From Marine Group I thaumarchaeote (GTDB lineage: Archaea; Thermoproteota; Nitrososphaeria; Nitrososphaerales; Nitrosopumilaceae): a DNA stretch of 64,000 nucleotides. The notes beneath the pieces are model-generated. The model was not told the origin of the DNA and did not search any database. It worked only from the letters and a program-made list of their open reading frames with translations. The translations under genes and the position numbers were made by a program. Position 1 is the stretch's first letter; the number at the start of each line of letters is the position of its first letter. Location of the stretch: positions 248,001-312,000 of the forward strand of contig JACATG010000001.1 of the NCBI GenBank assembly GCA_013390905.1, written 5' to 3'. Of the stretch, positions 1 to 64,000 are shown one piece after another.

Positions 1-140
1 ACACGATCAAATTAAAACATACATTTTTGATGAAACTATGATTTACCTAATTTTATGAAAATTCTATTGCACTTTTTTTATTTGTAATTTAATCATACTT
101 TAGTAAACATTTTAACATCGATTTACTTCCAATAATAATT

Positions 141-1157
141 ATGGGAGATATGCGCAAGGGTTATGTTTCTGAGCGCTTCATGATTGTTACAAAAAAAGAC
201 GACAAAGTTGTTGATCCAAGTAAATTTCCTTATGCTCCTGGTAATGAATCTATGACAAATCCTTCTGTTTTGTCTCTTGTTGCAAGAGAGGGAATGTTAC
301 AACGTCTTCAAGACAATGAAGATGAATATGTAAAGAATTGGTCAATTAGAGTTTTTGAAAGTAAAAACCCAATTGTTTCAATAGAAGCTGAAAACTCTTA
401 CAGTGAGAGACCCTTCTATAGCGAACCTGCATATGGTTATCATTACATTGTAGTTGCAACACCAAATAAAAAAGACACATTTGCAACAATTGACATTGAA
501 CAATGGTCAAATGTTCTAGTCGTTGTTCAAGATAGAGTAAGATGGCTCTATACACAAAAAGGGGTAACTTATGTCTCAATTTATGGTGATCATGGTGAAC
601 TAGCTGGGAATACAAATCCTCACCCGCACCTTCATCTTCTAACCTTTTCTACAATCCCACCAATTATTGAAGAGGAAGCAGAAGCCTCACACAAAATTCT
701 AAATGAAAAAGGTGTTTGTCCAATGTGCCAGGTCATAAATGAGGAGACTGCTGGTCCAAGACAGGTTCTTCAAACAGATGGATTTATTGCATTTTGTCCA
801 TGGTCTCCCTCTTACCCATACGAATTTTGGATTTCTCCTAAAAAACATGCCACTAGTTTCTCGAGAATTACTCAAAAAGAAATCAATGATTTGTCATTAA
901 TTCTAAGGTCAACTTTGGGCGGCCTTTCAAAAACTATTAAAAATGTTTCATATAATTTGGTATTTCATCTTTCTCCTGAAAAGAAAAATAGTAAACAAAT
1001 TCATTGGCATCTTGAAATTTATCCAATTACAAAACCTTGGTCTGGATTAGAACGTGGATATGGAATTTTCTTAAATGATGTCTCTCCTGAACAAGCTGCA
1101 GAACAACTTGGTGCAGCATGTAGAAAAGAATTAGCTAACCTAGTTGGAATTACTTGA
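141..1157 (+). CDS. GalT-like HIT-superfamily nucleotidyltransferase
   Basis: This 338-aa protein has the two-lobed layout of galactose-1-phosphate uridylyltransferase. The first lobe carries HPHLHLL at about residues 161-167, the second HWHLE at about 288-292, and CPMC at 193-196 could help bind a metal. GalT proteins move UMP between hexose phosphates and UDP-sugars in the cytoplasm. The usual transferase motif is HxHxQ, but here the last position is His, as in hydrolase-type HIT proteins, so the substrate is uncertain. The start at 141 keeps the family's N-terminal pattern (RKGYVSERFMIV); a second ATG lies at 150. It stands alone on the plus strand, upstream of a small membrane protein. 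Confidence 0.8.
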   Translation: MGDMRKGYVSERFMIVTKKDDKVVDPSKFPYAPGNESMTNPSVLSLVAREGMLQRLQDNEDEYVKNWSIRVFESKNPIVSIEAENSYSERPFYSEPAYGYHYIVVATPNKKDTFATIDIEQWSNVLVVVQDRVRWLYTQKGVTYVSIYGDHGELAGNTNPHPHLHLLTFSTIPPIIEEEAEASHKILNEKGVCPMCQVINEETAGPRQVLQTDGFIAFCPWSPSYPYEFWISPKKHATSFSRITQKEINDLSLILRSTLGGLSKTIKNVSYNLVFHLSPEKKNSKQIHWHLEIYPITKPWSGLERGYGIFLNDVSPEQAAEQLGAACRKELANLVGIT

Positions 1158-1199
1158 TTTTCTGAATGGTTTATTTATCAACTAAAATTTGTTAGAATT

Positions 1200-1640
1200 A
1201 TGGCAACTGAGACATGGCTTACAATTCTCAGTGTTTGTTTATTTGCAATGTTTGTAGGGGAAATGATTTCAGTTTACAACTTTTTAATTAATATCCCTGA
1301 AGATGATGGATTTCTGAGAGCATTTTCAGCAGATGCAAAAATACTGCAGTTCATTTCCATTGGCATTGCACCAGCTGGAATTTTAGCTGGAATTGCCTTC
1401 ATCATGTCGAAACATTATGGTTCAAAACGAATTGGTGGAATGATTATTGTAGGTGGAATAATTTTGTTAGTTGGAATGTATGTTTGTTATTCAATGCTAG
1501 ATAAAATTGATGATTATTATATTACAGATTCTGTAAAGTATTCACCAATTTTGTTTATGGTGCTGTCTGTTCCTGTAATGGGTGTTGGGGCTTATTTGAT
1601 GAAGCTAAAAAAAAGGCGACCTAAAAAACAATACTTCTAG
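1200..1640 (+). CDS. Small four-helix membrane protein, function unknown
   Basis: This 146-aa protein has four hydrophobic segments, at roughly residues 7-30, 48-70, 78-100 and 116-135, and a basic tail ending in KKRRPKKQYF. I recognise no family. Its stop overlaps the end of the convergent acetyltransferase gene by 4 nt. The gene lies 42 nt after the GalT-like gene on the same strand and may share its transcript. Confidence 0.6.
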   Translation: MATETWLTILSVCLFAMFVGEMISVYNFLINIPEDDGFLRAFSADAKILQFISIGIAPAGILAGIAFIMSKHYGSKRIGGMIIVGGIILLVGMYVCYSMLDKIDDYYITDSVKYSPILFMVLSVPVMGVGAYLMKLKKRRPKKQYF

Positions 1641-2074
1641 ATATGATCAAATCTTAATTCATTTGCAATATGCTTAAACCCAAGTTTTTCATAAAATGGT
1701 TTTACATCATCCGTGCAATCTAAAATTGTCTTGTAGCAACCTCGATTTTTTGCAAATTCAAGAAGATACTTCATAATTTTTTCACCAATTCGCTGTCCTT
1801 GAAAATTCTTATCTACCACAACATCTTCAATATGACCAACTAATCCTCCACTGTGAATAAATTTTATCTCTATCAGAAGTGTTGTGGTTCCTACTATTTT
1901 TCCATCTAATTCGGCAACTACTATGACATGATCTGGGTTTGAACTAATTTTTTCAAAAATCTCTTCAGCTTTATTTCGTTCAATATCACTTGTTTGTCTT
2001 AATGAATCAAGTGTTGCTAGAAATCCCTTCCCAAGGTCCTCTTTTCTTAATTCTCTGATGATTGGTTCACTCAT
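1637..2074 (-). CDS. GNAT acetyltransferase resembling glucosamine-phosphate N-acetyltransferase
   Basis: This 145-aa GNAT-fold protein closely follows eukaryotic glucosamine-6-phosphate N-acetyltransferase (GNA1). It has GHIEDVVVD at about residues 80-88, then an acetyl-CoA-binding loop with QGQRIG, then a C-terminal ILDC and FYEKLGF. GNA1 acetylates glucosamine-6-phosphate on the way to UDP-GlcNAc. Upstream on the same strand, 8 nt away, is a sugar-phosphate nucleotidyltransferase, the enzyme type that would use the later phosphosugar. The substrate is inferred from motifs and context. Confidence 0.75.
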   Translation of the reverse strand: MSEPIIRELRKEDLGKGFLATLDSLRQTSDIERNKAEEIFEKISSNPDHVIVVAELDGKIVGTTTLLIEIKFIHSGGLVGHIEDVVVDKNFQGQRIGEKIMKYLLEFAKNRGCYKTILDCTDDVKPFYEKLGFKHIANELRFDHI

Positions 2075-2082
2075 TATTATTT

Positions 2083-2784
2083 TCAGATCTTTCCAAGTTT
2101 TTGAATATAGTCTTGATATGCTTTTTTGTAAGATGATTTGTTGCCAATATCTGTAAATCCCTTCTTTGTAATGAAACTACTTACTAATTTTTTTCTATTC
2201 ATGGCTTTTTTTATTACATCATCCATTCCATATGGCTTGTTTTTTGGAATAAGATCCAAAACTTTAGGTTCCATTACATAGCATCCCATATTTACATTAG
2301 CTTTAATTTCTGGCTTTTCATTCCAGCTTAAGACCTTTCCAGTTTTGGAAGTCTCAATTACCCCATAAGGTAAGTTAGTTTTATACTCATTTAGACTCAT
2401 TGTTACAAATGCCTTTTTCTTGATGTGTTGTTTTATCATATTTCTAAGACTAAAATTAAAAATTGAATCGCCATATATGCAAACAAAAGTATCATCTATG
2501 AAGTCTTCTGCAGTTTTGAGTTGACCTGCAGTAGCTAGTGGTTTATTTGAAATTGCATATTCTATGTTAACCCCAAATCTCTTACCTTCTTCAAAATAAT
2601 CTTCAATGGTTTTTCTAAGATAACTAACACACAAAACAATTGACTTGATACCATTTTTCCTTGTCCAATCAATTAGATGCTCCATAATTGGTTTTTCACC
2701 TAGTGGCAACATAGATTTTGGAAGAAATGTTGTATATGGTCGAAGTCTTGTTCCTAATCCACCAGCAAGAATAACAGCTTTCAC
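2083..2784 (-). CDS. Sugar-phosphate nucleotidyltransferase
   Basis: This 233-aa protein opens with the NTP-transferase signature (KAVILAGGLGTRLRPYT at residues 2-18, then the PKSMLPLGEKP loop). CIYGDSIF near residue 105 supplies the metal-binding Asp. The family joins a sugar-1-phosphate to an NTP to give an NDP-sugar. It lacks the C-terminal left-handed beta-helix of GlmU-type enzymes, so acetyltransfer would need a separate protein, and a GNAT gene follows 8 nt downstream. The exact sugar (GlcNAc-1-P, mannose-1-P or glucose-1-P) cannot be read from the sequence. Confidence 0.85.
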   Translation of the reverse strand: MKAVILAGGLGTRLRPYTTFLPKSMLPLGEKPIMEHLIDWTRKNGIKSIVLCVSYLRKTIEDYFEEGKRFGVNIEYAISNKPLATAGQLKTAEDFIDDTFVCIYGDSIFNFSLRNMIKQHIKKKAFVTMSLNEYKTNLPYGVIETSKTGKVLSWNEKPEIKANVNMGCYVMEPKVLDLIPKNKPYGMDDVIKKAMNRKKLVSSFITKKGFTDIGNKSSYKKAYQDYIQKLGKI

Positions 2785-2842
2785 AAATGCTATTTGGAAT
2801 GTGACTATTTATGTTCAAGGATGAATTCTGACCAAACTCATA

Positions 2843-4141
2843 TCAAATAATTTTTAAAATTTTTTTTAAAACATTATTTGGATTTTCTCCAAAAACTATG
2901 ATCATTGGTTCTTTTCCAAAACTTCCTTTGTGATAAACTACATCTAATACTTTTTTTGAGTTTTTGATTGCACTTTTTATTCCCCATTCTATAGTAGAAT
3001 TTTTTAATTTTACATTTTTAGGTTCTTGACTTCTGTCATAACTAGAAACTAATAATTTTGATTTTTTTATTTTTAATATGGTTGCGTTTTGATATTTTAG
3101 ATTTATTGCAGAGCGAATTTGTGGGAATTTCTTATTCATTGTTAGCAATGCTGTTGCAACATGTTTTGAACCTCCGTACGTTAAATTCCCTGCAACTATT
3201 ACCTGTCTTCCAGCTTTAACAATTCTTCCAGAAATACCTAGAATGTCTTTTGTTGACTTGGGGGTTTGTTTAGAATATACAAAATTTGTTTGACATTCTG
3301 GGATATTTTTGCAGATATTTTTGATTTCTGCAAATTGGCCAATTGCATCTGATAATTCTGAATTGATTTTATCATGTTTTTGAATATGTGTAATTGCAAT
3401 CCCTTTTCCTAAATTTTTTGAATTTTTTATTGAATTATAGGTAAATTGTTTAGCAAATCTTACTGATTCTCTTATGTTTTTATTTTTTGCAAGCGCAAAA
3501 ATCATAGCTGCAGAATAATTGCATCCACTACCATGATTAATTTTAGAAATTTTTTCTCCAGAAATAAAATAGTTGTTGTTTTTCTCTAACACAAAATCTG
3601 ATATCTGGTTATTTTTTGTTTCAATCCCTGTAATTACAATATTTTTTGCACCCATTTTTTGAATTATTTTTGCAATTTTTTTAGGCGTATTTTTTGCATT
3701 AATCTTAGTTTTTGATAGAATTTCAGCCTCAAATTTGTTTGGTGTAATTACTGTAGCAAGAGGAATCATAAATTTTCGAAAATCTTCTATGGATGAACTT
3801 TTAATTAATGATCCACCTGTAGTTGATTTAAGTACAGGATCAATAACTATTGGAACTTTTAATTTCTTTAATTGATGATATAGTACTTTGATAATTTGAG
3901 AATTGTATACCATTGCAATTTTTATTCCATCAATTTTAAAATCTGATATTACTGACTCTAATTGATTTTTTAAAATTTTTTGTGATACTGGTTCAATCAT
4001 CCCAAAGCTTGAAGTATTTTGACTAGTAATTGCAGTAATTATGGTTAGGCAGTATACGTTAAATGAAGAAAAAGTTTTGATATCACTTTGAATACCTGCA
4101 CCTGATGAAGGATCAGAACCTCCAATTGAAAGTAGATTCAT
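2843..4141 (-). CDS. thiDN: Bifunctional HMP(-P) kinase ThiD / thiamine-phosphate synthase ThiN
   Basis: This 432-aa fusion joins a ribokinase-fold ThiD domain (about residues 1-245) to a ThiN domain (about 255-432). ThiD phosphorylates hydroxymethylpyrimidine; it shows GGSDPSSGAGIQSD at residues 7-20 and HGSGCNYSAA near 205. ThiN replaces ThiE in many archaea and couples HMP-PP to the thiazole phosphate; its conserved GYG-type pattern appears as NLTYGGSKHVA. ThiC, which makes HMP-P, lies 0.8 kb away on the opposite strand, so two steps of the pyrimidine branch sit together. Confidence 0.9.
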   Translation of the reverse strand: MNLLSIGGSDPSSGAGIQSDIKTFSSFNVYCLTIITAITSQNTSSFGMIEPVSQKILKNQLESVISDFKIDGIKIAMVYNSQIIKVLYHQLKKLKVPIVIDPVLKSTTGGSLIKSSSIEDFRKFMIPLATVITPNKFEAEILSKTKINAKNTPKKIAKIIQKMGAKNIVITGIETKNNQISDFVLEKNNNYFISGEKISKINHGSGCNYSAAMIFALAKNKNIRESVRFAKQFTYNSIKNSKNLGKGIAITHIQKHDKINSELSDAIGQFAEIKNICKNIPECQTNFVYSKQTPKSTKDILGISGRIVKAGRQVIVAGNLTYGGSKHVATALLTMNKKFPQIRSAINLKYQNATILKIKKSKLLVSSYDRSQEPKNVKLKNSTIEWGIKSAIKNSKKVLDVVYHKGSFGKEPMIIVFGENPNNVLKKILKII

Positions 4142-4252
4142 AATATTTTCTTATTCTCAGTACTAATCTATTTTTCCTTTAAAATATTTTTTTTGTATGT
4201 ATAATTGAGATTTTTGATATCTATTTTATACTCCAATGACTTGCTTTATATC

Positions 4253-4444
4253 ATGACTAAAATTCCTATGGTAGATGATTTTACACCTGACGAATTACGA
4301 TGTACAACTTGCTTGTTACCAATGCAATATCAATCAAAAAGTAATGGAAAATTCCTATGGCAATGTTTCAAATGTGGAAAGCAATATCTTATTTCTGAAA
4401 ATATTGACACTAGCATTGAAGAGAGATGGAGTCCTCCTAGATGA
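4253..4444 (+). CDS. Small zinc-ribbon protein
   Basis: This 63-aa protein has one treble-clef or zinc-ribbon pattern: CTTC near residue 15 and CFKC near 37. The ATG at 4253 is preferred over an upstream start at 4205 because the extra residues are a hydrophobic run unlike the rest. Its stop overlaps the next start as ATGA at 4441-4444, so the two small genes are translationally coupled. The function is unknown. Confidence 0.6.
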   Translation: MTKIPMVDDFTPDELRCTTCLLPMQYQSKSNGKFLWQCFKCGKQYLISENIDTSIEERWSPPR

Positions 4445-4668
4445 TAAACACGTCTGAAATAGAATCTCTAAAATCTGAAAATCAAAAACTTCGGAATTAC
4501 ATTTCATTAGTTTTTGCTGAACTTGAATTGACACAAAGAATTGGTGAAATTAAACAAAATTTTGTAAATTCCTCTGATTCTGAGCGTATTATCGTACCTA
4601 TTTTAAATAAAATATCTAAAATCAAATCTGAAAAACTAACCTTGGAACAGGAAATGCATTTAATCTAA
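4441..4668 (+). CDS. Small coiled-coil protein
   Basis: This 75-aa, highly charged and helical protein has heptad-like leucine and isoleucine spacing (ESLKSENQKLRNYI at the start, ILNKISKIKSEKLTLEQEM at the end). It overlaps the preceding zinc-ribbon gene by 4 nt, so the pair may form a complex. No family is recognised. Confidence 0.55.
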   Translation: MINTSEIESLKSENQKLRNYISLVFAELELTQRIGEIKQNFVNSSDSERIIVPILNKISKIKSEKLTLEQEMHLI

Positions 4669-4677
4669 TTTTGGTTA

Positions 4678-4803
4678 TTACGTTGATGCTTCAGTAACAC
4701 AATCAAAAGAACAAAATTCATCTTTCATACTGTAAAACTCTCTACCACAATGCTTGCATTCTCTGATATCTCTCATAATATCACAATATAGTGATTCTGA
4801 CAT
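4678..4803 (-). CDS. 41-aa zinc-finger miniprotein
   Basis: This short minus-strand gene runs from ATG at 4803 to TAA at 4678. It encodes 41 residues with C-x2-C (CKHC, residues 16-19) and C-x3-C (CSFDC, residues 31-35), a pattern able to bind one zinc ion. It resembles other small metal-binding proteins in this window. It is convergent with the coiled-coil gene at 4441 and divergent from thiC. Confidence 0.5.
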   Translation of the reverse strand: MSESLYCDIMRDIRECKHCGREFYSMKDEFCSFDCVTEAST

Positions 4804-4907
4804 ATAAGACCGATCAATTTTCTTAATATAGTGCCAGAAATTATAAGCGATCAATATTTTTGTAATCTTTTTGATTGTTTAAATCAGGTAAACACGTAGA
4901 TTATTTA

Positions 4908-6236
4908 ATGGCAACTCAAATGACTGCTGCACGACGTGGTATTGCTACTGATGAAATGAAACGAGTAGCAAAAGATGAAGATGTTTCACTTGATTGGTTA
5001 ATTCCAAAAATTGCACGTGGTTCTATAATAATTCCAAGTAACAATACAAGACCACAAAAAATTCATAATGTTGGAATTGGTAAAGGCCTTAAAACTAAAG
5101 TAAATGTCAACATTGGAACATCAACTCTAAATGTAAACTTGGAAGAAGAAATTGAAAAAGCTAAGGTTGCAGTAAAATATCATGCAGACACAATCATGGA
5201 TCTTAGTGATGGCGGTGATGTTAAAAAAATAAGACAGACTCTTTTAGATGTCGCTCCAATTACTTTTGGGACTGTCCCAATTTATGAAGCCTATAATTAT
5301 GGTATTGAGGTTCACAAAAATCCTTTGAATTTAACTGAAGATGATTATCTAAATGCGTTTGAAAGTAATGTAAAAGATGGAGTTGATTATGTCACAATTC
5401 ATTGTGGAATTACAAAAGATATTGCCAAAAGAATCCTAAAAGTTCAGAGATATGGCGGTATCGTAAGTAAAGGGGGAACTATAACTGCAGCATGGATGTT
5501 AAAACATGACAAAGAAAACCCATACGTGACTCATTATGACTATCTTATTGAAATTGCCAAAAAATATGATGTAACATTTAGCCTTGGAGATGCACTTAGA
5601 CCTGGCTCAATTTTAGATTCTCATGATGAATTACAAGTTCAAGAAATGATCAATATATCTCGATTAACAAAACGTGCACACGAACAAGATATTCAAGTTA
5701 TGGTTGAAGGTCCAGGGCATGTTCCACTAAATGAGGTTGCAGCAAATGTTAGACTAGCAAAATCTCTAATTGGTGATGTCCCTTACTATGTTCTTGGTCC
5801 TTTAGTAACTGATATTGCATCTGGACATGATCACATTGCAAGTGCAATTGGGGCTGCAGTATCTGCAAGCGAAGGTGTTGATCTTCTATGTTATCTTACT
5901 CCTTCTGAACATCTGGCTTTACCAAATGTAGAAGAAGTAAAAGTAGGATTGATTGCATATAGAATTGCAGCTCATGCAGGCGATCTTGTAAAAATTCGTG
6001 ACAAGGTAATTAAATGGGATATGGAAATGACCGAAGCCAGACGTACTTTGAATTGGGAAAAACAACTTGCATTATCTATCGATCCTGAGAAAGCAGCTAA
6101 AATTCATAACCGAACTGGACAACATACTGGAAATAATGTTCCTTGCACTATGTGTGGCGGTGCTTGTGTCTATATGATGTTACCACAGCAAAAAAAATAT
6201 GAAAAAGAAAATCAAAATTTACAACAGATTGAATAA
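4908..6236 (+). CDS. thiC: Phosphomethylpyrimidine synthase ThiC
   Basis: This 442-aa radical-SAM enzyme converts aminoimidazole ribotide to HMP-P, the pyrimidine half of thiamine. Diagnostic features are ARRG near the N-terminus, MDLSDGGD, VEGPGHVPLN, the metal ligands in VTDIASGHDHI, and the unusual C-terminal cluster motif CTMCGGAC (C-x2-C-x4-C). The ATG at 4908 gives a normal start (MATQMTAARRG); a TTG at 4875 would add an atypical extension. Its 3' end overlaps the convergent NUDIX gene by 18 nt. I saw no TPP-riboswitch consensus in the 104 nt upstream. Confidence 0.95.
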   Translation: MATQMTAARRGIATDEMKRVAKDEDVSLDWLIPKIARGSIIIPSNNTRPQKIHNVGIGKGLKTKVNVNIGTSTLNVNLEEEIEKAKVAVKYHADTIMDLSDGGDVKKIRQTLLDVAPITFGTVPIYEAYNYGIEVHKNPLNLTEDDYLNAFESNVKDGVDYVTIHCGITKDIAKRILKVQRYGGIVSKGGTITAAWMLKHDKENPYVTHYDYLIEIAKKYDVTFSLGDALRPGSILDSHDELQVQEMINISRLTKRAHEQDIQVMVEGPGHVPLNEVAANVRLAKSLIGDVPYYVLGPLVTDIASGHDHIASAIGAAVSASEGVDLLCYLTPSEHLALPNVEEVKVGLIAYRIAAHAGDLVKIRDKVIKWDMEMTEARRTLNWEKQLALSIDPEKAAKIHNRTGQHTGNNVPCTMCGGACVYMMLPQQKKYEKENQNLQQIE

Positions 6237-6623
6237 TACTTTTTGAAGACTAGGAACTGTATCATAATTTTCCAACTCTTCTTTGTTTATCCACTTAAAT
6301 TCAGAATTTTCCCAATTTAGTTTAATTATTGGATTTTTCGCTTCAAACAAAAATGGAAATATCTCCCACTCATGATTTTCATACTGAGGCGAATTAATTC
6401 TCATCTCTTCCACAGATCTAACAAGTGTAATCTTGTCTTCTATTATTCCAACTTCTTCCAAAATCTCAATTTTTGCCCTTTTTAGAGGTTCTTCATTTTT
6501 TTCTATTATTCCACTAATCCCTGCCCACAATCCTTTCATTGATTTTACTTTATCACTTCTTTTTAAAATCAATAATTTCTCATTATCCTTAATGAACGAT
6601 GTAACTATCTTAGTTGAACGCAT
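6219..6623 (-). CDS. NUDIX hydrolase
   Basis: This 134-aa protein has a NUDIX box at about residues 38-60: Gly, then EEP, then EILEEVGI. The family hydrolyses nucleoside diphosphates linked to another group, using Mg2+ held by the Glu residues. The usual Arg of the REUxEE core is Ile here (KIEILEE), so either activity is altered or another residue takes that role. It begins 5 nt after tyrA on the same strand and is probably the last gene of the shikimate operon. The substrate is unknown. Confidence 0.8.
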   Translation of the reverse strand: MRSTKIVTSFIKDNEKLLILKRSDKVKSMKGLWAGISGIIEKNEEPLKRAKIEILEEVGIIEDKITLVRSVEEMRINSPQYENHEWEIFPFLFEAKNPIIKLNWENSEFKWINKEELENYDTVPSLQKVLFNLL

Positions 6624-6628
6624 TTTCG

Positions 6629-7483
6629 TTATTTTTCAATGACCTTGACCATTTTTGTCAGTTTCTTGTAGGATTCATTGGTGTCGGTATGCTTAGCGAG
6701 TTTCTCTTGAACATCTTTGATGTAACTAATTACCTCTTCTGTCTTTGATTCTTGAACCGCAGTTAGTAATCTTCCAACATCTTTCCACAGTTCTTCCGCA
6801 AATTTTCGAATCTCCGGGTTAGCAATAATGGTTTCAATCAGTTCTGGAGACTCAGTCATTATGCTTTCTGCTAATATCTTTTGTACTCTAAAAGTTGTAC
6901 CAGACATTTTTTCTGTCAAGTTCACCTTTTCATCTTTTGAGATAATTTTTGCAAAAACTAGATTCACCATATGAGTCAATCCTAAAATCACCGCAATCTT
7001 TTTGTCATGTTCAATTGCATCAATTGTAACAAAGTTTGCTCCTTCAAATAGTGATTTTGCAACAGATAACTCTGTTTTTGCATCCTTGATTGGAACTGAA
7101 ATAATATTTTGACCTTTGATCGTTTTTATTCCTGGACCAAACATTGGATGAATACAAATTGGATTAATCTTAGATGGCATCTTTGCTAATGATCCTGCAA
7201 CTTTGGATTTTTCAGATGAAATGTCAATAAGGTATGTACCCCTCTTCATTTCTTTTGAGATTAATCTGATAATCTCTGGAGTTCTTCTTGTAGGAGTACA
7301 CAAAACAACATAATCTGCCTTTAGAATTCCTCCAACTAAAGACCCTGCTTCTATAATGTCTTTTCCTGAAAATTTATTTTCTGAATCATAACCTGTAACT
7401 TCATAATTTTTACTTGCAAAATATTTTAGAAACCATTGTCCCATTTGACCTCCGGCACCAATTACTGTAAGTTTTTTCTTCAT
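6629..7483 (-). CDS. tyrA: Prephenate dehydrogenase (TyrA family)
   Basis: This 284-aa protein has an N-terminal NAD(P)-binding Rossmann fold (VIGAGGQMGQWF at residues 7-18) and the prephenate-dehydrogenase HPMFGPG motif near residue 118. It oxidatively decarboxylates prephenate to 4-hydroxyphenylpyruvate for tyrosine synthesis. Its start overlaps the stop of the chorismate mutase-aminotransferase gene by 4 nt, so prephenate formation and use are co-expressed. Confidence 0.9.
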   Translation of the reverse strand: MKKKLTVIGAGGQMGQWFLKYFASKNYEVTGYDSENKFSGKDIIEAGSLVGGILKADYVVLCTPTRRTPEIIRLISKEMKRGTYLIDISSEKSKVAGSLAKMPSKINPICIHPMFGPGIKTIKGQNIISVPIKDAKTELSVAKSLFEGANFVTIDAIEHDKKIAVILGLTHMVNLVFAKIISKDEKVNLTEKMSGTTFRVQKILAESIMTESPELIETIIANPEIRKFAEELWKDVGRLLTAVQESKTEEVISYIKDVQEKLAKHTDTNESYKKLTKMVKVIEK

Positions 7484-8850
7484 TGTTTCTCACTCATGAT
7501 GTGACTTAGTATATTCATTCCGTCAATTAGTATTTTCTCATCTTGACATGCAGAAATCCTAATGAAATTTTTGTAATTTCCAAATCCTTCCCCTGGCGCT
7601 ACCGCTAATCCCTTCTCAAGTGTACTGTTAGCAAATTGAACACCGTCAAATCCATCTTGATTAACTCTCGCAAAAAGGTACATGGCCCCATCTGGATTAA
7701 CAAAATCTAATCCAATCTCTTTTGCTTTTTGTATCAATACATCTAATCTGCTTTGAACAATATTAGTATTATTCGAAGTATCTGCTTCAAGTGCTTTCAT
7801 TGCCACATATTGTATGGGTTCTGATACATTTGTTAGGCATAATGCCTGCAATTTTACCATTTTTTCGATAATTTCTATATCTGCTATACCATATCCAATC
7901 CTGAATCCTGTCATGGCATGGGATTTTGAGAATGATTGAGTTACAATGCTTTTTTCATAACTGTATCTTAGAATGCTTTTCCAACTACTTTTTACATATT
8001 GCGAATAGATCTCATCACTCAACACATATAGATTATTTTTTCTAGCCAGGTCAACTATGTCATCTTGTAACTTTTCAGGAAGAATCTTTCCTGTAGGATT
8101 ATTTGGATAGTTCAGTACAATCATTTTTGTATTTGCATTAATTGTATTTTCAATCTTTTCCAAAGATGGCTCCCATTTTTCATCTAGAGTTGTATTGATG
8201 GTTCTAACTTTAATTCCTGCATTTAGTGCACAGTCCTTGTATGCGGGCCATGCAGGTTCTATGACAATCATTTCATCACCTGGATTAAGTAGTGTAGTTA
8301 TTGCAGTGAAAATTGAAAATCTTGCACCCGGACTAACTATAATATTATCTTGTGTGATATTGGTGTTGAATTTATCCGAGATATATTTTACAAGTGCTTC
8401 TCGAAATACTGGCATTCCTTTTGCTTGACCATACTTTAGAAATCCTTTGTCAAATACTTCTTCTAATGCATTTTTAACAATAGGTGGTGGTAAAAAGTCT
8501 GGTTCTCCCACTTCCATGTGAATAATCGTCTTTCCTTGTTGCTCAAGTGATTTTGCTTTTAAAAAAATAGAAAGATGTGTTTGATTATTAATTGATTGAA
8601 CTTTTACTGATTCGTTTAAGAGAAAATTCAAATATTTTGTTGCAATCGTTTCATCAAATCCTATATTTTTGCATAGTGAGATTACTTTTTCACGTAAATT
8701 GCCTTCTCGTAATTCATCAGTGATCCCCTTTCCAATATTCTTTTTGACTTCGCCAATCTCTTTTGCAATTTCTGTTCTTGTTTTTAGTAGCTTTACCATT
8801 TCCAGTGTAACTTCGTCCATCCTATTTCGAAGTTCATTGATATCAGACAT
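7480..8850 (-). CDS. Chorismate mutase-aminotransferase fusion
   Basis: This 456-aa protein has an AroQ-type chorismate mutase domain at about residues 1-85 (MSDINELRNRMDEV, then TRTEIAKEIGEVKK). A class I PLP aminotransferase follows, at about 95-456, with GEPDFLPPP, NYPNNPTGK, SDEIY and the PLP lysine in SFSKSHAMTGFRIGYG. Fusing the mutase to an aminotransferase suggests aromatic transamination feeding Phe and Tyr, although the aspartate/aromatic split cannot be read directly. I chose the ATG at 8850; a start at 8892 would overlap aroC and adds a non-conserved stretch. Confidence 0.88.
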   Translation of the reverse strand: MSDINELRNRMDEVTLEMVKLLKTRTEIAKEIGEVKKNIGKGITDELREGNLREKVISLCKNIGFDETIATKYLNFLLNESVKVQSINNQTHLSIFLKAKSLEQQGKTIIHMEVGEPDFLPPPIVKNALEEVFDKGFLKYGQAKGMPVFREALVKYISDKFNTNITQDNIIVSPGARFSIFTAITTLLNPGDEMIVIEPAWPAYKDCALNAGIKVRTINTTLDEKWEPSLEKIENTINANTKMIVLNYPNNPTGKILPEKLQDDIVDLARKNNLYVLSDEIYSQYVKSSWKSILRYSYEKSIVTQSFSKSHAMTGFRIGYGIADIEIIEKMVKLQALCLTNVSEPIQYVAMKALEADTSNNTNIVQSRLDVLIQKAKEIGLDFVNPDGAMYLFARVNQDGFDGVQFANSTLEKGLAVAPGEGFGNYKNFIRISACQDEKILIDGMNILSHIMSEKQ

Positions 8851-8854
8851 TTTC

Positions 8855-9952
8855 TTACAAAATAGGCTTAATTGCTCCTGCAAGGAGCGCATGATCTGTT
8901 AAGGTTAAGGCTACAAGTGAGTCTACTACAGGTGGTGCTCTGGGTACAACACATGGGTCATGTCTTCCTTTAACTTGAAGCGTTGTTATTTTTTTAGTTT
9001 TAATATCTACTGTGCTTTGTTTTTGTGCAATTGATGATGCTGGCTTGAAAGCAATTCTCATAGTTATTGGCATTCCATTAGAAATACCTCCAAGAATTCC
9101 ACCAGAATTATTTGTTTTTGTTACTATCTTTCCTTTTTTAATAGTATACAAGTCATTGTTTTCAGAACCATAAAGTTCTGAACCACTAAATCCTGAACCA
9201 AATTCAATTCCTTTAACAGACGGAATTGAAAAAATTGCTTTACTCAAATCTGATTCTAATGAACCAAAAATTGGTTCTCCCAATCCAACAGGAACATTTG
9301 TTGTAACTGATTCAATTATACCCCCAAGAGAATCTCCTTTTTTTCTTGCATCCAAAATACTTGCTCTCATTATTTTAGCAGTTTTATTTTCAGGACATCT
9401 CACTTCATTTTTGTAAATTGAACTAATCATTTTTTCATTAAATTCCCCTTCCATCTTTACTTTTCCAATTTGTGATGTGTATGAGTTTGTTTCAATTCCT
9501 AATGTTACTTTAAGTAATTTTCTTGCAATAGCTCCTCCCATAACATGTGTTGCAGTTAATCTTCCAGAAAACCTTCCTCCCCCCCTGTAATCATTAAAGT
9601 GATTATACTTTATCATAGCCGGGTAATCAGAATGTCCTGGTCTTAGTTTTGTTTTCAAAGCCTCATAATCTTTTGATTTTTGATCACTGTTCCAAATCAT
9701 CATTGTAATTGGAGCACCAGTAGTATATCCTCTAAAAACTCCTGAGATTATTTCAACTATGTCCCCTTCTTTTCTTTGAGTTGAAATAAGATTTTGACCA
9801 GGTCTCCTTAGATTCAACATCTTTTGGATATCTTTTTCATCAATTTCTAATCCCGCAGGACAACCATCTAATACAGCACCAATGGCTTTTCCATGACTTT
9901 CACCAAAACTTGTTAAAACAAGACGCTGACCAATAGAACTTCCAGGCAACAT
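8855..9952 (-). CDS. aroC: Chorismate synthase
   Basis: This 365-aa enzyme converts EPSP to chorismate using reduced FMN. The signatures are TSFGESHGKAIG near residue 15, the RPGQ and RPGHSDY motifs, and GRFSGRLTATHV. The C-terminal GRHDPCVVPRAPPV is also typical. The length matches the family. It lies 4 nt before the mutase-aminotransferase gene but 167 nt after aroA, the widest gap in this operon. Confidence 0.96.
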   Translation of the reverse strand: MLPGSSIGQRLVLTSFGESHGKAIGAVLDGCPAGLEIDEKDIQKMLNLRRPGQNLISTQRKEGDIVEIISGVFRGYTTGAPITMMIWNSDQKSKDYEALKTKLRPGHSDYPAMIKYNHFNDYRGGGRFSGRLTATHVMGGAIARKLLKVTLGIETNSYTSQIGKVKMEGEFNEKMISSIYKNEVRCPENKTAKIMRASILDARKKGDSLGGIIESVTTNVPVGLGEPIFGSLESDLSKAIFSIPSVKGIEFGSGFSGSELYGSENNDLYTIKKGKIVTKTNNSGGILGGISNGMPITMRIAFKPASSIAQKQSTVDIKTKKITTLQVKGRHDPCVVPRAPPVVDSLVALTLTDHALLAGAIKPIL

Positions 9953-9979
9953 ACTATCAAAGCTAAATGATGTTTATAA

Positions 9980-10123
9980 TCATGCCCCAGAACCAATCAC
10001 AAGAACATCAATGTCAAAATAGGCACAAAAATCGCTGTTTTTTATATCACTTATTTTCAGATTTTTACCGACTGGGTAGAACCTTTTACTATTTTTAGTT
10101 AATTTTTTTGAAAATTGTTTTAT
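9980..10123 (-). pseudogene. Possible stub of a Rossmann-fold flavoprotein
   Basis: Between aroA and aroC a stop-free frame of 47 codons without a usual start codon ends in YFDIDVLVIGSGA followed by TGA. That ending is the first beta strand and glycine loop typical of FAD/NAD-binding proteins such as NadB or SdhA, and nothing follows it in frame. It could be a gene relic or chance. No complete partner is visible next to it. Confidence 0.25.
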
Positions 10124-11388
10124 TGAACCTGAATTTTTGCACCGAGGCTATTCATCTCTTCCACAAAATTTGGATATGAAATTTTGACTGATTCCGGATC
10201 TGTTATAGTGCAATTTCCTATGTACATTCCAGCTATACAAAATGCCATAAATAATCTATGATCATTTTCACAATTCAATTCTGCCCCAATTAGATTTTCT
10301 GATGTTTCTAGAATCAACCCATCTTCTTTTTCTTGAATTTTAATTCCAAGTTTTACAAGTTCTCTTGAGATAATTGCAATTCTGTCTGTTTCTTTTAATC
10401 TTGCATGTTTTACATTTACTATCTCAATTGGGTTTGATGTATTTAATGCCAATATTGCAAGAGGTGGAAGAAGGTCTGGCGAATTACTTAAATCAAATCT
10501 TCCTCCCTTTAATTTTTCAGGTGTTTTGATTTTAATTTCTTCATTATTGATAGTAACATTTACTCCTAACTGTTCTAAAACATCAATGAAAACTTTATCT
10601 CCTTGTGGCAAGTTTCCAATACTACCTTTGACTATAATTTCTTCCCCATTAAGTACTGCTGCTGAGAGAAGTAGCGCAAGACTTGAAAAATCAATTGGAA
10701 CTGTAAATGTAGTACTTTTATAGACTTGCGGTGATATGTTGTATCTTTTGTATGGGATTAATATTTGAACCGACACTCCAAACTTTCTCATTGTAGCAAT
10801 CGTTGCATCAATATATGGTTTTGAAACCAAATTTCCTTCTATGGTTAGGTTAATCCCCTTTTCTGTTAGTGGCGCACTGATTAATAATGCCGAGATGAAT
10901 TGACTTGAAAAATTTCCTGGAATTGTAACATTACCTCCTGTGATTTTTCCTTTGATTTTGATTGGCGGTTTTCCATCTGTTGAACTACACTGTGCTCCTA
11001 TACTTGATAATGCATCTAAGAGAGGTTGCATAGGTCTTTTTTGTAAGCTAGAATCTCCTGTTAAAATAATCTCTTCAGAAAATAGACTAGCAATGCCTGA
11101 AGCAATTCTGATTGTTGTTCCAGAGTTTTCTGTATTGATCTCAGGCACATTTACACCTAATTTAATCGGATTTTTGACAATAATTGACGAATTTTCGATT
11201 TCTATCTCTGCTCCAAATTTTTTGCAAGCCTCAATTGTTGAAATAGTATCAGCTGAGAGTAAGGCATTATCAACTCTACTGTTATTCCCTGCAAGCGATG
11301 CAAGAAAAATTGCTCTATGTGTGTAACTCTTATTTGGAGGACAAACCACTTGTCCTGAAATCTTTGATTTTCCGACCTTACAATTCAT
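10120..11388 (-). CDS. aroA: 3-phosphoshikimate 1-carboxyvinyltransferase (EPSP synthase)
   Basis: This 422-aa protein joins PEP to shikimate-3-phosphate. It has the PPNKSYTHRAIFLASLA motif at residues 18-34, NSGTTIRI near 87, and the C-terminal RLKETDRIA and DHRLFMAFCIAG regions of the family. Its start overlaps the end of the shikimate kinase gene by 11 nt, which implies coupled translation. Confidence 0.96.
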   Translation of the reverse strand: MNCKVGKSKISGQVVCPPNKSYTHRAIFLASLAGNNSRVDNALLSADTISTIEACKKFGAEIEIENSSIIVKNPIKLGVNVPEINTENSGTTIRIASGIASLFSEEIILTGDSSLQKRPMQPLLDALSSIGAQCSSTDGKPPIKIKGKITGGNVTIPGNFSSQFISALLISAPLTEKGINLTIEGNLVSKPYIDATIATMRKFGVSVQILIPYKRYNISPQVYKSTTFTVPIDFSSLALLLSAAVLNGEEIIVKGSIGNLPQGDKVFIDVLEQLGVNVTINNEEIKIKTPEKLKGGRFDLSNSPDLLPPLAILALNTSNPIEIVNVKHARLKETDRIAIISRELVKLGIKIQEKEDGLILETSENLIGAELNCENDHRLFMAFCIAGMYIGNCTITDPESVKISYPNFVEEMNSLGAKIQVQ

Positions 11389-12232
11389 GAACTTCAGCCT
11401 TCTTGTTACTAACTTTTGAAATAATCACGTTTCCTTCTAATGCTGAAAATACTTTTTTTATGTTTGCCTCATTTTCTTTTTTTGTTATTGCTGCAACTGC
11501 AGGCCCATTTCCAGAAACTGATGCACCAAGTGCACCTTTTTCTATTAAACTTGTAATGATTTCAGGATCTGAATTTAAAATGGATGCAGTTGTTAACCCA
11601 TTAATGATCATTGCTTCCCAATAGTTTGCTTTTCTTGCCAATTCCCACGCTTTTTCAAATACAGACGAAAGAGGTTTAAGATTTTTTAGATTTCCTCTTT
11701 TTCTATTTTTGGGAATGAAGATCACTACAACTAAATTGGTTGGGCCTTTTTCAAAATGAATTCGTTTTTTCTTTGCATTATCTGTAACATTGAATCCACC
11801 ATAGTAACATGAACATGCATCATCGAATGCTCCTGTGATGCTTACTTTGGATTCAATTGATGCATCAACTCCTGCAAGTAAAATTTGCCTATCAGTAAAT
11901 TTAGATTTGAATATCTTTGCACATGCTAGTGCTACTGCCGATGAAATAGCACTTGAACTTTTGAGTCCATACCCAGTCGGAATTTCAGAATCAAGTGTAA
12001 TTGTAATTTTATTTTGTTCCAAATCTTTCTTTGAAACAATTTTTTCAACAGTTTTATTAATTAGTCGAGAGCTAATACTTTTATTTTTAGATTTGAGTAA
12101 AATTCCCTTCCCAGAGCTAGACTCAACTGTTGCTTCTACTTTTAATGCAATTCCTAAAGTTGCACCTTTTTTGATTGCAATCGCATTTACGAGGGAAATT
12201 GCTCCGTGTACCGTAGCCTTTGCTTTTACCAT
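11378..12232 (-). CDS. Shikimate kinase, archaeal GHMP type
   Basis: This 284-aa protein belongs to the GHMP kinase superfamily rather than the P-loop AroK family. The ATP-binding loop reads PTGYGLKSSSAISSA near residue 85, and GASVSGNGPAVAA near 235 forms the C-terminal motif. Archaea use this type to phosphorylate shikimate at the 3-OH. The operon position, between aroE and aroA, fixes the assignment against homoserine or mevalonate kinase. Its ATG shares one base with the aroE stop (TGATG); a TTG lies one codon upstream. Confidence 0.93.
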   Translation of the reverse strand: MVKAKATVHGAISLVNAIAIKKGATLGIALKVEATVESSSGKGILLKSKNKSISSRLINKTVEKIVSKKDLEQNKITITLDSEIPTGYGLKSSSAISSAVALACAKIFKSKFTDRQILLAGVDASIESKVSITGAFDDACSCYYGGFNVTDNAKKKRIHFEKGPTNLVVVIFIPKNRKRGNLKNLKPLSSVFEKAWELARKANYWEAMIINGLTTASILNSDPEIITSLIEKGALGASVSGNGPAVAAITKKENEANIKKVFSALEGNVIISKVSNKKAEVHEL

Positions 12233-13053
12233 CAAAATCCTCCAAGTAGTGCTTTTTTCATTGCATTATATGGTGCTTCCATATTATGCCAAATCTCAAA
12301 GGATCTTACTGCTTGGCCTAGGAGCATCTCATATCCATAAATAATGATTGCCGACTTTTCTTTTGCTTTTTTGATAAAATCTGTATTCATTGGCATATAT
12401 ACAATATCATACACAATTGTTTTTTCATTGATACCTTCTAAAGAAATTGGGCTTGACTCATTCTTTAGACCAACTGATGTAGCATTGACAATTATGTCAT
12501 AATCTTTTACTAAATCATTAACATCTTCAATTTTGATTGCATTAGCATCCAATCCTATTTTTTTTGCAAACTCTGAAAGATTATTGGCATTTTCTAGTGT
12601 TCTATTTGCAATAGTTATACTATTTGCCTTCTCTTTTGCAAATCCTGCAACTATTGCTCTTGCAGCTCCTCCTGCTCCAAGAAGAAGTACTTTGGTATTT
12701 GCAATATTCAATTCCTTTTTCTTAAAGGGTTCTAGAAACCCATCCATATCTGTATTGTATCCTTTAAGGATGCCGTCTTTGTATGTAACCGTATTAACTG
12801 CACCAATTAGACTACATGATTCATCAGTTTTATCAAGATATTTCATCATCTCAACTTTATGAGGAATAGTAACATTGAATCCATCAACTTTGATTTTTTT
12901 TAATCCTTCAATTCCTTCTTCTAATTCACCTTTGGGAATTCTATAAGCAATATATGAACAATCTAAATTTAATTCTCTAAATACTGCACTATGAATATTT
13001 GGAGAAAATGAATGATCAATTGGGTCTCCAATTACTACAAATGTTTTTCCCAT
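12232..13053 (-). CDS. aroE: Shikimate dehydrogenase
   Basis: This 273-aa NADP enzyme reduces 3-dehydroshikimate to shikimate. Substrate-site motifs are SFSPNIHSA near residue 15 and FNVTIPHK near 60, where the Lys is catalytic. NTDMDGF follows, then LGAGGAARAI for the cofactor and the C-terminal GYEMLLGQA. It directly precedes the shikimate kinase gene, so both enzymes acting on shikimate are coupled. Confidence 0.95.
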   Translation of the reverse strand: MGKTFVVIGDPIDHSFSPNIHSAVFRELNLDCSYIAYRIPKGELEEGIEGLKKIKVDGFNVTIPHKVEMMKYLDKTDESCSLIGAVNTVTYKDGILKGYNTDMDGFLEPFKKKELNIANTKVLLLGAGGAARAIVAGFAKEKANSITIANRTLENANNLSEFAKKIGLDANAIKIEDVNDLVKDYDIIVNATSVGLKNESSPISLEGINEKTIVYDIVYMPMNTDFIKKAKEKSAIIIYGYEMLLGQAVRSFEIWHNMEAPYNAMKKALLGGF

Positions 13054-13103
13054 CTTATTTTTTTGAGTGCATGATTGATTTAAACTCTCAACTGTTAATT
13101 TGG

Positions 13104-13775
13104 TTATTTTTTTAGATTTGTAATTTTCTTTACTTCATCAACACTGAACTGGCCTGGCGCAACTGGATTTCCTAATGAAACATATGTGAATGGACTACCC
13201 AAATACAGGCACAAAATTCTTGAAATTCTGCCCAAATCCCCCATTGCAAATGATATCAGATTGTTTCTTCCTTTTTTACTGTATAACTCAAGCATTCTAC
13301 TGGAATCATTAGTTGATTTTGCAGTACTTACAATTTTCACATTAAATGAGAATTTGGTCATTTGATTCATTTTCTTTTTTAGTTCTGCAGAACTTGGAGT
13401 TTTCTTAAAGTCATGCCATGATACAAGCAATTTTGTCTTTGTTGATTTTAGATATCTTACCAATGATGAATTTCTCTTTAACGTGTTAAATTCTACATCT
13501 AATAAGAAAGGATTGTATTCAGCAATTAATTTTAGAATGGCAATTCTTTCTTTTTCATTTCCTGGAAATTTTCCACCTTCTGTTTTCGGTCTCAGTGTAC
13601 ATACAATTTTTTTCAGATCTTTTTTGATTGTCTCTAATGCCTCTGGAATTTGCTCAATCTTTAAAAAATCAAATCTGACTTCTGCATAATCTGATTTCTT
13701 TAGTGCAATTTTCAATATCTGTTTTATTTTGTATGGAGTTTTTTCTGCAATAGATACGCAAGTTTTGTATTTCAT
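13104..13775 (-). CDS. aroD: 3-dehydroquinate dehydratase, type I
   Basis: This 223-aa TIM-barrel enzyme dehydrates 3-dehydroquinate through a Schiff base. Visible motifs are YAEVRFDFL near residue 30, VSWHDFKKTPS near 120 containing the catalytic His, FNVKIVSTAK with the Schiff-base Lys near 146, and the C-terminal GQFSVDEV. It begins one base after the DHQ synthase II gene ends. Confidence 0.93.
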   Translation of the reverse strand: MKYKTCVSIAEKTPYKIKQILKIALKKSDYAEVRFDFLKIEQIPEALETIKKDLKKIVCTLRPKTEGGKFPGNEKERIAILKLIAEYNPFLLDVEFNTLKRNSSLVRYLKSTKTKLLVSWHDFKKTPSSAELKKKMNQMTKFSFNVKIVSTAKSTNDSSRMLELYSKKGRNNLISFAMGDLGRISRILCLYLGSPFTYVSLGNPVAPGQFSVDEVKKITNLKK

Positions 13776-13776
13776 T

Positions 13777-14838
13777 TTATTTTTCTAATATGTATTCGTC
13801 TGAAACTTCCATTCCAAAGTGTCTGCCCATAGCAGGTTTTGCATGTACCATAACTTTATCTCCTTTCTTTAGATGTGTAACTGATATTAATTGTCCATTC
13901 GGTTTTACAAAACGAATTGTTTCGGCATCTTGTGCAATAATTCCACCGATTTCTTCTCCTATAGCTGCTTTGATCATTAACATTGGTCTTCGCTCAATTT
14001 TTGATCTTCCAACAGTTACTCTTCTTGCATTTCCTTTAGAATTAAGAATCAACACTTCAGAACCTGTTTCAACCTCTGAGAGATAGTTAGTTGTACCATC
14101 TGGAGCAAGAGTATAACAATGAACTGCACCTGCATTTACTCTAAATGGTCTCGGAGATGTAAATGATGATCCTACTGATTCGTTGTGAACTAGAAAGAAA
14201 AAGTTGGATCTATTTCCAATTAGCATTCCTTCTCCTTTGTGAAGCATTGAAGCTGTATCTACGCAAACACGTTCACCATCCCCAACTTCTTTTATCTCAA
14301 TAATCTTCGCAGTTCTCATCTCAAAACTACTTGTTCCTAAGTATACCATCGCTTCTCTTACCTCATTAATTGATGATGTGCTAAAGATTACTCCATCAAC
14401 TCCTACATCTAAAATCGAAAACATCTTTCTTACCTCTTTTGTTGTTCTTGCAATTGCAAAAATTTTTGTATGTATTTTATGGAGTTTAGCAATAATATTT
14501 TCAAGAGGAATAATTTTCCAATCTTTTACTTCTACTATAACAAAGTCTAATCCTTTCTTTGCAGCAGAAAGAATATTTTCAATATCTGCATTTGAAAATA
14601 CTTTGAATTTCCTTCCCACTTTCTTGCCTCTAGGCTTAGATACTCCTTCTTTTTCAAGGACTACATACTTTGCAGCACTTGAAGGAAAAACTGTTAACAA
14701 TTTTGTTTTTTTCTTGCCTAATTTTTTGGGGTCAAGATACACCATCTTGATTCCTTCAGCTTCTAATTGAGGAAGAAATTTAGTTAATTGTGCTTGAGAC
14801 ACTTTAGGTGTAATTATTAATTCTCTTGTTTTACTCAA
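13777..14838 (-). CDS. 3-dehydroquinate synthase II (archaeal type)
   Basis: This 353-aa protein matches the archaeal DHQ synthase family of MJ1249, which oxidatively deaminates and cyclises ADH to 3-dehydroquinate with NAD+. It shows VDTASMLHKGEGMLIGNRS near residue 195, PRPFRVNAGAVHCY near 230 and the C-terminal GRHFGMEVSDEYILEK. It replaces bacterial AroB, and the upstream gene makes its substrate. Its start overlaps that gene's end by 8 nt. Confidence 0.93.
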   Translation of the reverse strand: MSKTRELIITPKVSQAQLTKFLPQLEAEGIKMVYLDPKKLGKKKTKLLTVFPSSAAKYVVLEKEGVSKPRGKKVGRKFKVFSNADIENILSAAKKGLDFVIVEVKDWKIIPLENIIAKLHKIHTKIFAIARTTKEVRKMFSILDVGVDGVIFSTSSINEVREAMVYLGTSSFEMRTAKIIEIKEVGDGERVCVDTASMLHKGEGMLIGNRSNFFFLVHNESVGSSFTSPRPFRVNAGAVHCYTLAPDGTTNYLSEVETGSEVLILNSKGNARRVTVGRSKIERRPMLMIKAAIGEEIGGIIAQDAETIRFVKPNGQLISVTHLKKGDKVMVHAKPAMGRHFGMEVSDEYILEK

Positions 14839-15613
14839 TTTTCCTCAATGCTTCCTTTGCTGTTGCTTCCCTGAAAATTATTTCAGCTAATGCTTCTACC
14901 ATTTTTTCAGGTGTTTTATGTGCAAAGATGTTTCTACCATATGTAATACCTTTAGCTCCTGCGGCCATAACATCTTCAGTCATTTGAAGAATATCTAAAT
15001 CAGTTTTTGCTTTAGGCCCACCTGCAATAACAATTGGAACTGGTGTACTCTTTACAATTTTTGCAAAGGAATCTACATCTCCAGTGTATAATGTTTTAAC
15101 AATATCTGCACCACACTCTGCTCCCATTCTTGCAACATGTCCAACAATTTGAGGATCATTTGGATCCTTGATGTTTTCACCTCTTGGATACATCATTGCC
15201 AATAATGGCATTCCCCATCTATGACATTGCTCAGCGGTTTTTCCAAGTTGTTCTAACATCTCTGGCTCTTCTTTTCCACCAATATTGATGTGTAATGAAA
15301 CACCGTCTGCACCTAATGCTACAGCTTCTTTTACTGTACCAGTTAACATCTTGCGATTAGGTGTTAATGATAATGAAGTACTACTTGAAAAATGAACTAA
15401 AATCCCAACACTAGTTGGTTTAGGTAGTGTTTTAAGAATTCCTTTGTTGATAATTACACTTGTGAGACCATGTCCCTCACATTTGTAAATTGTAGAAGCG
15501 GGGTCTTCAAGACCCTCAATAGGTCCATTTGAAATACCATGATCCATTGGAATGCAAAGCATTTTTCCTTCTCTAAGAATTCGATTAAGTCTAATCTGAT
15601 TACCTGACACCAT
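14831..15613 (-). CDS. 2-amino-3,7-dideoxy-D-threo-hept-6-ulosonate (ADH) synthase
   Basis: This 260-aa DhnA/FBA class I aldolase-family protein is the first gene of the shikimate operon. Archaea without DAHP synthase use it to combine 6-deoxy-5-ketofructose 1-phosphate with aspartate semialdehyde. Visible motifs include CIPMDHGISNGP near residue 20, GADGVSLHINIG and the Schiff-base Lys in ADIVKTLYTGD. VIAGGPK marks the phosphate site. The partner gene downstream separates it from true fructose-bisphosphate aldolase. Confidence 0.92.
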   Translation of the reverse strand: MVSGNQIRLNRILREGKMLCIPMDHGISNGPIEGLEDPASTIYKCEGHGLTSVIINKGILKTLPKPTSVGILVHFSSSTSLSLTPNRKMLTGTVKEAVALGADGVSLHINIGGKEEPEMLEQLGKTAEQCHRWGMPLLAMMYPRGENIKDPNDPQIVGHVARMGAECGADIVKTLYTGDVDSFAKIVKSTPVPIVIAGGPKAKTDLDILQMTEDVMAAGAKGITYGRNIFAHKTPEKMVEALAEIIFREATAKEALRKIE

Positions 15614-15771
15614 GTGTTGATCTACTTTTTGTACCCTACTTAAAAATAACGTGAATCATTAACTAAGGTTTACCTAGAATTAAGCACAAATCATTCATTT
15701 AGTTTAATTCTTTTTTTTACTCCTTTTTTTCTATCAAGGATTAAATAGAAATTAAAAAAGATGAATAATAA
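15614..15771. promoter_or_regulatory. Divergent promoter region, shikimate operon / mqnC
   Basis: These 158 nt separate the two divergent transcription units. On the minus strand an AT-rich TTTTTAAG element lies about 35 nt before the ADH synthase ATG. On the plus strand, AT runs precede the TTG start of mqnC. I see no operator-like inverted repeat. Confidence 0.35.
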
Positions 15772-16890
15772 TTGAGCCAAACTACTGAACAGATACAAAA
15801 AAGCGATATCAAAGATATTTTAGATAATTCTCTTAATGGTAAAAGACCTGAACCTGAAGATTGTTTGAGACTCTTAGAGTCTGACGACATTCATCTTATG
15901 GGGCTTGTTTCTGGGCATCTAGTAAGAAAACAATTTGGCAAAAAAATATCTTTTATAAATAATATTATTTTGAATTATACCAATGTTTGTATCACTGATT
16001 GCAAGTTTTGTGCATTTTATAGATCTCCTGGTGCTGAAGACTCTTACACATTAACACTAGATCAAATTGAATCTAGAGTAAAGACTTCATGGGATTTGTT
16101 TAAGATCCGTCAAGTTTTGATTCAGGGTGGGCACAATCCAAATTTGACAATAGAGTACTATGAAGATGCGTTCAGAATGATTCGAAAGAAATTTCCACAA
16201 GTTGGCGTTCATGGATTATCTACATCTGAAATTGATATGATTGCAAAAGTTGAAAAATCCTCAACAAAAGAAATCTTGGCACGACTAAAAGATGCTGGTT
16301 TACAATCAATACCTGGGGCAGGGGCTGAAATCTTAGTTGATTCAGTTAAAGATGTCATTAGTCCTAAGAAAATTTCTAGTGCTGATTGGATTAGAATAAT
16401 GGATGAAGCTCATTCACTTGGATTACCAGCTTCTGCAACTATGATGTATGGTCACGTAGAAAACAAAAATGATATTGTTGAACACTTTTTCAAAATTGTA
16501 AAACTTCAAGAAAAAACAAAAGGCTTCATGGCTTTCATTCCCTGGAATTTTGAACCAATCAATACTTTGATGCATGAAGAAGGTTTGGTTGAACATGGAA
16601 CTGGTGGAGTTCAACTTTTGAAGATGATTGCAATCTCTAGACTAGTCTTTGATGGCTTGATTCATCACATTCAATCTTCTTGGTTGACAAATGGAGTTGG
16701 CATGGCTCAACTTGCTTTACAGTATGGTGCTGATGACTTTGGTGGCACACTCATTGGAGAAGAAGTTGTTTCATGCACCGGTGCCCGTTCAACTGAACTA
16801 ACAGATAAAAAAATCATCAATGCAATTCATCAGATTGGTTATCAGGTGGAAGAGAGAGATAATTTCTACAATCCTGTTAATGTATCATAG
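15772..16890 (+). CDS. mqnC: Radical SAM cyclic dehypoxanthinyl futalosine synthase-like (MqnC)
   Basis: This 372-aa radical-SAM enzyme has the CX3CX2C cluster motif in NVCITDCKFCAFYR near residue 67. The following IQGGHNPNLTIEYYED and MMYGHVENKNDIVEHF track MqnC more closely than the F420 enzyme CofH. MqnC cyclises dehypoxanthine futalosine in menaquinone synthesis. CofH is separately present at 40-41 kb, which supports a different role. The start is TTG at 15772, since the nearby upstream ATG meets a stop. The convergent UbiD gene overlaps its end by 6 nt. Confidence 0.82.
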   Translation: MSQTTEQIQKSDIKDILDNSLNGKRPEPEDCLRLLESDDIHLMGLVSGHLVRKQFGKKISFINNIILNYTNVCITDCKFCAFYRSPGAEDSYTLTLDQIESRVKTSWDLFKIRQVLIQGGHNPNLTIEYYEDAFRMIRKKFPQVGVHGLSTSEIDMIAKVEKSSTKEILARLKDAGLQSIPGAGAEILVDSVKDVISPKKISSADWIRIMDEAHSLGLPASATMMYGHVENKNDIVEHFFKIVKLQEKTKGFMAFIPWNFEPINTLMHEEGLVEHGTGGVQLLKMIAISRLVFDGLIHHIQSSWLTNGVGMAQLALQYGADDFGGTLIGEEVVSCTGARSTELTDKKIINAIHQIGYQVEERDNFYNPVNVS

Positions 16891-18327
16891 TCCATAATCA
16901 GACCACTTAGAATCAACTAGATTTTTCGTTTTATCATCAACTTTTACTTGCTGCTGAATTTCTCTTTCGTATCCTTCCTCTTTGGTTTTCTGTGTTGCAT
17001 CAATTCCCATCTTGGAACCTAGATTGACAAGTGGCGATGCAGGATCAAGAGTGTCAGTTGGTGTATTATTGATAATTATTGTATCTCTTGCTGCATCTGT
17101 TCTTGTAGTAATTGCCCAAATAACATCATTCATGTCATGCACATTGATGTCATCATCTACTACAACAAACATCTTTGTTAGTGAGAGTTGTCCCATTCCC
17201 CATAACCCCATCATCACTTTCTTCGCTTGGCCTGGGTACCTCTTTTTGATTGAAATGATTGCCAATCCTTGGAACCATCCTGCTGCTGGCATGCTATAGT
17301 CTACTACTTCTGGCTGGAGCATTTGAATCAATGGCAAAAATGATCGTTCAATAACTTTTCCAATGTATGCGTCCTCAAGAATTGGTTTTCCAACAACCGT
17401 TGTAACATAGATTGGATCTTTTCTTCTCATGATTCCTGTTAGTGTAAATGTTGGAAATGGTTCAGCTGGTGTGTAATAACCTGTATGATCTCCAAATGGT
17501 CCTTCATCTCTAGTGTCTTCTGGATCAACATATCCTTCTAAAACAATCTCTGCATTTGCAGGAACATCCAAATCAATTGTTTTGCATTTTACAGTTTTGA
17601 TTCCTTGTTTTCTCGTAATTCCTGCAAACAAGTACTTGTCTAGTCCTTCTGGTACTGGCGCAATTGATGAAAATATTGTAGCAGGTTCTCCTCCAATAAT
17701 TATCGCCACTGGGATTTTTTCTCCCCTATCTTTTGAAATATCTCCATGATGGGCACCTCTTTTGTGTTTTTGCCAGTGCATTATTGCGTGAGTTTTATCA
17801 ATTACCTGCATTCTGTAAACTCCGAGATTTCTTACTCCTGTCTCTGGATGTTTTGTAGCTACTAATCCTAGAGTAATGAATCGACCAGCATCATTTGGCC
17901 ATGATTTTAGAATTGGTAAATCATCAAAAGATGCATCACTTGATGTTATTTCAGTTACTGGTCCTCTTGTCTCTGCTTTAGGAAATGATGACGCCATCTT
18001 TGAGAGTTCCGGAAGTTTTTTAATTTTGTTTAGAAAACCTGATGGAATATCCATCTTAGTCATATCTGCAATACGTTGACCAATTTCAGTAAAGTCTGTC
18101 ATCTCAAGTCCTATCTCTAATCTTTTCATAGATCCGAACGCATTTCCTAAAACTGGTATGTCGTATCCTTTCACATTTTCAAAAAGAATTGCAGAACCGT
18201 TAGAGTACATCTCTCTTCTCAATATTTCTGCAATTTCTAAATTTGAGTCAACTTCAGTTTTGACCCGCTTTAACTCTCCATTCTTTTCAAGTTCAGTAAT
18301 AAATTCATGAATGTCTTCTATTGGCAC
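16885..18327 (-). CDS. UbiD-family decarboxylase
   Basis: This 480-aa protein is a UbiD-type decarboxylase that needs prenylated FMN. It shows the N-terminal DIHEFITELEKNGELKRV, then GVYRMQVIDKTHAIMHWQKHKRGA, EDTRDEGPFGDHTGYYTP carrying the catalytic Glu/Asp, and a GSKMGIDATQKT tail. Such enzymes decarboxylate aromatic or naphthoate intermediates. Facing mqnC, it is a candidate MqnL-like step in menaquinone synthesis. The start codon is GTG. Confidence 0.85.
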   Translation of the reverse strand: MPIEDIHEFITELEKNGELKRVKTEVDSNLEIAEILRREMYSNGSAILFENVKGYDIPVLGNAFGSMKRLEIGLEMTDFTEIGQRIADMTKMDIPSGFLNKIKKLPELSKMASSFPKAETRGPVTEITSSDASFDDLPILKSWPNDAGRFITLGLVATKHPETGVRNLGVYRMQVIDKTHAIMHWQKHKRGAHHGDISKDRGEKIPVAIIIGGEPATIFSSIAPVPEGLDKYLFAGITRKQGIKTVKCKTIDLDVPANAEIVLEGYVDPEDTRDEGPFGDHTGYYTPAEPFPTFTLTGIMRRKDPIYVTTVVGKPILEDAYIGKVIERSFLPLIQMLQPEVVDYSMPAAGWFQGLAIISIKKRYPGQAKKVMMGLWGMGQLSLTKMFVVVDDDINVHDMNDVIWAITTRTDAARDTIIINNTPTDTLDPASPLVNLGSKMGIDATQKTKEEGYEREIQQQVKVDDKTKNLVDSKWSDYGL

Positions 18328-18441
18328 AACGACTATGAAGTTTGTTCAAGTATAAGCTTAACTGGATTTACATTAAAGTGGCTTTTTCTTAAAGTTCTTT
18401 TAACAAATGTATTTTAGTTATAATTTATAGAAAAAATAGTA

Positions 18442-18672
18442 TTGGGTGATAACAAATGTGTAGTTTGCAAGGGAAATGGAACTATAAAATTACTTGGTTC
18501 CCAATGCCCATTTTGTAATGGAACAGGCGAACCAAATCACTCTGCCAAATCCTATCTTGATTCTCATATCTGTCAATGTATCTTTCTTGACAGAAAAAAA
18601 TGTCCTCTGTGTGGGAAGAGATGTCATCATGATACTCCAAACAAACCAAAAATTTTGTTAAGTCCTGAGTAA
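18442..18672 (+). CDS. Cysteine-rich DnaJ-type zinc-finger miniprotein
   Basis: This 76-aa protein contains two CxxCxGxG repeats like the DnaJ zinc-finger domain (CVVCKGNG at residues 6-13 and CPFCNGTG at about 22-29), plus a second set of Cys and His (CQC, CPLCGKRCHH). It has no J domain, so it is at most a stand-alone metal-binding module. The start is TTG at 18442. Partners are unknown. Confidence 0.6.
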   Translation: MGDNKCVVCKGNGTIKLLGSQCPFCNGTGEPNHSAKSYLDSHICQCIFLDRKKCPLCGKRCHHDTPNKPKILLSPE

Positions 18673-18673
18673 T

Positions 18674-19048
18674 CTACACTGGTGGAAGTTCAGTCTTTCT
18701 GTCATGACCGCCAGATCCAAACTTACAGTAAAAACATAATTCTGATTGCATATACTTTAATTGTTCAACTTGAATTGCTCCTAGTTTTAGAGCAATCTTT
18801 GTTAGAATTTTGTATTTTAGTGGCATTGCAGGGATCACTTCTTCCATGTATACTCTATAGTGATCGGGACAAAACTTGAGTGTAACTCTGGCTGGTTCTT
18901 TACTTTTTTCATTTATTTGTTTTGTGAAACGAATCTGTTCTCTAATGTATTCGTGCTTTGGACATGGACAATTTCTACCACCAGGATGTTTGTATGCTGG
19001 TATATTCTTCCAATCAAAGTCAGGATATTCCTTCTCAAAGTCGTCCAT
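18674..19048 (-). CDS. Conserved-looking Cys-rich protein, function unknown
   Basis: This 124-aa protein starts MDDFEKEYPDFDW from ATG at 19048; a TTG lies three codons upstream. Its metal-ligand-like residues include NCPCPKH near residue 27, CPDH near 60 and the C-terminal CFYCKFGSGGH. I cannot place it in a family. It is convergent, two bases from the DnaJ-zinc-finger-like gene. Confidence 0.55.
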   Translation of the reverse strand: MDDFEKEYPDFDWKNIPAYKHPGGRNCPCPKHEYIREQIRFTKQINEKSKEPARVTLKFCPDHYRVYMEEVIPAMPLKYKILTKIALKLGAIQVEQLKYMQSELCFYCKFGSGGHDRKTELPPV

Positions 19049-19193
19049 TATCACCAATATCTCATCTGTGCATATAAAACTTGATCAAGTTTGGTTTGTA
19101 ATAATCACCTGCAAAAGGTTTCTAATTCAAAAATATCCATTATTTTCTATTTTTAATAGTAATATTCTTCTCTGATCATTTTCTATACTGTAT

Positions 19194-19385
19194 ATGGTTC
19201 CTAGAATTAACTGTCCTAATTGTCAACAAAACGAATGGCTTGAAAATTCTGAATTGAGTTATCTTCCAAAAGTCCTTCAGATGGACGACGGTAAATATGT
19301 CGCTGATACTAATAATGGCATACATGTCAAACTATGGAGATGTAACAATTGTATGTACGTAATGCAGTTTTGGGAACCTGATTGA
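19194..19385 (+). CDS. 63-aa zinc-ribbon protein
   Basis: This 63-aa protein has CPNC at residues 7-10 and CNNC at about 50-53, separated by a beta-rich middle, which is the plan of a minimal zinc ribbon. The ATG at 19194 follows closely after an AT-rich stretch. The function is unknown. Confidence 0.55.
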   Translation: MVPRINCPNCQQNEWLENSELSYLPKVLQMDDGKYVADTNNGIHVKLWRCNNCMYVMQFWEPD

Positions 19386-19521
19386 TTTTTTAGATCATTT
19401 TCACAATATGTGATTAATCTGATGAAAAGTACAATTTATTGCAGTTTTTCACGAATTAATTTAAGCCCAAATCTAGGATTGATCAAAATGTAAATAAACA
19501 GTGTAATATTTACTCTAATGA

Positions 19522-20490
19522 ATGGCAACAAAAAGTAAAGCAAGCACAAAAAGTAAAGCAAGCACAAAAAGTAAAGCAAGCACAAAAAGTAAAGCAAGCA
19601 CAAAAAGTAAAGCAAGCACAAAAAGTAAAGCAAGCACAAAAAGAGATCTAGAATCTAAAATTGCCGCATTAGAAGCAAAGCTAAATCAACTTTCTGCTAA
19701 GATTGAATCAAAACCCGCAGAAGCTCCTAAACCAGAAGCTCCTAAACCAGAAGCTCCTAAACCAGAAGCTCCTAAACCAGAAGCTCCTAAACCAGAAGCT
19801 CCTAAACCAGAAGCTCCTAAACCAGAAGCTCCTAAACCAGAAGCTCCTAAACCAGAACCACCAAAACCAGCTGAGACAACACCCCCCCCAGTAACATTCC
19901 AAGAAGCATTAGAAGATGCATATAACAATTCTACAATGACTTCTTTCCAGGAATACAAAGCAAAGGTTACAGGTTATGTTCCACCTCCTAACAGATACTT
20001 TGTGAGACTACATGCTCCTGTAGGAAAAGTTCCAACATCAAACTGGAACGACCAAAAAGCAAAGGTTACAGGTTACACACAACCATCAAACCAATACTTT
20101 GCAACGAGACAAAGATTAGCATACAGTCCACCAGGTAAAACATTTGGAAGTTTTAGTGGTGTAAATATGAGTGTTGAAGGCATTGAGATTAAAGCACAAG
20201 CACCAGAACCACCAAAACCAGCTGAGGTAACACAACAAGCACCTCCACCACAACAAAATGAAGGAAAATCAAAACAACAACTTCTCGAAGAATATGAAAA
20301 CAATTACATGCAAAGATTAGAAAAAGAAAAAATAGAACAAGCAAAGGCCTATCAAGAAATGCTTGAAACTGAAGCAAAAGCTAAATCTTCATCAAATCGT
20401 GGTAGTTTACCAAAAGGATTTGAATCAACTCCCGAACCTGCACCAGAAGCAGCAAAATCTTCTAAAGGTACACTTCCAAAAGGGTTCTAA
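19522..20490 (+). CDS. Low-complexity tandem-repeat protein (KSKAST / EAPKP)
   Basis: This 322-aa protein starts with six perfect KSKAST units, then a short coiled coil (about residues 41-62). Nine perfect EAPKP units and one EPPKP follow, then a folded-looking middle with two copies of KAKVTGY-x2-P-x-NxYF. The tail carries two copies of (S/T)LPKGF, the last at the very C-terminus. The basic N-terminus resembles histone H1-like tails and the proline-rich part would be an extended spacer. There is no signal peptide. A nucleoid-binding or scaffold role is possible but unproven. Confidence 0.75.
19531..19638 (+). repeat. Six 18-nt tandem repeats encoding KSKAST
   Basis: Six identical 18-nt units (AAAAGTAAAGCAAGCACA) lie in frame at the start of the repeat protein. 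Even the synonymous positions are identical, which points to recent expansion or ongoing homogenisation, so copy number may vary between strains. Confidence 0.9.
19720..19869 (+). repeat. Nine 15-nt tandem repeats encoding EAPKP plus one variant
   Basis: Nine identical 15-nt units (GAAGCTCCTAAACCA) run from 19720 to 19854 and are followed by one EPPKP variant. They code for a proline-rich linker. Identity at third positions indicates recent repeat growth. Confidence 0.9.
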
Positions 20491-20520
20491 TTTTTCTACA
20501 ACTTTTTCTTTTACTTATTT

Positions 20521-20985
20521 TTAATTTAAATTTAGGAAATCCTCTAGAACATCTTTTGAATGTCCCGCGGCCTTTACTTTAGGATAAATTTTGAAAATCT
20601 TTCCTTTCTTATCCACAAGAAACGTGCTTCTCATAATCCCCATGTACTCTCTACCCATGAACTTTTTCTTACCCCAAACACCAAACATCTTTGAAACCTT
20701 CTTGTCTACGTCTGCTAACAGTGGGTATTTGATTCGCATTTTTTCACAAAATTTTTTGTGAGAGTCAACATCATCTGGACTAATACCTATAATTTCAATT
20801 CCTTCTTTTTGGAATTTTTTATAGTCTTTTGAAAATTCATCAGCTTCTATAGTGCATCCTGGTGTGAAATCTTTCGGGTAAAAGTAGATAGCATATTTTT
20901 TACCCTTAAAATCACTAGATTTTACTTTGTTACCATTAGCATCATTTATCTCAAATTTCGGAACAGGGCCTCCTTCAGAAATCAT
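20521..20985 (-). CDS. bcp: Peroxiredoxin, Bcp/PrxQ type
   Basis: This 154-aa thioredoxin-fold peroxidase has the peroxidatic Cys in FTPGCTIEADEF near residue 43. The resolving Cys that PrxQ often has five residues later is Asp here; another Cys (HKKFCEKM, near residue 83) could serve instead. Bcp proteins reduce hydroperoxides in the cytoplasm. It is divergent from the aquaporin gene. Confidence 0.92.
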   Translation of the reverse strand: MISEGGPVPKFEINDANGNKVKSSDFKGKKYAIYFYPKDFTPGCTIEADEFSKDYKKFQKEGIEIIGISPDDVDSHKKFCEKMRIKYPLLADVDKKVSKMFGVWGKKKFMGREYMGIMRSTFLVDKKGKIFKIYPKVKAAGHSKDVLEDFLNLN

Positions 20986-21056
20986 TACATTATCAAATGA
21001 ATTTGTCCATAGTTAATTACTTTTTGACCTACGATGATCATAATTTTAGTCCGAAT

Positions 21057-21066
21057 CTTTTATATG
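21057..21066 (+). promoter_or_regulatory. TATA box of the aquaporin gene
   Basis: CTTTTATATG lies about 28 nt before the ATG at 21090, the spacing expected for an archaeal TATA box of a leaderless transcript. It supports 21090 rather than 20997 as the start. Confidence 0.55.
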
Positions 21067-21089
21067 GAAATTGGATTGGCTTTTGCTTA

Positions 21090-21794
21090 ATGGTTAACCC
21101 AAGAGCATTCCTTGCTGAAGGAATAGCAACTTATGGATTGGTATTTTTTGGTCCTCTTTCAGTAATTTTAGCTATTTCGGCATTTGGTGAAGAACTAACA
21201 ACACAATCTGTTCTATTCATCTCTCTTGGACACGGAGGCGCAATTGCATTTATGGTCTATGCATTTGGACACGTATCTGGCGCTCACATTAATCCTGCAG
21301 TCACTATACCAATGATGATTACAAAAAAGATTGGAATTGCAGATGGTGTTGGTTATATTATTTCACAATTAATTGGTGCAGTAGCAGCGGCTGCTACTCT
21401 TAAAGCAATTTTACCAGAACTTGGGGCCAAAGTAAACTTTGGAACCCAAGGCGGTCCAAGTGATTTAATCAATAATAGTATTGGTTCTGGATTTGCAGTA
21501 GAGGCAATTTTGACATTCTTCTTAGTAACTGTAATCTTTATGACAGCTGTTCACAAGAAAGCGTCTCCTGGATGGCATGGATTTACAATTGGTGGAATGG
21601 TTTTCCTTATTCATCTAATTGGCGTTCCACTAACAGGTGCATCAGTAAACCCTGCAAGAACATTTGGTCCAGCATTAATCTCTGGGTTCTGGGAGTTCCA
21701 TTGGATATATTGGGCAGCACCAATCTTGGGTGGAATAATTGCCGGTTTGATCATGAACTATGTTTTTGTCAACAAGGCAGAAAAAGAAGCATAA
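21090..21794 (+). CDS. Aquaporin / MIP-family channel
   Basis: This 234-aa protein has six membrane helices and the two MIP half-helix motifs, GAHINPAVT near residue 66 and GASVNPART near 183. It conducts water and perhaps small neutral solutes. In an ammonia oxidiser NH3 or urea permeation is possible but not shown. The ATG at 21090 fits a leaderless promoter; a start at 20997 would add 31 polar residues. Confidence 0.92.
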   Translation: MVNPRAFLAEGIATYGLVFFGPLSVILAISAFGEELTTQSVLFISLGHGGAIAFMVYAFGHVSGAHINPAVTIPMMITKKIGIADGVGYIISQLIGAVAAAATLKAILPELGAKVNFGTQGGPSDLINNSIGSGFAVEAILTFFLVTVIFMTAVHKKASPGWHGFTIGGMVFLIHLIGVPLTGASVNPARTFGPALISGFWEFHWIYWAAPILGGIIAGLIMNYVFVNKAEKEA

Positions 21795-21841
21795 TTTTTC
21801 AAATACTAACATTTTTAAAAATTTGATATTATTTTTTCCAT

Positions 21842-22282
21842 ATGGCATCTGCTGATGATATATCTAGTATGTTTTATGATGAATCTGAAAAGCTAGAAAA
21901 TCTAATCAATAATGCAACAACAAAATCCGAATTATCCCTACATGAAATTATTGAGACCTATTTTCAAATCATGAATGTCTCCTCGATGGCAGTCATACTA
22001 AAACAACAACTTCAAGCAGATGAGCACAAAATATTATTAGATAAAATTATAGATATTGAGAGAGTAATATCTGAGAAATTTAATTCCAGCATACACCCTC
22101 AGGTTCTGAAAAAACTTACAAAGTCCATTCAAGATTCTATAAAGAATTTACAATCTGAAGACTCGGAGCAAAAATCAAAAGAAGATATTGAAAACGAAGC
22201 CAAACTCTATGAAGAACTGCGCCAAAAAATGAGTACTAAAGAATTTGTAGAACAATATGACAAAGGATTGTCTCATGATTGA
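21842..22282 (+). CDS. Helical protein of unknown function
   Basis: This 146-aa acidic protein is rich in predicted helix and has no Cys motifs, signal peptide or membrane segments. It overlaps the following methyltransferase-like gene, so the pair is coupled. I recognise no family. Confidence 0.6.
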   Translation: MASADDISSMFYDESEKLENLINNATTKSELSLHEIIETYFQIMNVSSMAVILKQQLQADEHKILLDKIIDIERVISEKFNSSIHPQVLKKLTKSIQDSIKNLQSEDSEQKSKEDIENEAKLYEELRQKMSTKEFVEQYDKGLSHD

Positions 22283-23099
22283 AGACATTGCCAAAAATCT
22301 AGTTCACTTGAAAAAAGAATTTACAAAAATTTATGATGGTAAAAGTCAGATTCAAGAACTAATACCTGTTTCAAAATCTGATTTGTTTCCAATTAAACAA
22401 AAAGATTTAGAATTATTACACCAGTTTGCAACAAAGAATCCTATCTACTACAACTCTTACGAGAAAATTATTGGCAGGACTCTTTGCATTGTTTATGAAG
22501 GTGACATCAATAAATATTGGTTAAACAGTATTCAATATGATTCTAGCTATCAACCATTTTACCCCACATGGATAATGTCTGCATATGTGTGTGTCTTACT
22601 TGCAAAAGATCTTGGGTATCACGAAATAATTGATATAGGCTCTGGAGATGGGCGAATTGCATTTTGTGCAAAAATTTTAGATTTAGAATCATATAGCATA
22701 GAAATTGATGATATGTTAGTTGAACTGCAAAAACTTTTAACTATTCTTGACTTTCATCCACATTGTTCTGATGCAGTAGCATTTGATTATTTTTCATTGA
22801 ATCTAACACATCCAATCTTTTTCATTGGTGGTCTTCCACAAATGGGTGGAACTCAGTTAGCATTAGGTGTCATGAAAAAAATTAATTCAATCTCCGATCT
22901 TAAGAGAAATACTGGTTGGGTGTTTACTGGTACTTATTCTCAAAAATATCAATTAGATCCAAAAAATGAGGCTGGATGGGGAACATTAATTGAGAAAAAC
23001 AATCTCAAATCTGTTCAAACCCTTTCTTTACCAACTGCTTGGGCATTTCATGAACCAGAAGAAACTCCTTACATCTTTACACAAACAGTTTCCGAGTAA
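22275..23099 (+). CDS. SAM-dependent methyltransferase-like protein
   Basis: This 274-aa protein has a class I methyltransferase motif I (IIDIGSGDGRIAFC near residue 118) followed by a motif II acidic residue in SIEIDD. The first 110 residues, ahead of the Rossmann fold, form an extra domain. No substrate motif such as NPPY is obvious. I chose ATG 22275, giving an 8-nt overlap with the helical gene; 22257 is an alternative. Confidence 0.7.
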   Translation: MIEDIAKNLVHLKKEFTKIYDGKSQIQELIPVSKSDLFPIKQKDLELLHQFATKNPIYYNSYEKIIGRTLCIVYEGDINKYWLNSIQYDSSYQPFYPTWIMSAYVCVLLAKDLGYHEIIDIGSGDGRIAFCAKILDLESYSIEIDDMLVELQKLLTILDFHPHCSDAVAFDYFSLNLTHPIFFIGGLPQMGGTQLALGVMKKINSISDLKRNTGWVFTGTYSQKYQLDPKNEAGWGTLIEKNNLKSVQTLSLPTAWAFHEPEETPYIFTQTVSE

Positions 23100-23136
23100 T
23101 AGCAATCCAAATTAAGCGTAAATTTCAAAACTTTTC

Positions 23137-23211
23137 GGACTCGTTGCACAGCTTGGATAGTGCGAACGCTTGCGGAGCGTTAGGTCACCGGTTCAAATCC
23201 GGTCGAGCCCG
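23137..23211 (+). tRNA. tRNA-Arg (anticodon GCG)
   Basis: A full cloverleaf folds: acceptor 23137-23143 with 23204-23210, D stem GCAC/GTGC, anticodon stem AACGC/GCGTT around loop TTGCGGA (anticodon GCG at 23172-23174, reading CGC/CGU), T stem ACCGG/CCGGT with loop TTCAAAT, and discriminator G. The acceptor contains an A3-C70 mismatch. CCA is not encoded. A T-run follows at once. Confidence 0.93.
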
Positions 23212-23219
23212 CTTTTTTA
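23212..23219 (+). terminator. T-run terminator after tRNA-Arg
   Basis: The sequence CTTTTTTA directly follows the tRNA 3' end. Oligo-T runs terminate archaeal transcription. Confidence 0.5.
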
Positions 23220-23254
23220 TTATTTCTTAAATACCACAGCCTCAAAAAGTAGTA

Positions 23255-23653
23255 GTGAGTCCTGACGATTTTAACTCCTCTTCTATTTTAGTCAAAGATA
23301 TTATGACCAAAGCCCTAATTTCTGTAAATCTCACAACTACAGTTGTACAAATAGCAAAAATGATGGAACAAGGAGGAATAGGTGCAGTTCTTGTCAAAGA
23401 AAACGATAATCTTGTTGGTATAATTACAGATAGAGATTTTGCAACAAAAATTGCTGCAAACAACCTTCCATTTGACACTCTAGTCGAAAAAATAATGTCT
23501 TCTCCACTAATTTCAATTAATCACGATGAACCAATATCTGCAGCTGCACAAATGATGTCTAACAAAAAAATCCGAAAACTTGCAGTTTCTGAAAATGGAA
23601 CTATTGTTGGACTAGTTACATCTACTGATTTAGTTAACCAGCTTGCAAAATAA
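23255..23653 (+). CDS. Two-CBS-domain protein
   Basis: This 132-aa protein is a single Bateman module. CBS1 begins KDIMTKALISV and ends GIITDRDFATK; CBS2 spans MSSPLISINHDEPIS to VGLVTSTDLVNQL. Such modules bind adenine nucleotides and report energy state, usually to a partner. The start is GTG at 23255 with an AT-rich CTTAAATA element about 25 nt upstream, suggesting a leaderless transcript. Confidence 0.85.
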   Translation: MSPDDFNSSSILVKDIMTKALISVNLTTTVVQIAKMMEQGGIGAVLVKENDNLVGIITDRDFATKIAANNLPFDTLVEKIMSSPLISINHDEPISAAAQMMSNKKIRKLAVSENGTIVGLVTSTDLVNQLAK

Positions 23654-24079
23654 CTAAAATGTTTTTGTCTTTCTAAGAAACACAGTAACTGTTATCATGT
23701 ATAATGCAGTTGAAATAATTTCTGAAATTAATGATGCTAAGTATGGTTCTATTCCAATCTCGAGAAAATAATATAGTGTCTGCCATCTTATTCCAAGGTA
23801 AATTATTTCACCTACTCCAAATGATGAAATCAAAGCTAACAACTCTCTTTTGATTAAACTTGATTTCATAGTCTTGTAGCGTTCCTTGTTGTCGCAATAA
23901 AACAAACATGAAAAAATTCCAAAGTAAATTGCGTATCCAAAAATTATAGTAAAGGTCGTGTTTAGATAATTCTCATAACCTGATAACAGCTGAGCAACTA
24001 TTGCTGATAGTGATGCTGAAACTATAAAGCAGATCAGAACATTTCTGTTAATTTGTAATAACTGTTGGTTTAATTTCAT
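23654..24079 (-). CDS. Four-helix membrane protein, function unknown
   Basis: This 141-aa protein has four hydrophobic segments (about residues 14-32, 41-62, 80-102 and 112-134). No family is recognised. It is convergent with the CBS gene and abuts its stop codon. Confidence 0.55.
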   Translation of the reverse strand: MKLNQQLLQINRNVLICFIVSASLSAIVAQLLSGYENYLNTTFTIIFGYAIYFGIFSCLFYCDNKERYKTMKSSLIKRELLALISSFGVGEIIYLGIRWQTLYYFLEIGIEPYLASLISEIISTALYMITVTVFLRKTKTF

Positions 24080-24131
24080 AATTCATCTAATATTTGACAA
24101 CTAATATTTTGTATTACCTGATAGACAAATT

Positions 24132-24686
24132 ATGAAAAAGAGATGCGAATGGGCAAAAGATGAACCAAACATCACATACCATAACAAAGAATGGGGTAGG
24201 CCACAACATAATGATCAAAAATTGTTCGAATTTCTTATACTAGAAGGAGCCCAGGCTGGTTTATCTTGGACTACTATTCTCAAACGTAGGGAAGGCTATA
24301 GAAAGGCATTTTCTGATTTTGATGCCTTAGTTGTCGCAAAATACACTCAAAATCATGTTGAAAAACTACTCAGCGATAAATCTATCATTAGAAATAAACT
24401 GAAAATCACTTCAGCAATTAACAATGCAAAACAGTTTCTAAAAATTCAAGAAGAGTTTGGCTCATTTGATCACTATATCTGGGGATTTGTGAATCACACG
24501 CCAATTAAAAATAAATTTAAAAAACTATCCGATTTACCAGCATCATCCAAAATTTCAGAGAAACTAAGTAAAGATCTTAAAAATCGTGGATTTAATTTTG
24601 TTGGACCTACAATTTGTTATGCATTAATGCAGGCAACCGGTTTGGTGAACGATCACACCTCTAAATGCTTTCTTTATCAAAAATAA
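24132..24686 (+). CDS. tag: DNA-3-methyladenine glycosylase I
   Basis: This 184-aa enzyme removes 3-methyladenine from DNA. It begins with the zinc-site CEWA and has YHNKEWGRPQHND and GLSWTTILKRREGYRKAF. FVGPTICYALMQATGLVNDH follows near residue 155, with the remaining zinc ligands in NDHTSKC. Length and motif order match Tag. Its short gap from the upstream promoter suggests an independent unit. Confidence 0.95.
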   Translation: MKKRCEWAKDEPNITYHNKEWGRPQHNDQKLFEFLILEGAQAGLSWTTILKRREGYRKAFSDFDALVVAKYTQNHVEKLLSDKSIIRNKLKITSAINNAKQFLKIQEEFGSFDHYIWGFVNHTPIKNKFKKLSDLPASSKISEKLSKDLKNRGFNFVGPTICYALMQATGLVNDHTSKCFLYQK

Positions 24687-24744
24687 TTTTTAAAGCAGAA
24701 CATTTATTTGAATTCATGATAAAAAGTTTGAGGCTTGGTTATTA

Positions 24745-25116
24745 ATGGTTGAGGGGAAATTTGCAACTTCAGTTTCATGTATAGATGGTAGAATACAAAT
24801 TCCCTTGGCAAAATGGATAAAAGAAAATTATTCAGTTGACTATGTAGATACAATCACAGAACCTGGTGTTGATAAAACAATTACAGAAAATTCTGTTTTT
24901 GAATCAATTAAAACTAAAGTTAGTATATCTATTAATGCTCACAAATCTGAATTGATTGTTTTATCAGGTCACTATGATTGTGCAGCAAATCAAGTTTCAA
25001 ATGAAGAACATATTGAGTTGATTAAAAAAGGAATTGGAGTTATTTCTTCCTGGAATTTAGGTGCAAAAGTTATTGGTGTTTGGGTTGATGATTCCTGGAA
25101 TGTCAATACTATCTAA
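24745..25116 (+). CDS. Mini beta-carbonic-anhydrase-like protein
   Basis: This 123-aa protein has the beta-carbonic-anhydrase zinc layout: C12 with the Asp-Arg dyad in CIDGR (residues 12-16), and H76 and C79 in GHYDC. Beta-CAs hydrate CO2 to bicarbonate. The protein is far shorter than typical enzymes (around 200 aa) and lacks the usual N-terminal arm, so it may be a minimal enzyme or a relative with another substrate. It stands just upstream of the broken NRAMP gene. Confidence 0.65.
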   Translation: MVEGKFATSVSCIDGRIQIPLAKWIKENYSVDYVDTITEPGVDKTITENSVFESIKTKVSISINAHKSELIVLSGHYDCAANQVSNEEHIELIKKGIGVISSWNLGAKVIGVWVDDSWNVNTI

Positions 25117-25188
25117 TTGCAATACAATTCATTCTCACTCACAGAATTTTAGGTTATATGCAAGATTTTAGAATGATTTTTGAGCATA

Positions 25189-26447
25189 ATGAATGATAAA
25201 TTATCTCGTTTTTAAAAGACAGCTGGACCTGGAATTTTGTTTGCAAGTACTACCATTGCGTCTCTCATTTAGTGCAATTAACTAGGGCTGGAGCATATTT
25301 TGGTTTAATGATTTTAGGATTTGTTATTGTAGTTACTTTGTTAAAATATCCTTTTTTTGAGTATGGGTTTCGTTATGCAAACTCTACTCAAACTAGTATT
25401 ATTGATGGTTACAAAAAACTTGGTAAACCTGCTTTGTGATTATATTTTCTACTAACTATTGCTTCACTGTTTTTTGTTACAGGAGCTGTGGGCTTTGTTG
25501 CCGCAGGATTTTTTGAAAATCTTTTTGGAATAGATTTTCTTGGAGAATGGACCATAATCATTTTGTTTGCAATATGTGTTGCAATTTTAGCTATTGGAAA
25601 ATTCAATATTCTTGACAGTCTGATCAAGATTATAGTTGTTGTTTTGGTGGTTTCTACAGTTTCTGCTTTCTTGTTTGTATTGTATAATGGCCCAATAGAA
25701 CATGTCGAAGGATTTGTACCAAAAGAACTTTGGAATGCTTCTGGAATCTTTTTCTTACTTGCTTTAATGGGTTGGATGCCTACTGCTGTTGATCTTTCAA
25801 GCTGGAATAGTTTATGGACATTAGAAAGAATGAAACAAACAAATTATAGGCCCAAACTCAAGGAAACCCTTTTTGAATTCAGATTAACATATTTTATAAC
25901 AGGAATTCTTGCAGTAATGTTTGTAACACTCGGCTCTTTTATTTTCTATGGGTCTGGTGAAGACTTGCCAAACAACAATTCTCTTTTTGCACATAAAGTA
26001 GTAACATTGTACACTTAGACAATTGGAGATTGTAGTTATATCATAATTGCAGCATCTGCATTTACTGTTATGTTTGGAACAATCATTGCTGTTTTGGATG
26101 GTTATCCTAGGTCATTAAAGAGAACTGTAGAATTGATTTTTACTGAAAAAGAGGACAAAGTGAGCACAAAATTCCGTCCGCTATACGTTATTTTCTTATT
26201 TGTATTATCTGCTGGATCACTTGTAATCATTCTTCAATTTAAAAATAATTTAAAAGAACTAGTTGATTTTGCAACTGTTTTATCATTTCTAATATCTCCT
26301 GTGATTACCATTTTTAATTTCAGACTAGTCACAGGCAAACATCTTGCAAAAGAATCTCAGGCTTCAATGGTGTTAAAAATTTTGAGTTTTGCAGGAATTA
26401 TATTTTTATCCGGTTTTGCAATAGTGTTTGTTCTTACTAGATTTTAA
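25189..26447 (+). pseudogene. NRAMP-family divalent metal transporter, disrupted
   Basis: Joined across frames, this region encodes an NRAMP transporter: AGPGILFAS, then TRAGAYFG, YPFFEYG, GYKKLG, and DGYPRSLKRT late in the protein. Four lesions break it: TAA at 25213, an extra CT in the CTCTC run at 25264-25265 that shifts the frame, TGA at 25437 and TAG at 26016. Fragments such as 25488-26018 and 26070-26447 stay open because decay is recent. A functional copy would import Mn2+ or Fe2+; ferritin follows directly. Confidence 0.85.
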
Positions 26448-26495
26448 TTTTGAATAATTAGAATTGTTTAAATTAAATTCAAGTATGAAAATATT

Positions 26496-27014
26496 ATGAA
26501 AATTTCAAAAAACATGCAAAAAGCACTAAACAACCAAATCACTCTAGAAGCAAACGCATCAAATAGCTATATGGCAATGGCATCGTGGTGTGAGGTCACT
26601 GGGTATGACGGTGGTGCTAGCTTCTTTTATGCACAATCAGACGAAGAGAGAAAACATATGCTAAAATTTATTCACTATCTGAATAATTTGGGTATTTCTG
26701 CAGTAATTTCTGCTACAAAATCGTCTGCAAGTAATTTCAAATCTCTAGAGTCTATTCTAACGACTGCACTAAAGAATGAACAAACAGTTACTACTGCAAT
26801 TCACAAGATGGTTGAAATCTCACAAAAAGATAAGGATCATTCAACATATGCATTTCTAGAATGGTTTGTTAATGAACAAGTTCAAGAAGAAACAAAGTTT
26901 GAAACTTTGATACAAAAGTTTGAACTGATCGGAAGAGATAAGATTGCCATAAATGAGATTGACAAAACTTTAGCAGCAATTGCTACAACTTTTACAACTG
27001 ATGCTACTGCCTAG
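26496..27014 (+). CDS. ftn: Ferritin
   Basis: This 172-aa four-helix ferritin keeps the ferroxidase residues E18, Y25, E51 and H54 (DEERKH) and the later NEQVQEE containing the helix D ligands. It oxidises and stores iron in a 24-mer shell. It follows the broken metal-transporter gene by 48 nt, hinting at former co-regulation of metal import and storage. Confidence 0.93.
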   Translation: MKISKNMQKALNNQITLEANASNSYMAMASWCEVTGYDGGASFFYAQSDEERKHMLKFIHYLNNLGISAVISATKSSASNFKSLESILTTALKNEQTVTTAIHKMVEISQKDKDHSTYAFLEWFVNEQVQEETKFETLIQKFELIGRDKIAINEIDKTLAAIATTFTTDATA

Positions 27015-27063
27015 AAAATCTTTTTTCTAAAATCATTAATACCGGATATTTTTTTCATACTTC

Positions 27064-27396
27064 ATGACAGTTATTGTAAAAAGAAAACCATGTGCTGTTA
27101 CACAATTATTTAATACTGAAACTGGAAGGATTACTTACAAGTGTAAAGCAGAATCTGATTACATGCTAATTGAGGCCTTTGGTGGCATCATAAAATTCAA
27201 TCATAAAGGAGCAGTTGCAACTGTGACTGGTAATATAACTTCCCTTGAATCATGTGATGTAATTAAGAACGGACATCCAAATTACAAGGAGGCTTTGTAT
27301 ATAATCATTTCAGCACACAAAGAATTTGCCCAAAATGTTTCTGATTCATATCAAAAAGTGATTAAGGAACTTGAAAACAAGTTATCGAGTCTTTAA
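27064..27396 (+). CDS. Small protein of unknown function
   Basis: This 110-aa mixed alpha/beta protein starts MTVIVKRKPCAVTQLF and ends in a charged helix. It has no membrane segment or metal motif. The gene lies 49 nt after ferritin on the same strand. I cannot assign a family. Confidence 0.55.
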   Translation: MTVIVKRKPCAVTQLFNTETGRITYKCKAESDYMLIEAFGGIIKFNHKGAVATVTGNITSLESCDVIKNGHPNYKEALYIIISAHKEFAQNVSDSYQKVIKELENKLSSL

Positions 27397-27403
27397 TTTT
27401 TAA

Positions 27404-27523
27404 CTAACAAAACGAATTTCTTGGTTTGTCATGAACTCTGCCAATATGTAATGCTAAATCTATGACATTTGTACCAAAATCCTTTCCACAGAACTTACAT
27501 TCGAATATGTATTGATTTGGCAA
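27404..27523 (-). CDS. 39-aa single C2H2 zinc-finger protein
   Basis: A TTG start at 27523 and TAG at 27404 frame a 39-aa protein with C9-x2-C12, then 13 residues, H26-x4-H31 (CKFCGKDF...LALHIGRVH). This is a single classical C2H2 finger with little else. The arrangement, including the hydrophobic residue after the second Cys, argues against chance. It could bind DNA or RNA or act as an adaptor. Confidence 0.5.
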   Translation of the reverse strand: MPNQYIFECKFCGKDFGTNVIDLALHIGRVHDKPRNSFC

Positions 27524-27576
27524 GATTAAATCTTAATTTTTGTTATTATTAAAAATTACCTGATCCATCTTTTAAT

Positions 27577-27750
27577 TTAACCATAAATCATGCATTGTTC
27601 GCACTCGCAAACCTCTTGCTGTCCTGCTTTTTTCAAACACTTTTTGTGTTGCCCTGCTTGACACTGAACGCACACCTCATCAATATTATCTACACTTGAA
27701 TATTTTTTAGATTGATCAAATCCAAAACCTCCATCTTGTGGCCCAACCAT
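27577..27750 (-). CDS. 57-aa Cys-rich miniprotein
   Basis: An ATG at 27750 and TAA at 27577 frame 57 residues with Cys at 27, 30, 38, 48, 50 and 53 (CVQC, C, CECEQC). The six cysteines could hold zinc or an Fe-S cluster. The Gly/Gln-rich N-terminus lacks a signal peptide. It sits among other tiny minus-strand genes. Confidence 0.5.
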   Translation of the reverse strand: MVGPQDGGFGFDQSKKYSSVDNIDEVCVQCQAGQHKKCLKKAGQQEVCECEQCMIYG

Positions 27751-27784
27751 GTTTTATCATAATTGATGTAGTATTTTTACTTCA

Positions 27785-28084
27785 CTAATTGATTGCAGAT
27801 TTTATTGTGTCTTGCAATTCTTTCTTGCGCGTTTCAATAATTCCTCTTATTTCAAAAGTATCCACATAACCTCCAGCTGATGCACGAGTTGCTTTGAGCA
27901 AATAATGTAAAGATCCTTCTTCAATTTTTCCAACATAGTATCCATAAAGAAAATCTGCTTCATCATCACACTTCCAAATTTTTTTGATGTTTGGAAATGT
28001 TTGTTTAATTTCAGTTGGTATCTCTTGAATTCTCCTTTTTATGTATTGGTCAAGTGATTTCCTAATTGAAGAGTCTTGAAGCAA
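27785..28084 (-). CDS. 99-aa protein of a small paralogous family
   Basis: This 99-aa, mostly helical protein carries a central W-K-x5-DF-x-YG-x3-G core (IWKCDDEADFLYGYYVG). The same core occurs in the 99-aa protein at 33628-33927, so the two are paralogues. No upstream ATG exists before a stop, so TTG at 28084 is the likely start. The function is unknown. Confidence 0.6.
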   Translation of the reverse strand: MLQDSSIRKSLDQYIKRRIQEIPTEIKQTFPNIKKIWKCDDEADFLYGYYVGKIEEGSLHYLLKATRASAGGYVDTFEIRGIIETRKKELQDTIKSAIN

Positions 28085-28113
28085 TTCTAATGTTGTTTGG
28101 CAGTACTTGTTTT

Positions 28114-28263
28114 TTAGTCATTATCTTTCTCATCTTTTTTTCCATTCTCTGGGTTGTCCCACATATGCATAGTTCCTCGAATCATAAAAGAACCAACTAT
28201 TATGGCCACTAGTCCGCCAGCAATAAACATAAAGAATTTTCCAATATCTTTGATACTTGCCAA
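28114..28263 (-). CDS. 49-aa single-span membrane protein
   Basis: A TTG start at 28263 and TAA at 28114 frame 49 residues: one transmembrane helix (FFMFIAGGLVAIIVGSFMI, residues 10-28) and a charged tail (KKDEKDND). It lies 29 nt upstream of the 99-aa gene on the same strand. Its shape is that of a membrane-complex subunit, but the partner is unknown. Confidence 0.5.
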   Translation of the reverse strand: MASIKDIGKFFMFIAGGLVAIIVGSFMIRGTMHMWDNPENGKKDEKDND

Positions 28264-28349
28264 TATTGCTGATCTAGTGCTAGTCTAATTATAACTGTCT
28301 GGGAAAATTCAATTAGATTCAATAATGAGTTTGGACAATTATCTTCATA

Positions 28350-28448
28350 ATGTCTAAAAATAAACAGATTATTTCTTGGATTGCAATTATCAGCGGCGGA
28401 ATTGGTTTTTTCTTCTTTTCTCAATGGATGACTGAAGTTATGCGCTAA
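28350..28448 (+). CDS. 32-aa membrane miniprotein
   Basis: An ATG at 28350 and TAA at 28446-28448 frame 32 residues: a short basic start (SKNKQ), one hydrophobic helix (IISWIAIISGGIGFFFF) and SQWMTEVMR. It is divergent from the 49-aa membrane protein, with 86 nt between. Both could be small subunits of respiratory complexes. Confidence 0.45.
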   Translation: MSKNKQIISWIAIISGGIGFFFFSQWMTEVMR

Positions 28449-28493
28449 TCCTGAAAACTAATTACATTGCAGTTATTTGTAGTAACGGTTGCT

Positions 28494-28934
28494 ATGATTA
28501 CTCAAGAAATTAAGAATTTTTTGGATCTTCAAAAGTTAGGCTATGTAGCAACTGTTACTATTGATGGTAAACCAAACATTTCTCCAAAAGGAACTATCAT
28601 TGGTTGGACATCAGAAGTGTTGGCATTTGCAGATATTCGTTCACCTGATACTATAAAAAATTTACAGAGTAATCCTAATGTGGAAATTAATGTAATTGAT
28701 CCTCTTCTACGTAAGGGCTATCTATTCAAAGGCCAGGCCAGAATCATTAAAGATGGTTCTCTGTATGATGAAATTCTTAACCACTATAGAAAAAAGGGAA
28801 TCAAGAGTCCAATCAATTCAATTGTTTTAGTTGATGTCTCAGACGTATCTGAAGTGACTTCTCCATTGTATGACATGGGAATTTCAGAACAAGAAATAAA
28901 ATCAAAATGGAAGAAGCATTTTGAAAGTTTGTAA
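28494..28934 (+). CDS. Pyridoxamine 5'-phosphate oxidase-like flavoprotein
   Basis: This 146-aa split-barrel protein has the N-terminal FLDLQKLGYVATVTIDGKPNI pattern of the PNPOx-like FMN/F420-binding superfamily. The ATG at 28494 gives this standard start; TTG at 28467 adds a short extra tail. The family includes flavin oxidoreductases and F420 reductases. F420 genes lie at 40-42 kb, so F420 is a possible cofactor. Confidence 0.75.
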   Translation: MITQEIKNFLDLQKLGYVATVTIDGKPNISPKGTIIGWTSEVLAFADIRSPDTIKNLQSNPNVEINVIDPLLRKGYLFKGQARIIKDGSLYDEILNHYRKKGIKSPINSIVLVDVSDVSEVTSPLYDMGISEQEIKSKWKKHFESL

Positions 28935-28943
28935 TTCTACTAT

Positions 28944-29708
28944 TTATTTTGTTGATGCTTTGAATTTTTCTAATTTTTGTTTGGTTTTTTCATGTTCTTT
29001 CCTCTCTTTTTCTAAAAGTAATTGAACTGCTTCTAATTCTTTTTGTGTCATATTGAGTTTTGACTTTAATGAGCTTACTACTACACTTGCAGCTTCAATA
29101 ATCCCTGCAGAACCTTTTTGTTTTGAACCTTCCCCTTGGATAAATTCTCTTTCTTTAGGTGTTAATACACTCATATCTTGAAAATTATCTTTTCTATCTA
29201 ACTCTTCTTTTGCATTGTACAGTCTAGATCTTGCTTCATCTAATTCTTTTTGATATTCCGTCTGTTGGTTTATGATGTTATGGAGTGTAGATTGTTCTTG
29301 TTCAACTTGTTTTTTTATATTATCATATTTTTCTGTGATTTTATTTAGTTCTTGTTTCATTTTTAAAAGATTTTTTTCAGTTTTATTAAATTCGTTAATT
29401 GATTCTGAGTCTTTGATCTTCTCAAAATTTTTAATTTTATCTCTAATTTTTTTATATTCTAGGTGAACTGCGTCTAGTTCCATGTTTTTGTAATTAAGTT
29501 CTTTTTTAACTAACATCAGGTTACTAACTATAGTATTGTATTCTTCTTTTACAGTATGGATCTTGTTTGTGATGATATCTAGTTCTTGTTTTTCACTAGG
29601 ATCATTTTGAATATTTTCTGCTTCTGTCTTAAGCTCTTCTTTTTGTTCACGTTCTTCGTTTTTTTCAGAAATCATCCCATCTACATTTCTTTTACTAAAA
29701 AATCCCAT
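28944..29708 (-). CDS. Long coiled-coil protein
   Basis: This 254-aa protein begins MGFFSKRN and is almost entirely coiled coil between about residues 20 and 175. A short conserved-looking segment follows (LTPKEREFIQGEGSKQKGSAG), then a second coiled coil. There is no signal peptide or membrane span. It could be a cytoskeletal, DNA-organising or scaffold protein. ATG 29708 is preferred to the TTG seven codons upstream. Confidence 0.65.
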   Translation of the reverse strand: MGFFSKRNVDGMISEKNEEREQKEELKTEAENIQNDPSEKQELDIITNKIHTVKEEYNTIVSNLMLVKKELNYKNMELDAVHLEYKKIRDKIKNFEKIKDSESINEFNKTEKNLLKMKQELNKITEKYDNIKKQVEQEQSTLHNIINQQTEYQKELDEARSRLYNAKEELDRKDNFQDMSVLTPKEREFIQGEGSKQKGSAGIIEAASVVVSSLKSKLNMTQKELEAVQLLLEKERKEHEKTKQKLEKFKASTK

Positions 29709-29744
29709 ATCAATAACTGATATTCCCAAAAGATGAATCTTTCT

Positions 29745-29945
29745 TTACTCTTGTTTAACCCTGTCTCTGAAAAATTTTAGGTAAAACCCAATTACACCGA
29801 TTATTATTCCACCAAACAATGCCATTGTGCCTAATCCTGGCATTTCTGGGTAGATGTTTGGTGCAAGAAATAACAATAACGCACCTAAAATTATCAGGGC
29901 AAATCCACCATTTTTTCTTGATCTGTTGTGTTCTCCATGAACCAT
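29745..29945 (-). CDS. Two-helix membrane miniprotein
   Basis: This 66-aa protein has a charged start (HGEHNRSRKNGG) and two membrane helices (FALIILGALLLFLAP and FGGIIIGVIGFYLKFF). The gene lies 2 nt after lysS on the same strand, so it is very likely co-transcribed. The function is unknown. Confidence 0.6.
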   Translation of the reverse strand: MVHGEHNRSRKNGGFALIILGALLLFLAPNIYPEMPGLGTMALFGGIIIGVIGFYLKFFRDRVKQE

Positions 29946-29947
29946 GA

Positions 29948-31534
29948 TTATGTATACTCTGAAAGTGTTTTTGCTACTCGCTTTCTACCAATGTCAAATA
30001 TGAAAGGTCCTATTTTAGGCCCTTTTGTTGTTCCCAGAATTATTTGATATAATATTTTAAAGAAATCTTTTGGTTGCACATCATTTGATTTTGCAATTTG
30101 GTATATTGTATTTTGAATGTCTTCTGGCTCTTCTTCTGAACCAAGCGTATCTACAAGTATCTTTAATGCCTTTTTTGCGGAATTATCTAAATCTACTTGA
30201 ATTTTTTCTTGCTGATCAAACTCATCTGAAAAGTTTCCTGCAAGCTCAATTAGTTTTTTAATTTCTGGTTCAGAATTTTTTATTACTCCATAATCAACTA
30301 ATTTTTTCATTACTCTTTCTTCTCTGTTTTCTTTGAAGATCTTTGTTAATTCAATAAGTAATCTGTAGTTAACATGTATGCTTGATTGTTTTGGAGTACT
30401 AAGGAGATTTACGTACTCATAGAGTCCTTTCAATTTTATCATCTTTGCTTGGTTGTCTATTTTGATTCTTCCAAAGTAAATATCTTCTAATTCATTATAT
30501 TCGTTCATTAACGATGGAATATCTTCAAATCCCAGCTCTCGTGCACCTGTAATTCTTTTGTATAATAATAATAAAATTGATTTTGGACTACCAAACTCTA
30601 GCCATTTTTGCGCAGTTATAACATTGCCCAATGATTTTGAAATCTTTTTTCCACCTTTATCCAAGAACATTTCATATTTTACATGATGAGGATGTGGGAA
30701 TCCCAAAATTTCATCCGCAACCCAATCATTTACTTTTACAGAATCCATTATGTCTTTTCCATATGCTTCAAATCTGATATCGAATGCTGACCATCTTGCT
30801 GCAAACTCTACTTTCCAAGCTAGTTTTCCAAGGTCCTTTGTGATGTCTGCTTCTCCCTCGTGACCACATCCTTTGATCATTTTTGAGCCAATTTCAGCAT
30901 CATGACATGTGTACTTTACTTTCTTTTCATCAGCAATGTATTCAGTAGATTCTGCTGTGTATAGGCGATTACAATTTGCGCAGACAGGGAAATATGGCAG
31001 ATATTTTTGATATTTTTCCTGTCCTACTAATTCTGAAATTTTTTCTCCAATCTTTGTACTGTTTTGCAAGATTGTATGGATTTGCTCTTTTAGCAATCCT
31101 TGTTTGTAAGTGTCAACGGCTCTTCTAAACTCATACTTTATTCCAACCTTGTCAAGTCCATCTAAAAGAATACTACTCATATGCATGCCATATGATTCAT
31201 GGCATCCAAAAGGATCAGGAATTAATGATACTGGTTTCGCTAAGTGTTCTTCTAGAGATTCTGGAAATCCTTCTGGAATTTTTCGTAATCCATCTAGATC
31301 ATCTGAATAAGCAATCAGTTCTGATTTGTAACCAAAATTTTCTAATGCTAATTTAACTCCGTATGCTCTTACTGCATCTCCTAAACTTCCAATGTGTGGA
31401 ATGCCTGATGCACCAAGACCACTTTCAACCCTAAGAATATCTAAACTTCTTCCAAGAGATTTTTCACGTTCAAGTAATTCACTAGATAGTTTGTCTATCC
31501 AAGTTCCCTTTCCAATAACTCCTTGCCCTGACAT
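29948..31534 (-). CDS. lysS: Lysyl-tRNA synthetase, class I
   Basis: This 528-aa class I LysRS, the archaeal type unrelated to bacterial class II, has the HIGH-like GIPHIGSLG near residue 43 and the KMSKS-like KISKSLGN near 280. A zinc insertion (CANCNRLY ... CH ... CGHEGE) lies at about 185-225. It charges tRNA-Lys. The elp3 gene sits 9 nt upstream on the same strand, linking charging and wobble-base modification. Confidence 0.95.
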   Translation of the reverse strand: MSGQGVIGKGTWIDKLSSELLEREKSLGRSLDILRVESGLGASGIPHIGSLGDAVRAYGVKLALENFGYKSELIAYSDDLDGLRKIPEGFPESLEEHLAKPVSLIPDPFGCHESYGMHMSSILLDGLDKVGIKYEFRRAVDTYKQGLLKEQIHTILQNSTKIGEKISELVGQEKYQKYLPYFPVCANCNRLYTAESTEYIADEKKVKYTCHDAEIGSKMIKGCGHEGEADITKDLGKLAWKVEFAARWSAFDIRFEAYGKDIMDSVKVNDWVADEILGFPHPHHVKYEMFLDKGGKKISKSLGNVITAQKWLEFGSPKSILLLLYKRITGARELGFEDIPSLMNEYNELEDIYFGRIKIDNQAKMIKLKGLYEYVNLLSTPKQSSIHVNYRLLIELTKIFKENREERVMKKLVDYGVIKNSEPEIKKLIELAGNFSDEFDQQEKIQVDLDNSAKKALKILVDTLGSEEEPEDIQNTIYQIAKSNDVQPKDFFKILYQIILGTTKGPKIGPFIFDIGRKRVAKTLSEYT

Positions 31535-31543
31535 TTCTATTCA

Positions 31544-33130
31544 CTAGTTCAATATTTTGGACATATATGGTCCATATAACGAATACCCCAACTTTTGATA
31601 ATACTCTCTTGTACCAATTGCACTAATTACTAAAATTTTCTTTGCATCGAACTCTTCTTTGGAAATTTTTTCTGCTTCTCTCATCATATTTTTTCCTAGT
31701 CCTGAATGCTGAACCTCATTTTCTTCTTTTTCTCCAATCTTCAATGATTTTCCATAGACATGAATCTCTCTTACAATACAAGTGTCTTGTTGTATCTCAT
31801 CTCTGTGAGCATTAACACTTGGTTTTCTTAATCTCAAAAATCCGTAAATAGATTCATTTTTGTCCTCATAAGACAAGAACACTTCTTTTCCATCTGAGGA
31901 ATCATAATCTATTCTGTTTAATTTCACATCTTTCCCATCTGATTTTCTGTTAGACAAACCTACTTCTCTACATCTGATACACCTACATGAAAGCCCTTGT
32001 CTAGCTAAATTCTGATGGACAATTTGTCTTAGATTGCCTGATTTTGGCCCCGCAATGATCTCACCTGGAGAAATTTCCCTCTGTACACGCATGATTCTGA
32101 CCCATTTTGGAACATTCTTTTTTGCTTCTGTTAACACCTTGATCATGTCTTCATCAGAATATGGAATGTATTTTCCTTGTTTGTAGTCCTCATAAAGTGG
32201 GGTGTTTTCAATTACTAACGATGGATAAATCTTCAACATGTCTGGACGTAGATCTGAATCAGAAAACAGTTTTTTAAAATCTGTAATGTCATCTTCTGGA
32301 GTCATTGTTGGCAAACCTGGCATCATATGTGCAACAATTTTGTAACCTGCATCTTTTGAAATTTGAAATGATTCTATTACGTCATTATAGTTGTGACCCC
32401 TGTTAACTATTTTATAAACTCGTTCTTGTAATGATTGAACACCAATCTCTATTCTTGTGATTCCATAGTTTAACATTAAATCCACATGTTCTTTCTTACA
32501 ATAGTCTGGTTTTGTTTCAATTGTGAATCCTACATTTCTAATCGTTGCATGTTCATTATTTGATTTAGCTTCTTGCAAATCTTTTGAATCTGTTCCGTTC
32601 AGAGCATCATAACATGATTTGATAAAATTTTCTTGATAGTCTTTTGGCATAAAGAGAAAAGTACCCCCAACAATTACAATCTCCATTTTAGATGTGTCAT
32701 GTCCAAATGCAATCAACTTGTCAATCTTTGATGTGATTTGTAATTTAGGATCATAATCATTCCCAATTGCGTTAAGTGTAGATGGTTCTTTTCCCGTGTA
32801 ACTGTTTGGAGTATTAAATTCAATTCCTCCTGGACAATATGTACATCTGCCATGTGGACATGCATATGGTTTTGGCATGAGTGCAACCACCGCTACCCCG
32901 GATGCAGTTTTAACTGGCTTTTTCAACAAAACTTTTCTTAATTTATTAAAATCAGAGTCTTTTACCATTGATAAAATCTCATAATTCCTGGGAATTCTTT
33001 CAAGTGAGTATTTGGCACAGATTTTTATGATTTCTTGTTTTACTTGCTTTTTGCTAGGCTCGTTAATTGTCAGCAAATTCTGAGTGATCTCACTACATGC
33101 TTTGGAAAATACAGAATCTAGTTTACTCAT
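31544..33130 (-). CDS. elp3: Elongator protein 3 (tRNA U34 modification)
   Basis: This 528-aa protein joins a radical-SAM domain (cluster motif CPHGRCTYCPGG near residue 91) to a C-terminal GNAT acetyltransferase domain (QHSGLGKNMMREAE, then YYQKLGYSL). Elp3 makes the cm5U precursor at tRNA wobble uridine from acetyl-CoA. As in other archaea it acts without the other Elongator subunits. It is followed by lysS in the same operon; tRNA-Lys(UUU) is a classic Elp3 substrate. Confidence 0.94.
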   Translation of the reverse strand: MSKLDSVFSKACSEITQNLLTINEPSKKQVKQEIIKICAKYSLERIPRNYEILSMVKDSDFNKLRKVLLKKPVKTASGVAVVALMPKPYACPHGRCTYCPGGIEFNTPNSYTGKEPSTLNAIGNDYDPKLQITSKIDKLIAFGHDTSKMEIVIVGGTFLFMPKDYQENFIKSCYDALNGTDSKDLQEAKSNNEHATIRNVGFTIETKPDYCKKEHVDLMLNYGITRIEIGVQSLQERVYKIVNRGHNYNDVIESFQISKDAGYKIVAHMMPGLPTMTPEDDITDFKKLFSDSDLRPDMLKIYPSLVIENTPLYEDYKQGKYIPYSDEDMIKVLTEAKKNVPKWVRIMRVQREISPGEIIAGPKSGNLRQIVHQNLARQGLSCRCIRCREVGLSNRKSDGKDVKLNRIDYDSSDGKEVFLSYEDKNESIYGFLRLRKPSVNAHRDEIQQDTCIVREIHVYGKSLKIGEKEENEVQHSGLGKNMMREAEKISKEEFDAKKILVISAIGTREYYQKLGYSLYGPYMSKILN

Positions 33131-33186
33131 GAACTCTCATACTGATTTGGACATAAATTCGTTAAATAACTTGGCTTACTTGAAAT

Positions 33187-33498
33187 CTATCTTCGCATGC
33201 TCGTCTTTCTCTTAGCTTTAGTTCTTCTAGCTGGTTTTCTCTTTACAGTTCTTCTAGCTGGTTTTCTCTTTACAGTTCTTCTAGCTGGTTTTCTCTTTAC
33301 AGTTCTTCTAGCTGGTTTTCTCTTTACAGTTCTTCTAGCTGGTTTTCTCTTTACAGTTCTTCTAACTGTCTTTCTTTTGGTTGATTTTCTCCCAATGCTT
33401 CTTTTCATAATTTTTAATTCGTTTAACTCTCCTTGAATTTCTTTGATCGTTGCAAGCATATTTGTTATGAATGCATCATTGTTAGTTTCAGTTGACAT
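33187..33498 (-). CDS. Highly basic histone H1-like repeat protein
   Basis: This 103-aa protein has a short acidic helical N-terminus (MSTETNNDAFITNMLATIKE) and an Arg/Lys-rich tail with five perfect VKRKPARRT units followed by KAKRKTSMRR. Such tails, like histone H1 or bacterial HctA/AlgP-type proteins, bind nucleic acid by charge. It probably compacts DNA or binds RNA. ATG 33498 is chosen over a TTG five codons upstream. Confidence 0.7.
   Translation of the reverse strand: MSTETNNDAFITNMLATIKEIQGELNELKIMKRSIGRKSTKRKTVRRTVKRKPARRTVKRKPARRTVKRKPARRTVKRKPARRTVKRKPARRTKAKRKTSMRR
33220..33354 (-). repeat. Five 27-nt tandem repeats encoding VKRKPARRT
   Basis: Five copies of a 27-nt unit lie in frame within the basic protein. 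The copies are nearly identical at third positions, so they arose or were homogenised recently. Confidence 0.85.
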
Positions 33499-33627
33499 AT
33501 CTTGGCATTTCAATTTTTTTATACAATTTAAGACTATATGACTTGTATTTTGAACATCTAAACATTCATTAAATTTACAATTTTTTGGTACTAGATCATT
33601 ATAATAAATTCAAAAATTATAATGATT

Positions 33628-33927
33628 CTATACTTTATAGAAAAAGTGTATGTCTGAAAAACTTTTTTTGATCTCATCTGTACGTAATTCAACCATTTCT
33701 GTCATTTCCGTCAAATCTTCATTTGCAGGAAGTTTACCATATTTTGCAATATAATATCCAAGAGTTATTCCAATTACTACGCCCGCTTTGTGACCATACT
33801 TGAAATCATCCTCAGAGTTGAACTTCCAATGTTCCTTCTCACATTCATGTGTTTGAATACCATGAGGAATGAGGCATTCATCAATCAACGAACTTATTTT
33901 CATTTTGAATTCTTTCTCTAACACCAT
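33628..33927 (-). CDS. 99-aa protein, paralogue of the gene at 27785
   Basis: This 99-aa protein shares the core HWKFNSEDDFKYGHKAG with the protein at 27785-28084 (W-K-x5-DF-x-YG-x3-G) and a helical C-terminus. Its hydrophobic middle (VVIGITLGYYIAKYG) may touch a membrane. ATG 33927 is the likely start. The function is unknown. Confidence 0.6.
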   Translation of the reverse strand: MVLEKEFKMKISSLIDECLIPHGIQTHECEKEHWKFNSEDDFKYGHKAGVVIGITLGYYIAKYGKLPANEDLTEMTEMVELRTDEIKKSFSDIHFFYKV

Positions 33928-33969
33928 ACTCTATACCTCATTATGTCAAATAAAAAGCCAAAGAAATTG

Positions 33970-35370
33970 TTATACATTTAGCATCAATCTTACCAAATAT
34001 ACTCCTGTGCCAATTGCTGTTGTTGCAATCATGAATGGCATTCCTTTTTTGATGAAATCTCTGAACGCCATGTGATAACCGTGCCTTTCAAGAAGTGCAA
34101 TAGCAACAAGATTTGCGCTAGCACCAATTAATGTTCCATTCCCTCCAAAATCTGCACCTATTGCTAAAGCATACCACAAAGGATTGAAATCAAGAGGTTC
34201 TAAGTAACTTGCAATGTTTGGGTCTAGTGAAATGTTTTCAATAATCGGAATCATTGTGGCAGTATAAGGTATATTGTCAACAAATGCTGAAGCAAATGCT
34301 GATGACCATATAATCATGACCGCCGTTGCTGCAAAATCACCTCCAGTAGCTGTAACTATTTGATGTGCAAAGAGTTCCAACGCTCCTGTTAATTCAACAC
34401 CTGATACAATAATGAATAATCCTGCGAAAAACATCAGGGTAGGCCATTCTACATGAGTAAATGATTTTGCTGGATTAATTCTTGTAATAACCAAAAGAAT
34501 TGCAGCTCCTGCTAGAGCAATAATGGATACTTCCAAATCCAAAGTTCCATGGAACATAAATGCAATAACTACTCCGATAAGAACCAGCGCACTTTTTTTG
34601 AGTAGTGCAAAATCTTTGATTTCCTTTTTTTCATCAATTTGCATTAATTTCTCAACATTCTCTGGCTTTTGTTTAAGGTCTTTTCTAAACAAGATTTTAA
34701 GAATCACTAATGATGCTAAAAATGTGATAATAACTTCTGGAGTCATGTGGTATGCAAAACTCATAAAATCAAGATTTGCAGCAGATGCAATCATGATGTT
34801 GGGAGGATCACCAATGAGCGTAGCTGCACCGCCAATGTTTGATGCAAAAATTTCAGCAAGAATTATAGATATGGGATTTATGTTCAGAACTCTTGCAACA
34901 GAAATGGTTACAGGAACCATTAGAAGAATCATAGTAACATTGTCCAAAAATGCAGAACCAACTGCTGTAATAACTGACAACAATAACATAAGCTTCCATA
35001 CATTTCCCTTGGCCAGTTTTGCTGCCTTAATTCCAATATACTGGAAAATTCCTGTCTCTCCAAGAATTCCAACAATTATCATCATTCCTAAAAGTAATCC
35101 AATTGTGTTGAAATCAATGGAGCCAATTACAAAGTCAAGAGTGTCATGTGCAGGAATTAGACCCGTGTAAATTAGAACAATGACAATAATTAGTGCGCCA
35201 ATCATCGCAAGTGCTGTTCTGTGTATCACTTCAGTGACCAAAATCACATAAATTCCCATCAAAACTGACATGGTCATCGCCATTGCAACTGTAAACTCTA
35301 ACCCAATCATTTGAGGTAATGTAAACATCATAACGACTACACCAACAAGTGTGATTCCAATTATTGGCAT
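33970..35370 (-). CDS. ArsB/NhaD-superfamily ion transporter
   Basis: This 466-aa protein has about eleven membrane segments and the paired ion-transporter signatures: GSAFLDNVT near residue 142 and SAFVDNIPYT near 362, then GDPPNIM near 190 and GNGTLIGASANL near 420. The family includes NhaD Na+/H+ antiporters, ArsB arsenite pumps and the human P protein. The substrate cannot be told from sequence; sodium is plausible in a marine-type archaeon. ATG 35370 is preferred over TTG 35382. Confidence 0.8.
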   Translation of the reverse strand: MPIIGITLVGVVVMMFTLPQMIGLEFTVAMAMTMSVLMGIYVILVTEVIHRTALAMIGALIIVIVLIYTGLIPAHDTLDFVIGSIDFNTIGLLLGMMIIVGILGETGIFQYIGIKAAKLAKGNVWKLMLLLSVITAVGSAFLDNVTMILLMVPVTISVARVLNINPISIILAEIFASNIGGAATLIGDPPNIMIASAANLDFMSFAYHMTPEVIITFLASLVILKILFRKDLKQKPENVEKLMQIDEKKEIKDFALLKKSALVLIGVVIAFMFHGTLDLEVSIIALAGAAILLVITRINPAKSFTHVEWPTLMFFAGLFIIVSGVELTGALELFAHQIVTATGGDFAATAVMIIWSSAFASAFVDNIPYTATMIPIIENISLDPNIASYLEPLDFNPLWYALAIGADFGGNGTLIGASANLVAIALLERHGYHMAFRDFIKKGMPFMIATTAIGTGVYLVRLMLNV

Positions 35371-35417
35371 AATTTTCTGCAATCTAATTGACCAATTTTG
35401 ATTAAGATTGAGCCTAT

Positions 35418-36440
35418 TTATGCTATTTTTTTAGAGTTTACAAAGACACCTTTCTTTTTACTCACATGACCAATTTCATATGTAGTCACTCTATGTCTTT
35501 TGAAAATTTTTCTTATTTTTTTAACTTCATTTTTTGGTGAGATCAAACAAAAACCAATACCCATGTTAAACGTCTTGTACATCTCTTCAGGTTTTACTCC
35601 TTGTTCTTCGATCAGACTCATAATGGGTGGAATTTTTGGTAATGCATCGATCTCGTACCCAATATTTTTTAGCCGTAGTAGTTTTGTGAATGAACCGCCA
35701 GTGATATGAGCTAAACCATTCACTTTGCATTTTTGATTTGCTTCTAAAACTGGTTTTACATAAATTTCTGTAGGAGTAAGCAATGCATTCCCTAATACAC
35801 CAACTCCTTTGATCTTGTCTTTCAAAGAATATTTTGTTAACAAAGCTTTTCTTGCAAGTGAATAACCATTTGAATGGATCCCAGAACTTTTTACACCAAT
35901 TATGACATCACCTGATTTTATTTTATTCCCTAAAACTAATTCTTTTTTTGAAACTAATCCTAAAACCATTCCAGCTAAATCAAATGAAAATCCTTTACCT
36001 GAAATTAAATCCGGCATAATTGCAGTTTCTCCTCCTACAATTGGCACTGCTGCTTTTTTTGCACCTTTTACCAAGCCCTCTACAATTTTTTTAAATAATT
36101 TTTTATCATTTTTGTTTGCAGCAATATAATCTACAAATGAGATTGGCGTTGCACCAATACAGATCATGTCATTAACATTCATTGCAACACAATCAATTCC
36201 TATTGTATCATATTTTTTCATCATATTTGCAATTACTACTTTAGTTCCTACACCATCTGTGTGTGTAGCCAAAAGTTTTCCACCTGGAATCTCTACAATT
36301 CCTGCATAATGCCCAAATCCGTGTGTTATCTTTGCTTTTTTCTGAATTTTGTGAGTTGATACAATTAATTTACCAATTGCTGCCTGGCTTTGTTTAATTT
36401 TAGATATGTCTACGCCTGCCTTTTTGTAAGTCAGAGCCAT
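35418..36440 (-). CDS. purM: Phosphoribosylformylglycinamidine cyclo-ligase
   Basis: This 340-aa AIR synthetase closes the imidazole ring in purine synthesis. Family marks are THTDGVGTKVVIA near residue 58, DCVAMNVNDM near 82, PIVGGETAIMPD near 133 and GIHSNGYSLARK near 190. AIR is also the substrate of ThiC, coded elsewhere in this window. Confidence 0.95.
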   Translation of the reverse strand: MALTYKKAGVDISKIKQSQAAIGKLIVSTHKIQKKAKITHGFGHYAGIVEIPGGKLLATHTDGVGTKVVIANMMKKYDTIGIDCVAMNVNDMICIGATPISFVDYIAANKNDKKLFKKIVEGLVKGAKKAAVPIVGGETAIMPDLISGKGFSFDLAGMVLGLVSKKELVLGNKIKSGDVIIGVKSSGIHSNGYSLARKALLTKYSLKDKIKGVGVLGNALLTPTEIYVKPVLEANQKCKVNGLAHITGGSFTKLLRLKNIGYEIDALPKIPPIMSLIEEQGVKPEEMYKTFNMGIGFCLISPKNEVKKIRKIFKRHRVTTYEIGHVSKKKGVFVNSKKIA

Positions 36441-36487
36441 AATTTGATGCGTTTGTGCTGTGAATAAGAATTTGCCTATTGTTTAGA

Positions 36488-37213
36488 TTACATGTACATT
36501 CCAGATGTTTCTGCTCTATGTTCTACATATTTCTGAGACAGTTCCCCAAATTCTGAATTAATTCTCTCTTTATTTTCTTTAAGCTCTGTTGTGTCTATAT
36601 CCATTTCATAGAATCGATTCAATGCCTCAATCAGAGTTGCTGCCGCAGCAGAATCAGGTGCTGCCTTGTTTGCTTTTACCAATAGAGTTAAACCCTGAAT
36701 TTCTCTTACTAGACATTCGTTTAGTATACCTCCTGGAATGCCTGTGATAAATCCCTGAGGAATCACACTGATGTCTTTGTCTGCCATTGTTCTTACTAGA
36801 TCTTCTTCAGCTGCACAGTATGCCTTGTCATCATGTTCAGTACTTGCAACTCCATCAAGGATTACAATTTCTTTAGATCCTTTTTCTGCTGCCCAATCCA
36901 AAATTGATGAGACAAGACAGTAAAGTCCTTCCATCTTCAATGTTATCTCACAAATTATTGCACAGATTGTTCCGTCTTGGTTTGCATAAAATCTAAATGG
37001 ATGACGTAATCTGCCTCTCATGAAAACTGTTGATGGGGGGAGATACTTTGATCTCATCACTCCAATCTGTTCCATTTTTAATTTTTCAATAATGTGATTA
37101 ATTGCAACAGGACCAACAAGGCCTGCTCCGACAAAACCTGCAAAAATTATCGGATTCTTTAATTTTACTTTCTTTGTCTCAAAGACTTCTGCTTCAGGAA
37201 ATTCTTTCTGCAC
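36488..37213 (-). CDS. PAC2-family proteasome assembly chaperone-like protein
   Basis: This 241-aa protein has the PAC2 fold pattern: GFVGAGLVGPVAINHII near residue 30, CLVSSILDWAAEKGSKEIVILDG near 105, and GFITGIPGGILNECL near 155. Archaeal relatives bind the proteasome or its alpha subunits as chaperones. The start is GTG at 37213. It lies 22 nt after the winged-helix gene on the same strand, so the regulator may control it. Confidence 0.8.
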   Translation of the reverse strand: MQKEFPEAEVFETKKVKLKNPIIFAGFVGAGLVGPVAINHIIEKLKMEQIGVMRSKYLPPSTVFMRGRLRHPFRFYANQDGTICAIICEITLKMEGLYCLVSSILDWAAEKGSKEIVILDGVASTEHDDKAYCAAEEDLVRTMADKDISVIPQGFITGIPGGILNECLVREIQGLTLLVKANKAAPDSAAAATLIEALNRFYEMDIDTTELKENKERINSEFGELSQKYVEHRAETSGMYM

Positions 37214-37235
37214 AGTTTACGTCGATTTTTTCTGT

Positions 37236-37580
37236 CTAATTACCTTTATGAATAAAAAGATTCAACATGGTTCGTCCCTTGTCTGTAATTGAATAGATCA
37301 TATTTGGTCCTACTGGTTCTTTTCTGATAAAGTTGTAATCCACACACAAATGTAGATAATTCAGAAATGACTTTTTCATTCTGATCTTTGACTTTGAATA
37401 CAAGTTTGTAAACGTCATAGGATTTGCTTTAAGCTGATACAACAACTTCAATAGAGATAGTGTACTGTAATCTCTCGTTCTTGCCTTTACTGCATCAAGT
37501 ATCTGTTCACCTCTTTCTATGATGAAATCTTCGAATTGATCTGCCACTTCTAGCGGTACGTATGTTAGCCTTGTTCGCAT
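37236..37580 (-). CDS. Winged-helix transcriptional regulator
   Basis: This 114-aa protein has a short N-terminal helix region and a winged helix: SLLKLLYQLKANPMTFTNLY (helices 1-2), SKIRMKKSFLNYLHLCVDYN (recognition region) and a wing ending YSITDKGRTMLNLF. It resembles PadR/DUF-type archaeal repressors. A perfect 19-bp palindrome sits directly upstream of its start, suggesting it controls itself and perhaps the PAC2 and purM genes behind it. Confidence 0.75.
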   Translation of the reverse strand: MRTRLTYVPLEVADQFEDFIIERGEQILDAVKARTRDYSTLSLLKLLYQLKANPMTFTNLYSKSKIRMKKSFLNYLHLCVDYNFIRKEPVGPNMIYSITDKGRTMLNLFIHKGN

Positions 37581-37581
37581 C

Positions 37582-37600
37582 ATACCGTATAGTACGGTAT
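37582..37600. promoter_or_regulatory. Perfect palindromic operator at regulator start
   Basis: ATACCGTA-TAG-TACGGTAT is a perfect inverted repeat with a 3-nt centre, one base upstream of the ATG at 37580. On the minus strand it lies between a TATA-like TTAATAAA (centre near -26) and the expected transcription start, so a bound protein would block RNA polymerase. Confidence 0.65.
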
Positions 37601-37758
37601 ATTACTTTATTAATCTTTAACTTGAGTTTTGTTGATCAATCCAGATGATTTTTTTACACCTGAATTTCGATAGATAAGTTCAGGTTTATTGCAATTGTTA
37701 GGTTTGTGAATTTATAGTGAATAATCTCCTTTAAACTATCAAAATCTGAAAGTTCTTT

Positions 37759-38694
37759 GTGGAAGTAGCAGTCAGTGTAATTCTAACAGTAGTTGGACTA
37801 GCGATGTTATGTTTTGGTGGAAATTGGCTAGTAAGCGGTAGTGTTACTATTGCAAAAAAATTCAGAATTAGTAATCTTGTAATTGGAATGACTATTGTAG
37901 CGTATGGTACTTCAACTCCAGAACTTGCTGCTAGTGTAGCTGCAGCAGGAGAACACAGTGCAATTATTTTAGGAAATGTTATTGGAAGTAATATTGCAAA
38001 TATTGGAATGGTAATTGGTATATCTGCAATTCTTGCTCCTCTTGTAGTAAGAAAATCTATTTTACGAAAAGAAATTTTTATTATGTTGGGAGTTTCTTTT
38101 TTACTTGTTTTACTCTCAATTGATGGTGAACTTTCTCAGTATGATGGAGTATTGCTACTTGGTGGATTGGGGGTGTTTGCATTTTATACATACAAAGATG
38201 CAATGAAGCAAAGAGAAGAAAATAAAGAGAAAATTGAAACAGGTAAAAAAAACATACGTCTAAAATCTATAGGACTAATTGGAATAGGTGTTGCACTTTT
38301 GTATGTTGGTGCAATTCTTACAGTTGATAATGCTATAATTTTAGCAAAAGAGTTTGGATTATCAGAAAAAATTATTGGATTAACAGTAATTGCAATTGGA
38401 ACATCTCTTCCAGAATTAATAACATCTGTAATTGCAGTTAGAAAAGGTCACACCGATATCGGCATTGGAACTATTATTGGAAGTAATATCTATAACATCT
38501 TGATGATAATGGGGGTTGGTGCTGCACTTGGCGGTGTGATGATTGGATCTGATGCTTATGTCGATTATGCAATAATGATTATCTTTGGTCTTTCATTACT
38601 AATTGCCTTAAAAACTGGAATTATCAATAAAGTAATGGGTGTCTGTTTGACTATTGGTTATGTTGTATATCTGGCAGTCACTTTTTTCAAGTAA
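37759..38694 (+). CDS. Calcium/sodium antiporter (CaCA family, YrbG-like)
   Basis: This 311-aa protein has ten membrane helices in two inverted halves, each with a CaCA alpha repeat: YGTSTPELAAS with GNVIGSNIANIG in the first half, IGTSLPELITS with GTIIGSNIYNIL in the second. It exchanges Ca2+ (or another cation) for Na+ or H+. The start is GTG at 37759. Confidence 0.92.
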   Translation: MEVAVSVILTVVGLAMLCFGGNWLVSGSVTIAKKFRISNLVIGMTIVAYGTSTPELAASVAAAGEHSAIILGNVIGSNIANIGMVIGISAILAPLVVRKSILRKEIFIMLGVSFLLVLLSIDGELSQYDGVLLLGGLGVFAFYTYKDAMKQREENKEKIETGKKNIRLKSIGLIGIGVALLYVGAILTVDNAIILAKEFGLSEKIIGLTVIAIGTSLPELITSVIAVRKGHTDIGIGTIIGSNIYNILMIMGVGAALGGVMIGSDAYVDYAIMIIFGLSLLIALKTGIINKVMGVCLTIGYVVYLAVTFFK

Positions 38695-38714
38695 TTCATG
38701 CCTGAATTTGGCAT

Positions 38715-40073
38715 TTAGATAGAATTTACCATAATATTTTCAGCTTTCAGTGTTGGTACAATAGATGGAAGTGATGCCCACTGAATTACGTTTTTTGGGT
38801 TGTTCCCAATTTCTGAAATGTTTTTTAACATAGTAGGAAGGTTGTGGATTATTCTCACTGATTTTCCAGGTCCTTTTATCTCTCCATTTTCAATAATTCT
38901 TATCCCGCTTCTTGCGGTACATGAAAAATCTCCTTTAATTGGATTTACTGCATATGTGTACCATAACCTTCCAACCAACAATCCATGTTTTGTGTCTTTG
39001 ATCATGTCTTCTTGAGAAATGTCTCCTGGATTTATTTTAAGATTATGTGGTGCTGACATTGGTATTGGTTCAGAACTTCTTCCCATAGGTGAACCTGATC
39101 TAGATGCATTACCCGAAGATTGTTTTCCTTCTTTGTAACTATCAAAGAGATTTGAAAAAGTATTTTTAAAAATTCCTTTTTCTATCAAATTCCTTTTTTT
39201 TGTTTCTGTTCCCTCATCATCTACAGATTTTGTTCCAATACCTTCTGGGATGTGAGGATCATCAATTAAACTAAGTTTTTCTATTGCTATTCTCTCTTCA
39301 AAATTATTTGAAAAACAACTTTTCTTTTCTGAAAATGTTTTAAAATTAAAATTTGCTGCAACAACAAACGCTAATAATTCTCCTACTGAATATGGTTCAA
39401 AAATTATAGAATAGTTGTCTGAATCAATTTTTTGTGGATTTATTGATTCAATGCACATAATTTTTGCATCCTTTCCAACTTGTTCTGCGGAAAAATTTGA
39501 TAGTGTTCTACCACTTGCGTGGCCGATTCCTGATACTGGTAAGGTTCCATATTCTGATTCTGCGTTAATAATTCCTGAAATGTATGTAGCCTTTTCATTT
39601 AGATGCAATCCATTTGAATTTGCTATCTCAAAATTCTCTGAAACTATGTTTAGCGATCCTGTTATCGTATTTACCTTGTCACTATTTGCTGAATTTATCA
39701 TATTTTGTACGATATCCATTACTTCCACACCGGAAATCTTCTCTAGTCTTTCATCAAATGTTCTATCGAGTTGTTTAAGGGTTGTGTCATGTGGCAATCC
39801 TCCCCAAAAATCCCTTGCCTTAAGATTAGATGATGTTTTAAATGCACTATCAATTGCTTTCTCTATGTCTTGCTGGTTGGTTGTTTGAATTGATGCAATT
39901 TTTTTGTCATGAATTAATCTTATGCCATAATCTTCACTAAAATTTTGTTTAATTTCAGCAATCTCAGAGTCTGTGATTCTAATAGTGATGATCTTTTTTT
40001 TAACGATAACTATTTCACATTCATTAATTCCTATGTTCTTTGAATGATTCAATGCCTTGTCTAAGGCAGACAA
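38715..40073 (-). CDS. PmbA/TldD-family metalloprotease-like protein
   Basis: This 452-aa protein matches the TldD/PmbA (TldE) family. It has the N-terminal EIVIVKKKIITIRITDSEIAEI region, SANSDKVNTITGS in the middle, and GTETKKRNLIEKGIFKNTFSNL and a Ser/Gly-rich stretch near residue 330. It lacks the HExxxH of the catalytic TldD partner as far as I can see, so it fits the PmbA/TldE side. It starts one base from the end of cofH, so it is probably in the F420 operon. Confidence 0.82.
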   Translation of the reverse strand: MSALDKALNHSKNIGINECEIVIVKKKIITIRITDSEIAEIKQNFSEDYGIRLIHDKKIASIQTTNQQDIEKAIDSAFKTSSNLKARDFWGGLPHDTTLKQLDRTFDERLEKISGVEVMDIVQNMINSANSDKVNTITGSLNIVSENFEIANSNGLHLNEKATYISGIINAESEYGTLPVSGIGHASGRTLSNFSAEQVGKDAKIMCIESINPQKIDSDNYSIIFEPYSVGELLAFVVAANFNFKTFSEKKSCFSNNFEERIAIEKLSLIDDPHIPEGIGTKSVDDEGTETKKRNLIEKGIFKNTFSNLFDSYKEGKQSSGNASRSGSPMGRSSEPIPMSAPHNLKINPGDISQEDMIKDTKHGLLVGRLWYTYAVNPIKGDFSCTARSGIRIIENGEIKGPGKSVRIIHNLPTMLKNISEIGNNPKNVIQWASLPSIVPTLKAENIMVNSI

Positions 40074-41333
40074 TCATTTTCTCCTTGGATTTTTATAATT
40101 AAATTTGTTAATTTTAATTAATTCTACATATGATCCGAATCGAGAAGTGTCTGTAACTTTGTCAAGCTCACTTTCAATTTCATTTTCATTGTCAAACTTT
40201 CTTAGAATCTTGTAATTGGTGTCTCTTTCTGCTGGAATTCTCCCAATTTCTTTTATCAGTCTTCTTATTTCTTTTGGTCTTAATAACTGACCGTGCACTG
40301 AACCTGCAGATGTTGATATGCTTTCATTAATCAGCGTTCCTCCAAAATCATTTGCTCCCCACATAAGTAATAACTGAGACATCTTTTGCCCTTCTTTTAC
40401 CCATGACATCTGAAGATTATTAATAGAATTGTTCAACATAATTCTTGCAATTGCATGTGTAAGTAAAACGTCGTTTCCACTTGCTCCATCTTTAATTCCT
40501 TCATGTAATTGATGCTTGTACATTGGCGCTTCATCAGGAATGAAATTTAGGGGAACAAATTCTGTAAATCCTCCTGTCTCCTTTTGAATTTCTCTCAGTT
40601 TTGCAATATGTTTTACTCTGTCTTCCAGTGTTTCCACATGACCAAACATCATAGTTGATGTTGTATTAATTCCCATTTTGTGAGCAGTCTTGATAACCTT
40701 CTCCCAATTTTTTACACTGATTCTACCTGGTGAAATCTTATCTCTGAGTTTCTGATCAAGAATTTCAGCAGATGTTCCTGGAAGTGTGTCTACCCCAGCC
40801 TCTTTCATTCTTTTTAGAAATTCTTCAATAGATGTCTCTGATCTTGTTGCTCCATATAGAATCTCTTCAGGGGAAAATCCATGAATGTGGATGTCTGGAA
40901 TCTCTTTTTTGATTTCTCTGCATATGTTTTCATACAAATCCCCTTCCATGTCTGGTGGCAGTCCGGCTTGAATACAGACTTCGGTTGCTCCTAATTGATG
41001 TGCCTCCTTTGCTCTTCGTACAATCTCTTCAGTTGGTAGAAAATATCCTTCTTCCTCTCGAAAATCTCTACTAAATGCACAAAAACCACATTGTTTGATG
41101 CAGACATTTGTAAAATTGATATTTCTATTAACTACATATGATACAATATCCCCAACTCTTCTTCTTCTAATTTCATCTGCAACTAACCCTACTAGATGAA
41201 AGTCAATTCCAGTTGTATTGTATAATGTCAAACCTTCTTGTACAGAAATCTCCTTGTCTGATAGTGCATTGTTTAGGATTTTGGATACTATTGGGTCTGC
41301 ATTTTTGAAAAGCGAATCTATGTTACTGGTCAT
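40074..41333 (-). CDS. cofH: FO synthase subunit 2 (CofH)
   Basis: This 419-aa radical-SAM enzyme has NVCIKQCGFCAFSRD near residue 73, then the HIHGFSPEEI and MMFGHVETLEDRV motifs of CofH. It couples the pyrimidine intermediate with tyrosine to begin the deazaflavin FO, the chromophore of F420. Its ATG overlaps the cofG stop as ATGA. It is clearly related to the MqnC-like protein at 15.8 kb. Confidence 0.92.
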   Translation of the reverse strand: MTSNIDSLFKNADPIVSKILNNALSDKEISVQEGLTLYNTTGIDFHLVGLVADEIRRRRVGDIVSYVVNRNINFTNVCIKQCGFCAFSRDFREEEGYFLPTEEIVRRAKEAHQLGATEVCIQAGLPPDMEGDLYENICREIKKEIPDIHIHGFSPEEILYGATRSETSIEEFLKRMKEAGVDTLPGTSAEILDQKLRDKISPGRISVKNWEKVIKTAHKMGINTTSTMMFGHVETLEDRVKHIAKLREIQKETGGFTEFVPLNFIPDEAPMYKHQLHEGIKDGASGNDVLLTHAIARIMLNNSINNLQMSWVKEGQKMSQLLLMWGANDFGGTLINESISTSAGSVHGQLLRPKEIRRLIKEIGRIPAERDTNYKILRKFDNENEIESELDKVTDTSRFGSYVELIKINKFNYKNPRRK

Positions 41334-42499
41334 CTCCAATACTCCTCTTTTACCAATCCTTCCCCATTTTCAATAACTGACATCTTGTCTCTTAACTCTT
41401 TACTAACAAAAGAAAAGAATTCAGGATATATTGGGAATCTACACTTTAATTCAAATCCCGCATTTCTTGAATTTTCATCTACTTTGTCAATTTCTGGCCA
41501 GGAAAATTCTGGATTAACAAAATCTGGAGTTAATGGTGATATTCCTCCCCAATCATTTATTCCAACTGATAAGAAACTTTGATATGATTTTGGGGATAGA
41601 TTTGGCGGAATCTGTATGTTCATCTCTGGCATGATGATTCTTGATAACGCAACAATTGTTTTGAAATATTTTTCATCAGCTGATGGTGTATTCTTCATTA
41701 TTGTATCTGGTTTTGGCTGAAAATTTTGTAAAATTACTTCTTGAATATTTCCATATTTTTGGTGTAGCTGTTTTATTGCTAAAATTGAATCAATAATCTC
41801 CTCTATTGTCTCACCAATCCCTACCAGAAGTCCCGTTGTCATTGGGATTCCTAACTTTCCAGAATTTTCTAATACTTCTAATCTTGCTTTTGGTCTTTTA
41901 CTTGCAGCCAAATAATGTGGCATTCCCTTTTCTGTTAATCTTTCACTGACATTTTCAAGCATTATTCCCATTGACACATTTGTTTTCTTCAACTCTCTCA
42001 TCTCCTCAAAATTCAGATTACCTGCATTTGTATGTGGAAATAATCCTAATTCTAATGATAACTCTGATGCATGAATAAGATATTCAGCAGTTGATTTGAA
42101 TCCATTTTCCTTTAGCCAATCTCTTGCTTCTTGATATTTCTGTTCTGGTCGCTCACCTGTAACAAAAAGTGCTTCAACACATCTGTATTTTTTTGCAAGT
42201 TGTAATAATTCTAATATTTGCTGTTTTGACATCAAAGATAATTTTTTCTCATCTGGTTCAGCTTTGTATGTGCAGTAAGAACAAGTATCTTTGCAGAGAT
42301 TGACAATGTTGAAAAATACTTTTTTTGAAAATGTAACTGAATCTTTTTTAAATTTTTCTCTCAAATTTTGTGCAACTGAAAAAAGCTCACTAGAATCTTC
42401 TACTGCATTTTGATAAATCTCCATAATGTCTTGACGAGAAATTACTTTATTCTCTAAAACATTGTTTAAACTCTCAGAGTTTAACACAAGCTTGCTCAA
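41330..42499 (-). CDS. cofG: FO synthase subunit 1 (CofG)
   Basis: This 389-aa radical-SAM protein has NLCKDTCSYCTYKAEPDEKK near residue 67, FVTGERPE near 115, and HTNAGNL and MGIMLENVSERL later. CofG completes FO ring closure after CofH. The CofG-CofH order with a 4-nt overlap gives a stoichiometric pair. The start is TTG at 42499. Confidence 0.92.
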   Translation of the reverse strand: MSKLVLNSESLNNVLENKVISRQDIMEIYQNAVEDSSELFSVAQNLREKFKKDSVTFSKKVFFNIVNLCKDTCSYCTYKAEPDEKKLSLMSKQQILELLQLAKKYRCVEALFVTGERPEQKYQEARDWLKENGFKSTAEYLIHASELSLELGLFPHTNAGNLNFEEMRELKKTNVSMGIMLENVSERLTEKGMPHYLAASKRPKARLEVLENSGKLGIPMTTGLLVGIGETIEEIIDSILAIKQLHQKYGNIQEVILQNFQPKPDTIMKNTPSADEKYFKTIVALSRIIMPEMNIQIPPNLSPKSYQSFLSVGINDWGGISPLTPDFVNPEFSWPEIDKVDENSRNAGFELKCRFPIYPEFFSFVSKELRDKMSVIENGEGLVKEEYWR

Positions 42500-42541
42500 C
42501 AGAAAAGATTCTTGATTAGAAGTATTTATGCTTGTATTACA

Positions 42542-43684
42542 CTAATTTCCATTTGGTCTTTCTTGGAGAATAATTGTGATATCTGTCGTCCTATTATCTC
42601 TTAGAATCTCCAAAACCATCTCATCTCCAACCGATTTTGCTCTTTGAAGATGTATCAAAATATCTGCAATCTTTCTAACTTCAATTTCGTCTACTGATAA
42701 AATTATGTCTCCACCCATTGGATAGTTGATTCCTTCAACTTGAATGGTTTTTTCAGACCCAATTAATCCTGCTTTAGAAGCTGGACTATTTTCTACAACT
42801 GTTATTATCAAAAACCCTACTGCATCCTTTAGACCCAAAACTTTTGCTAGATCTGGATCAATATCACGACCCGAAATTCCCATCCATGGATGTTTATATT
42901 CTCCCTTCTCAATTAGGGTTGGAATAATTTTGACAACAGTTTGTGATGGTATTGCAAATCCTACTCCTGTAAATTCACCAGTTGTTGATTGAATTGCAGT
43001 GTTTATACCAACCACCTCGCCTCTCATATTTAGTAGTGGCCCTCCTGAATTTCCAGGATTGATGGCAGCATCAGTTTGAATTACATCTGGAATAGAATAC
43101 CCTGAACCTGATGGAAGTAATCTTCCTAATTGACTTACTATCCCTGAAGTCATAGAACCTGATAATCCAAATGGGTTTCCAATTGCAGCTATTGATTCTC
43201 CTACTTTAAGATTAGATGAATCGCCAAGTGATAGTGGTTGCAATAATGTAGAATCTGTATTGACTTTGATTACTGCAAGGTCTGTAAACTCGTCTATTCC
43301 AATAATTTCTGCATTATATGATCTACCATCAAGAAATGTAACTACAACCTTTTTTGCTTCATCAACAACGTGAGCATTAGTAATTATATGCCCCTTTTTA
43401 TCAAAAACAAAACCTGAACCTAACCCATTTGTTTGTTCCTCTGTTTCATTTCTTTGCACATTAACTCTTACTACTCCTGATTCAGATTTTTCAAAAATCT
43501 CAATTAATGATAAACTCTTTGAATAAAGTGAAGTTACTTCTCCAACTGTACTTGTTGTATGACCATTACTTACCACAATCTCTGGTTTAATTAATTCTGG
43601 TGGTGAAACAAATAATGCTACAAACATGACAATAACAATTACAGCTCCTATCGCCCCACCTACAAACACACCTGATTTGTTCAT
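42542..43684 (-). CDS. HtrA-type membrane-anchored serine protease
   Basis: This 380-aa protein has one N-terminal anchor helix (VFVGGAIGAVIVIVMFVALF), then a trypsin-like domain with His in ITNAHVVD, Asp in FTDLAVIKV and Ser in NPGNSGGPLL, and one C-terminal PDZ domain from about residue 285. It should degrade damaged proteins outside the membrane. ATG 43684 places the anchor at the N-terminus; a longer reading to 43819 would overlap the upstream glycosyltransferase. Confidence 0.9.
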   Translation of the reverse strand: MNKSGVFVGGAIGAVIVIVMFVALFVSPPELIKPEIVVSNGHTTSTVGEVTSLYSKSLSLIEIFEKSESGVVRVNVQRNETEEQTNGLGSGFVFDKKGHIITNAHVVDEAKKVVVTFLDGRSYNAEIIGIDEFTDLAVIKVNTDSTLLQPLSLGDSSNLKVGESIAAIGNPFGLSGSMTSGIVSQLGRLLPSGSGYSIPDVIQTDAAINPGNSGGPLLNMRGEVVGINTAIQSTTGEFTGVGFAIPSQTVVKIIPTLIEKGEYKHPWMGISGRDIDPDLAKVLGLKDAVGFLIITVVENSPASKAGLIGSEKTIQVEGINYPMGGDIILSVDEIEVRKIADILIHLQRAKSVGDEMVLEILRDNRTTDITIILQERPNGN

Positions 43685-43722
43685 GAGATTTTTTATTCTC
43701 CATTTTCTATCTAAAAGGCTTG

Positions 43723-44931
43723 CTATACACTGATTGAACTTTGAGTATGATCTTTCAGTGAATAACTTCTTTCTTTCCATGTAACAGAAGATGTGCTCTT
43801 TGCTTGAAGCAGTCCCCACAAAAATCCTAAAACTACTACTAAACCCCCCAGTGGTGCAAATAATGCATGAACCAATCTTAAATCAAGTCCAACTTTTACC
43901 TCAATTATCGCACCAATGTAAATTAGAATTGAAGCAATTGCTGCAGTTGCACAAAGCAACTTTGCAGATGTTGTTTCAATCGGTAATGATGCAGATATAG
44001 CAAATATTGGAAATGGAATAAATAATAAAAATAATACAGCAAAGAAAATACCAATTGCAATTTTTCCATTTTGAAGATATAATGGAACCATTAGTCTTTT
44101 TAGCGCATTCCATAAAGTACTTCCATCTCGAGCCCAAGCAGCACCAATTAGATGCTCTCCTCTTACCATCTTCATTTTGTATCCCAATTCTTTTACTTTT
44201 TTTCCAAGTGCACCATCTTCAATAATTTCATGCTTTACTCCTTCATGCATGCCAACTTCTTCGTATGTCTTTTTCTTCAAGATGTAAAAACTTCCAAAGA
44301 AATAACCAGTTTTTTTTGATGGATTGTTAACATTCAATGCTGAAAATCTAGTATGTAAAAATGTAGAAATCATTGGAAGTGTAATCTTTGTCCAAAAGTC
44401 AAACGTCAGCATTTTTGGAATTGCAGATAATGCATCTAAATTAAATGAAATCAAGTGTGCTACTGCAAGTGATAATATATTTTTAGAATGATTTGTATCT
44501 GCATCAGTGAACAACAAGAGTTCTCCTGTTGCTTTTCTATATCCTTCCATACATGCCCAGTTTTTGCCAATCCAACCTTCAGGTTTAGGTCTTGCAGCAA
44601 CTGGAATTATTTTAGAATATTTTTTTGCATACTCTGAAATTATTTTACCTGTTGCATCATCCGATGAATCATCAATTACTATAATTTCATAATTTTCATA
44701 ATCTTGGTTAATTAACGTGTCTAAACATTTACCGATAAACTCTTCTTCATTTCTTGCTGGAATAATAATTGAAACCTTGGGAGCTGATTTTGAAGTATTT
44801 TCAAATTTGTCAAGATATGGTGTAAATCTAAATGAATTAACCATTGATTTGATGAGAAATACCCAAGCTCCACAAACTCCAATTAGAATTGCAGTTAGTG
44901 AATAGTTGAAAACATCTATAATTAATTCCAT
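43723..44931 (-). CDS. Membrane glycosyltransferase, family 2
   Basis: This 402-aa protein has an N-terminal membrane helix, then a GT2 domain: SIIIPARNEEEFIG near residue 55, the VIDDSSDD metal-site region, and LLFTDADT (DxD) near 140. Four C-terminal helices follow. PEGWIGKNWAC resembles HpnB/CrtQ-type enzymes that glycosylate lipids, so the acceptor is probably a membrane lipid. It starts 4 nt after the SRPBCC gene. Confidence 0.8.
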   Translation of the reverse strand: MELIIDVFNYSLTAILIGVCGAWVFLIKSMVNSFRFTPYLDKFENTSKSAPKVSIIIPARNEEEFIGKCLDTLINQDYENYEIIVIDDSSDDATGKIISEYAKKYSKIIPVAARPKPEGWIGKNWACMEGYRKATGELLLFTDADTNHSKNILSLAVAHLISFNLDALSAIPKMLTFDFWTKITLPMISTFLHTRFSALNVNNPSKKTGYFFGSFYILKKKTYEEVGMHEGVKHEIIEDGALGKKVKELGYKMKMVRGEHLIGAAWARDGSTLWNALKRLMVPLYLQNGKIAIGIFFAVLFLLFIPFPIFAISASLPIETTSAKLLCATAAIASILIYIGAIIEVKVGLDLRLVHALFAPLGGLVVVLGFLWGLLQAKSTSSVTWKERSYSLKDHTQSSISV

Positions 44932-44935
44932 GAAT

Positions 44936-45352
44936 TTATCTCTCGATTTCTTCTTTGATACTTTGCATTGCTTGCTCAGTGCCACTTTTGATGTGCTTTT
45001 TAATTATGCCTGTAAACATCCCCATCATACCTGTTAGTTTTATGTCCCAAACTGTACAAAGTATAGTTTTTTCATCTTTAGGAAAAAGTGTTATAATTTT
45101 TTCTCCACTTATGATGCCTTTTGTGAATTTTGCATGTATTTTTTCTTTAGGTTCAAGTCTTACCTCTTGTAGGCATTTTTGATCTCTAAACGCTATTATG
45201 ATCTCTCGATTGACTATGTTGCCATCCTTCGATAAATTTTTGACTTCTTTTGTTCCTTTCCAAAATTTTGGTTCGTTATCTATATCTGAAACTATATCCC
45301 AAACTTTGTCAACTGTAGCATTGATTTCTATTTCGACTTCAATTGTTGCCAT
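44936..45352 (-). CDS. SRPBCC (START-like) lipid-binding-fold protein
   Basis: This 138-aa protein follows the polyketide-cyclase/CoxG helix-grip fold: VEIEINATVDKVWDIVSDID at the start and a long C-terminal helix (GIIKKHIKSGTEQAMQSIKEEI). Such proteins bind hydrophobic ligands. Its position before a lipid-type glycosyltransferase suggests it handles a related lipid. Confidence 0.75.
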   Translation of the reverse strand: MATIEVEIEINATVDKVWDIVSDIDNEPKFWKGTKEVKNLSKDGNIVNREIIIAFRDQKCLQEVRLEPKEKIHAKFTKGIISGEKIITLFPKDEKTILCTVWDIKLTGMMGMFTGIIKKHIKSGTEQAMQSIKEEIER

Positions 45353-45474
45353 GTTCTACGAACATTTGTTCAGCATTAACTATATAATCTTCATGGGTGG
45401 GAAGAAAATAGAGGCAAGTATTAAGCAGAATTATATCCAAGAAAATATTACTTTTAGTTGGTATTTCAATTGTT

Positions 45475-46188
45475 GTGATTGCTTCAATACTATTAAGTAG
45501 CGGTTCAGAACTGAATGATGCCCAAGATACATCCCCTGAAGTTGTTGCACCACTAGTACAAGATGAACCAATATCTATAATTGATAAACTAAAATTTACA
45601 GATAAATCCGTTCTAGTTGTTGCACCACTATTAACAGCAAATGCTTATCGTTATCAAGGGTTTTATGATACTTTTAGGGGAGATTGTGATGAATCATGTC
45701 TTTCTTTACAACTTGATACAAAAATTCGGTTTGGCTATACATCAAGTAATAATGCACTAGTATATTTTAACAATTTGGGAATCCCATTAATTGATGATTA
45801 CACAGCTTCTTTGAATCCTGAAATTTTTAGCCAATATAAGAAAATTATAATGTTACATAATGAATATGTAACAATAGAATTCTATGAAGCAATCATAAAT
45901 CATCCAAATGTGTACTTCATGTATCCAAATGCCCTATACGCAGAGATTGACCTTACTGATGGAGTGATGACTTTGATTAAAGGAAAAGGGTACCCGAAAG
46001 ATGATCCGCCACCAACAGTAAACGCTTTTGATTGGGAGTTTGAAAATACTCATCCTGACGAATATGATTTAGAGTGTATTGATTTCAAGTGGAAAAAAAT
46101 TGGAAATGGGTATCAACTTAATTGTTATCCTGAGGTTGTGATATTTGAGAAGACTGAAATTATGGACTTTATTTTTGAGGACCGTTAA
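45475..46188 (+). CDS. Exported protein of unknown function, N-terminus uncertain
   Basis: From GTG 45475 this is a 237-aa protein with a soluble domain containing VLVVAPLLTANAYRYQGFYD and paired Cys in GDCDESC. The same frame stays open upstream to 45412 and reads KKILLLVGISIVVIASILL, a signal-peptide core, but contains no ATG, GTG or TTG. An ATG at 45393 begins a second frame (MGGKKIEAS). A frameshift near 45440 or a rare start would join them. The function is unknown. Confidence 0.55.
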   Translation: MIASILLSSGSELNDAQDTSPEVVAPLVQDEPISIIDKLKFTDKSVLVVAPLLTANAYRYQGFYDTFRGDCDESCLSLQLDTKIRFGYTSSNNALVYFNNLGIPLIDDYTASLNPEIFSQYKKIIMLHNEYVTIEFYEAIINHPNVYFMYPNALYAEIDLTDGVMTLIKGKGYPKDDPPPTVNAFDWEFENTHPDEYDLECIDFKWKKIGNGYQLNCYPEVVIFEKTEIMDFIFEDR

Positions 46189-46423
46189 TAATGATGGTTC
46201 TTGGAGGAATTTACACCATTCCTTCAATACTGGTATAGCCCGTGCCTTCTATTAATGGTAAAATTCCGAATCACATTAAATATATTAGATCATTACTTGT
46301 TTTCAAATAGACTGTGGTGGGCAACATGCCTAAAATCCGGAACAGTAACTCCAGTTCCAATGACATTTGCCATTCTTCCATCACAGTCAATTAATTTGAA
46401 TGAAAATGAAACCCTCAAAATAT
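46189..46423. other. Intergenic stretch with no supported gene
   Basis: Short open frames occur on both strands, but none has a good start or a recognisable family. One minus-strand frame of about 48 codons (about 46295-46441) reads like a protein (IDCDGRMANVIGTG) but overlaps the next gene. Confidence 0.3.
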
Positions 46424-46621
46424 ATGCCAAAAATCGAAACTTTTGACGGTACTAGCTTTTGGAAAAATGCTTACGCTCATCAACGTGGTAAATTGTTAAA
46501 AAAAGTCAATGTTCCAGAAGATCAAATTATTATACTTGTTAACAAAAAGTACACAGAACTCCCTGCTGCTCTAAAATATGAAATTGAAACAAGTGGACTA
46601 GACAAAAAAGAACTACAATAA
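46424..46621 (+). CDS. Small basic protein, function unknown
   Basis: This 65-aa protein begins MPKIETFDGTSFWKNAYAHQ and has a basic middle (RGKLLKKVNVPEDQ). The ATG at 46424 is preferred to 46400, whose extra residues are unlike the rest. It lies 39 nt before the tRNA-binding protein gene and may share its transcript. Confidence 0.5.
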   Translation: MPKIETFDGTSFWKNAYAHQRGKLLKKVNVPEDQIIILVNKKYTELPAALKYEIETSGLDKKELQ

Positions 46622-46660
46622 ATTCGAAATTCATTTTAACTGGAAAAATCAGGGTTTGTT

Positions 46661-46990
46661 ATGTCAAATGTGTCGTATGATGATTTTGCAAAATTAGACA
46701 TTAGAGTTGCAAAAATTATTGCAGCTGAATCAATTGAAGGAAAATCTAGAATTATCAAAGGAAGGATTGATTTGGGAAATGATGATCTACGGGATGTGAT
46801 TATCGGTGGTGCTCAATACTATCAACCTGAAGATATGATTGGAAAAACTGTTATTGTCATTACAAATCTGGAACCAAAAAAGATGGCAGGTGTTGAATCT
46901 AATGCAATGTTATTGGCTGCTGATGTTGGCGATAAACCATTTTGGTTGACAGTAAATGAAAATGTTCCTTTAGGAAGTCCTATTAAATAG
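46661..46990 (+). CDS. tRNA-binding OB-fold protein (CsaA/MetRS-beta-like)
   Basis: This 109-aa protein is a single tRNA-binding domain: FAKLDIRVAKIIAAESIEG at residues 9-27 and VIVITNLEPKKMAGVESNAMLL near 65-86. This is the pattern of the MetRS C-terminal dimerisation domain and CsaA. It may be an accessory tRNA-binding subunit of methionyl-tRNA synthetase, which in archaea is often separate. It is convergent with the first TBP gene. Confidence 0.85.
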   Translation: MSNVSYDDFAKLDIRVAKIIAAESIEGKSRIIKGRIDLGNDDLRDVIIGGAQYYQPEDMIGKTVIVITNLEPKKMAGVESNAMLLAADVGDKPFWLTVNENVPLGSPIK

Positions 46991-46995
46991 GACTA

Positions 46996-47553
46996 TTAAT
47001 AAATCATTAATTCTTTTTCTTCTAATAATGCATGTAAGTTGTTTACAGACCTATAAACATCTGACTCTTTTTTAGCACCCGTACAAACAAGTTTTCCTGA
47101 GGAAAATAATAAAATCACTGTCTTTGGGTCTAACATTCGATGGATGAGCCCTGGAAATTGTTCTGGTTCATACATACTTCTTGGTAATGTTCTTGCTGCT
47201 TGTTCCAGATGGATTTTGCCACCTAGATTAATTGAAGCTACAATGTTTTGAATTGTCACAGTAGCGTCTTTTTTTACTGGAATTCCTCCCTTACGAAGTT
47301 TTTGTACGACTGTCTTTACTGCCTTTCTTGCCAAATCTGGAGATTTAGAACCTGTACACACCATTTTACCTGAGGTGAAAATTAATGTTGCAGTTTTTGG
47401 AGTCTTTAATCTAAAAACTAAGCCAGGAAAATTATCAGGATGATATTCTACACCTGAAAAAGTTCTGGTGATTTCATTCAAGTCCATCTTCTGATATACA
47501 TCTGCTGAAGCTACTACGTTTTCTATGCTTACAATAGGTTTTGTTTGTGGCAT
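46996..47553 (-). CDS. tbp: TATA-box-binding protein (copy 1)
   Basis: This 185-aa saddle protein has the two pseudo-symmetric TBP repeats: NVVASADVYQKMDL to SGKMVCTGSKS in the first, NIVASINLGGKIHLE to SGKLVCTGAKK in the second. PEQFPGLIHRMLDPK is the family's best-known stretch. It positions TFB and RNA polymerase at TATA boxes. A second copy is at 50748-51308 and differs at about 41 of 185 positions by eye. Confidence 0.96.
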   Translation of the reverse strand: MPQTKPIVSIENVVASADVYQKMDLNEITRTFSGVEYHPDNFPGLVFRLKTPKTATLIFTSGKMVCTGSKSPDLARKAVKTVVQKLRKGGIPVKKDATVTIQNIVASINLGGKIHLEQAARTLPRSMYEPEQFPGLIHRMLDPKTVILLFSSGKLVCTGAKKESDVYRSVNNLHALLEEKELMIY

Positions 47554-47645
47554 ATTTGGTTTTTTCTCTCTAAATTATAATAAAAACACTGCCATTATTT
47601 TGCTTTGCGAAGACTTGAACGAATGATTTAATTTAGATCTGACAA

Positions 47646-48779
47646 ATGTTGAGTTTAGTGAATTTTACAAATTTTGATTTTGATCAACTGTTTGCGATGA
47701 GTGATGACACAAATCCAATAATGATGCTCATCTGGATAATTCCGATAATTCTCTTTGTGTTTTATGGACAACGAATTCAATTGTACATTACTTCTGGTGA
47801 AATCAAAAAAGGAATTAAAAAACTCTATGGCTTTAAAGTAGAATCAAGAAAAGAACTAATTGATTATGTCACAAAAACTTTGAAACCTACAGACGATCCA
47901 ACAAAAAAAATCGACCGATTTTTGGATTATTTTACTATTATGCCAGTTGACATGGATCCTAATGGCATAGTTGACAAAGTAAGGCATACGGTTAGGTCAA
48001 GAGAAGATTATACTCGAGAACATGTAAAATCACTTTTCCCAGAAATTAGTGATTTTGAATTAACTAAAATACAAACTATACTTGAAATAGCTTCTTCATT
48101 ACAAATGATTTACAAAATAATTAATCACATGTTTTTAACTGCAAAAAAACAAAACAACTATCCGCTAATTTTACCTTTGCAGATGATTCTTCCTTTTGTA
48201 ATGGAGCAAGCGGAGGCAATGAAAGAAGCAATTCCTGCATTTAAAGCAGGACAACCTGTTGGAGATGGAATTGGTTCAATGGTTGTTGGAAAAATGATGT
48301 TGGAATGTGAAAAAGAAATAGTTGCATTTCAAACTGTTCTTGCAAAAACTGAATTTGAGACTAGGACATTGTTTCTTTTAAAAGCTGAAGGACCAAGTTC
48401 TACTGTAGGACGGCTTGCTGATGCATTAGAAACAATTGTTTCTAGTAACAAACTTGATGCAATAATTATGATTGATGCTGCATTAAAAATGGAAGGTGAA
48501 GATTCAGCATCTATTGCCCAAGGTTTCGGCGCAGCAATTGGTGGAATTGGAGTTGAGCGATTTCAAATTGAAGCAATTGCAACTAAAAATAACATCCCAG
48601 TCTTTTCTATAGTGGTTAAACAATCGGTTAAGGAATCAATAACCTTGATGACAAAAGAAATTGCTAATCAAGCTGATGATGTGCGTTCACAAGTTTATGA
48701 AATGATTCAAGAAAGTACCAAACAGGGTCAGTCTGTGGTGATAATTGGCGTAGGTAATACTGCTGGAGTGCTTCAATGA
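47646..48779 (+). CDS. DUF1512 family archaeal membrane protein
   Basis: This 377-aa protein fits archaeal DUF1512. One N-terminal membrane helix (MLIWIIPIILFVFY) is followed by a soluble domain with YFTIMPVDMDPNGIVDK near residue 98, the long helical LPLQMILPFVMEQAEAM, and IIMIDAALKMEGEDS with AAIGGIGVERF near 295. The function is unknown; the C-terminal half looks like a nucleotide- or ligand-binding fold. It is divergent from TBP copy 1. Confidence 0.8.
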   Translation: MLSLVNFTNFDFDQLFAMSDDTNPIMMLIWIIPIILFVFYGQRIQLYITSGEIKKGIKKLYGFKVESRKELIDYVTKTLKPTDDPTKKIDRFLDYFTIMPVDMDPNGIVDKVRHTVRSREDYTREHVKSLFPEISDFELTKIQTILEIASSLQMIYKIINHMFLTAKKQNNYPLILPLQMILPFVMEQAEAMKEAIPAFKAGQPVGDGIGSMVVGKMMLECEKEIVAFQTVLAKTEFETRTLFLLKAEGPSSTVGRLADALETIVSSNKLDAIIMIDAALKMEGEDSASIAQGFGAAIGGIGVERFQIEAIATKNNIPVFSIVVKQSVKESITLMTKEIANQADDVRSQVYEMIQESTKQGQSVVIIGVGNTAGVLQ

Positions 48780-48958
48780 TGTTCTCTAAGAAAAAAATTA
48801 CCACTGCATACACTGTTGAGAAATGTACAAAATGTGGAATGTTAAGAAAAAGAAAATTTGCCGAAGGTGATGTTTTATTTACCGAATCTTCAAAATGTAC
48901 TTCATGTGATGGAATGACAAATATTGAAAAAATATTTGGTGAAACTATTGAGCAATAG
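48776..48958 (+). CDS. 60-aa zinc-ribbon protein
   Basis: This 60-aa protein has CTKC near residue 17 and CTSC near 41, the layout of a zinc ribbon. Its ATG overlaps the stop of the DUF1512 gene (ATGATG at 48776-48781), so it is translationally coupled and may work with that protein. Confidence 0.65.
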   Translation: MMFSKKKITTAYTVEKCTKCGMLRKRKFAEGDVLFTESSKCTSCDGMTNIEKIFGETIEQ

Positions 48959-49841
48959 TTGTTATCGTCACTCCATTTTCATTTGGAATGAATGTATGTT
49001 CAGCTTGAGCAACTCTTTGCTCATTTACTTCAATAAGAATAGGATAAGCTTGCACCGCTTTTTTCTTAATCAAAATTCCTAGTAATTCTCTTGCTCTCTT
49101 TTCTTCCCATTCTTTTGTGATCCATCTTAACGCAAACGGTAGCATGTTAAAATTCTTCCAAATAAAATCAAGTAATCTATCTGCTTCAGAATCTTTTGTT
49201 TTCTTTCGTGAATTTATGGCAAAAATATTTTTTATTTGCCCGTTTCTGACAAACCCTCCGCCTTGTTCTGTTGTTACAAATGGCTCACATGCATAAGCAG
49301 AATTCTCTGAAAGCGAAAATCCTCCAATTGACCAAATATTTGGAATAGATCTTCCAGCATGTATTGTGTATTGTTCTAATGAATGTCCACTAAGATTTGC
49401 AATTGGTTTGAATCCCCTTTGTTTAATTGTAGATTCTATAGTGCGTCCAATGTCACTGACCTTTATTCCTGTTTTTATCATAGACATTGCATTCCGTAAT
49501 GCTTCTTCCGCTGCTTGAACTAATCCATCAAATTGGGCATCATAACAAACAGTTACTGCCGTATCTGCAATGTAGCCGTTAATCTGTACACCCAGATCAA
49601 TTTTTACCAAGTCCGTATCTTTGATTGTAATTGGATCATTTGGTTCTGCAGTATAATGAGCTGCAACTTCATTAATACTAGTATTCACTGGAAATGCACA
49701 TTTTGCCCCTCTTTTTTTAATCTTCTCTTCAACTTGTTCACAAATTTCATAAACTGTTTTTCCAATCCAGTCTTTCACTCTGACTACTTCTCTTACTTCA
49801 GCAGCAATCTTTCCTGCTTTGACATAATCCTCAATTTGCAC
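48945..49841 (-). CDS. map: Methionine aminopeptidase, type II
   Basis: This 298-aa enzyme removes N-terminal methionine. The metal ligands lie in DLGVQINGYIADTAV (two Asp), GHSLEQY (His), EPFVT (Glu) and the C-terminal AEHTF (Glu). The region between about residues 205 and 265 is the type II insertion found in archaea and eukaryotes. It overlaps the convergent zinc-ribbon gene by 14 nt. Confidence 0.94.
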   Translation of the reverse strand: MQIEDYVKAGKIAAEVREVVRVKDWIGKTVYEICEQVEEKIKKRGAKCAFPVNTSINEVAAHYTAEPNDPITIKDTDLVKIDLGVQINGYIADTAVTVCYDAQFDGLVQAAEEALRNAMSMIKTGIKVSDIGRTIESTIKQRGFKPIANLSGHSLEQYTIHAGRSIPNIWSIGGFSLSENSAYACEPFVTTEQGGGFVRNGQIKNIFAINSRKKTKDSEADRLLDFIWKNFNMLPFALRWITKEWEEKRARELLGILIKKKAVQAYPILIEVNEQRVAQAEHTFIPNENGVTITTIAQ

Positions 49842-50179
49842 ATTTTTGATCTTTTGAGTGCCTTTAAAATGATTATCTGAAGACTTGACTTAGCTTTGAG
49901 TATCCACAACGTTTTCTATTTTGTATAATTTTTCTAGTACTTTTGGCTCTTTTCTCGGTTCACAATTAATTAAAACAAAAGTTTTGAACGTAACATTAGT
50001 AGCAAATTATCAAATTTTTCTTTTGTGATTAGATTAGGCCAAAACAAGTCTAAAATCATATAATTTTTAAGGCTAAATGAACAAAAGCTTTACGTAGTGC
50101 TTCAGCAAAAAAAGGTTCTAAAAGTAACAAGAAACGTTAGAATTTATTTTCCATTGAATGTTTATGGCATTGATGAAAA
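49842..50179. other. Spacer holding an Lrp-domain relic and a possible leader peptide
   Basis: This 338-nt spacer carries two items listed separately: a minus-strand relic (49890-50006) and a short plus-strand frame (50097-50186). The rest, including AT-rich TATA-like sequence near 50058-50068, holds no supported gene. Confidence 0.5.
49890..50006 (-). pseudogene. Lrp/AsnC ligand-binding (RAM) domain relic
   Basis: A 38-residue frame with no start codon reads TFKTFVLINCEPRKEPKVL, then EKLYKIENVVDTQS and a stop. That is the first strand and helix of an AsnC/RAM domain (FVLINC ... IENVVDT). The remaining 40 or so residues and the HTH are missing. It looks like a decaying gene. Confidence 0.5.
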
Positions 50180-50186
50180 ATGTTAA
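50097..50186 (+). CDS. Possible 29-aa leader peptide before the kinase gene
   Basis: A GTG at 50097 opens a 29-aa basic frame (LQQKKVLKVTRNVRIYF) that ends by overlapping the kinase ATG by 7 nt. A TATA-like AT-rich stretch lies about 30-38 nt upstream. It may be a translated leader or simply chance. Confidence 0.3.
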   Translation: MLQQKKVLKVTRNVRIYFPLNVYGIDEKC

Positions 50187-50671
50187 CAACAATCTTAGTT
50201 GGCTCAAGCGGAAGCGGAAAGTCAACCCATGCCAAGACCTTAGGTCAGGTAATTTGTTCTACAGACAAATATGTCGAAGAACAGGCAAGAATACTTGGAG
50301 TAAGTTACGATAAAGCATTCCAGATGTTACAGTCAATCGGTATATTTAAGAAATTTACCAAGTACTTTTACGAGGACATCGATTACTGTATAAGAAACAA
50401 CAAGGATTTTGTGATTGACAGAACTAACCTGAGCTCTGAAATGAGGTGCAGTCTTATTTTGAAACTCAGGGGAATGGCAAGAAAATATGGAAAAATAATC
50501 ATCATCAAAGGAGTGTACTTTGTTACTCCGAAGAATGTTATTTTGCAAAGATTGGAACATAGAAAGAATATTGAAAACAAATCAATCTCTGTAATGCTTG
50601 TCGAGGAACAAATCAAAAAATATGAACTACCCACAATCGAAGAAGGATTTGATTACTTGATCAAAAAATAA
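50180..50671 (+). CDS. P-loop kinase resembling phage polynucleotide 5'-kinase
   Basis: This 163-aa protein has Walker A GSSGSGKST near residue 8, CSTDKYVE for the catalytic Asp, and FVIDRTNLSSEMR near 75, which matches the DTNL-type motif of T4 polynucleotide kinase. LQRLEHRK supplies the lid arginine. T4 Pnk-type kinases add phosphate to RNA or DNA 5'-OH ends. No phosphatase or ligase lies beside it. Its richer, less AT-biased codons near the start differ from neighbours, hinting at transfer. Confidence 0.7.
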   Translation: MLTTILVGSSGSGKSTHAKTLGQVICSTDKYVEEQARILGVSYDKAFQMLQSIGIFKKFTKYFYEDIDYCIRNNKDFVIDRTNLSSEMRCSLILKLRGMARKYGKIIIIKGVYFVTPKNVILQRLEHRKNIENKSISVMLVEEQIKKYELPTIEEGFDYLIKK

Positions 50672-50747
50672 TATCTATTCAGACCAATTTGTATTGTACT
50701 TTCTGTAATGATCTTGTAAACTGCTGTACTAATATTAGATAGTATAA

Positions 50748-51308
50748 CTAATCGTACATCATCAAGTCTTTTTCTTCAAGCAGATTATGAAGACTATGCA
50801 CTGAGCGATACACATCTGATTCTGTCTTGGCACCAGTACAGACTAGTTTACCTGATGCAAAAACCAAAATTACTGTTTTAGGATCAAGCATTCTGTGAAT
50901 TAATCCTGGAAATTGTTCAGGTTCATACATACTTCGAGGTAATGATCGTGCAGCTTTTTCAAGATGAACCTTTCCTCCAAGGTTTATTGAGGATACGATG
51001 TTTTGAACAGTTACAACTGCATCTTTTTTGATTTTAATTCCTCCTTTTCTTAATTTTTTAACTACAATATTTACCGCCTTTACAGCAAGTTCCTCTGATT
51101 TTGAACCAGTACATACCATTTTACCTGTACTAAAAATTAGAGTTGCAGTCTTTGGATTTTTCAGTCTAAATACTAATCCTGGAAATTGTTCAGGGTGATA
51201 TTCAGTGTCTGGGAATTTTTTTGTAATTTCATATAGATCTAATTTCTGATCAACTGATGCAGACGCTACAACATTTACAATTTCAATTATGGGTTTAGTA
51301 ACTGCCAA
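50748..51308 (-). CDS. tbp: TATA-box-binding protein (copy 2)
   Basis: This 186-aa protein is a complete TBP with both repeats (NVVASASVDQKLDL to SGKLVCTGAKT) and PEQFPGLIHRMLDPK. It matches copy 1 at about 78% of positions by eye. Differences cluster in the first repeat (about 25 of 41), while the second repeat is nearly constant. The paralogues may recognise different promoters or partners. Confidence 0.95.
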   Translation of the reverse strand: MAVTKPIIEIVNVVASASVDQKLDLYEITKKFPDTEYHPEQFPGLVFRLKNPKTATLIFSTGKMVCTGSKSEELAVKAVNIVVKKLRKGGIKIKKDAVVTVQNIVSSINLGGKVHLEKAARSLPRSMYEPEQFPGLIHRMLDPKTVILVFASGKLVCTGAKTESDVYRSVHSLHNLLEEKDLMMYD

Positions 51309-51344
51309 CGAGAATTAAGTTAAAGAAACCACATTTAAAGAGAT

Positions 51345-51455
51345 TTAAAACGGATTCATAAACTGATTCAATGAAATTACATTGCTTTCCTTAGTACTTT
51401 GATTCTCAATATTTGACAGATATTGTTCCCTTGTTAGTTCTTCAATGTAGAACAT
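51345..51455 (-). CDS. Possible 36-aa peptide upstream of TBP copy 2
   Basis: An ATG at 51455 frames a 36-residue peptide (MFYIEELTREQYLSNIENQ and a polar tail) ending 36 nt before the TBP start on the same strand. The frame stays open upstream with hydrophobic codons. There is no family match, so it is tentative. Confidence 0.25.
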   Translation of the reverse strand: MFYIEELTREQYLSNIENQSTKESNVISLNQFMNPF

Positions 51456-51558
51456 TATTACAATTTGTACGATTTGACCTAATTTAGCAAGTATAAGTAA
51501 AAAAATTTGAATAATTCATATCTGTGAAGCTTAAATTGGGCAACTTTTAGGATTTACT

Positions 51559-51635
51559 GGGATCGTGGTCTAGCTTGGTATGATTCTGCGTTTGGGACGC
51601 AGAGGTCGCGCGTTCGAATCTCGCCGATCCCACCA
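51559..51635 (+). tRNA. tRNA-Pro (anticodon TGG)
   Basis: The cloverleaf has acceptor GGGATCG/CGATCCC, anticodon stem CTGCG/CGCAG around TTTGGGA (anticodon TGG at 51593-51595), T loop TTCGAAT, discriminator A and an encoded CCA at 51633-51635. The T stem GCGCG/CTCGC contains one C-U mismatch (51611 with 51621). Confidence 0.93.
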
Positions 51636-51780
51636 CTAATCATTATCTTATTATCAAATTGTTACACAGTGCTACTGCCGAGCAATGAAGAAGAGTTAGA
51701 GTAATGATTTTGAAATGAAGTAAACTAATTGGTTCTGAGCTCCGGCATGTTTTTATCAATTCTATGATGTCTAGATTTAA

Positions 51781-52014
51781 TTGAAATTTGAAAGACGAGA
51801 TATACTTTTGATTGTGGGGCTTTTGCTTTTTATGATTGGCTTGACGCCCTTTACGGGACTTTTTTATGCTGTTATTATAGTAATAATCATGTATTTTGGA
51901 ATTAAAGTGTACGTAGGAAAGAGAAAACAATCAATTGAAAGAGATGTGGGAGAAGGAATCTGCATGGAATGCGGCTCTAAAATTATCAATAAGAAATGCC
52001 CAAATTGTAATTAG
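51781..52014 (+). CDS. Membrane-anchored zinc-ribbon protein
   Basis: This 77-aa protein has two membrane helices (LLIVGLLLFMIGLTPF and YAVIIVIIMYFGIKVYV) followed by a C-terminal zinc ribbon (CMECGSKII ... CPNC). The TTG at 51781 is the only reasonable start. Such proteins may sit at the inner membrane face and recruit a partner. It is followed at once by a kinase relic. Confidence 0.6.
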   Translation: MKFERRDILLIVGLLLFMIGLTPFTGLFYAVIIVIIMYFGIKVYVGKRKQSIERDVGEGICMECGSKIINKKCPNCN

Positions 52015-52023
52015 TATGTGTAG

Positions 52024-52215
52024 TTAGTTTCAGAGGCATTAATTTTTGATTCACTTTTTAGAACAAAGGCTTCAGGTACTGGACTGGGCTTGCCATTTTG
52101 CAAAAAAATTATAGAACAACATAAAGGAACTATATCTGTCTCAAGTAATCCAACTACTTTTACAATCAAGTTACCTACAAATGATCTAACTATGATCAAA
52201 TTACCTGTAAATTGA
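52024..52215 (+). pseudogene. Histidine-kinase ATPase C-terminal relic
   Basis: Without any start codon, this frame reads EALIFDSLFRTKASGTGLGL, then PFCKKIIEQHKG and TTFTIKLP. That is the F box and G2 box of a HATPase_c domain, the end of a sensor histidine kinase. The sensor, HisKA and N-box regions are absent, so it is the 3' stub of a lost two-component gene. Confidence 0.7.
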
Positions 52216-52249
52216 TAAAAAATGTCACGGTAATACATTAACATTTCTG

Positions 52250-52260
52250 ATTTTTATATC
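52250..52260 (+). promoter_or_regulatory. TATA box of the wHTH gene at 52282
   Basis: ATTTTTATATC lies about 26 nt before ATG 52282, fitting a leaderless archaeal transcript. It argues against the TTG at 52264 as start. Confidence 0.5.
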
Positions 52261-52281
52261 CTATTGACCACACTCTACGGT

Positions 52282-53190
52282 ATGCCTTCATCACCTCAAA
52301 ATGGTATTTTTGGAAATTTACAAGCATACAAGTTTCATATTAGACCTACTGCACAGCGCCTTTTCGGGGACTCCTCTCAAATCAAAAAAACAAATCATCA
52401 ACAAAATGTACAACATTTACTTCGAATTTTAATGCTAAGTGGAACTGGAACCACTTGGGATATGGCAAAAATAATGGTTCAAAATGATATTTCAAAGGTA
52501 AGAACTAGAGAAAAGAATTACCGAAGATTGTTAATTGGACGAGTTGATAGAGGAAAATCTTCTGAAGGGATATTGCAATCAGGATTGGTGGTAAAAGACG
52601 GTAAGAGCTTTAAGCGAGCTCCTGCTGATAAATACCGCCTTTCATTACATGGAATACTGTATTCTTTGGATGTCTTGAGACCAACTAATAATGAAATTGA
52701 TATATTATCTTCAAAATATTCACATATTCTTCCAAAGGTTTTTGGTAAATGGAATTATCTGAAACCAATTATTGGAAAAGATCTTTACAATTTGAAAATT
52801 TTAGCAAAAGGTGAGTTATTAGATGATCAAAAAAGTGCTGAATTTTCTAGTTCTCCTTTTCACGAGTTGATGCTTTTCTTTACTATGAAATATAGTAAAA
52901 ATCTTGCAAGTATTTCAGAACATGATTTAGCTGATCAAATTTCATTCTGGTTTTACACTAGCTTGTTATATAATTCAAAATTACATCTAGATAAAAGAAA
53001 AAGAACATTGGGAGTAAAAAGACTCATGCAAATTTTTCAAGATGATGAAGATCTAGCAAAGTGGTATGTATCATTTTTTAACGAAACTAAAGCATTCTAT
53101 AAAGAAGGCCTTCAAATTCTAAATCTGACTACAATCTTCCCAAAAAATATTCAGAGTTGGTCAAAACATTCTCATTCATCAACTAAGTAA
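52282..53190 (+). CDS. Winged-helix-like protein of unknown function
   Basis: This 302-aa protein begins MPSSPQNGIFGNLQAYKF. Residues about 40-125 look like a winged helix (QHLLRILMLSGTGTTWDMAK, the recognition region KVRTREKNYRRLL, and a wing around SGLVVKDGKSFKRA). The rest is helical with no known domain. It could be a DNA-binding regulator. ATG 52282 is supported by the TATA box spacing. Confidence 0.6.
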   Translation: MPSSPQNGIFGNLQAYKFHIRPTAQRLFGDSSQIKKTNHQQNVQHLLRILMLSGTGTTWDMAKIMVQNDISKVRTREKNYRRLLIGRVDRGKSSEGILQSGLVVKDGKSFKRAPADKYRLSLHGILYSLDVLRPTNNEIDILSSKYSHILPKVFGKWNYLKPIIGKDLYNLKILAKGELLDDQKSAEFSSSPFHELMLFFTMKYSKNLASISEHDLADQISFWFYTSLLYNSKLHLDKRKRTLGVKRLMQIFQDDEDLAKWYVSFFNETKAFYKEGLQILNLTTIFPKNIQSWSKHSHSSTK

Positions 53191-53504
53191 ATTCAGAGAA
53201 CATATCTTCCAATGACTCTAATGAAATAGGCTTTCTTACAGGTTTAGAAATACCTAATAGTTCAATTTTAATTCAGTTCATTCACGATTTTTTATTCTAT
53301 AAGTTCATCCAACGTTGGTTTGTATGAAATTTGTCCACTCCAGAATGATTCCTACGGATCTCATATAAGCCAAAAAACACCTATTTTACGCATGAACAAT
53401 ACCCGTAGAGTTGGATTTCTGAGGTCAACTTTAACAATAAGCTCAACTTTTCCTCAATTTCATTCTAAAATGACTCCTTTAGTCAAACAAATAAGGAAAC
53501 AGCA
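53191..53504. other. Spacer of 314 nt, no convincing gene
   Basis: The plus-strand frame at 53320-53508 has unusual composition and no family. On the minus strand, short pieces such as ISKPVRKPISLESLEDMF and FWSGQISYKPTLDELIE read like protein but are separated by stops and lack starts, so a decayed gene is possible. Confidence 0.35.
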
Positions 53505-55775
53505 ATGAATCGGAACCTATCAATTGTATTTTCTATACTCTTACTTGTAGGTATTATAGTTCCTGCATACGGTCAGACAAATTATGATGATGTTGTAATT
53601 AATGAGGTAGACATAAACCCTTTTGGAGATGATTCAGTAAATGTAAATGAATGGATTGAACTTTACAATCCTACTGATTCTGATATTGATTTAGGTGGTT
53701 GGGAAATTGCATCTACAACTGGTATCAAAAAAACAATGACTATTTCTCCTGGTACAATAATTAAGTCAGGAGAATTTTTGACATATCAATATCAGACTGT
53801 TTGGTTTACAGATGTTAATGAATCTGTTGAACTTAGAGATGAAAATGGAATTGTTATTGATAAAACTCCTGTGATTTCTGATATTCAAAATGACTTTACA
53901 TCTTGGCAGAGAATCTATGATGGTTATGACTTGGACAGTTATGATGATTGGAAATTTGAAACATCTACAACCGGTTTATCAAATGGAAAACTGGTAGAAA
54001 TACAAAAACCAACAGAAATTACTGTAACAGTTTCGTCAGAAAAATCTTCATATCTATTTGGTGATGTAGCAATTATTACAGGGAGTATTTCTGAAGTTTT
54101 TGCTTATAAACCATTTTTTCAACCTGAACAAATTCTAGTTATTATCTCCGGTGGTAACTTTTACAAAACTGTAACTCTATATCCTGATCTCAATCTAAAT
54201 TATGAGACAACTCTTAGTCTACATCATGTTCTTGGAATCAATGAAGGAATCTATGATGTATCTGTTAACTATGCTGGGGCTACGGCAAACACAAATTTCT
54301 CTGTAGAAAGTGAATTAGTTGAACAGGAAACTAAAGAAGATAGCTCATTTAGTATTACCACTGACAAAACTCAATACCTTCCAGGACAACAAGTTTCAAT
54401 TACTGGTTTTACCACAGAAACAATTCCATTTCAGGGAATGAAATTTTCCGTCAAAGATTCTCAACGCACTATTATCTATAGTGGAACCCTATTCCCAACT
54501 AACGGCGAATTTGCAACTAATATTTTCCTTACAACTGTAAACCCTAACTATGGAACTTATGAGATTATTGCTGAATATTTTGATAAGGCTGATTTAACAA
54601 CTTTTGAGGTAGTTGAGGACTTTAAAGAAGATGAATATGTTGCTTCTGATGAACCATTGACAATCTTTCTTGATAAAGAAATCTATGAACTTGGCGATAA
54701 AATGATCATTAGTGGATTAATCAAAAATCCACTTTCAAATACAAGTTATGAAACTGGTTCTCGTTATATTGGTTCTTCTGTTGCAATTTCATTTTCTGGT
54801 GACTCCGATGTAAATAGTGGTGTTCTTGTTTCCCTTGACTTTACAGCACTTCCTGACACTTCAGGAAATTATTCACTTCAAACTGATGTTACTAACATTA
54901 TCTTCACCGATGGAAATTATGTTGTTAAAGCTCAATATTTGAGTAACACTGCAACAAAAACTTTCACAGTTATTGATCCCTTTGTTTTTAATCCTGATGA
55001 CCCCCTATCTCTCTTAGTTTCTACAGACAAGTCCGAATATCATCCTGGTGATACAGTAATAATTACTGGAAATTCAAACAAGCCAATTTATCTTGAAAAT
55101 TTTGACGTAAGTGTTATTCAAAAAGCAGATATTGATATCACGTGTGCTAATTTTAGTTGTGGAATACATGCTGGTCCTGTAACTTCTATCCGTACAAGTC
55201 CTTTTGGTTCATTTACTCATGAATTTATGATCCCTAATTCTATGTCTGCGGTAGGATCATACGAAATAACAGTTGATGCTGACTTTGAAATAAAGCGTAT
55301 ACAATTTGATGTAATTGAAAAACCTCAAACTCTAAAATTGAAAACTGTGATTGAAAAAGAAAACCGAATTCCTGGAAAAATAATTTCTATATTGACTGAG
55401 GAAAAAATTGTTGACAATACAAGCATTGCACCCAGAGTTCTTTCTGGTTCTTTGATAACAACTTTAAGATCTGATGAATCAAACGTCAATCTTAAGATAT
55501 CAACTACAACTGGCATATGTATTATTGGCCCTAATGCCGATTGTTTAGTTAAAGAATCCACAAGAAAACAGGGACAAATCTATGATGTTGTTGAAGTTGA
55601 TGGAATTAGCCTTAATGTGAGATATAGCGGTCCGGATGTACGCCTAGAAAAATTCAGCATTCTACCTGAATCCTCCACTGAATTCTTACCTGATGCAAAT
55701 TGGAACGTTGAAGTCATCAAGGATGACCAAGTTTCACGATTCTATTACAAAATCACATACAAAACCCTAGAGTAA
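53505..55775 (+). CDS. Secreted lamin-tail-domain surface protein
   Basis: This 756-aa protein has a signal peptide (residues 1-24, ending PAYGQ) and a lamin-tail (LTD) domain at about 28-130 (VVINEVDINPFG, WIELYNPT, DLGGWEIAS). Four immunoglobulin-like repeats follow, each opening with a Y-x2-G-D/Q-x-V-x-I-x-G motif (YLFGD, YLPGQ, YELGD, YHPGD). A final beta-rich domain has paired Cys. No membrane anchor or sorting motif is visible. It probably sits on or near the S-layer. Confidence 0.8.
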   Translation: MNRNLSIVFSILLLVGIIVPAYGQTNYDDVVINEVDINPFGDDSVNVNEWIELYNPTDSDIDLGGWEIASTTGIKKTMTISPGTIIKSGEFLTYQYQTVWFTDVNESVELRDENGIVIDKTPVISDIQNDFTSWQRIYDGYDLDSYDDWKFETSTTGLSNGKLVEIQKPTEITVTVSSEKSSYLFGDVAIITGSISEVFAYKPFFQPEQILVIISGGNFYKTVTLYPDLNLNYETTLSLHHVLGINEGIYDVSVNYAGATANTNFSVESELVEQETKEDSSFSITTDKTQYLPGQQVSITGFTTETIPFQGMKFSVKDSQRTIIYSGTLFPTNGEFATNIFLTTVNPNYGTYEIIAEYFDKADLTTFEVVEDFKEDEYVASDEPLTIFLDKEIYELGDKMIISGLIKNPLSNTSYETGSRYIGSSVAISFSGDSDVNSGVLVSLDFTALPDTSGNYSLQTDVTNIIFTDGNYVVKAQYLSNTATKTFTVIDPFVFNPDDPLSLLVSTDKSEYHPGDTVIITGNSNKPIYLENFDVSVIQKADIDITCANFSCGIHAGPVTSIRTSPFGSFTHEFMIPNSMSAVGSYEITVDADFEIKRIQFDVIEKPQTLKLKTVIEKENRIPGKIISILTEEKIVDNTSIAPRVLSGSLITTLRSDESNVNLKISTTTGICIIGPNADCLVKESTRKQGQIYDVVEVDGISLNVRYSGPDVRLEKFSILPESSTEFLPDANWNVEVIKDDQVSRFYYKITYKTLE

Positions 55776-55800
55776 ATTCAAAATACTGTTCATTTTATTA

Positions 55801-56301
55801 TTGAATGAAGTGAAATTACAAGTTTTAATGTTTTTTCAAGATGATCCAAAAAAATGTACAGCAGCCAAGATAGTGAAATTTGGTCTTGCCCAAAACATCA
55901 AAAAAATTAGTAAAAAAGGATTAGTTTTAGATCCTTTTTCTGAAAAGACCCTGTTGCCTAAAGATAAATCTTTAATTAATTCTATTGTTGGAATTGATTG
56001 CTCTTGGAATCTAACAGATCAAATCTTTTCTAAAAAATTTAATGGCATTAAACGAAAACTTCCACCATTACTTGCAGGAAATCCTGTAAATTATACAAAA
56101 CTAAACAAACTAACTACTGCTGAAGCACTGTCTGCTTCATTATTCATTTTAGGTTTCAAAGAACAAGGTCTGGAATTACTTGATAAATTCAAATGGGGAC
56201 ATACTTTCTATGACCTTAACAAAAACCTCTTAGATGAATATTCAAAACTTAAAAATGAAGACCAAATAGAATCAATTCTAAAAGATTTTAGATTGTTATA
56301 G
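55801..56301 (+). CDS. tsr3: Tsr3-family rRNA aminocarboxypropyltransferase
   Basis: This 166-aa protein matches Tsr3 (DUF367), which transfers the aminocarboxypropyl group of SAM to a modified uridine of small-subunit rRNA. Diagnostic features are DDPKKCTAAKIVKFGLA near residue 15, VGIDCSWN near 62, LPPLLAGNPVNY near 88 and FKWGHTFYDLN near 130. The start is TTG at 55801. It is convergent with, and overlaps by 6 nt, the binding-protein gene. Confidence 0.92.
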   Translation: MNEVKLQVLMFFQDDPKKCTAAKIVKFGLAQNIKKISKKGLVLDPFSEKTLLPKDKSLINSIVGIDCSWNLTDQIFSKKFNGIKRKLPPLLAGNPVNYTKLNKLTTAEALSASLFILGFKEQGLELLDKFKWGHTFYDLNKNLLDEYSKLKNEDQIESILKDFRLL

Positions 56302-58752
56302 ATATTGCTTCTTAAGATAAACCCCTACTCCAATAAAGAACAGTATTGGTATTATCCAAATCCAATACTCTGATTTGTTTTCAGTAAATTCTATGTTGGT
56401 AGACAAACTAGTTGGTAATTCTGCTTTAACATCTGTTACAAGAAAACTTGATTCATAAAAATCTGGTTTCAACACAGAATTTGAAATTGCAAATATCTTG
56501 ATGTTGTTTGCTCCTATTCCCAAATCTTTTGTATTCTCTGATGGCACAGTAACAGTAATTCTATTTCCATCTATATTGAGTGTCTCTGATGATATCATCC
56601 TTCCTTCAGTATTTGTCAAAAAGTATAGAATGGAATCTGAATTATCTACCTCTACTCTTATTTCCAATTCTTCTCCTCTTTGAATGATATTTTTCATTTC
56701 TATGTTCTTTATGATTGGTAATTTGGCTTTTTCAAATTCTGCCCATTCTCCAATTTTAAATGGATATGAATCATCATCAAATGCACTCACTGTAATCGTT
56801 CGTGATTCTGGCGAATATGATTTTAAATAAAATGGCCCATTACTTATCACTGCATGATTATTTGTTTCAATCCATTTTATTGAAGAATCATATCTATTTT
56901 GAAAATATTGGGAATTCTGATAATTTTCTTTTAATGCTGCAGGAATATAATTGGAATTTTTGAATTCTTGCAAATATTCTTTGATAAGATTTGCATCTGT
57001 TGGAATAATTAGTGATAACCAGTTCACATTTTTGCTTGTAGCGCCAGATCTTGAAAATGATACTTTTCCATCCATGACTGCTTTCTCCATTGCAGATGAA
57101 ATTTCCCATGGCATTGAATTCCACAGTACTGCCCAATCTGCAATCTCCCCTTCATCAAAATGCCAATAATCCACATAAACTTCAATCGTATCCTCATCAA
57201 TTGGATTTACCCCAATTATTGTTTGAATAATTTGAGAAGTTCTTGGAGTAAATTCTGTATCAAAAGTTCTATCATTCTCATCAATTTGAGTTCCCCATTC
57301 TATTGTGAAGTACAATGAGTATAGAATATCATTGATATCCATTTCTTGTCCATTATGCCAGTTACTAAATTTATAATCGAATGTTACTTTACTTGTTGCA
57401 AGTGTATCTGGAGTAACATAATCCCATTTTTGAAAATACGGATTCCAAATTATTGCCTCTTGAGGAACAGTTAGTTTCTCATTTGGCCCTGCAGTTTCAA
57501 CTTGCCATTCTGCTCTAATAGGAAATGTTTCTCCTGTAAATGGATGTTTGAATGTTGCAGGATCCGAAATTATTCCCCAAATATGTCTACTATACATATC
57601 AGTTAATCCCATGACTGGATTCCATGCTCCTTGATAGATTTGTTTTACACCAATTACAAACTCATTGTTACTACTTTGAGCATTAATGGGAGTGAATCTA
57701 CTTGGAACTCCAGCACCAAAGTCATTAACTATTCCCTTAACTTTTTCATTTACAACATATTGATCAATTTTACTTGCCAAAAAAATTCTAACAGACTCGT
57801 TAACTCCTTCAACAACTGCTTCTTGAATTAACTGTGATCTTTTTTCTGATGACTCAAAACCTCCAGTGTATATTTTCTGAGTAAGTGTATCTAATCTGTC
57901 ATTTTTATAATTCCAGTATGATGGATCGTTAAATCCTGGCATAGTTGAAAACCAAGGAGAATACATTTGTCCTAATCCTACTGAATCGTATCTTACAAAC
58001 GCAGAGCGTCCCCACCCTTCAGTGTATAAACTCCACTTCAGATCAGAAGGATTTGAGCCATATACCACAACAAATGCTTTGTTCAGATCTCCAAAATCCT
58101 TTTTGATAGTAAATCCAATTTTTTGTAATTTAGATGCTAAAATTTCACCAATTGATTTTCTTACTGTATCATCACTTCTGATGAAAATTTTAATTTCTAT
58201 TGGTTTTGCATCAATTTGCCATTTACCATCAATTTTGACAGCTCCTCTTTCTTTCAGTACCCTAGTGATGATTTCTTCCGCAAGTACAGGATTGTATTTG
58301 AAATTAAATGCCTCTAGTTGTTCAATAACTGTAAGATATTCTGGATCTGATGGACCATAGTAAGAAATAATTGGAGATCCATATCCTCCCATCAGTTCAT
58401 TTACGATTAACTTTCGGTCTATCAAATAATTTAGGGCAAATCTGATATCTTTGCTTGAAAATGGATTGAATTCTTCAGATTCAGCAGGATTAACCAGAAT
58501 ACTGTATGATCCACCTGTGGAATCAAAAACTTGTAATCCCTCTCTTGCCTGATAATTTTCTAATCTGTCTGATGAAATTGTATAATAGTAAACATCTAGA
58601 TTTCCATTCCGTACTTCTTCTAACGCTGTATTTTCATCTAGATACTGAATGAATTTTACTGAATCAAAAAATGTACTTTTTTCTGCAAATGATTCATTAT
58701 ACATTATAACTGCAATTGAAAGAGCTAGTATGAGAACTAGCAATTTTTTCAT
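56296..58752 (-). CDS. Membrane-anchored family 5 solute-binding protein
   Basis: This 818-aa protein has a signal peptide (residues 1-23), an oligopeptide/nickel-type SBP_bac_5 domain over most of its length (DIRFALNYLIDRKLIV near residue 100), and a C-terminal anchor (WIWIIPILFFIGVGVYL) followed by KKQYL. It should capture peptides or similar solutes outside the membrane for an ABC importer. No permease or ATPase gene lies within this window. Confidence 0.88.
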   Translation of the reverse strand: MKKLLVLILALSIAVIMYNESFAEKSTFFDSVKFIQYLDENTALEEVRNGNLDVYYYTISSDRLENYQAREGLQVFDSTGGSYSILVNPAESEEFNPFSSKDIRFALNYLIDRKLIVNELMGGYGSPIISYYGPSDPEYLTVIEQLEAFNFKYNPVLAEEIITRVLKERGAVKIDGKWQIDAKPIEIKIFIRSDDTVRKSIGEILASKLQKIGFTIKKDFGDLNKAFVVVYGSNPSDLKWSLYTEGWGRSAFVRYDSVGLGQMYSPWFSTMPGFNDPSYWNYKNDRLDTLTQKIYTGGFESSEKRSQLIQEAVVEGVNESVRIFLASKIDQYVVNEKVKGIVNDFGAGVPSRFTPINAQSSNNEFVIGVKQIYQGAWNPVMGLTDMYSRHIWGIISDPATFKHPFTGETFPIRAEWQVETAGPNEKLTVPQEAIIWNPYFQKWDYVTPDTLATSKVTFDYKFSNWHNGQEMDINDILYSLYFTIEWGTQIDENDRTFDTEFTPRTSQIIQTIIGVNPIDEDTIEVYVDYWHFDEGEIADWAVLWNSMPWEISSAMEKAVMDGKVSFSRSGATSKNVNWLSLIIPTDANLIKEYLQEFKNSNYIPAALKENYQNSQYFQNRYDSSIKWIETNNHAVISNGPFYLKSYSPESRTITVSAFDDDSYPFKIGEWAEFEKAKLPIIKNIEMKNIIQRGEELEIRVEVDNSDSILYFLTNTEGRMISSETLNIDGNRITVTVPSENTKDLGIGANNIKIFAISNSVLKPDFYESSFLVTDVKAELPTSLSTNIEFTENKSEYWIWIIPILFFIGVGVYLKKQYL

Positions 58753-58832
58753 AATCCTAATTTAAAATACTTGTAATAAAATCTATATCATAATACTTTG
58801 AAGTTATAAGCTCATAAAACCTATATGTTTAT

Positions 58833-59486
58833 GTGAATTCAAAAATGGAGTTGAAAATTCATCCTAAAATAATTGTTGGATTACAAGGAATTATTTCAGG
58901 TGGAATTTCGGTTGAGGATTTTTCTGCTGTTACAAAACTAAATGTTATGGACTCAGAAACAATTTTAGATGAATTCATAAAAAATAACATTGGAACAAAA
59001 CAAGACAATTTATATTATTTTGAAGATGGTGATAAACTAAAAATTGTTGTTACGCTACTTCAGAATGGTTTTCCTATTGATGAAATTTCAGTTGCATTAG
59101 ATTGGAAAGATTTTGAAGGTTTGACTGCAGCAATTTTAGCTTCAAAAGATTTTGCAGTAATTAAGAACATGATTTTGACCAAACCTAGAATGGAAATTGA
59201 TGTTATTGGTATTAGATTAGGCATTGCAATTTTAATTGATTGTAAACATTGGAAGCGTTATAGTATTTCATCATTAACAACTGTTGTCAAAAAACAGATT
59301 AAAAGAACAAAACACTATATTACAAAAACTCAGGGGGCTTTCGCTGTACCTGTAATTGTTACATTGTATCGAGATAAAGTAGATTTTATTCAAAATGTAC
59401 CCATAGTACCTATTTTCCAATTTTCTTCATTTATTGATGAATTTTATGGAAACCTTGATCAAATGAAGACTATAGAAACAAACTAG
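58833..59486 (+). CDS. Restriction-endonuclease-like (PD-(D/E)XK) protein with N-terminal helical domain
   Basis: This 217-aa protein has a helical, wHTH-like N-terminal part (about residues 1-100) and a C-terminal nuclease-fold segment: MEIDVIGIRLGIAILIDCKHW near 125-145. The E/D-x-D, then D-x-K spacing matches the PD-(D/E)XK core. A DNA repair or restriction role is possible. GTG 58833 is used; ATG 58845 (four codons later) is equally likely. Confidence 0.6.
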   Translation: MNSKMELKIHPKIIVGLQGIISGGISVEDFSAVTKLNVMDSETILDEFIKNNIGTKQDNLYYFEDGDKLKIVVTLLQNGFPIDEISVALDWKDFEGLTAAILASKDFAVIKNMILTKPRMEIDVIGIRLGIAILIDCKHWKRYSISSLTTVVKKQIKRTKHYITKTQGAFAVPVIVTLYRDKVDFIQNVPIVPIFQFSSFIDEFYGNLDQMKTIETN

Positions 59487-61209
59487 TTATGAAAAAACAC
59501 ACTGCTCCAATCATGAATATTTTTGATATTTTCAAAGAGTTATCAAGTGCTTTGGAAAAGTCCTCAAATATTCCTTGCCCCATAATTTTTACATCTGTTT
59601 GATTTTCCAATATTTCATACTTTGCAGTTGTTGTTTTTGTTTCAGCAATTTCAGCAATGTCCAAAAACCATTTTGATAATTTTTCAGAATCTGTAATTAA
59701 ACCTAATTGATAGTATCCATTTCTGTTCCTAGGTTTAACTGGTGCATAATGAGTGTCTGATGTACAAATCTCTAAAAGATTACAGTCTCTTTTTGCAAAA
59801 TTTTCTACAATTTTCTCTCTTACTCCATTTTCCATATTATTTGCATCGGCCCATCCTATGAAGTATTTTTTATTATTGATTTTTAGACATATTATTCCAA
59901 GGCCTCCCATTCCTAAATCTTCAGTCCGGACATCCATGTCATTAGAATTTGAATATCCAAATTCAATTGGATAGTTCTCTTTTGTCATCAATGAGTCTAA
60001 ACAAGACTTAGCTGCCTTTAGCATGTCTTCACCATCCTCTTTTGAAATTTTAGAACCCATAGCATTGTGACTATCGACAATCATTATTCTTGTGTAATCT
60101 CGATTTTTTGCATACTGTTCTATCTCTGTTTTCATGTAACTTGGAATGTCTTCCATTCCATGTGGCGATAAGGATAAAAACAATACTGGATTTTTTCCAA
60201 ATAATAAACCTATAACTCTTGCTTTGTTAATTTGAACTGTTACTGGCTCTGTACAAACAAGCCCCTCATCTTTTACCTTACTGTTTTTTAGATTTTCTAG
60301 ATAGATCTCTACTTCATTTTTTGAGGGTAAATTTAGTGAATGATCTGATATGCTATGCAATACCATAGCTGATGAATTGAAATTTTTATAAATTAGATAA
60401 GGTATGTTACTTCCTCCCACTGGATGATATGGACCTGGATGAATTTCTGGTAAAATCATCCTAAATTCTGTATTCCCATTAGACGATAGTAACCTAATTT
60501 GGGATGTTGATATCTTTGTCTTATTTGAGCGTTGCTCCATTAACTCTTCTGCCTCAGTAAAGTCATTTTTTTGTGAAGCCAAATATGCTTGAATTGTTTT
60601 ATGTGTACTTTGCATTCCAGGTCTTCCTGCTTTATCCGTTAATAATGACCAGACACTAGCAATGATCAAAAATGCTATTCCGTATCCTAATGCCATTGGA
60701 TTTGTAAGCATTGGAATCCACATATCTTGTGGAATTAATATTAGAAACATTGCAAGTGGTTGTATCAAACAAATTGCCCAAATCTTTTTGATAGTAACTC
60801 CTAGAGTAGTTGTAAAAACACCAATTCTTATACTTGCAAACAAAAACATTCCCAATGTTATAAAAAACAAAGATATTTCTTTTGATAATACCACACTTGC
60901 TAGTAATCCCATTAACAGAATTGCAACCCACAACAAGTTTGCAAAAAGTGATACGTGAAGTACTTTAGAATATTCTTTCTTTTTTGTAAATCTAGTATCA
61001 AGTAATTGTGTGATTGCTAAAACCATTACAACAAGAGGAATTCTAAACCAGAAATCTTCCGAACCAAAATATCCTAAATATGTTGTAACTGTAATCGCTA
61101 CTGCAACAATTAATGAGGCAATTAAAGAAAAGTAATGTGATGATGGGTTAATTAGAGTAAGAGAAAATTTGCTGTGTATATTTGAAACATTATCTGAAGC
61201 TTTTTGCAT
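59470..61209 (-). CDS. DUF2070 family archaeal membrane protein
   Basis: This 579-aa protein has six or seven N-terminal membrane helices (about residues 25-195), a cytoplasmic domain and one C-terminal helix. Motifs typical of DUF2070 are HPGPYHPVGGSNIPY near residue 255, VDSHNAMG near 375 and CTSDTHYAPV near 480. The His- and Asp-rich motifs suggest a metal-dependent hydrolase, but no activity is known. Confidence 0.85.
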   Translation of the reverse strand: MQKASDNVSNIHSKFSLTLINPSSHYFSLIASLIVAVAITVTTYLGYFGSEDFWFRIPLVVMVLAITQLLDTRFTKKKEYSKVLHVSLFANLLWVAILLMGLLASVVLSKEISLFFITLGMFLFASIRIGVFTTTLGVTIKKIWAICLIQPLAMFLILIPQDMWIPMLTNPMALGYGIAFLIIASVWSLLTDKAGRPGMQSTHKTIQAYLASQKNDFTEAEELMEQRSNKTKISTSQIRLLSSNGNTEFRMILPEIHPGPYHPVGGSNIPYLIYKNFNSSAMVLHSISDHSLNLPSKNEVEIYLENLKNSKVKDEGLVCTEPVTVQINKARVIGLLFGKNPVLFLSLSPHGMEDIPSYMKTEIEQYAKNRDYTRIMIVDSHNAMGSKISKEDGEDMLKAAKSCLDSLMTKENYPIEFGYSNSNDMDVRTEDLGMGGLGIICLKINNKKYFIGWADANNMENGVREKIVENFAKRDCNLLEICTSDTHYAPVKPRNRNGYYQLGLITDSEKLSKWFLDIAEIAETKTTTAKYEILENQTDVKIMGQGIFEDFSKALDNSLKISKIFMIGAVCFFITSLFL

Positions 61210-61412
61210 TGTCTTTTCACGGAGCTAGAAAGATATCAATTAACCATGAAACTATAATTAAACTGATAGGAATTGTTACTATGATTTTTGGATTTATTCT
61301 CCATCCCTTTGTCTCATCTTCAAAGAATCTCATGAGACCGCCACTTGATGCTGGAAGTGGTGCTGCTTTGCTCTTCTTACTACTCATAACAAATCAAAAA
61401 TCAAGATTTTAA
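61209..61412 (+). CDS. Small two-helix membrane protein
   Basis: This 67-aa protein carries two hydrophobic segments (IIKLIGIVTMIFGFILHPF and AALLFLLLITN). The TTG at 61209 is the likely start; it shares its first base with the ATG of the divergent DUF2070 gene, so both are probably leaderless. No family is recognised. Confidence 0.45.
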   Translation: MSFHGARKISINHETIIKLIGIVTMIFGFILHPFVSSSKNLMRPPLDAGSGAALLFLLLITNQKSRF

Positions 61413-61422
61413 CATAAAAACC

Positions 61423-61755
61423 TTATTGTCTATTCTTTATTTTTTCTATAGTTTCCAATAACAAATTGATCGATTTTAAAATCTCTTGTTGTTTTTCGTG
61501 GCTGCTTTCCTGTTCAAGTTCTTTTGATACAGATTCCAACTTTTTTTCTAATGTCTCTTCTAAAGATGATTTTGTGCTTTGTGTGGTTTTTTCTTTTGGA
61601 ATATCTTTTTTTTCAGGTTCTTGCCCACAATTGATGCATAATGCATATCCATCTTTCATTACCCTCACTCCTTTGCAATATGGACAACGTTCACTAAGCA
61701 ATGTTGCACCTTTTAACAACATTTCAGCAGCTTTTTTTGTGAGATCTTTTGACAT
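61423..61755 (-). CDS. UPF0148 / SSSCA1-type zinc-ribbon protein
   Basis: This 110-aa protein matches the UPF0148 (autoantigen p27) family: AAEMLLKGATLLSERCPYCK at residues 9-28, then YALCINCG. The C-terminal half is a charged coiled coil. The family is widespread in archaea; its role is unclear. Confidence 0.85.
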   Translation of the reverse strand: MSKDLTKKAAEMLLKGATLLSERCPYCKGVRVMKDGYALCINCGQEPEKKDIPKEKTTQSTKSSLEETLEKKLESVSKELEQESSHEKQQEILKSINLLLETIEKIKNRQ

Positions 61756-61859
61756 CCTCTTTCTTTGATTTCCTATCTAAAAAATTTGATTGTTTTTAAT
61801 TTCTATTTAGCATTCAAACAAGGCTTAATAGTGCGTAGAATTGAATTGATTTCGAACGA

Positions 61860-62168
61860 ATGGCAGTAATTTGTAATACTTGTGGTCTTCCAGATGACTT
61901 GTGTGCTTGTGGTGAACTTGCCAAAGACAGCACAAAAATTATAATTCGATTAGAAACTAGACGATTTAGGAAAAAGGGTACTATGATAGAGGGATTAGAT
62001 CCTAAACTAAACAATTTAGAATCCGTTGCCAGAGATCTCAAAAATAAATACGCTTGTGGCGGAACTGCAAAAGAAGGATATATCTTCTTACAAGGTGATC
62101 ATAGAGAAACTATCAAAGAAACATTGGTTGGGTTAGGATTTTCTGAAGATAGTATAGAACTACATTAG
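61860..62168 (+). CDS. Translation initiation factor aIF1 (SUI1)
   Basis: This 102-aa protein is aIF1: CNTCGLPDDLCACGELAK at the N-terminus, then a SUI1 fold (RRFRKKGTMIEGLD, SVARDLKNKYACGGTAKEG). It monitors start-codon selection on the small ribosomal subunit. The cysteine-rich N-terminus is typical of archaeal aIF1. Confidence 0.95.
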   Translation: MAVICNTCGLPDDLCACGELAKDSTKIIIRLETRRFRKKGTMIEGLDPKLNNLESVARDLKNKYACGGTAKEGYIFLQGDHRETIKETLVGLGFSEDSIELH

Positions 62169-62174
62169 AAGAAA

Positions 62175-63164
62175 TTGCAAACTTCAAACAAAATTTTCCA
62201 AGCTCTTGGAATTCCTTTCACAGCATTAGTATCTGTAATTTTTGGTTTACTTCTTGTTTCATTTCCAATCGGAATTTTTGTTGTTTTTGAAAGTGAAATT
62301 GGTGGCGATATCAATTATGAGTATCCTCTAACTCATTTAGAACTTTTTAATGGAACAGAACTGTATCAAGCTCCAATTGACATCAGTATTGGTGATGTGT
62401 TTGTTATATTGTGGACTTTTTATCTTATACTTTTTGTAATTGCCATATTAGGCCCAAAACATGGATTCTTGAAATCTCTTTCATCGATAATTTCTTTTGG
62501 AAAATATGATACTAATTCAAACTATTTGATTAATATGATAAAGTGGTTTTCAATTTTAGTTTTAATTTCTATATTGATTAATTTTGTTCAAGAGCAATTT
62601 AGTATTGTAACTATTCCTCCTCTTGTTGACAATGATCTTATCCAGTTTTTTTATGTAAGTCTTGCTCCATTGGTGGAAGAATTTGGATTCCGTTTAGTCT
62701 TGATTGGAGTTCCACTATTTGTTATTTATTCTCACAAATCTTCTATAAAATATCTTATCAAATGTTTATGGAATCCCGGTAATTTAGATATTCATGATTC
62801 TACAAAGGCAATTTTCTTGATTGTTTTTGTTGGTTTTGTTTTTGGATTTGCACATATTGCTTTAGGTGAATCTTGGAGCGAAGGTAAATTTGTTCAAGCT
62901 ACAGCAAGTGGAATTATTTTAGGATGGGTGTATCTTAAATATGGTTTTGTTGTTTCTCTTTTAATTCATTGGGCTACAAATTATTTTATATTTTCATATG
63001 CAAATTTCATTTCTCAATTAAATTTTATTTCAATCGAGGCCGCATTTTCTCATTCACTGATGTCATTGTTAGAACTGTTATTCTTGATTACAGGCTCTCT
63101 ATCAATTTGTATATTATTAGTTAGGAGATTTTATTCTAAAAGAGTTTCTGATTTAGAGATTTAG
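62175..63164 (+). CDS. CPBP-family intramembrane metalloprotease
   Basis: This 329-aa protein has about eight membrane helices and the CPBP/CAAX motifs EEFGFR (EExxxR) near residue 166, FGFAHIAL near 222 and HWATNY near 265. Such enzymes cleave prenylated or signal-like substrates in the membrane. The start is TTG at 62175, 6 nt after aIF1. Its 3' end overlaps the TFB stop by 12 nt. Confidence 0.85.
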   Translation: MQTSNKIFQALGIPFTALVSVIFGLLLVSFPIGIFVVFESEIGGDINYEYPLTHLELFNGTELYQAPIDISIGDVFVILWTFYLILFVIAILGPKHGFLKSLSSIISFGKYDTNSNYLINMIKWFSILVLISILINFVQEQFSIVTIPPLVDNDLIQFFYVSLAPLVEEFGFRLVLIGVPLFVIYSHKSSIKYLIKCLWNPGNLDIHDSTKAIFLIVFVGFVFGFAHIALGESWSEGKFVQATASGIILGWVYLKYGFVVSLLIHWATNYFIFSYANFISQLNFISIEAAFSHSLMSLLELLFLITGSLSICILLVRRFYSKRVSDLEI

Positions 63165-64000
63165 GGCTACTTTCAAGCCTTTGTATCTATTTCTAATTGT
63201 AACCTCAGTTACTCCTGCTGCTTCAGCTACATCTCGCTGTGTTTTGTTTTCTCCAAGTGTTACACATGCAACATACAGCGCAGCCGCCGCTAATCCCATT
63301 GGATCTTTTCCTGCAGAAATTTTGAGTTCTTCAGCTCTCTGTAAAATTTTTGTTGCTTTTCTTTTAGTTTTTTCAGATAATCCTGCTTTACTTGCAATTC
63401 TTGAAATACAATTAATTGGATTAACCACAGGCATTTTTAAATTTAGTTCTCTTAACAATAGACGATAACACCGAGCAATATCTTTTCTTTTAATGTTACT
63501 TGCTTGTGCAATATCTTTTAATGTTCTAGGAGTCTCTGTATCTCTACATGCTGCATAGAGCGCTGATGCAATCAATGCTGAAATAGATCGTCCTCTGACA
63601 AGTCCTTTTTCAAGTGCTTTTCTGTAAATGTATGCTGCTTTTTCAATAACTGCATCTCCTACTGCTAGTTTATCTTTTAGTCTATCTAGTTCACTAAATG
63701 CTTGTCTAAAGTTTCTATCTACTGGTTCATGAACCTGACTTCTACTATCCCATGTTCTGAGTCTTTCAATTGTACTTTTCATAGCAGCAGTAAGTGGTTT
63801 TCCAGTTGCGTCTCTATTTTGAGGATTAATGACAGTTGCCAACCCCATGTCGTGCATTGCAAGTGAAGTTGGAACTCCTGCCCTACTTTTGTTTTCGCCC
63901 TCATTTGAAAATGATCTCCATTCTGGTCCTGATTCATCTACTTTATCGGTAATCACAAATCCACATTTCCCACAAAAATTCTCACCAGTACTAGAATCGG
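63153..64000 (-). CDS. tfb: Transcription factor B (TFB), truncated at window edge
   Basis: The gene continues off the right edge. In-window residues include part of the N-terminal zinc ribbon (FCGKCGFVITDK), the B-reader region (RAGVPTSLAMHDMGLATVI) and both cyclin-like repeats (RSISALIASALYAACRD, then GLAAAALYVACVTLGENKTQ). TFB bridges TBP and RNA polymerase. Together with two TBP genes in this window it suggests combinatorial promoter selection. Confidence 0.94.
   Translation of the reverse strand, partial: DSSTGENFCGKCGFVITDKVDESGPEWRSFSNEGENKSRAGVPTSLAMHDMGLATVINPQNRDATGKPLTAAMKSTIERLRTWDSRSQVHEPVDRNFRQAFSELDRLKDKLAVGDAVIEKAAYIYRKALEKGLVRGRSISALIASALYAACRDTETPRTLKDIAQASNIKRKDIARCYRLLLRELNLKMPVVNPINCISRIASKAGLSEKTKRKATKILQRAEELKISAGKDPMGLAAAALYVACVTLGENKTQRDVAEAAGVTEVTIRNRYKGLKVALNL

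Follow-up and report, generated by a model that had tools for sequence, protein, structure and literature searches.

Question raised by the locus

The reading frame at 25189-26447 of the window (the whole stretch of 64,000 nucleotides analysed) is interrupted several times and is directly followed by a ferritin gene. The preliminary description had taken it for a recently lost NRAMP importer of Mn/Fe. The locus therefore raises the questions of whether the gene is really decayed, how recently it decayed, what the encoded protein was and what its loss means for the organism.

Lesions of the interrupted reading frame

The transporter locus was found to contain the following features.

25189..26447, + strand: Nramp-related (NCBIfam Nramp_1, NF037982-type) LeuT-fold transporter pseudogene of ~420 codons (tblastn; intact orthologues in congeners)
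25213..25215, + strand: premature stop TAA at codon 9 (sequence)
25258..25259, + strand: 1-nt deletion (frameshift) in TM1, at the Gly codon of the I-G-V-S-H motif (codon-level comparison with relatives)
25437..25439, + strand: premature stop TGA, where relatives contain Trp (sequence; comparison with relatives)
26016..26018, + strand: premature stop TAG, where the nearest intact relative contains Gln (sequence; comparison with that relative)

The frame starts with the ATG at 25189 and ends at the natural stop at 26445-26447. In the tblastn comparison with an intact 421-aa protein of a congener, residues 1-23 and 25-421 were covered with 87-88% identity across the three stops and the frameshift. 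Since the full-length similarity runs through every stop, the frame is not a chance one. The residual ORFs of 176 aa and 125 aa were found to be conserved in sequence, and the longest lesion-free product from a standard start is the 176-aa fragment. The stops previously reported at 25213, 25437 and 26016 are real and correctly placed, and the fourth lesion is indeed a frameshift. Its reported cause, a CT expansion at 25264-25265, was ruled out because CTCTC is native in the relatives, in which the TCTC run belongs to the Val-Ser-His codons; the pseudogene is 1 nt short just upstream, in the Gly codon.

Orthologues and gene order in Nitrosopumilus

Transporter orthologues were found in 76 of the 95 congeneric (Nitrosopumilus) genomes, nearly all without an internal stop. 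Among the good-quality Nitrosopumilus genomes they were found in 52 of 56, a count that takes in the broken copy of the window genome as well as the broken copies of G034 and G068. The closest intact orthologues were 88-89% identical to the pseudogene over the whole length. The gene order membrane protein, tag, carbonic anhydrase-like gene, transporter and ferritin is widely conserved in the genus, and in the window the neighbouring genes were found to be intact.

24132..24686, + strand: DNA-3-methyladenine glycosylase I, intact, syntenic marker (Pfam E 1.9e-79; synteny)
24745..25116, + strand: putative carbonic anhydrase-like protein (Pro_CA_2), intact, upstream neighbour (Pfam E 7.6e-46)
26496..27014, + strand: ferritin (PF00210), intact, 48 nt downstream of the pseudogene (Pfam E 3e-38)

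Because the orthologues of the congeners are nearly all open and the synteny is conserved, it is the copy in the window that has decayed, and the comparison with the relatives supports the decay of an NRAMP-superfamily transporter gene. No second copy of the transporter was found in the window's own genome.

The carbonic anhydrase-like gene was far more variable than its neighbours, with 92% identity in G047 and 59% in G048, and was not found adjoining the transporter in G049, which suggests replacement or fast evolution of this gene.

Family, fold and motifs of the transporter

The nearest intact orthologue matched NCBIfam NF037982 Nramp_1 with 74.7 bits (cut-off 50), and all 47 homologues matched it at E<=0.01. 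With Pfam PF01566 Nramp (gathering cut-off 29.8) the intact congener copies were borderline, at about 18-39 bits, and 12 of the 95 genomes were over the cut-off. When the PDB sequences were searched with a profile built from the family, only chance matches resulted, and a fold search was therefore used. For the G047 orthologue, which is intact, the AlphaFold2 model (47 homologues; pLDDT 86.7, pTM 0.87) found its best PDB matches in Nramp/MntH and EleNRMT, with TM about 0.68-0.76 and 10-15% identity. The LeuT fold of the model is shared with the canonical DraNramp (TM 0.68-0.76), and in the TM1 region the segments GP and AGA-x-FG were found to align with the canonical Nramp/MntH proteins.

The metal-binding motifs were found to differ from those of the canonical proteins, to which the family is 10-12% identical. 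In the alignment with E. coli MntH (query sequence 99.8% identical to E. coli records), the TM1 motif DPGN is occupied by GVSH and the TM6 motif MPH by MPT (profile comparison E 0.0002, with a probability of only 46%). The G24, V25, S26, H27, M197 and P198 residues were invariant in the 47 homologues and T199 was nearly so. The canonical Nramp/SLC11 motifs are thus missing across the whole family, including its intact members, and the intact NRAMP motifs described previously were not found. The family combines the Nramp/LeuT fold with the absence of both DPGN and MPH. Nramp-related or Slc11 'orphan' outgroup proteins, which have been set apart from the canonical metal importers (PMC12873925, PMC10606218), likewise have the Nramp fold with diverse residues replacing DPGN and MPH. 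Sequence comparison places the transporter with this orphan clade, the substrate of which may differ from that of the canonical importers; no characterised member of its own sub-clade was found.

A divalent cation is a plausible substrate, judging from the predicted fold. The model matched the non-canonical Mg2+ transporter EleNRMT (PMC8806188; PDB 7qia/7qji) with TM 0.72 and 15% identity. Since DPGN reads GVSH and MPH reads MPT throughout the family, Mn/Fe import stands as annotation only and is not indicated for this transporter. The NCBIfam name, 'Nramp family divalent metal transporter', is likewise only an annotation of the family matched by the homologues of the broken window copy. Of the earlier assignment, membership of the NRAMP superfamily was borne out by NCBIfam and fold, and the Mn/Fe importer was not.

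The gene neighbours in Bacteroidota were also considered as a clue to the substrate. In five Flavobacteriales loci (L085:2252-3688, L086:1953-3338, L087, L092, L098) a short-chain fatty acid transporter gene was found immediately before the homologue, and this was PF02667 in the two loci tested. The other loci differ, and the neighbours were not informative.

Ferritin and other metal importers

A functional tie between the transporter and ferritin, as previously suggested, was not supported. In G088 the transporter was cleanly deleted and ferritin retained, whereas in G005, G012 and G021 the transporter, ferritin and the next ORF (110-aa) were all missing. The ferritin start lies about 2 kb downstream of the transporter in G047, and several transporter homologues have no ferritin nearby. 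The proximity of ferritin is general synteny.

Searches of the window's own genome found no PF01566 match, no FeoB and no Nramp paralogue. One ZIP-like match was present, below the cut-off. A ZnuA-type ABC binding protein gave one strong match; it is present in 87 of the 95 congeners and is therefore not a replacement. A replacement transporter, which had been proposed together with a search for another NRAMP or ZIP gene, was accordingly not found in the families tested. The small genomes G012 and G019 were found to contain neither an Nramp-related gene nor any ZnuA-type binding protein.

The loss of a Mn/Fe importer through a changed metal supply or a replacement importer, with ferritin retained, is on these grounds improbable. 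The family name, the Nramp/MntH and EleNRMT fold matches and the adjoining ferritin are in its favour, but the DPGN/MPH metal site is missing, the presence or absence of ferritin does not track the transporter and no new metal importer was found in the families tested.

Timing of the decay

In the flank tree the window genome was sister to G090 with a support of 86. The codon model gave an omega of 0.136 on the window branch against 0.086 in the background, a rise which was not significant by itself (2dlnL 2.6), and omega=1 over the whole window branch was rejected (2dlnL 20.5). In a model of constraint followed by neutrality, a loss of constraint in the last ~5-15% of the window branch was compatible with the data, the best fit being at 5-10%, with a 2-lnL interval of about 0-17%. 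A neutral phase of 10-15% of the branch would be expected to give 0.6-0.8 stops and three were observed, which is somewhat above expectation for so short a phase (Poisson P about 0.02-0.05 by our own arithmetic). Six changes, S31L, S61F, M94L, W282C, A370S and P392A, were found at positions that are >=98.5% invariant in 93 homologues. This is the highest number in the full set, followed by G034 with four, the median being 0. The branch omega, the late loss of constraint and the six altered positions argue for recent decay, in agreement with the preliminary description. Intact orthologues in relatives, disabling lesions and relaxed constraint were thus all found for the locus.

A sequencing or assembly error, with the gene intact in the living organism, is very unlikely. 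The single assembly and the constraint that the lineage still appears to show overall (omega 0.14) speak for it. Against it, three of the four lesions arose by base substitution, each giving a different stop codon, rather than by indels in homopolymers; six invariant residues have also changed, and the neighbouring genes are open.

Recurrent loss across the genus

At least five separate loss events were found (window, G034, G066, G068 and G088), in addition to the deletions in G005, G012 and G021. Of the transporter, G066 retained codons 1-202, beyond which the sequence is unrelated. G068 (L116:2400-4808) contained an internal deletion in which codon ~71 is joined to a GYSRS segment, followed by the presence of transposase-like sequence (DEVYFGGKRKG). 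G034 contained its own 1-nt deletion at the same Gly codon as the window, the frame being otherwise open, whereas the G082 transporter contained a late stop only. The genomes with losses were smaller, with a completeness-corrected median of 1.35 vs 1.67 Mb (7 losers among 56 good genomes; Mann-Whitney p=0.02, not phylogeny-corrected). In the sponge-symbiont papers checked, including PMC7848895 on the Hymedesmia methanophila symbiont, no mention of metal transport or pseudogenes was found.

Some rearrangements were also observed around these loci. In G005, G012 and G021 (L111, L112, L118) a zinc-motif 57-aa ORF was left adjoining the carbonic anhydrase-like gene, with a partial, reversed match in G012. 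In G066 (L115:3011-3616 and toward ferritin) the transporter is cut at about codon 202, where it adjoins C-terminal sequence from an unrelated protein. In G034 (L120:2424-2974, L120:1826-1942) a frameshift interrupts the neighbouring tag gene near codon 20, and only the last ~40 residues of the CBS-domain gene were matched; larger genes on the same contig were full length, which points to a local cluster of decay.

A frameshift common by descent to the window and G034 was rejected, as the two are not sisters (AU p 0.017 for the flanks and 0.0045 for the gene; the gene-tree constraint also excluded G090, of which only 69 codons are present because contig C87 stops within the gene). That this one codon has lost 1 nt twice, independently, is recorded as an unexplained coincidence. 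A mutational hotspot at the codon, or a switch by which the transporter is reversibly turned on and off, in place of simple decay, is a reading to which we give hardly any credence. Least probable of all is a split transporter, made of separately expressed peptides or by frameshifting and stop readthrough: the conserved 176-aa and 125-aa ORFs and the otherwise open frame of G034 would suit it, but all four lesions, three of them different stop codons, would need bypassing, the breaks fall inside the core of the LeuT fold, a slippery sequence was not recognised at the frameshift site, and G034 is not the sister of the window and has altered invariant residues of its own.

Significance of the loss

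The locus at 25189-26447 is thus, with high confidence, a pseudogene of recent origin in an ammonia-oxidizing marine archaeon, a Nitrosopumilus with a small genome; the Nramp-related transporter gene was inherited vertically, and its decay is a case of ordinary reductive gene loss. In the genus the ancestral gene was intact and strongly constrained by purifying selection, and late on the terminal branch the window copy gained the three nonsense substitutions, the 1-nt deletion and several invariant-residue substitutions. The transporter may have become dispensable in a reduced-genome lineage, or in a niche not needing its substrate, and neutral mutation would now be eroding the pseudogene. Because several Nitrosopumilus lineages lost the transporter independently of one another, its benefit appears to be conditional.

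A single pseudogene is routine. The metal-homeostasis account drawn from one window is corrected, in that the broken gene encoded an orphan Nramp-related carrier which is repeatedly lost in the genus, and the recurrent losses form a natural comparison set for finding the substrate of the transporter.
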